A stretch of 20,602 nucleotides of DNA from positions 1 to 20,602 of the IMG/VR virus record IMGVR_UViG_3300023174_000749. One strand, 5' to 3'. This document shows, piece by piece, positions 1-20,602 of the stretch (position 1 is the stretch's first letter; each line of letters starts with the position of its first letter). The notes beneath the pieces are model-generated. The model saw only the letters and a program-made list of their open reading frames with translations, made no database searches and was not told the origin of the DNA. The translations under genes and the position numbers were made by a program. Source of the stretch: a virus.

Positions 1-9
1 CTTTGTCGT

Positions 10-393
10 TCATAGGTTCTGGAATACACGCCAACTCTGCCCTGTCGATGGGCAAAGCTTGGTTGTAACCGACCTGCACTTGGCTATGGGCAACAGCCAG
101 AACAAGTCATCATTCATTCCCCAGCAGACAACGTAATCCACGCCACTAATCGCACGCTTGGGGACATTCAACCCATTACCAGAGCTGGTAGTAAAACGAT
201 ATTTAGTGCGTCCAGGTTCTACTGTTTGCGCGGTCTTAACCTGGATGCGGTGGAACTTGTTTCCCCTCTCGGCCACCACATCATATCCAGCGAAATCCTC
301 GTAGGGCAACAGCACCGAATACCCACACCGCAGTAACGCGCCAGTCACACGCGCTACCCCTACCGCACCTATTTGGCGTGAAGTTAATTTCAT
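10..393 (-). CDS. PD-(D/E)XK-like nuclease
   Basis: The 127-residue product looks like a small PD-(D/E)XK-fold endonuclease of the kind found in group I intron nucleases and resolvases. The core reads as a helix (about residues 7-24), a strand (GYSVLLPY), then the metal-binding pattern GYDVVAE (D38) followed by RIQVKTA (Q51, K53). This D...Q-x-K spacing is typical of the fold. The glutamate that many relatives carry in the first helix is not visible, so activity is uncertain. The ATG start is supported by AGGAG ten bases upstream. It is the last gene seen on the minus strand and is transcribed away from the plus-strand gene beginning at 430. It could be a free-standing homing-type nuclease or a DNA-processing enzyme of the phage; I infer the fold, not the substrate. 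Confidence 0.6.
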   Translation of the reverse strand: MKLTSRQIGAVGVARVTGALLRCGYSVLLPYEDFAGYDVVAERGNKFHRIQVKTAQTVEPGRTKYRFTTSSGNGLNVPKRAISGVDYVVCWGMNDDLFWLLPIAKCRSVTTKLCPSTGQSWRVFQNL

Positions 394-395
394 TG

Positions 396-423
396 TTGAC
401 GTACTCCTAATTTAGCAGATACT
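396..423 (+). promoter_or_regulatory. possible promoter of the plus-strand gene
   Basis: TTGACG (396-401) and GATACT (418-423) are 16 bases apart, matching a sigma70-type promoter at 5 of 6 and 4 of 6 positions. Transcription would begin at or next to the ATG at 430, so the mRNA would be almost leaderless, which fits the lack of a clear ribosome binding site. Short matches like this arise by chance, so this is a weak call. Confidence 0.25.
404..408 (-). promoter_or_regulatory. Shine-Dalgarno site of the nuclease gene
   Basis: AGGAG lies ten bases before the ATG at 393 and supports that start. Confidence 0.6.
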
Positions 424-429
424 AGAAAA

Positions 430-819
430 ATGAAAACAACAAACACACTTATCGCGCTTGCCATCTCTACTGCGTTTACATGTCTCGCGGATGACCGCTT
501 GAACCAAGAAATTGTGGCTGCTGTCTATCGAGGATGCAGCACGCATGTGCTTGCTGGGAATTCCGCTGTGGGTGCTGGTGGCGCGCTTGTTAAGGCAGGA
601 GACACACTTCTTACCCCTGAAGGTGCTTACGTTCGAGCTGGTGACAGCTTCCTCAAGCCTGGTGGCGGAGCGGTTGTTAAGGCTGGCAATAGCTACGTTG
701 GAACGGACAGCGCGCTTGTTAACGTTGGTAGCGGACTGAATCTTATTCTTATTGGCTCGGATGGTGCGAGCATTGGGGCTGGGAACACTATCCTGCGCCC
801 CCTTCTTCTTCCGCACTAG
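430..819 (+). CDS. secreted glycine-rich repeat protein, plus strand
   Basis: This is the only plus-strand gene I support. The 129-residue product begins with a likely Sec signal peptide: MKTT, then a hydrophobic stretch (LIALAISTAFTCLA) and a polar DDR. The rest is built from imperfect repeats of about 15 residues with the pattern GA-x-V-x-AG-(D/N)-(S/T), for example GALVKAGDTLL, GAYVRAGDSFL and GAVVKAGNSYV, which suggests stacked beta turns. There is no clear Shine-Dalgarno site, only an A-rich leader. It runs opposite to the structural genes, is divergent from the nuclease gene, and its stop codon overlaps that of the muramidase gene. This placement resembles a moron, an accessory gene expressed independently of the late operon. 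Function is unknown; a periplasmic or surface role is inferred from the signal peptide. The antisense frame is also open but has no protein-like features. Confidence 0.6.
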   Translation: MKTTNTLIALAISTAFTCLADDRLNQEIVAAVYRGCSTHVLAGNSAVGAGGALVKAGDTLLTPEGAYVRAGDSFLKPGGGAVVKAGNSYVGTDSALVNVGSGLNLILIGSDGASIGAGNTILRPLLLPH

Positions 820-1379
820 CCAATCCCCCACATTGCTTGCCGATTCCTTATCCTGTTCTCAAGACCAGCAATAAACTTCTTTCGGCTTGAATCGTTGTAG
901 GCCAATTCGTATTCGTAATCCAATTGCGCCTGACTCATGGCCTGCATTAACGCGCGAGGATGAACTTTGTTGATTGCTTCCAAGGTTTTCGGACCAATCT
1001 TGCCGTCCACATCCACCTTAACCTTGAGAGCGTTTAGCCCTTTCTGGATAAACCTTGTTGCACCGCCCATCCCTCTATTGAACGCGAGATCTTGTGTGAA
1101 TGCTTGCATGGCTTCAGGCAATTTGGATACGAGTGGGCTGGTGTATTCTTTGATATATCGCGCTGCCTCTTTCGCCCTTTCTTCCGCTGGCAACTCTGAG
1201 AGCTTTTTGAATTCTTCTGGATGGTATTTGTCATTGATTCCAGCTATCTCATAGCTTCCACCACCATCTCCGTCAGGTAACTTATAGATCGCCAAATTGC
1301 CGTTGTGATCGAACCTGCCCTCAAGCTTGACTGTCTCAATTGCAGCCAATAGGAGCGGATCTGCTTCTGTTCCGCTCAT
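816..1379 (-). CDS. GH108-type muramidase with peptidoglycan-binding domain
   Basis: The 187-residue product resembles phage N-acetylmuramidases of the GH108 family, which cut the glycan strands of peptidoglycan. The N-terminal part has a likely catalytic E20 in VKLEGRFDHNG, followed by the glycine-rich DGDGGGSYEIAGIND region. The second half matches the PG_binding_3 type: LAFNRGMGGATRFIQKGLN and DGKIGPKTLEAIN (about residues 98-137). Length fits the family. The family's usual EGG is EGR here. There is no signal peptide or membrane segment, so it would need a holin, or it may travel in the virion. Its position directly after the ejection proteins, eight bases from the 710-residue gene, fits a virion lysozyme that opens the wall during DNA entry. 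The leader AGGGTG before the ATG is a fair ribosome binding site. Confidence 0.75.
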   Translation of the reverse strand: MSGTEADPLLLAAIETVKLEGRFDHNGNLAIYKLPDGDGGGSYEIAGINDKYHPEEFKKLSELPAEERAKEAARYIKEYTSPLVSKLPEAMQAFTQDLAFNRGMGGATRFIQKGLNALKVKVDVDGKIGPKTLEAINKVHPRALMQAMSQAQLDYEYELAYNDSSRKKFIAGLENRIRNRQAMWGIG

Positions 1380-1387
1380 AGCACACC

Positions 1388-3520
1388 CTATTTCTTATTG
1401 ATTTCTTGCTCAACCGCTTGATTGCGGAGGGCATCGTAAATTTCCTTGATGTCTGGATCTTGGTTGGCTTCGTAAATCTTGTTTAGGGTGGCGATGGCTG
1501 CGGATGTGTTGGAGACAGGCTTGACAGAGTTTGTGGCAAGCCAGTTCACAAACTCTGGATTGGTAAATAGTCGAGCAGCCTGGTTGGCTCCGAACATCGT
1601 TCCAAGCACGCCCTGGGCAAAACCAAATTTTCCAGATGCCAGAGAGCCAGTTACGCTCGCCATCGTGGCGGGACCAACTACTGCTCCTGCCGTACCTGAT
1701 GGATTGGCTAGGATGCTTGCACTTTCCCTGATCTTATTGGAAACCTGTGCAATTGTATCTATGTCCTTTTTGAATTGACTCCCAAATCTTCCAAACAAAA
1801 TGTCTTTTGACGCATTATCAAGTTTCGCATAGTTCTGTAGGAATTTTGAAGTACTGAAGACATCGCCTGTCTCGTCTTGTAGGCCAGCAACAGCCTTACC
1901 CATCCTTGAGATGTACGCAGCCGAGACTGCTTTTTGAGCGTCCTTGGGGATAGCGTTAAATACTTCGCGGAGCTTGGTTGGTCCATTGCGCGCACCACTG
2001 ATCACGGCCTGATATGCATCTTCTGGATTTTTATCCAAAATCACGGATTGTATTGAATCCATCGTTTCATGAAATTTTTTTGTATATGTGTTTGCTTTTT
2101 TAAATGCAGCTTGAGTTGCTGGCCCCTCATCCAATACTGCGTTTTCAAGATCTTTTGATATAGCCCCATAAAGAGCCTTCCATTGCGCCTTGGGTACATC
2201 TGGAGCAAGATCAACTGTGGCTATCTTCTCTCCAACCCAAGAACGCAAATCACGCAAAACATTGAATGGAATTTGCCCTTCTGAATCTAATCTTTTAGTC
2301 TCTTCTAAACCACCAAGAATTTTTGTTAATTGAGTATTTGAAATTGATTGTTGTAATTCTGGTGAAGCATTTGAAAGCCTATTTGAAAACTCATATAACT
2401 TCTCAATTGTTTGGTCTGAATTAATGTAAGTATTTTCAGGCATGTATTTATAAAACCTGTCGTAAAGAGCTTTTTGGGTTTGCCTCGCCCTGGGTACAAA
2501 CACTTCAGAGAATCCCTTCTGGATTGCCTTACCTGCCTCTACTGGTTCCGTGATTGGCGATAGTTGAGTTCTTAGTTCTTCAACCCTTTTTCCAACATCT
2601 GCCTGCTGTGCAATACCCTTCTCGCGCATTGCTTCCATTCCGCTTGGAAATCTTCCAACGCTAGTTTCAAGAGCCTGAATCGTTGGCTTCTCGACGGCTT
2701 GGCCAAGTGTAGGAGTCGTTCCAGCCATTTCGTACAACCCAACATTTTTGGCTATCTGTTCCTGCGTCTTTCCTCCGCGCAGAAAACGAAGTATCAAATT
2801 CTTGGATGTTTCTGTCGCGCCAGCCGTTCCAGCAATTGCTGCTGGTACTGTGGATACTCCAAGCTTCTTGGCAGTAGATGCCACTTGGGCCATTCTCGAA
2901 ATTGGCGAAGGAGCTATTGACCCAGCCAACCCAACAAGACCCTGCTCAAGCGGACTTGCGCCTGCTTCTCCAGCAGCAGCAGCAGCTCCAGATCCAAGTG
3001 CAGCACCAGCAACCTGCGTCTTTGGCGAAGCACCAAGTATCTCGCCTATTTTCTTGATTGCCTTTGGCGCGCCCTTTAGACCAGCCAATGCTTGTCCGCC
3101 CATTACCATAGGAACCATTTCAGCGACTCCTCCAACAACCCTAGACTCAATGCGCTCAAGCGGAGTCTTTGGTTTTGGCAGGCCGATCTGATCCTTGATT
3201 TCATCCAGAACCGCGCTGAGTTCTGGCACTTTTCTCTTCTCGTCACCTTGCGCTACAAGTGAATTGTAAATTTTTGCTCCAATATCAGCTAGGAATGCTC
3301 CTGAAGCACCAGCGCGAGCAGCAGGTGCAGCAGCCTCAAATGGTGCGCCTGCTATTGCTCCACCCACCAATCCAACAGTGCCAGGAGTAATTGCTTCTCT
3401 AGCAATTAGGCCAGCCTGTCTGCCTACAATTTCTGGAATGCTTCTATCCTGAACACCCTGAGTTGCTGGAGCCTCAACCGCAATCTCCTCACCCTTACTA
3501 TTTACTGGTATGAGTGCCAT
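1388..3520 (-). CDS. large putative DNA-ejection (internal virion) protein
   Basis: The 710-residue product is rich in alanine and glycine. Residues about 40-205 hold several amphipathic or weakly hydrophobic Gly/Ala stretches (for example GTVGLVGGAIAGAPFEAAAP and AGAALGSGAAAAAGEAGASP). The middle (about 210-600) is helical and charged. A second Gly-rich hydrophobic stretch lies at 606-652 (NPSGTAGAVVGPATMASVTG onward), followed by a helical tail. No enzyme motif is visible. By position it corresponds to the last ejection protein of T7-like phages (gp16 slot), proteins that leave the capsid and form a channel across the cell envelope. Unlike T7 gp16 it has no obvious lysozyme domain; the muramidase is the next, separate gene. 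The role is inferred from gene order and composition. Confidence 0.55.
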   Translation of the reverse strand: MALIPVNSKGEEIAVEAPATQGVQDRSIPEIVGRQAGLIAREAITPGTVGLVGGAIAGAPFEAAAPAARAGASGAFLADIGAKIYNSLVAQGDEKRKVPELSAVLDEIKDQIGLPKPKTPLERIESRVVGGVAEMVPMVMGGQALAGLKGAPKAIKKIGEILGASPKTQVAGAALGSGAAAAAGEAGASPLEQGLVGLAGSIAPSPISRMAQVASTAKKLGVSTVPAAIAGTAGATETSKNLILRFLRGGKTQEQIAKNVGLYEMAGTTPTLGQAVEKPTIQALETSVGRFPSGMEAMREKGIAQQADVGKRVEELRTQLSPITEPVEAGKAIQKGFSEVFVPRARQTQKALYDRFYKYMPENTYINSDQTIEKLYEFSNRLSNASPELQQSISNTQLTKILGGLEETKRLDSEGQIPFNVLRDLRSWVGEKIATVDLAPDVPKAQWKALYGAISKDLENAVLDEGPATQAAFKKANTYTKKFHETMDSIQSVILDKNPEDAYQAVISGARNGPTKLREVFNAIPKDAQKAVSAAYISRMGKAVAGLQDETGDVFSTSKFLQNYAKLDNASKDILFGRFGSQFKKDIDTIAQVSNKIRESASILANPSGTAGAVVGPATMASVTGSLASGKFGFAQGVLGTMFGANQAARLFTNPEFVNWLATNSVKPVSNTSAAIATLNKIYEANQDPDIKEIYDALRNQAVEQEINKK

Positions 3521-3527
3521 TGTTTTA

Positions 3528-4883
3528 TTATGGGGCTAGTCTGAATTGCTGACCATTTATATTTACAACATCTCCATCACGCATCCCAGCAGCGCGAGCT
3601 TCGGCCTCGGTCTTAAATGTACTCTTTCTCTTCATTCCGAATGAATTTATATCCTCTGGATCTGCATTGGCATCAAGAACTGCTTGAACTGATTTAACTC
3701 CGAATCCATTGGCGCGAGCATCAGCAACAAATTTCCTGGCCAATACTTTCTTCAGCTCGCCGAGTCTGTCTGGCGCAGCAAAGTTAATCACAGCTGTAGG
3801 ATCGGCAATTGCGGTCATCAATACGTTCCTGTCTTCCTGCGTCATTGTGCCAGGACCGCCGATTGCAATACGCATTTGTCCAGCAAGAGCTGTCCTGATC
3901 GCGTCCGCGCGAGCCATGAGTCTTGGCCTAGCAAAATTATCGCTTGTCTGAACTTTGTTTCCAAGCTCAAGAAGTTCGTCAATTCCGCCAACAGAAGAGA
4001 CAAAGTTTGGTACAAGTCCTCGCACATCAGATGCAGCCTTTTCGCTGCTTGCCATTCCTTCAAGCCCAGGGATCTTGAGTGCGTTTTGCGCAATCTTCTT
4101 TGTCTGAGCATCCTCATATCCAGACATCTTTCCAATCGTCTGCTCTGCAGCCATGCGTTCTGGTGAACCTTCTGGAAATGAATTAATATAGGATATTGCC
4201 TTGGCTTTCATCGGAACCAGCTGTTCCAATCTTTGCTGGTATATTGATCCAATATTTGCCGTAGTTGGAACTGTTCCGCCACCAAGACCCTCTGGCACTG
4301 GAAGCGTTCCAACAAGCTCGCCCAGCTGCCTGCTAGTCGCAGCCTGCGCAGCTTCTGTTCCAATCATCCTCTTGCGCATGTCGGCCTCAAGCTCTAGCGC
4401 AGGGCGCATCATTTGAGTTGCCATATCCTTTTGCATGACAGGACCAGCAGTCCCCTCTGGAAGCGTAGCTGATGCGGATTGTAAATTCTTAACTCGCTCG
4501 CCAGCAGATGAAGCAATCTCGCCCTGCGTTGCCAAATCCTGCTCTAGCGAACTCCTTAGTCCGCTAAGACGAGCAGCCTCGATTGGCGCGTACTCAGGAG
4601 ATGCTTTTCTGCGCTTCTCTTCTTCAGAAGCAATTTCGCCCTTTAGCTTCTCTATCCCAAGCATCCCCTTCTCTCTCTCAGCTTGGAGCGCAGCTTGTCC
4701 TTCTGGACTCTTTAGATACTCCTGCTCTGCATTAAACTTCTCAATTTGAGCGCGCAGGTAGTCCTGCTGCATCTTCTTTGTCTCTCGCTCAGTTGCTGCA
4801 TCGACCTGCTTCTGCCTGACAGCCTCTTCGTAGGCTGGGCTTTTATAAACAGTAAATGGTCCGAACTGTACCAGATCGGCCAT
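3528..4883 (-). CDS. coiled-coil putative internal virion protein
   Basis: The 451-residue product starts at an ATG (MADLVQFGPFTVYK) one base after the stop of the preceding gene. AGGTGGAG lies nine bases upstream, so I prefer this start to an in-frame GTG fifteen bases earlier that overlaps the upstream gene. Residues about 16-150 are highly charged and Glu/Lys/Gln-rich, predicted coiled coil. The middle is alanine-rich and helical. The last 30 residues (TEAEARAAGMRDGDVVNING) form a short domain resembling a C-terminal module that I associate with phage structural proteins. There is no membrane segment or enzyme motif. It sits between two larger putative ejection proteins, so I infer a virion-internal or tail-associated part, but no exact family is recognised. 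Confidence 0.5.
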   Translation of the reverse strand: MADLVQFGPFTVYKSPAYEEAVRQKQVDAATERETKKMQQDYLRAQIEKFNAEQEYLKSPEGQAALQAEREKGMLGIEKLKGEIASEEEKRRKASPEYAPIEAARLSGLRSSLEQDLATQGEIASSAGERVKNLQSASATLPEGTAGPVMQKDMATQMMRPALELEADMRKRMIGTEAAQAATSRQLGELVGTLPVPEGLGGGTVPTTANIGSIYQQRLEQLVPMKAKAISYINSFPEGSPERMAAEQTIGKMSGYEDAQTKKIAQNALKIPGLEGMASSEKAASDVRGLVPNFVSSVGGIDELLELGNKVQTSDNFARPRLMARADAIRTALAGQMRIAIGGPGTMTQEDRNVLMTAIADPTAVINFAAPDRLGELKKVLARKFVADARANGFGVKSVQAVLDANADPEDINSFGMKRKSTFKTEAEARAAGMRDGDVVNINGQQFRLAP

Positions 4884-4884
4884 A

Positions 4885-7077
4885 TTATACAGCTCCACCT
4901 AGCGAGTAGGATTTAAATGCGCTCATAAATGGAGATAGAATATTTCCAGCACCACCAGCGATCTGGGCGAATGTAGATGCACCAGATTGCCCTTGCGATC
5001 CAAGCGCATATTGAGTGCCTGTCTTGTAAATATCACCCATTGTTCCATATATATTGGAAGCATTCTGTGCCCCCTGAAAGCCTGCGTTTGGATTTACATA
5101 TTGATATCCAGAAGTTGCAGTTGGAGTCGATGTGAATCCAGCACTACCCTGAGGGGCTGATGCTGCGAGATAATTGTTCAATAGACCCTGTTGCTGTCCT
5201 AGCCTTTGCGAGGAAAGATTGTATACGTTTGGGCCAGACGCTGCGAACTGCTGTGCAGCTCCAAGCCTGCTCTGATCAAGTGCATTGCGAAGACTTACGT
5301 CTCTAGCCAATGCTGCACTCATTGTTTCTCCAGATCCAAGGAATCCAGTAACAGCCCCAAGCCTGTTCTGCTCAAGCTGCCTTCTTAACGCAACATCCCT
5401 TGCCATTGCATCGGTAGTTGTTTGCCCAGATGACATGAATCCAGTTACTGCTCCAAGTCTATTTGACTCAAGCTGCGCCCTTAGCGCAACATCCCTGGAT
5501 AAAGCGTCACCAGTTGTCTGTCCAGACCCCAAGAATTGAGATGCAGCTCCATAACGAGCAAGCTTCCTAGCTTCGCCAGCAGCACCAGTTTCAACTGCTT
5601 CCTGAACTGCAGGAGCAACGCCAAATATGTTACCGCGAGCAGTCTGAGCAGCGCGAGCTGCCTGTTGGTATTGGCGTAGTTCATCAGCACCCAGCGTAGA
5701 TCCAAGCTTTAATTGGTTCGCTGCTTCCTGCTCAAGACTGCTCCTTAATGCCTCCGTTTGTGCTGTTGTTGTTGCACCAAGCTTTGCGTTAGCGAGAGCA
5801 TTATATTGAGAAGTTAATGTCTTTCTCAATTGCTCAGTAGCCAAATCTGTAGTAGGACCAAGCGTTGAATTGGCGAGAGTATTATATTGAGATGTTAATG
5901 TTTTCCTTAGCTGCTCTGTGGCTCGATCTGTAGTGGCCCCAACCTTCGTTTCAGCCATTGTCTTGTACTTATCGGAAAGAGTTCTTACAATTGATCCAAT
6001 TTTAGGATCAATTGCATTAATTTGCTTTATAGTCCTCTCTTCAGGGAGAACCAATGTCTTTTTAAGGTTTGCTATTGATTTTGAGGCTGCATCACCAGAA
6101 ATTGGTTTATAATTATCGTAAAGATCTTTAGCATCAAGCGCATCCTTCTTGGCTTGCGCCAATTGGGATGACAGGTTATCAGTAGTTTTCTGCGCATCAA
6201 TTTTTCGCCTGTCTCCAGCTGGTAATCCAGCTATGAATTGATTTGCTTGGGTGAGCTGGCTTTGTAGATCGGTTGCAGCTGAAGTTGCGGTATCGTAAAA
6301 GCTTTTATACTGAGCCTTTGTGCCAGTATTTATATCGTCAAGAATTTGCTGATCTGTTACGTCTACATTCAACTCACCAGCAAGTCCGCCAGTTGGCACA
6401 ACTCCACCAGCTTTTAGCTTTGCAAGAGCAGCGTTAACATCTGTGGCAGCAGTTGATGCCTTACCTAAATTGGGAGTAATGTCGCTTAAATTGAACCTAG
6501 ACAAAGACTCTATGTAGGTTGGCGCGCGCTGATTGGCTTCTTGCGTTATTCTTAGAAGCTTTTCTTTTTCAGTATTTAGAACACCAATATCTGCTTTACC
6601 CTTGGCAGTCTTTGATTTTGTATCTATTAATTTTTTTTGATTTGATACTTTTAAAATTTCATCAATTGCAAGTTGAGAATTATCAATAATATCAAGAGCT
6701 GCTTTCCCCAAGTCCTTTGACTTGAAATCTCTTAGTTCTTTTGCCTTGGATTGCAGGTACTCAAGATCTGCTGCGCCAATATTCTGTGCGCCCAGTTTCT
6801 GTGCATTGGCTAATGCAGTAGAATAATTGTTTACAGCCTCAAAGAATGTTTCTGGAGCCTTTGTTGATTTCTCAATTTTAGGAAGGTCAAATTGATATTG
6901 GGCCTGTGCTGCTGCAACATCATAACCCTTTTTACCTGAATAATCAGATGGATTTAATTTATATACTTGCGTTATGAGTGCTTTGTCAAGATCAGCCTTA
7001 TTTTTATAGGTTGCAGCATCCTTAACTCCTGCTGCTGAATATTCATTCTGAAGTGCTAATAATTGTTTTGCGTTCAT
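4885..7077 (-). CDS. repeat-containing putative ejection protein (gp15-like position)
   Basis: The 730-residue product is mostly helical and rich in Ala, Gln, Leu and Lys. Its length is close to T7 gp15 (747 residues), and it holds the corresponding place after the gp13-like gene and a short protein. It contains two different tandem repeat arrays: three copies of a 27-residue unit at residues 367-447 (pattern LTSQYNxLANxxLGxTT) and three copies of a 32-residue unit at 515-610 (pattern GQTTxDAxxRDVALRxQLE followed by NRLGAVTGF). The N-terminal half is lysine-rich coiled coil. The C-terminus is Gly/Ser/Gln-rich and ends in a weakly hydrophobic stretch (FMSAFKSYSLGGAV). There is no clear ribosome binding site, only an A-rich leader. 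The ejection role is inferred from gene order, not from recognised motifs. Confidence 0.5.
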   Translation of the reverse strand: MNAKQLLALQNEYSAAGVKDAATYKNKADLDKALITQVYKLNPSDYSGKKGYDVAAAQAQYQFDLPKIEKSTKAPETFFEAVNNYSTALANAQKLGAQNIGAADLEYLQSKAKELRDFKSKDLGKAALDIIDNSQLAIDEILKVSNQKKLIDTKSKTAKGKADIGVLNTEKEKLLRITQEANQRAPTYIESLSRFNLSDITPNLGKASTAATDVNAALAKLKAGGVVPTGGLAGELNVDVTDQQILDDINTGTKAQYKSFYDTATSAATDLQSQLTQANQFIAGLPAGDRRKIDAQKTTDNLSSQLAQAKKDALDAKDLYDNYKPISGDAASKSIANLKKTLVLPEERTIKQINAIDPKIGSIVRTLSDKYKTMAETKVGATTDRATEQLRKTLTSQYNTLANSTLGPTTDLATEQLRKTLTSQYNALANAKLGATTTAQTEALRSSLEQEAANQLKLGSTLGADELRQYQQAARAAQTARGNIFGVAPAVQEAVETGAAGEARKLARYGAASQFLGSGQTTGDALSRDVALRAQLESNRLGAVTGFMSSGQTTTDAMARDVALRRQLEQNRLGAVTGFLGSGETMSAALARDVSLRNALDQSRLGAAQQFAASGPNVYNLSSQRLGQQQGLLNNYLAASAPQGSAGFTSTPTATSGYQYVNPNAGFQGAQNASNIYGTMGDIYKTGTQYALGSQGQSGASTFAQIAGGAGNILSPFMSAFKSYSLGGAV
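4893..4900 (-). promoter_or_regulatory. Shine-Dalgarno site deciding the start at 4883
   Basis: AGGTGGAG, with GGAG nine bases before the ATG at 4883, lies inside the last codons of the upstream gene and favours the ATG over the overlapping GTG. Confidence 0.55.
5248..5535 (-). repeat. 96-base tandem repeat, three copies, in coding frame
   Basis: Three consecutive 32-residue units (residues 515-610 of the 730-residue protein) begin FLGSGQTTGDAL, FMSSGQTTTDAM and FLGSGETMSAAL. Each has RDV-(A/S)-LR in the middle and RLGA near the end. Copies 1 and 2 are the most alike; copy 3 is more diverged. Confidence 0.8.
5737..5979 (-). repeat. 81-base tandem repeat, three copies, in coding frame
   Basis: Three 27-residue units (residues 367-447) begin LSDKYKTMAETKVG, LTSQYNTLANSTLG and LTSQYNALANAKLG. 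The first two continue with ATEQLRKT and the third with QTEALRSS. A worn fourth copy may follow at residues 448-469. Confidence 0.8.
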
Positions 7078-7091
7078 TTTATGATTTAAAA

Positions 7092-7529
7092 TTAAGAAAT
7101 ATAATCGATTGGAGGAACGCCAGCATTCTTCTGTACATTAAGTGGAACAGCTTCCATCGGAGAAGTGCCATATAATCTTTGAAATTGAAGCGCAGCTTGT
7201 TGGCCAAGGGCTTGTTGTGTTGCAAATGCATTTGGAGAAAGCTCAAATTGTCTCCTCATTTGCTCAAGCGATCTTTGCGGACCTTGTTCGCGCTCAACCT
7301 GGAGTTGGGCAAGTGCTGACTTCTGCAAGTCAAGAGCAGCCATTTCCCTGTCTAATGCGCGCTGGCGGGGGCCGTATTTTTCCCTGATCCGCTGTTCAAG
7401 ATCTGCAACTTCAGGTTGAGTCTGAAGATATGTTTCCAGAGATGACCTATAATAAAGATTATTAGCCTTTGCTGCATCCACTGGATTGGGAGCAGGAGGA
7501 GCAGATGGAGTTCCGCCACCACTTCCCAT
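7092..7529 (-). CDS. small putative internal virion protein (gp14-like position)
   Basis: The 145-residue product has a Gly/Pro/Ala-rich start (MGSGGGTPSAPPAPNPVD), a pattern common at the N-termini of phage ejection and tail proteins. A charged helical region follows (about 35-110, LEQRIREKYGPRQRALDREM), and then a Gln/Ala-rich part. It has no signal peptide or membrane segment. It starts one base after the stop of the gp13-like gene (TAATATG). By place between the gp13-like gene and the 730-residue protein it corresponds to T7 gp14 (196 residues), but the sequence itself does not prove that relation. Confidence 0.5.
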   Translation of the reverse strand: MGSGGGTPSAPPAPNPVDAAKANNLYYRSSLETYLQTQPEVADLEQRIREKYGPRQRALDREMAALDLQKSALAQLQVEREQGPQRSLEQMRRQFELSPNAFATQQALGQQAALQFQRLYGTSPMEAVPLNVQKNAGVPPIDYIS

Positions 7530-7530
7530 A

Positions 7531-7917
7531 TTAAGCCATCGCCTTTCTTACAAACTTCATATAATCATACTCCTTTGGTTTTCCGAGCCGTTTAAAAGTT
7601 ATTCGCTTGCGTGGTCCAAATCGATCAAAAAAGATCAATATCAAGCATTTGAGTGGATCAACCAACTCAGCATTTCTAATACCACTAGTAGCACACAAGT
7701 CAACAAATATGTCCTCTCCTAACTCATCGTGTACATAGTGATCTGGATTTGTTCCTTTTGGGATACACCTTGCCAACATTACTCCTTGAATATTTCCATC
7801 TTTTGATCTTGCAGTTGCCATAAGTCCTTTATTGTCAAACCAATGTATCCAATCCCTAAAGGTTGGCCACATTGTTTCAGAAAGCCCGCTTTGCTCAAGA
7901 AACTCTATTGGGGTCAT
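7531..7917 (-). CDS. gp13-like / GNAT-like small phage protein
   Basis: The 128-residue product lies directly after the tail nozzle gene, overlapping it by ATGA, which suggests translational coupling. The order nozzle, this protein, then long helical proteins matches T7 genes 12, 13 and 14-16. T7 gp13 (138 residues) belongs to a family with an acetyltransferase-like fold. Here the pattern of strands [20 protein letters not shown], then [11 protein letters not shown], a helix ([17 protein letters not shown]) and a final [18 protein letters not shown] is compatible with a reduced GNAT fold, but the usual acetyl-CoA loop (Q/RxxGxG/A) is not evident. It is probably structural or an assembly factor, not an active enzyme. 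Confidence 0.5.
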
Positions 7918-9770
7918 ATGTTTTGCTGAATCTGAATTGTGTCTGGATTGGCTGCCATGATGATTCCGCGAATGGATAGCTTCCTACTGGCAGCCTCAAC
8001 CTTCATCTTAATATTACGCCACTTGTCGTATGACCTAAGACTATCCGCCCTGCGCTTGACAACCTTCGCGCTTAGTGTGGCTGGTAGTGTAAATGGAAGA
8101 GTCAATCCGTCAGGCGAGGTTGTGTCGACATTCGTGCCAAGAGTAATATCGTTGCCATCCGTATCCCTGCGCATGCTTATCGTTGCATTTGTAGATCCAG
8201 AATTGAAGAATTCAATCTCGTAGTGTGATCCGTACTTTAGTGCAAAGCGATCATCAAATTCATACGCCTTTGTGACTACCCTGCTCGTATATCCAGTACC
8301 AAAATCTTGGAAACCTGTATTGATGTCAACTGAATCTGAGTCCTTGTAATCCGTTAGATGCCCAACTCTTGAGTTGGTTGTGCCTATGCAAAGTTTAATT
8401 GTGTTTGTAGTGAATCCAGAGCTAAAGCTTGTCTCGACCATTCTTGCTGCTGCGATTTCCCACAATCCTTCGAAGCAGTTGAAAATTGAGTTATACACCA
8501 ATATGTGGCTTGGATTTGTTGCTGAATCTAATGGTATAGCAAGCAGGTATCTATTGTTGTGAAATGCTGCATTACAAGTTCCTATAAAACTTCTATTTAT
8601 TCTTGCAATAATATCCTTAACTGGCTCGCTTATTGTGAGTCCAACTGTTGAGAAATCGTCCGCCATCGATCTTGAAATTGACCTTATTCCATCATTGGCC
8701 AAGAAAAATACATCCTTGTTTACGAGTGCAACTGATCTTCCAGCGATACATCCGATCCTATTTGAAATTGTCTGAACTGTCCATTCCGCTGCGCTATTGG
8801 TTAGCGACAACACGCTCGTTCCTGATGTAGTCGTTGTGCTTGGCGTTACGTCAACCAGGTAGATCTTGTTCCTCTTGAACACGATGATTTGGAATCCGTA
8901 GAAAGGCTGGATTGCAATAATATCTTCACCATCGTCACCACCTACAATGATTGAATTGGTGGTCTTCCATATCTCTGGATCGAGAATGTCCGAGGCGTAA
9001 AGAGTATTTCGGCTCTCTCCAGTTCCAACGGCGAATAACCTGTTTGTGAATGACTTGATTAAACGCAGGCCAGTAGGAGCCAATTGGGTTGAAATGTTTG
9101 CCGTGGCTGTTGCGTTGCTTCCGCCTCCGCCAGTAATTGTAACTGATGGAGCGGTCAAATATCCAGATCCAGCGTTGGTTACTGTTATTGCCGTAACTTT
9201 ATTTGATACAACAGTTGCAATTGCTGTTGCTGTTGTGCCATATCCAGCCGTTGGAGTTCCAATTGTTACAGTGGGAACGCTTGTATATCCGCTTCCATCA
9301 TTAGTAACAGTAATTGACGCAACGCTTGTCCCCTGGCGATGATTATCTGTTCCATCTGTAAACTGAAGATAGCTTGATCCGTCAGTCCAATATAATTTGT
9401 TGATTAACTGTGCAAATTCAATTTGATTTGTTGAGTTTGCAAATGTCCCACCAGTTGTTGAAAATGTGGTTGATCCAGTATTGTATTTATAAAGAGATCC
9501 ATTTGTTCCAACAACAATTGTTTCAATATTGGGCGTATCAAAATAGAACATACCCTGCACTGTGTTTGCGGTAGAAAAACTTGTTGAAACTGTCTCAATC
9601 CCCTGGCGAGTCTGAAGGTTGCCATTTGGCGAAATAGTCATGTTAAGCAGCTCAGAGGCTGCGTTGTCAGCAATAAGATTGGGGCTAATGCCAGATACCT
9701 GGCCACCATCAAAACTTGGCGTGACAGCTACCGACAGTACATCATCTGTTGCATCCGTGAAGTACGGCAT
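7914..9770 (-). CDS. tail nozzle protein (T7 gp12-like, tail tubular protein B)
   Basis: The 618-residue product is beta-rich. Its N-terminal region ([20 protein letters not shown], then [19 protein letters not shown]) is typical of phage proteins that close the short tail. Later strands such as [32 protein letters not shown] and [20 protein letters not shown] fit the beta-propeller-like body of nozzle proteins. The C-terminal part (about 500-618) is another beta domain. Residues about 151-229 form an inserted pair of tandem GSGY beta modules, which is not part of the T7 protein as I know it. The gene begins four bases after the tail adaptor gene and overlaps the gp13-like gene, as in the T7 order 11-12-13. 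Length is less than T7 gp12 (794 residues) but usual for related phages. Confidence 0.7.
9084..9320 (-). repeat. tandem beta module (two copies) inside the nozzle gene
   Basis: Residues 151-191 and 194-229 of the nozzle protein are two copies of one module: [19 protein letters not shown] and [20 protein letters not shown], each followed by an Ala/Thr-rich strand. The period is about 42 residues. Confidence 0.75.
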
Positions 9771-9774
9771 GGCT

Positions 9775-10716
9775 TTAGATGATCTCTTCTAAACCAAGTT
9801 CGCCAAGAGAGGTTGGGGTTATCTGCTTCATTCCGCCAACTTGGCTCAATTCGTAATTCGCCATAGATGACAAGTCGGTATTGGCAGTCTGAACAACAAG
9901 CTGCGCCTTTCCATACTGACGCTCGCGCTCAAGTGCATCTGCATGAGTTAGGGCCAATACAACATGACTGACATGCGGAAGTCGAAGTTCGTCACCAATA
10001 GCGTTGGTTGATGGAGGGAAGTCTACAACGTAGTTTGAGCGAGTTAGGCATTGTAGTTTTTCGATTACCTTGAGAGTCGTAGTGCTGGTTGTATCGAGAG
10101 TTGGGTAAACATCAATTTGCGCGATACCAGAAGAGTTACGTCCTTTGAAGTAATATGCTTGTGGTGTGCCAGTTCTGCTTTGATCCAGTAAATCTGCATC
10201 TTGAGATATGATTGTAGCAAGATCCATTGGAGTAAGTTCGTTGTCTCCCCAAGCAACGGAAAGTGGTGTTTCTACGTTTGTTCCAAGTGTTACTGTGCGC
10301 AATATTGATGTTGCTCCTGTTGGTGCTGGACTTGCTCCAACAGATTCTGTCCAATTAATAAGATCAGAACTTCTGTACATATCATCAAAATATAAAGTAG
10401 CATCATTTAATGACCATTTACTATATGCCGATAGCCAATTTATTGCATTACCATTACTTGCCGTAAAATTAGTTGAAGTTCCACCAGATGTCCTTGAATA
10501 AGTTCCATTTGATGTGGCATTTCCAGCACCAGAAATAATAACCTGACCAACATCCGTAATACCATACGTCGAATTGGTAACAGTCTCGCGCCAAGGCGCA
10601 AAGTTCCAAACTCGCCGATAGTTTAGGGCTGCTGCTTTCTGTAGAAACGTAAGCGTATCAGCGTCGGTTTTACCGATCTTTTCGCCTGCAAACTGAGCGA
10701 TTTCGGTGAGCGTCAT
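9775..10716 (-). CDS. tail-tube adaptor (T7 gp11-like, tail tubular protein A)
   Basis: The 313-residue product starts with helices characteristic of gp11-type adaptors ([13 protein letters not shown], then [20 protein letters not shown]) that dock under the portal. The C-terminal half continues with [39 protein letters not shown] and a long helix ([20 protein letters not shown]). T7 gp11 is 196 residues. Most of the excess is explained by a beta-rich insert at residues about 56-135 that resembles phage decoration domains. The gene lies directly before the nozzle gene with a four-base gap, the usual order. Its ATG follows the upstream stop without a gap (TAAATG). Its function is inferred from the helical pattern and synteny. 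Confidence 0.65.
10312..10551 (-). other. inserted beta-rich decoration-type domain in the adaptor
   Basis: This covers residues about 56-135 of the adaptor. It contains [18 protein letters not shown], an Asn/Ser/Thr-rich stretch with aromatic residues ([20 protein letters not shown]) and [14 protein letters not shown]. This composition differs from the helical flanks and resembles repeat domains seen in tail fibres. Confidence 0.5.
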
Positions 10717-10956
10717 TTAGTTATTAGATAGCCAATTAGAGCCATTTTCTATTGCAAGATTAAGGGGCGAAAGATCCTCTGTTGTCCATATATCCCAAGC
10801 AATAGCCAGCTTTAGATGCTCTACATTTTTATCAATATAGCTTTTGCGTTGATCTTGAGTTTCATTTTCTTCCCCTGCGATAATCTTGTTATTAATAAGA
10901 TTAACGCTGTCCATCGCAGCGGAATATCTTTTTGCTGGTGTAATTTCTGTATTCAT
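10717..10956 (-). CDS. small helical hypothetical protein
   Basis: The 79-residue product is not recognised. It is charged and predicted helical (AKRYSAAMDSVNLINNKIIA, later DKNVEHLKLAIAWDIWTTED), without signal peptide, membrane segment or cysteine. It lies five bases after the repeat fibre gene and ends directly before the ATG of the tail adaptor gene. A fibre-assembly helper or small tail part is possible from its place, but nothing in the sequence shows this. Confidence 0.55.
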   Translation of the reverse strand: MNTEITPAKRYSAAMDSVNLINNKIIAGEENETQDQRKSYIDKNVEHLKLAIAWDIWTTEDLSPLNLAIENGSNWLSNN

Positions 10957-10961
10957 TTGTT

Positions 10962-12449
10962 TTATACGTTATAATATGGAATTTGATATGCAGTAGCCCC
11001 AATTCTGATTCTAATATATCCTACTGGAACTGCCGTAAGTGCAGCTGCAGCACCATTTGCTCCAATAGTTGTTTTAGTTGAAAGAGTTGTTCCAAAAGCA
11101 ATTTCTCCATTTAATTGAGCAGTTGCTCCGTATCCAATTGAAATTGCGTTAGATATTGTTCCAGCACTAACATCTGAAGTTGAGCCTATACAAATATTTG
11201 CTGTTCCAGTTGTAATTGTATATCCAGCTGCATTCCCATTAACTACATTATCTGCTCCAGTTGTGTTTAACGCCAAGGAAGCATATCCAATCGCTGTATT
11301 CCGTAATCCAGTTGTATTTGCAATGAGTGCCTGCGAACCAATTGCCGTATTTCGACTTCCAGTCGTATTGGACGCAAGTGCAGATACTCCATTTGATGTA
11401 TTATTATCTCCTATTGTATTTACCGATGAAGCCCCATACCCAATAGCCGTATTGTTGTCTCCAGTTGAATTGTTTTGAAGTGCAAATGTTCCAAAGGCTG
11501 TATTTAGTTCTCCAGTTGTGTTTCCCTGCATCGCGTTTGATCCGACAGCCGTATTGTATGATCCGCTAGTATTAGCGAATAAACAATTTGCGCCAACGGC
11601 TGTGTTTCTAATTGCAGTTGTATTAGCTAGTAAAGAATTAATTCCAACAGCCGTGTTAAATGATCCAGTCGTATTTGAGCCAAGTGAATTTGATCCAACA
11701 GCCGTATTGATATTTCCAGTTGTGTTTGCCGAAAGTGAACTTGCTCCAACAGCCGTATTGCTATTTCCAGTTGTGTTTCCTAAAAGTGCGCTTGACCCAA
11801 TGCCTACGTTGTTAAATCCAGTTGTATTTGCAACGAGTGCCGACATCCCAGCAGCAACATTATCATATCCAGTTGTGTTCAGTGCTAGGGAATTTACACC
11901 GCTTGCAGTATTTCTAGCACCAGTTGTATTTGTTGCTAAGGCATTTAATCCAATAGCTGTATTTTGAGATCCAGCCGTGTTTGCATTAAGTGCGCTAGCT
12001 CCGATGGCTGTATTTTGAGATCCAGTTGTACTTGCCGCCATCGCGCTTGCACCAATGGCTGTATTACCTGCTATGCTGCTATTTCCCTTGCCAACACTTA
12101 CCCCACTAATGGTTGCGTTATTTGTTGCTACAAGCGTTGCAATTGTTCCAGTGGTACTGTTAAGCGTAGTTACAGTTCCATTGGTGCTACTTAAACCAGC
12201 AATAGTTCCAGTTGTACTTCTGAATCCAGTAATCGTTCCAGTAGTGCTATTAAGCGTAGCAACAGTTCCAGTTGTGCTATTAAACGTTCCAATAGTTCCC
12301 CTGGTGCAGGAAAGCGTTCCAATCGTTCCAGAGTTGATGCTTAATGCGCACTCAGGGTTAATCGTAGCATCCGCAATCAAAGCGTTAAGCTTCGTATTGG
12401 TTACTGTATCATTCGCACCAAAGCTGGTTCCTGCTGTAAAATTCGGCAT
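10962..12449 (-). CDS. two-tier repeat tail fibre (YadA-head-like repeats)
   Basis: The 495-residue product is a fibrous protein. After a short N-terminal part (MPNFTAGTSFGANDTVTNTK) come seven 10-residue repeats at 41-110 (GT-(I/V)-xxLNSTT type). About 17 copies of a 17-residue repeat follow at 127-431, with consensus GSxNTAxGxxALxxNTT; the last copies are worn. This NTA-G-AL pattern is shared with YadA-type adhesin head repeats and similar fibre proteins, which form stacked beta structures, usually trimeric. The C-terminus ends GYIRIRIGATAYQIPYYN, probably the tip or folding cap. A strong AGGAG lies five bases before the ATG and overlaps the stop of the holin-like gene. The role is most likely receptor contact or distance-setting in the tail. 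Confidence 0.75.
   Translation of the reverse strand: MPNFTAGTSFGANDTVTNTKLNALIADATINPECALSINSGTIGTLSCTRGTIGTFNSTTGTVATLNSTTGTITGFRSTTGTIAGLSSTNGTVTTLNSTTGTIATLVATNNATISGVSVGKGNSSIAGNTAIGASAMAASTTGSQNTAIGASALNANTAGSQNTAIGLNALATNTTGARNTASGVNSLALNTTGYDNVAAGMSALVANTTGFNNVGIGSSALLGNTTGNSNTAVGASSLSANTTGNINTAVGSNSLGSNTTGSFNTAVGINSLLANTTAIRNTAVGANCLFANTSGSYNTAVGSNAMQGNTTGELNTAFGTFALQNNSTGDNNTAIGYGASSVNTIGDNNTSNGVSALASNTTGSRNTAIGSQALIANTTGLRNTAIGYASLALNTTGADNVVNGNAAGYTITTGTANICIGSTSDVSAGTISNAISIGYGATAQLNGEIAFGTTLSTKTTIGANGAAAALTAVPVGYIRIRIGATAYQIPYYNV
11157..12071 (-). repeat. 51-base (17-residue) repeat array, about 17 copies
   Basis: Units such as GSQNTAIGASALNANTA, GNSNTAVGASSLSANTT and GSYNTAVGSNAMQGNTT run without spacing over residues 127-431 of the fibre. 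At DNA level the copies are diverged but share long common words, so the array could recombine. Confidence 0.85.
12120..12329 (-). repeat. 30-base (10-residue) repeat array, seven copies
   Basis: Residues 41-110 of the fibre read GTIGTLSCTR, GTIGTFNSTT, GTVATLNSTT, GTITGFRSTT, GTIAGLSSTN, GTVTTLNSTT and GTIATLVATN. It lies just N-terminal to the 17-residue array. Confidence 0.85.
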
Positions 12450-12454
12450 ATTTT

Positions 12455-12459
12455 CTCCT
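12455..12459 (-). promoter_or_regulatory. Shine-Dalgarno site of the repeat fibre
   Basis: AGGAG five bases before the ATG at 12449; its first two bases are the last two of the TAG stop of the preceding gene. Confidence 0.6.
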
Positions 12460-12682
12460 AGTTATTCCTATTTTTGATTACGTCCCAAGCCATTGAACAT
12501 ATAAGGCCAATAACGCCAGAGAGGGCTAGTATCTTAGTCCTTAGATGCTCCAGCGCATTAACCTTATTAGCAATGTCTGCGTAGTTTGCAAGTGACCTTT
12601 CGACCATAGAATAAAGCTGGACTTGACGCTCCTCCATCCTGGCGAGCCTAACTTCCATGTTCCATACTTGCTCTTCGCTCAT
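12458..12682 (-). CDS. holin-like small membrane protein
   Basis: The 74-residue product has a charged coiled-coil N-terminal part (MEVRLARMEERQVQLYSMVE) and one C-terminal membrane segment (about residues 50-69, ILALSGVIGLICSMAWDVI), followed by KNRNN. This layout, coiled coil plus one hydrophobic segment near the end, resembles XhlA-type holin-associated proteins and class III-like holins. Its start overlaps the stop of the small lipoprotein gene (ATGA), suggesting coupled translation, and its stop overlaps the ribosome binding site of the fibre gene. It could instead be a membrane anchor of unknown role. The holin reading is an inference from topology and neighbour. Confidence 0.5.
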   Translation of the reverse strand: MSEEQVWNMEVRLARMEERQVQLYSMVERSLANYADIANKVNALEHLRTKILALSGVIGLICSMAWDVIKNRNN

Positions 12683-12810
12683 GGCTTAGTAGCCCCCAAG
12701 TCAGATGCTGCGCCCATGTCTGAATATACAGGAAGTGGGTTGTTGTCAACCTTGCGTGGAGAACAGGAGTCAAAGAAAAGGCAGATTAAAACTAGGTTAA
12801 TAAATCGCAT
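12679..12810 (-). CDS. 43-residue putative lipoprotein (spanin-like)
   Basis: A short open frame from ATG at 12810 to TGA at 12679 fills an otherwise empty gap. The product begins MRFINLVLICLFFDSCSPRK: two residues, a hydrophobic stretch and a cysteine at residue 16 preceded by serine, as in lipoprotein signal peptides (the aspartate at -2 is unusual). The mature part has only 28 residues with several prolines (SPRK, NNPLPVYSD). Small proline-containing lipoproteins beside a holin-like gene are typical of outer-membrane spanins (Rz1-like), though no inner-membrane spanin is seen next to it. It overlaps the lectin gene end by 14 bases and the holin-like start by ATGA. No Shine-Dalgarno site is visible; it may depend on coupling. 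Confidence 0.5.
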   Translation of the reverse strand: MRFINLVLICLFFDSCSPRKVDNNPLPVYSDMGAASDLGATKP

Positions 12811-13588
12811 ATTTTGTATTTAGATATGTCTCGACTTGTTGGCGTTGTGGATTTGTAAGGACTCTGTTGTACATAACAATTTCGGCTACCTTGCCTTTAA
12901 ATGTGAAAGGGCCACTAGCAGTTGAAATACCAATACGGTAAGTATCATCATCATATGGAAAATTGCTATATACATTTGTATTGTCGGAATACATTAAATC
13001 TCCATTAATGTAGTTTCTCCAATCATTATCAGCACTTACCACGGAATAAACAGTCCAGAAATTAACAATATCATTTGGAGCCGTAAGCGGACCTTTTCTG
13101 TTTGCTGAACAAAAACCATCATAAACAGAGCAATTTGGTCCATACGGCATATGAGTTGCTTCACTAGCACCTCCAAAATCACCAAAAACAGGTCCGTTAT
13201 CATTTGCCTCATTACAAACATCATCAACGTACATAACGGCAAATGCAGTTGTTCCTGTTTCACCAACAATAGAACCAGAATTTAGAATGTTAAATGCTCT
13301 TGTGGAGCTACCGTTTAATGGCGAAAGGTTTATTACTGGATATCCATTCAAACTATTCGATATAAAAATTGGTGCTATGCCATTTGGATATGGTGAGCAA
13401 TATGCTGGACTTCCGCTCTGACTTCCGCTCTGATCTGCCCAAGCTGTTACGTTTGACCCAGAAAGAGTAACGCCTGCATTAGATTTTAGCCATAAGGATA
13501 GGCCAGATAAGCTGGCTGGCGAGAATGATGCACCACCACCAACCTTGCGAGTGCTCTGCATTCCTAGTCCTAAAGATAGTCTTGGCAT
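12797..13588 (-). CDS. LamG-like lectin-domain virion protein with MPRLSLGLG tag
   Basis: I place the start at 13588 (ATG, MPRLSLGLGMQSTRKV), not at the upstream ATG at 13840, because the earlier part overlaps the preceding gene and is not protein-like, and because the tag matches the start of the neighbouring gene. The 263-residue product continues with ASLSGLSLWLKSNAG, VTAWADQSGS and PVINLSPLNG, and ends in KGKVAEIVMYNRVLTNPQRQ followed by VETYLNTKYAIY. These are hallmarks of a concanavalin/LamG-like jelly-roll, a fold that often binds carbohydrates. The stop of the upstream paralogue lies four bases before this start. I infer a tail or capsid decoration that contacts host glycans. Confidence 0.7.
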   Translation of the reverse strand: MPRLSLGLGMQSTRKVGGGASFSPASLSGLSLWLKSNAGVTLSGSNVTAWADQSGSQSGSPAYCSPYPNGIAPIFISNSLNGYPVINLSPLNGSSTRAFNILNSGSIVGETGTTAFAVMYVDDVCNEANDNGPVFGDFGGASEATHMPYGPNCSVYDGFCSANRKGPLTAPNDIVNFWTVYSVVSADNDWRNYINGDLMYSDNTNVYSNFPYDDDTYRIGISTASGPFTFKGKVAEIVMYNRVLTNPQRQQVETYLNTKYAIY

Positions 13589-13592
13589 ATAA

Positions 13593-14078
13593 TCAAGCTG
13601 CGGTGATGGTGATGGAGGTAGACCAGCCAGAGGTGGGGATGTAGTTTGCGTCTGTGGATGAATTATTGCTTCCATTTGCAAGTACAAAATCATTGCTTTC
13701 ATCTCCCAAAAACCCATAAACTTTCCCAGCCCTCCAAAATGTTTCAGATGGAAGTGGATTAAAATATGTTGCTGTGAATGTTGTGTTTGGTGGAATAAGA
13801 ATATATCCGTATGGCGAGGTCGGATAATCGCCATCTCCATAGCCAGCTTCTTTTAGATAAACCAAGCCAGTAGCTATAAACATTTTATCGCTGGTAAGAG
13901 ATCCAGCTACCCTTGTTATTATTGAAGTAACTTTTGTATATGTTCCAGTTGGAACAGCGATATTATTGCCAGATATATTAACTGCGTTTGTGGTGGCTAC
14001 AACAAGAGGTCCTGCTGATGCGCCACTCTTAACCTTACTAACGGCTTGCACGCCCAATCCTAAGGATAATCTTGGCAT
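13593..14078 (-). CDS. MPRLSLGLG-tagged virion protein, beta-rich
   Basis: The ATG at 14078 gives MPRLSLGLGVQAVSKVKSGA; a TTG fifteen bases earlier is less likely. The 161-residue product shares its first nine residues with the next gene but then differs: a beta-rich domain with ATTNAVNISGNNIAVPTGTY, TSDKMFIATGLVYLKEAGYG and a C-terminal SGWSTSITITAA. There is no signal peptide. It is probably a small fibre or decoration protein that uses the common tag to attach to the virion. The family of the C-terminal domain is not recognised. It follows a 62-base gap with a hairpin and ends four bases before the lectin gene. Confidence 0.55.
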   Translation of the reverse strand: MPRLSLGLGVQAVSKVKSGASAGPLVVATTNAVNISGNNIAVPTGTYTKVTSIITRVAGSLTSDKMFIATGLVYLKEAGYGDGDYPTSPYGYILIPPNTTFTATYFNPLPSETFWRAGKVYGFLGDESNDFVLANGSNNSSTDANYIPTSGWSTSITITAA

Positions 14079-14097
14079 AAAATCACAATGCAATCAC

Positions 14098-14123
14098 CCG
14101 CCAAGGGATAGAACCTTTGGCGG
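14098..14123 (-). other. intergenic stem-loop
   Basis: CCGCCAAAGG and CCCTTGGCGG (minus strand) pair over ten positions with one A-C mismatch and a six-base loop. On the plus strand the mismatch becomes a G-U pair. It sits in the 62-base gap between the genes ending at 14141 and starting at 14078. There is no T-tract directly after it, so it is not a clear terminator; it may affect mRNA stability or processing. Confidence 0.5.
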
Positions 14124-14140
14124 TGTGGTTGCTTGAATCA

Positions 14141-14380
14141 TTAACCAGCTATGTAGCCGATCACCTTGCCAGTTCCAGCTGTGTAGCTGTTGAACTCGCC
14201 ATAGATGATGTTGCCTGAGCCAATTGTAACGCCTGTCAGAGTGCCATCATATTTACCGCTAATCGCGCTAAACGTGGTGTCTGATAGCATCTGGATCGCC
14301 CAGTAGCCAGCAGTCGCTGTTCCTTGCGTCCCTACGGAAAATCCGTATTGACCTTGGAACTTATCTAATGCGCGTGACAT
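14141..14380 (-). CDS. small Gly/Thr-rich hypothetical virion protein
   Basis: The 79-residue product is rich in Gly, Thr, Ser and aromatic residues and predicted beta (QYGFSVGTQGTATAGYWAIQ, GTLTGVTIGSGNIIYGEFNS). It has no cysteine, signal peptide or membrane segment. Its ATG overlaps the stop of the preceding small gene (TAATG), so the two are probably translated together. Placement after the capsid gene suggests a head decoration or head-tail part, but no family is recognised. Confidence 0.55.
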   Translation of the reverse strand: MSRALDKFQGQYGFSVGTQGTATAGYWAIQMLSDTTFSAISGKYDGTLTGVTIGSGNIIYGEFNSYTAGTGKVIGYIAG

Positions 14381-14574
14381 TAGGTGTGGAGGGCAATCCG
14401 ATAGGAAGTGCCGTTAAGAGTTACATTCAAGGACGCAGTGGCTGTTGCAACAGTATTAACTGTGCCACCGCTGGAACTTGCTGTAATCTCAAACACGTTT
14501 GTGAAGCCCTGGGTATCAAAGCGGATAGCTTTTCCCTTGGCTTTTCTTGTGCTTCTTACAAATTCATTCGCCAT
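14380..14574 (-). CDS. small basic/beta hypothetical virion protein
   Basis: I choose the ATG at 14574 (MANEFVRSTRKAKGKAIRFD) because AAGGAG lies nine bases upstream; a GTG thirty bases earlier would place that site inside the gene. The 64-residue product has a basic N-terminal part and a Thr/Ala/Ser-rich beta part ending ASLNVTLNGTSYRIALHT. This ending resembles the fibre C-terminus (RIRIGATAYQIPYY) in outline. The function is unknown; a small virion component is likely from its place. Confidence 0.55.
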   Translation of the reverse strand: MANEFVRSTRKAKGKAIRFDTQGFTNVFEITASSSGGTVNTVATATASLNVTLNGTSYRIALHT

Positions 14575-14578
14575 ATTC

Positions 14579-14860
14579 TTAATCTCCTTTTCGACTCCAG
14601 GCACGTTTTACCTGATCCGCGCTGAACTCGCTTTTAAATCTACTCCCAAGTTTTTGTTCTTGTTTGTAGTACCCCTTCATAATATTTGTTTTATTTGTCC
14701 CAAGTGGGTTGTCGAGGGGTTCGCCAACACCAACAAGAGCCAAACGCTGTGGGACAGTAAACCGCTTCAGATGCTTGGGGACTGAGTCCCTTTCAGCTAC
14801 TGACTTTTCCAGTTCAACGACTGAACCATTTCTGGTATCGGTGTACTGGTAAATCGGCAT
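14579..14860 (-). CDS. FmdB-like small protein lacking cysteines
   Basis: The 93-residue product begins MPIYQYTDTRNGSVVELEKS, very like the opening of FmdB-family small zinc-ribbon proteins (MPIYEY...CG...FE). The cysteines that bind zinc in that family are absent, so a ribbon cannot form in the usual way. The rest (RDSVPKHLKRFTVPQRLALV, then a basic KSEFSADQVKRAWSRKGD) is not recognised. Its start overlaps the stop of the preceding gene (TAATG), and its own end carries the ribosome binding site of the next gene. Placement shortly after the capsid gene suggests a head-related role. Confidence 0.5.
   Translation of the reverse strand: MPIYQYTDTRNGSVVELEKSVAERDSVPKHLKRFTVPQRLALVGVGEPLDNPLGTNKTNIMKGYYKQEQKLGSRFKSEFSADQVKRAWSRKGD
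14584..14589 (-). promoter_or_regulatory. Shine-Dalgarno site deciding the start at 14574
   Basis: AAGGAG nine bases before the ATG at 14574, inside the last codons of the FmdB-like gene. Confidence 0.65.
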
Positions 14861-15231
14861 TAGCTGTAGTTCTCCTCGTCGGCCTTCTTCGCCAGCTCAC
14901 GCATTTTGTCCTCTTCAGACATGTTGTCTTGCTGATTATTATCGGATTCGCCTTCCATCATAGCGTCATTGACCTTGATGTGAGCTACTCCACCTTTAAC
15001 CATATGAACAACACCACTGAGTTCAACGTGATCACCTTCAGAAGGAGGAACAGCATCTCCGCCATCATTAACTTCAAGCATTGATACAGGCAACATAACC
15101 ATGCCTTTCGGCATTTTCATCTCACCACTATTATTCATTCCTTCGTGCATTTGATCTCCGTTGGAAGAGGCTGGGGAGGTTTGACCCTCCCCAGCTTTCC
15201 GAGGACCCATAGCGATTACTAGGGTTCCCAT
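14860..15231 (-). CDS. acidic hypothetical protein following the capsid gene
   Basis: The 123-residue product has a methionine- and glycine-rich N-terminal part (NGDQMHEGMNNSGEMKMPKG), a short beta core (VMLPVSMLEVNDGG, DHVELSGVVHMVKGGVAHIK) and an acidic, Asn/Gln-rich C-terminal tail. It starts eight bases after the capsid stop, with no clear ribosome binding site. It is not recognised. Small acidic beta proteins at this position are often capsid decoration or completion proteins, but that is only inference. Confidence 0.5.
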   Translation of the reverse strand: MGTLVIAMGPRKAGEGQTSPASSNGDQMHEGMNNSGEMKMPKGMVMLPVSMLEVNDGGDAVPPSEGDHVELSGVVHMVKGGVAHIKVNDAMMEGESDNNQQDNMSEEDKMRELAKKADEENYS

Positions 15232-15239
15232 TTAATTGT

Positions 15240-16268
15240 TTAGCTGTAGTTCGACTTCGCGAAGATCGCGCGGAAGAACGTAGTATCCAATTGTTTGGCA
15301 GCATAGAACGTCTTAAAGGACGCCACTACACGTTGGCCGTAAGGATCGGATTTATCGGCAGCATCAAGGATCGTGACCTTCGGTGAGAAGGGCGAACCAT
15401 TGGCAACGATTGAGCTGAGGCTAGGAACGCCGAAAGCGTTTCCACCTAAGAGCAAGTTGCCATACACAGCCTGACCAGCAGTCGAGGCAGAAGCCACACC
15501 CGCAGCAGCGGTTGCAAACGTCTGGACGTTGGTGCTGGAAATAACTTTGCAGCCGAACAACGAACCGATTTCACCTTTGAAGATGGCATCAGGATTCGAG
15601 TAGCTCGAAACCTTCAACCAATCGTCATCCTGCTGTAGGTCACGAATGACCGCAGGGTGGGCGACAAGGACGTAAGAATCCTTGATCTTAGGCGCACGGC
15701 TGATGAACAAGGCTGTCACTCCGTCGAGCAAGTCGGTGGAGGTGATTGCGCTGTTAGCAACAGAGCTGGTCGCGAAGGTCGTGCCGTTCGTGCTGTTCTG
15801 CGCGTAACGAGCATACGACTTTGTTGCAACATTTGTGCCAGTCGAGGTGGAAGAATCTTGGATCAGCGCGCGGTGACACAGGGTGTCCGCATGCAGAGCA
15901 GCATCTTCACCCAACTGCTTGGTGGCCTGGGCGAGGTGATTAAACAATTCCGTGGCGAGCAAAACGTCCGTGAGGACGATCTGGCTGCCGTACTGCTGGA
16001 GGGTCGATTCAACAGTGGAAAGGGTCAGCTGACGCTGATCCGAACCATCGCTAACAGTCGTTCCTTCAGAGAGGGAGACGATCTTGTCAATCGCAGGATT
16101 ATCAAACTTAAAGAAGCGGATAGTTTTGTTTCCGCCAGTTTTCGAAGGATACGCCACCTTCATTGCAAACTGCTCCATTTGGAGCAAGGGGAGCGCACGT
16201 TCCAAGAGCATCTTGGAAAAATACGCTTGGAACTGTGAGGACACAGATCCAGTAGTTACATTAGCCAT
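15240..16268 (-). CDS. major capsid protein, N4-gp56-like
   Basis: The 342-residue product shows the layout of N4-gp56-family capsid proteins: a helical N-terminal region (SQFQAYFSKMLLERALPLLQ), GGNKTIRFFKFDNPA, EGTTVSDGSDQRQLTLSTVE, the QQYGSQIVLTDVLLATELFN stretch (usual G-x-x-x-x-x-D-x-L pattern), and later SYVLVAHPAVIRDLQQDDDW with the LFGCKVISST strand. A C-terminal RVVASFKTFYAAKQL follows. N4 gp56 itself is longer, about 400 residues. The gene lies directly after the scaffold gene and has AAGGA ten bases before the ATG. This is the shell protein of the icosahedral head. I am confident of the capsid role and less so of the exact family. Confidence 0.8.
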   Translation of the reverse strand: MANVTTGSVSSQFQAYFSKMLLERALPLLQMEQFAMKVAYPSKTGGNKTIRFFKFDNPAIDKIVSLSEGTTVSDGSDQRQLTLSTVESTLQQYGSQIVLTDVLLATELFNHLAQATKQLGEDAALHADTLCHRALIQDSSTSTGTNVATKSYARYAQNSTNGTTFATSSVANSAITSTDLLDGVTALFISRAPKIKDSYVLVAHPAVIRDLQQDDDWLKVSSYSNPDAIFKGEIGSLFGCKVISSTNVQTFATAAAGVASASTAGQAVYGNLLLGGNAFGVPSLSSIVANGSPFSPKVTILDAADKSDPYGQRVVASFKTFYAAKQLDTTFFRAIFAKSNYS

Positions 16269-16301
16269 TTTATTATTTTCCTTTTAAACAACTAACCTAT
16301 T

Positions 16302-17267
16302 TTACGATCTATCCGCCTCTGCTGCCATTTTAAGCAATTCACGCCCTTGCTCCTCCGAGGAGAGTTCGTGAAAAGCTTTAACGCGAGCAGGGCCAGAAGG
16401 TTGACCGCTTGCAGGTGTCGTTGCCTTTCTAAGTTGAGTCACTTCGGACTCATACTTTGCAATCTTTTTTTCCAAGTCAGAGGCAGCGTCCGCTTTGAGT
16501 TTAAGCTTTGCCAAGCCTACTGCATCATTGATTCCATTAGGATAGTTCCTAAGAATCGCGTGTTGCTGTAGTAGAGTTGAGACAGCTTTATAGAGATTTG
16601 TCGAAGAATCCTTTAATTCTGGATTCGTTTCGACTTCTCGCAAAAGGTTTTGATCCCAGGCATTTTTCCATTCTGCCTGAGCCTTATGCTCGTTCTCTTT
16701 CCTGCCAGCAGTCTCAATTTCTTCGGCTTTGCTTTCAGCGAGTTTTGCAAGATCATCACGGCCTTCGTCACGATAGCTTTTTGCGGCTTCGCGATAGTCA
16801 TCCGCGCTAAACTTGCTAGAACTTGCTTTTGCTTCTGTTGGAGCAGCTTCTTGACTAGACCTTGCAGTCTTGGCTGCCTCAATAGATTCCCTTTCAGCTT
16901 GGAGTCTTGCGCGTTCCGCTTTGACATCTTCCCACTCTTTTGCGAGTCGAGATTGTGCCTTTTGGTACTTGCTTTGCTTCTTTTCGGAAGCTGACTCTGA
17001 CTTGGGTTCATCAGATTGCGTTTTTAAAGAGCTTGTTGATGTAGTTTCAGTCTTATTGACTTCATCTACCACCCCATCGTTCGATGGGGATTTAGTTTCG
17101 GCATCTTCTGGAGTCGCAGGTGTCTCCGAGTTATCACTGCTTTCAACCTCCTGCTCAACCGCCTCAGTAGTTTCAACATTATCTTCTGGCACTTCATCTA
17201 AGCCAGCGTCAAATGCTGCAGCCATCTTCAGCATGTCAAGTTCAGTCGGTTCTTTGGAATCAGCCAT
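16302..17267 (-). CDS. scaffolding protein
   Basis: The 321-residue product is highly charged, without cysteines or membrane segments. Residues 1-85 are acidic and Ser/Thr-rich (DEVPEDNVETTEAVEQEVES). Residues about 90-240 form long coiled-coil helices (SRLAKEWEDVKAERARLQAE). The C-terminal part ends in a helical RVKAFHELSSEEQGRELLKM. This is the usual make-up of phage head scaffolds, which guide capsid assembly inside the procapsid and leave or are removed before DNA packing. Its place just before the major capsid gene supports this. AAAGGGT lies a few bases before the ATG. Confidence 0.8.
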   Translation of the reverse strand: MADSKEPTELDMLKMAAAFDAGLDEVPEDNVETTEAVEQEVESSDNSETPATPEDAETKSPSNDGVVDEVNKTETTSTSSLKTQSDEPKSESASEKKQSKYQKAQSRLAKEWEDVKAERARLQAERESIEAAKTARSSQEAAPTEAKASSSKFSADDYREAAKSYRDEGRDDLAKLAESKAEEIETAGRKENEHKAQAEWKNAWDQNLLREVETNPELKDSSTNLYKAVSTLLQQHAILRNYPNGINDAVGLAKLKLKADAASDLEKKIAKYESEVTQLRKATTPASGQPSGPARVKAFHELSSEEQGRELLKMAAEADRS

Positions 17268-17316
17268 GTTGACCCTTTCTTACACCGCCACTCAGGGAGT
17301 CATTCTGAATAGCAGG

Positions 17317-17640
17317 TTAATTGACAGCAGATTCATCGACCCCATCCCTGCTGTCGAGGATGGGCGAGTTTTGTTTGGGGCTGCATAACGACTCAATCGT
17401 CGCGACACAACCACGGAAACCTTTAGCATATCCACAAGCCTCTGCAAGTGAGTTCGTGTCTTTCTCTACAGCGGAGGCATTTTGGCGTAAAGTAAGGTTA
17501 AGCAGGATAAGGCTGAGTTTCTTTCCAGCAAGCGTACCAAGGAATCCTGTTAATGCTCGCTCGTCCTCCGCTTCCCACTTAGGCTCGTCAACCCACTCTT
17601 GGTGACGGATAAAGGCCATAATTGCGCGTAGTCTTCTCAT
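17317..17640 (-). CDS. hypothetical protein before the scaffold gene
   Basis: The 107-residue product is not recognised. It begins MRRLRAIMAFIRHQEWVDEP, has helical segments (ERALTGFLGTLAGKKLSLIL) and two cysteines in EACGYAKGFRGCVATIESLC-like context, and ends polar. Its ATG overlaps the stop of the methyltransferase gene (ATGA), so coupled translation is likely; an internal ATG at residue 8 is an alternative start. A 49-base gap without visible features separates it from the scaffold gene. Confidence 0.5.
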   Translation of the reverse strand: MRRLRAIMAFIRHQEWVDEPKWEAEDERALTGFLGTLAGKKLSLILLNLTLRQNASAVEKDTNSLAEACGYAKGFRGCVATIESLCSPKQNSPILDSRDGVDESAVN

Positions 17641-18167
17641 ACTATGTACCCCCAGCTATCGCCTTGGAATAAGGCCAGGTAATCGCCTTTGAAAGTCTCT
17701 GATAGTGCCTGTCTTACTGCTGGAAAGCTAAAGTCGTGACCTGTCATGCATCCACCCTTTCTTAGCTTGGGTAACCAGAAATCTATGTCAGCACGCACAC
17801 CTTCGTACCTGTGGTCACCATCCACATAAACCATGTCAAGCGATCCATCGGCAATAAACTCGAGTGCATCTAGGCTTTTACCGCGAGAAAATGTTACGTT
17901 GCCAAGTCCCTTGGTGCGATCAGTAAAAGCTTTAAAAACATCTTCCATTGGGCATTGATGGCTTGCTACATCATCTGGATCGTAACCATTCTCCCATGGA
18001 TCAACGGCAAGCACTTCTTTAAAATGATCTGCCAATACAACAGTACCCTCACCACTATAAGACCCAATTTCAACACATTTGCCAATCGCGCTGTTCTTAT
18101 TTGCCCATCTGCAAAGCTTGGCCAATCCTTCGGCTTGAAACGCATCGCGCATTACTGGGACTTCCAT
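17637..18167 (-). CDS. class I SAM-dependent methyltransferase
   Basis: The 176-residue product shows the class I methyltransferase core: motif I KCVEIGSYSGEGTVVLA (residues 30-46), an acidic residue after strand 2 (LAVDPW, D56), motif IV MVYVDGDHRYEGVRADIDFW (112-131), and GHDF at 143-146. The VDGDHxYEGVxxD block is typical of the Methyltransf_24 group, whose members often act on sugars or small molecules. Which substrate is used here is not visible; DNA methylation motifs are absent. It sits between a portal-proximal protein and the scaffold, an unusual place for an enzyme in a late operon. It might modify a virion part or host surface compound. A candidate promoter with a dyad lies directly upstream. 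Confidence 0.75.
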   Translation of the reverse strand: MEVPVMRDAFQAEGLAKLCRWANKNSAIGKCVEIGSYSGEGTVVLADHFKEVLAVDPWENGYDPDDVASHQCPMEDVFKAFTDRTKGLGNVTFSRGKSLDALEFIADGSLDMVYVDGDHRYEGVRADIDFWLPKLRKGGCMTGHDFSFPAVRQALSETFKGDYLALFQGDSWGYIV

Positions 18168-18173
18168 CCCATG

Positions 18174-18202
18174 AATACAAGCGGTTATACCGCTAAAGTC
18201 AA
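18174..18202 (-). promoter_or_regulatory. possible promoter with dyad in its spacer
   Basis: On the minus strand TTGACT (18197-18202) and TGTATT (18174-18179) are 17 bases apart. A perfect inverted repeat, AGCGGT-ATA-ACCGCT (18180-18194), fills the spacer, as an operator would. The start would lie near the methyltransferase ATG. Weak by sequence alone. Confidence 0.25.
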
Positions 18203-18205
18203 AGC

Positions 18206-18748
18206 TTAAATTAGCTTCTGATTGCTGGGGGAAATTGAATTCGGACGAGGCTGCTTAGGCATGCGGTTTAGTTTGCCAATTCCACCTGCTACCTGCGAAA
18301 AGCTTTTCTGTGGTCCTCCCATGCCTGCAAAGTTTTTCGCTGCTTGGTTGAAATCATTATTCCGTTGCATGCCTTGCTGAAGGAAATTATTGAAATCTGC
18401 CATTTTGTTTTGTGGCATATTTGGAATTGGAATTTGTCCGCCCATTCCGCTACCTGATGGTACACCTGGATTCAATGCCATCCTTCTTTGTTCTTCTGAG
18501 CCTTGTTGGATACCAAGTCCGCCAATTGGCATTAAATTTGGAACATTTGGATTGGGTGCGAATTCTGCAGTTCCTCCAGTCGGATATGTCTGTGCCTGAT
18601 AATTTGCGAGCGATTGAGCAAGGTTATTTAAATAATCCTGCTGTGCCAATGCTGTTGGAAAATTAGGATTGCGCACTGCATCAATCGGAGCCATATCAGG
18701 CTGTTTCAATTGTGGTTTGCTTAATTTAAGATTTTTCTTGGTTGCCAT
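18206..18748 (-). CDS. Pro/Asn/Gln-rich hypothetical head protein
   Basis: The 180-residue product is of low complexity: a basic N-terminal part (MATKKNLKLSKPQLKQPDMA), then long stretches rich in Pro, Asn, Gln, Gly and Met (FAPNPNVPNLMPIGGLGIQQ, MGGQIPIPNMPQNKMADFNN), and a basic tail. It is probably largely disordered. There are no cysteines, membrane segments or enzyme motifs. It begins one base after the portal stop (TAATATG), so it is co-translated with the portal and likely helps head assembly. Its family is not recognised. Confidence 0.55.
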   Translation of the reverse strand: MATKKNLKLSKPQLKQPDMAPIDAVRNPNFPTALAQQDYLNNLAQSLANYQAQTYPTGGTAEFAPNPNVPNLMPIGGLGIQQGSEEQRRMALNPGVPSGSGMGGQIPIPNMPQNKMADFNNFLQQGMQRNNDFNQAAKNFAGMGGPQKSFSQVAGGIGKLNRMPKQPRPNSISPSNQKLI

Positions 18749-18749
18749 A

Positions 18750-20602
18750 TTACATTACCTGTGGTTGGAGTTGTTGTTCTTGCGCTGCTTGTTGCTGTTG
18801 TTGTTTAGCCTGCCCAGCAGCTGCATCACGAAGTTGTTTCTGAATAGCCCTAGAGGTATTCGGATCAGTTTGTTCTAGCGCAGCTAAGTGCTGTTGCAAG
18901 TGGTCCATGAGAACCTGAACTGCGCTCTGGTCTACTGGCTGCTGTCTGACTTGTGCAGCCTGATTGAACGCGAACAGAACCGATATGTGCGCCTTGTGAT
19001 CATCGCTAGACTTGATCGCAACAGGGAATCCTGTGGCCAGCATGGTCGCAATTTCTGTCGCTTGATCTTCAGCTTGATCGCCTGATCCCGCTTGCGGGTC
19101 AGTAAATAGCTTTCTGATGAGACTTGGATCGTCCTGCTCAAGAACTGACTTTACCAGTTCGCCTTGGTTGATGTAAGGATTATTTTGGAACATCTGCATT
19201 CGCGCCACAGATTTCTGCAATGCAAATTGGCGATTCACAAAGTCCAATCCACCCTTCGGCTCAATCGAATACTGCTCATGGATTCCTTCAGGAACCATCT
19301 GGCCAGTATCGTCAGCATAGCGGAACATCAAATCTTCCTTTGCGTACTGGACGTACAACGCCCAAGACTGACGGAATAGGTGGGCCAAGCTCATTCGGAA
19401 GATGCGATTACGCAAATCACCAGAAGCAGCAGCCTGACCCTGCATTGCTTGAATCTCGGCAGCAGTTTTTCTGTCAGCAGAATTAAATTGCGATCCAGCA
19501 CCAAAGTCGGCACTACCCATGCGATTCTCTGCCAGCTGACGCTCGTCGAGCATCAAACGCTGGAAGTCGAATGGAGGTTGGCTGAACTGGACAGGCTTCA
19601 ATCCTTGCGGAAGAATCTGACCAGGCTGCATCCTTAAGTTCGCTGTGTTCAGCGATACTGGATTCTGCGCTTCAAAAACAGGGCGGTTGGCCAGCTCTAC
19701 ATAGTCAGAGAGCGAGTTCTTGAGCTTGTTTAGGAGGTTTTCGCCAGGGAGGAGGATCTCAGCTACCCCGCGAGGACTATACCAACCGCCACCTGTGATT
19801 TCATATGGGAAATCAACAAAGGGAGGTTCGCCGTGTTCGTATGGAAGTGTAAATGGTTTTCGCACGTTCGTCAACTGCGAGTGGAGAGAATGTCTCAACC
19901 AACCATCCGTCCTTTGACGGAGTGTACATTTCCCACAAGATGATCCGATCATTCTCCGCTTCTTGCGTGATGCCTTCACGACGATAGATCTCGTCTTGAA
20001 TCTCGCTGCGAAGTCCGACAGAGTTGTTCGGCTTGCCAGCAATACGCTTGACGAAGTTCTCGTCCTGCTTGTAGAGAGGATTGGTCTTGTAGGTGTCAAC
20101 TGAGGTCGAGATGATGTGGACAATGAAGTCTGCATCTTTTAATTCCTTGGTGTATTGAGGAACGATCAAATGAAAAGGATCGATAGCTTCAAAACTGATT
20201 CGCTTGGTTTGATCGTCCCAAATTACTTTTGCAACACCGCGACCATAGAGAAGCAAGTTGTCAATGACCGATACAATCTCTTTCTGGAAATTTGTCTGTT
20301 CGCGCATCTTGTAATCAAACCAACGCTCGGCTGTGACAGTAATCGGAGTCAACTGCGCGCGCATCGGAACGAAGCTAGAAAGAATATCGTTACCAATCGC
20401 GCTGTTTACGAAGGAAGGCTTGAGACGCTCGATAGCTGTGTCAATTAGCTGAACGTGCAGGTCGGCTGCTGTAGGCCAAGGCTTAACCTTACGGCGCACG
20501 CCAAAGTAGCGAGCTTGATAAAACAACCGCTGGCGGTTCTCCCAAGTCTCGCGCTGGTTCAAACAGTCGATGATGCGCTTATGGTAGTCGGCGCGAGACT
20601 TG
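18750..20602 (-). CDS. portal protein, 5'-partial, with one frameshift
   Basis: Two frames together encode a phage portal, the ring through which DNA enters and leaves the head. The first frame is open to the right edge (reading SRADYHKRIIDCLNQRETWE) and contains KVKPWPTAADLHVQLIDTAI, NLLLYGRGVAKVIWDD and FEAIDPFHLIVPQYT, then ends at 19813. The second continues from about 19856: PFTLPYEHGEPPFVDFPYEI, TGGGWYSPRGVAEILLPGEN, NRMGSADFGAGSQFNSADRK and a Gln-rich end. Joined, they give about 616 residues in the window, without the true start. Removing one A from the run of four at 19857-19860 restores a single frame (VDERAKPFTLPYEHG). The break may be a sequence error, a true mutation or a programmed shift. 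The gene begins the head operon, as usual. Confidence 0.75.
19857..19860 (-). other. probable portal frameshift site (A4 run)
   Basis: The codons GCG-AAA-ACC in the upstream frame become GCG-AAA-CCA if one A is removed. The downstream frame then runs on to the stop at 18750. Confidence 0.6.

Follow-up and report, generated by a model that had tools for sequence, protein, structure and literature searches.

The N-terminal peptide MPRLSLGLG is carried by viral proteins whose C-terminal domains fall into 18 families. We found that the peptide is conserved under selection, that near-identical domains occur behind different tags, and that the tagged genes are linked to, and co-occur with, a gene for a 79-aa protein (s79), an association which the original prediction had not noticed. 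This prediction had started from two adjacent genes, and the exchange system is widespread and larger than was seen there. It is somewhat probable, judging from sequence comparison, that the tag is a docking strand that would plug exchangeable adhesins into s79 on the virion.

The window is the whole 20,602-base virus record IMGVR_UViG_3300023174_000749 of IMG/VR (positions 1 to 20,602). The gene order on its minus strand is portal, scaffold-like, major capsid and several small genes, then s79 (14141..14380), the first tagged gene P2 (13593..14078) and the second tagged gene P1 (12797..13588), after which come a 74-aa one-TM (holin-like) gene (12458..12682), a fibre with TGxxNTAxG repeats and two tail-tube-like genes; the tail-tube and scaffold labels are our reading of position and sequence. 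P2 (161 aa, family 0) consists of the tag, a linker and a small beta-type domain, and P1 (263 aa, family 1) of the tag, a linker and a Laminin_G_3/ConA-like domain. Both open reading frames, 4 nt apart, lie on the minus strand where two adjacent genes sharing MPRLSLGLG had been predicted. Their tags (14052..14078 and 13562..13588, minus strand), defined by pattern match and selection analysis, account for exactly the 2 matches (14053-14078 and 13563-13588) of a degenerate MPRLSLGLG pattern in the window, against 0 expected from dinucleotide shuffles. The two 27-nt tags are 81.5% identical and all 5 differences are synonymous, where the prediction had spoken of mostly synonymous ones; over the first 57 nt the identity is 68%. 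The second product had been called LamG-like, and residues 176-248 of P1 do match Laminin_G_3 (PF13385, E 2.5e-6) with 28.2 bits, above the Pfam gathering threshold of 27.6 bits. For P2, profile searches gave no match in Pfam or PHROG, and its domain found nothing convincing among PDB sequences (best E 0.14). The 74-aa one-TM gene stands at the end of the tag slot in every syntenic locus, where s79, the tagged gene or genes and the one-TM gene keep a constant order; it serves as a slot marker and no part in the mechanism is claimed for it. A gene of 86-99 aa resembling it comes after the slot in L006, L062 and L065. It may also be noted that the tail-tube-A-like gene (9775-10716) holds an inserted domain (10297-10551, minus strand) homologous to tagged-protein family 5 (44.6% identity, E 2.5e-10), and that a relative of its product in L152 has no insert (232 vs 313 aa).

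As the pattern search itself requires the tag residues, starts were fetched instead by the noncoding sequence that precedes the first tagged gene, and this tag-independent anchor gave 82 starts. MPRLSLGLG (tag A) was present in 55 of the 82 and a second form, MPSLSLN(V/I)GLNNGRKLPFGGG, in about 20. Over codons 4-9 of the 55 tag A starts pS is 0.596 and pN is 0.021; the pN/pS ratio then rises to 0.43 in the linker (codons 10-19) and 0.76 in codons 20-26. The predicted selection on the peptide is therefore strongly supported in starts chosen without the tag. Codons 2-3 (CCA AGA, window 14070-14078) behave differently from codons 4-9, with zero synonymous variation in the same 55 starts; the peptide cannot account for this, and perhaps a translation-start or RNA constraint applies there. 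Among 95 distinct tags, position 4 is Leu in 95, position 6 is Leu in 92 and position 8 is Leu, Ile or Val in 94, while the residues between these aliphatics are Ser/Gly, Gly/Asn and mostly Gly. The general form can be written M-[P/-]-x-L-[S/G]-L-[G/N]-[L/I/V]-x-[L/V/I/A], followed by a short basic Gly/Ser/Pro linker. No conserved Glu is present in residues 1-24, nor up to residue 18 in the tag variants, and the L/I-x-E cleavage motif that marks a capsid-targeting leader is not conserved after the tag.

The search for tag starts in other phage genomes, suggested with the original prediction, was positive. From IMG/VR we recovered 161 tagged proteins that are complete and distinct, and their C-terminal parts were sorted into 18 families by coverage-limited clustering, which replaced a coarse single-linkage clustering that chained families together. 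The domain types behind the tag include LamG types, BspA-type LRR, the YFTRAGVTD domain and small beta domains; Pfam found Laminin_G_3 in 21 and LRR_5 in 6 of 100 tagged representatives, and no Ig family among them. Tag A alone stands before 14 families, and each of families 0, 1, 3, 4 and 8 stands behind 3-5 tag types. In the clearest single case two domains share 99% identity over 224 aa; one follows MPRLSLGLGVQNLPKIGGG (tag A) in L016 and the other MPSLSLALGINNSRKPLGGG in L192, the tag of the latter being MPSLSLALGINNSRKP. Further domain pairs of 84-90% identity are found behind tags A, B and H. From these sequence pairs we conclude that domains and tags have been exchanged. Two tagged genes occur in 33 loci (three in 1 of these), usually with the small beta-domain gene first and the LamG gene second. 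The 27-nt tags of gene 1 and gene 2 are no more alike within a genome (identity 0.861) than between genomes (0.856, p 0.30), which rules out a recent tandem duplication, although over 57 nt a slight within-genome excess is seen (p 0.002). A tag confined to its first domains, or a simple recent duplication, had been named as the outcomes that would go against the prediction; what we found are 18 families and exchange of tags and domains.

The degenerate pattern matched 111 stretches in IMG/VR viral contigs, nearly all of them true gene starts, typically of the form MPRLSLGLG(V/A)Q..RKVGGG. Bacterial and archaeal genomes (257 Gb) gave 14 matches, of which 1 is a real tagged gene and the others are nearly all short or internal frames without a tag-like continuation. 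The real one lies on a Rhodobacteraceae MAG contig (L266) and has a LamG-like continuation; at L266:7400-8000 an 82-aa small protein is followed by this gene, which starts MPRLSLGLGLNLPRP and lies downstream of fibre-like genes. The 82-aa protein preceding the tag is not detectably s79. In isolate phages the capsid-to-tail DNA of the window, P1, s79, the type H relative of s79 and the YFTRAGVTD protein were all without match; P2 gave only weak matches (E 1 or worse), a LamG protein of the second group described below (group H) only a weak one (E 2e-5), and the capsid protein only distant relatives (roughly 23-31% identity). The tagged phages are environmental and, on our reading of the sample series, mostly freshwater-type contigs. 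No description of the MPRLSLGLG tag was found in the literature searched, which covered few subscription papers.

Directly upstream of P2 lies s79, a small beta protein and the candidate socket on the basis of synteny, co-occurrence, the second group, its model and a domain in L060. For the co-occurrence, loci were fetched by the capsid protein: s79 and tag are both present in 32, neither in 14, s79 alone in 3 and the tag alone in 0 (p 1e-9 by a Fisher test that ignores kinship). Two of the three s79-alone loci carry MPSLSLALG, which the search pattern missed, so the corrected counts are 34 with both, 14 with neither, 1 with s79 alone and 0 with the tag alone; the remaining case is L202, where the slot is broken. 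Among otherwise near-identical genomes, with capsid proteins at least 93% identical to that of the window, the tags MPQLGLGLRAN or MSRLGLGLG accompany a divergent s79 (62-65% identity), and tags A or B the common s79. The pairing is not strict, as MPQLGLGIS goes with the common s79 in L050 and L085. One and the same s79 sequence accompanies tag A in some loci and tag B in others, which would make these two probably equivalent and the specificity loose. The noncoding stretch between s79 and P2 holds an RNA hairpin (14081..14139, minus strand) with conserved, compensated stems, and it is strong (z -4.5). A hairpin occurs at the same spot in other lineages with different compensated stems (z mostly -4.4 to -7; -2.3 in L182), and its loop resembles a tRNA T-arm (GGTTCAAGTCC), while ARAGORN called no tRNA there.

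The association recurs in group H, whose s79 is 34% identical and has different upstream genes. In all 29 of its 29 loci the next gene begins 3-4 nt past the s79 stop with a variant tag (e.g., MYLGLGLRLGG, MNLGLGLRLRS, MPSLSLGLGLHKNR) and its domain belongs to the same repertoire, with identities of up to 84% to the window's group; these lineages are not independent, and the query was taken from a tag-bearing locus. In L222-L248 of this group the distance from the s79 stop to the in-frame ATG or GTG is mostly 3 nt, and 4 nt in those with MPSLSLGLG; the 3-nt spacing suggests translational coupling. In a further lineage (L026, L251) the gene after s79 starts with MPKLGVGLN or MPKLGLGL. A 225-aa protein of L060, coiled-coil-like in its middle part, has the s79 domain at its C-terminus, and 8 nt after its gene the tagged gene begins. 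L250 has s79 without a tagged gene, and in L253-L255 three s79-like genes stand among neck genes with the tag absent. The last form a tandem triplet between head-tail adaptor Ad1 and head closure Hc1 (L253:1849-2590, likewise in L254 and L255), and are possibly small head or neck decoration proteins (phrog_34166). The contexts of the tagged genes themselves point to the head/neck module in some phages and to tail or fibre modules in others. Of the predicted common docking peptide for interchangeable decoration domains, the interchangeable domains are borne out; decoration of the capsid is not established because the contexts vary, and docking to a virion site is what we infer from the sequences.

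Structure prediction gives s79 as a small beta protein (pLDDT 77.5). The fold comparison with PDB had no match at E below 0.09, a PDB sequence search had an unrelated enzyme as its best match (E 0.058), and the significant matches of the model were solely to unnamed or uncharacterised viral proteins. The 81-aa phrog_34166 is matched near full length by the s79 relatives of L235 (E 8e-4) and L249 (E 1e-3) and by the L253 copies (E 1e-23 to 4e-5), the s79 of the window staying below threshold; a profile comparison of the s79 alignment with L253 gave E 5.7e-10. No confirmed case of s79 was found in GTDB genomes. For a natural chain in which s79 reads through in frame into a tagged protein, the AlphaFold prediction reached pLDDT 33-42 in the s79 and tag parts and is uninformative.

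To bring these results together, we propose that the tag would serve as a docking strand at the N-terminus. Aliphatic side chains take turns with small residues along it, which is the pattern of a beta strand, so that a strand with one aliphatic face could complete the sheet of a receptor, with the flexible linker and then the exposed domain following. The socket, of one type on the virion, would most likely be s79, and unrelated small adhesin domains (LamG/ConA, BspA-type LRR, YFTRAGVTD, small beta) could be plugged into it. If all of the contact is made by the tag, recombination in the linker could replace the domain that follows and leave the rest of the virion unchanged, and with one to three tagged genes per genome more than one adhesin could be mounted. 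The contact between tag and s79, the presence of both in the virion, the beta-strand geometry and the adhesin function are all parts that we infer. A wider form of this proposal is possible, though less likely than not: s79-family proteins, alone or as fibre tips, may be universal sockets for an L-x-L-x-L N-terminal strand, with a shared pool of adhesin domains moving between unrelated phages by acquiring the local tag.

The s79 association could stem from linkage and joint transfer of neighbouring genes, in which case the tag would dock to another virion protein (capsid, tail or fibre). The tagged genes do lie within one virion module with capsid, fibre and tail genes, s79 does occur without them, and in L266 the tag follows a gene with no detectable s79 similarity. 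Yet s79 and tag are jointly present or absent when the capsid gene is held constant, and their adjacency is kept though the neighbours differ between the window's group and group H, and we consider another receptor rather unlikely. It is less likely still that s79 is a dedicated chaperone, outside the virion, that shields the hydrophobic tag during expression. Such a role would suit the small size of s79 and the place of its gene just before the tagged one, 3 nt away in most group-H loci, and cognate chaperones of phage tail fibres have been described (PMC10579305), but it does not fit the fusion of the s79 domain to a coiled-coil-like protein in L060 or the position of the L253-L255 s79-like genes between connector genes.

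A similarly low probability is given to a tag that targets its proteins into the head, as a capsid-targeting leader of T4-like internal proteins would, or to the cell surface, with no display on the virion. Internal head proteins are likewise targeted by a short N-terminus common to unrelated proteins, and non-virion roles such as surface exclusion are also conceivable. The LamG, LRR and sialidase-type matches, however, fit exposed binding domains, no conserved L/I-x-E motif lies past the tag, and a relative of the tagged domains is inserted in a tail-tube-like protein. The tag could finally be a DNA hook, i.e. a short shared sequence for cassette recombination whose peptide has no role. Recombination of cassettes close to the tag is clear, the DNA of codons 2-3 is frozen and that upstream is conserved; but codons 4-9 are nearly saturated synonymously with their residues fixed, and variant tags keep the L-x-L-x-L pattern despite different DNA. 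The selection on codons 4-9 rejects the pure form of this model, and we hold it to be highly improbable. Docking into s79 is a plausible mechanism on these sequence data. If true, it would explain how uncultured freshwater phages change their surface-binding domains fast with no redesign of the virion, would give a function to many uncharacterised small phage genes (the s79 family), and would provide a short genetic tag for domain display on phages. It would also give a rule whereby the gene that follows an s79-type gene in these groups probably encodes a surface-binding protein, with its specificity past about residue 25.

Among known systems, T5 pb10 binds the capsid through a folded alpha-helical domain of about 70 residues and carries a single, fixed Ig domain (PMC5292684). 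Like pb10 and T4 Hoc, the tagged proteins would join a virion-binding part, here a candidate, to an exposed domain through a flexible linker; unlike them, they have about 9-10 conserved residues, no folded anchor domain, no Ig match and 18 domain families. Ig-like domains on phages (Fraser et al. 2006, as given in PMC5292684) and modular gut phage adhesins (PMC13370021) are similar in being promiscuous accessory adhesion domains that spread between phages, and a domain of the tagged pool is likewise inserted in the tail-tube-like protein of the window, but in the present phages it is entire genes that are swapped behind a constant, proposed docking peptide. Receptor-binding proteins of K1E/K1-5/SP6-like and Klebsiella KP32/KP34-like podoviruses carry short N-terminal hepta- or undecapeptides (MALxxLV); T4 gp10-like or anchor domains act as their receptors, and depolymerase tailspikes are the cargo (PMC6872550). 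Both systems place a very short N-terminal peptide with conserved aliphatics on otherwise different, exchangeable proteins; the podovirus peptide docks to an adapter, and the tag here would do likewise. The candidate socket, a beta protein of 79 aa, is unrelated to the podovirus receptors; LamG, LRR_5 and small beta domains take the place of depolymerase tailspikes as cargo, and the cassette recurs in several phage groups with different surrounding genes. Ten window genes scanned against Pfam and PHROG gave no gp10-like match, and because of this and the absence of depolymerase cargo we do not file the system as a member of the K1-5/SP6 type. The docking peptides of K1-5/SP6 and Klebsiella podoviruses (7-11 residues) may nevertheless serve as the closest working analogue.
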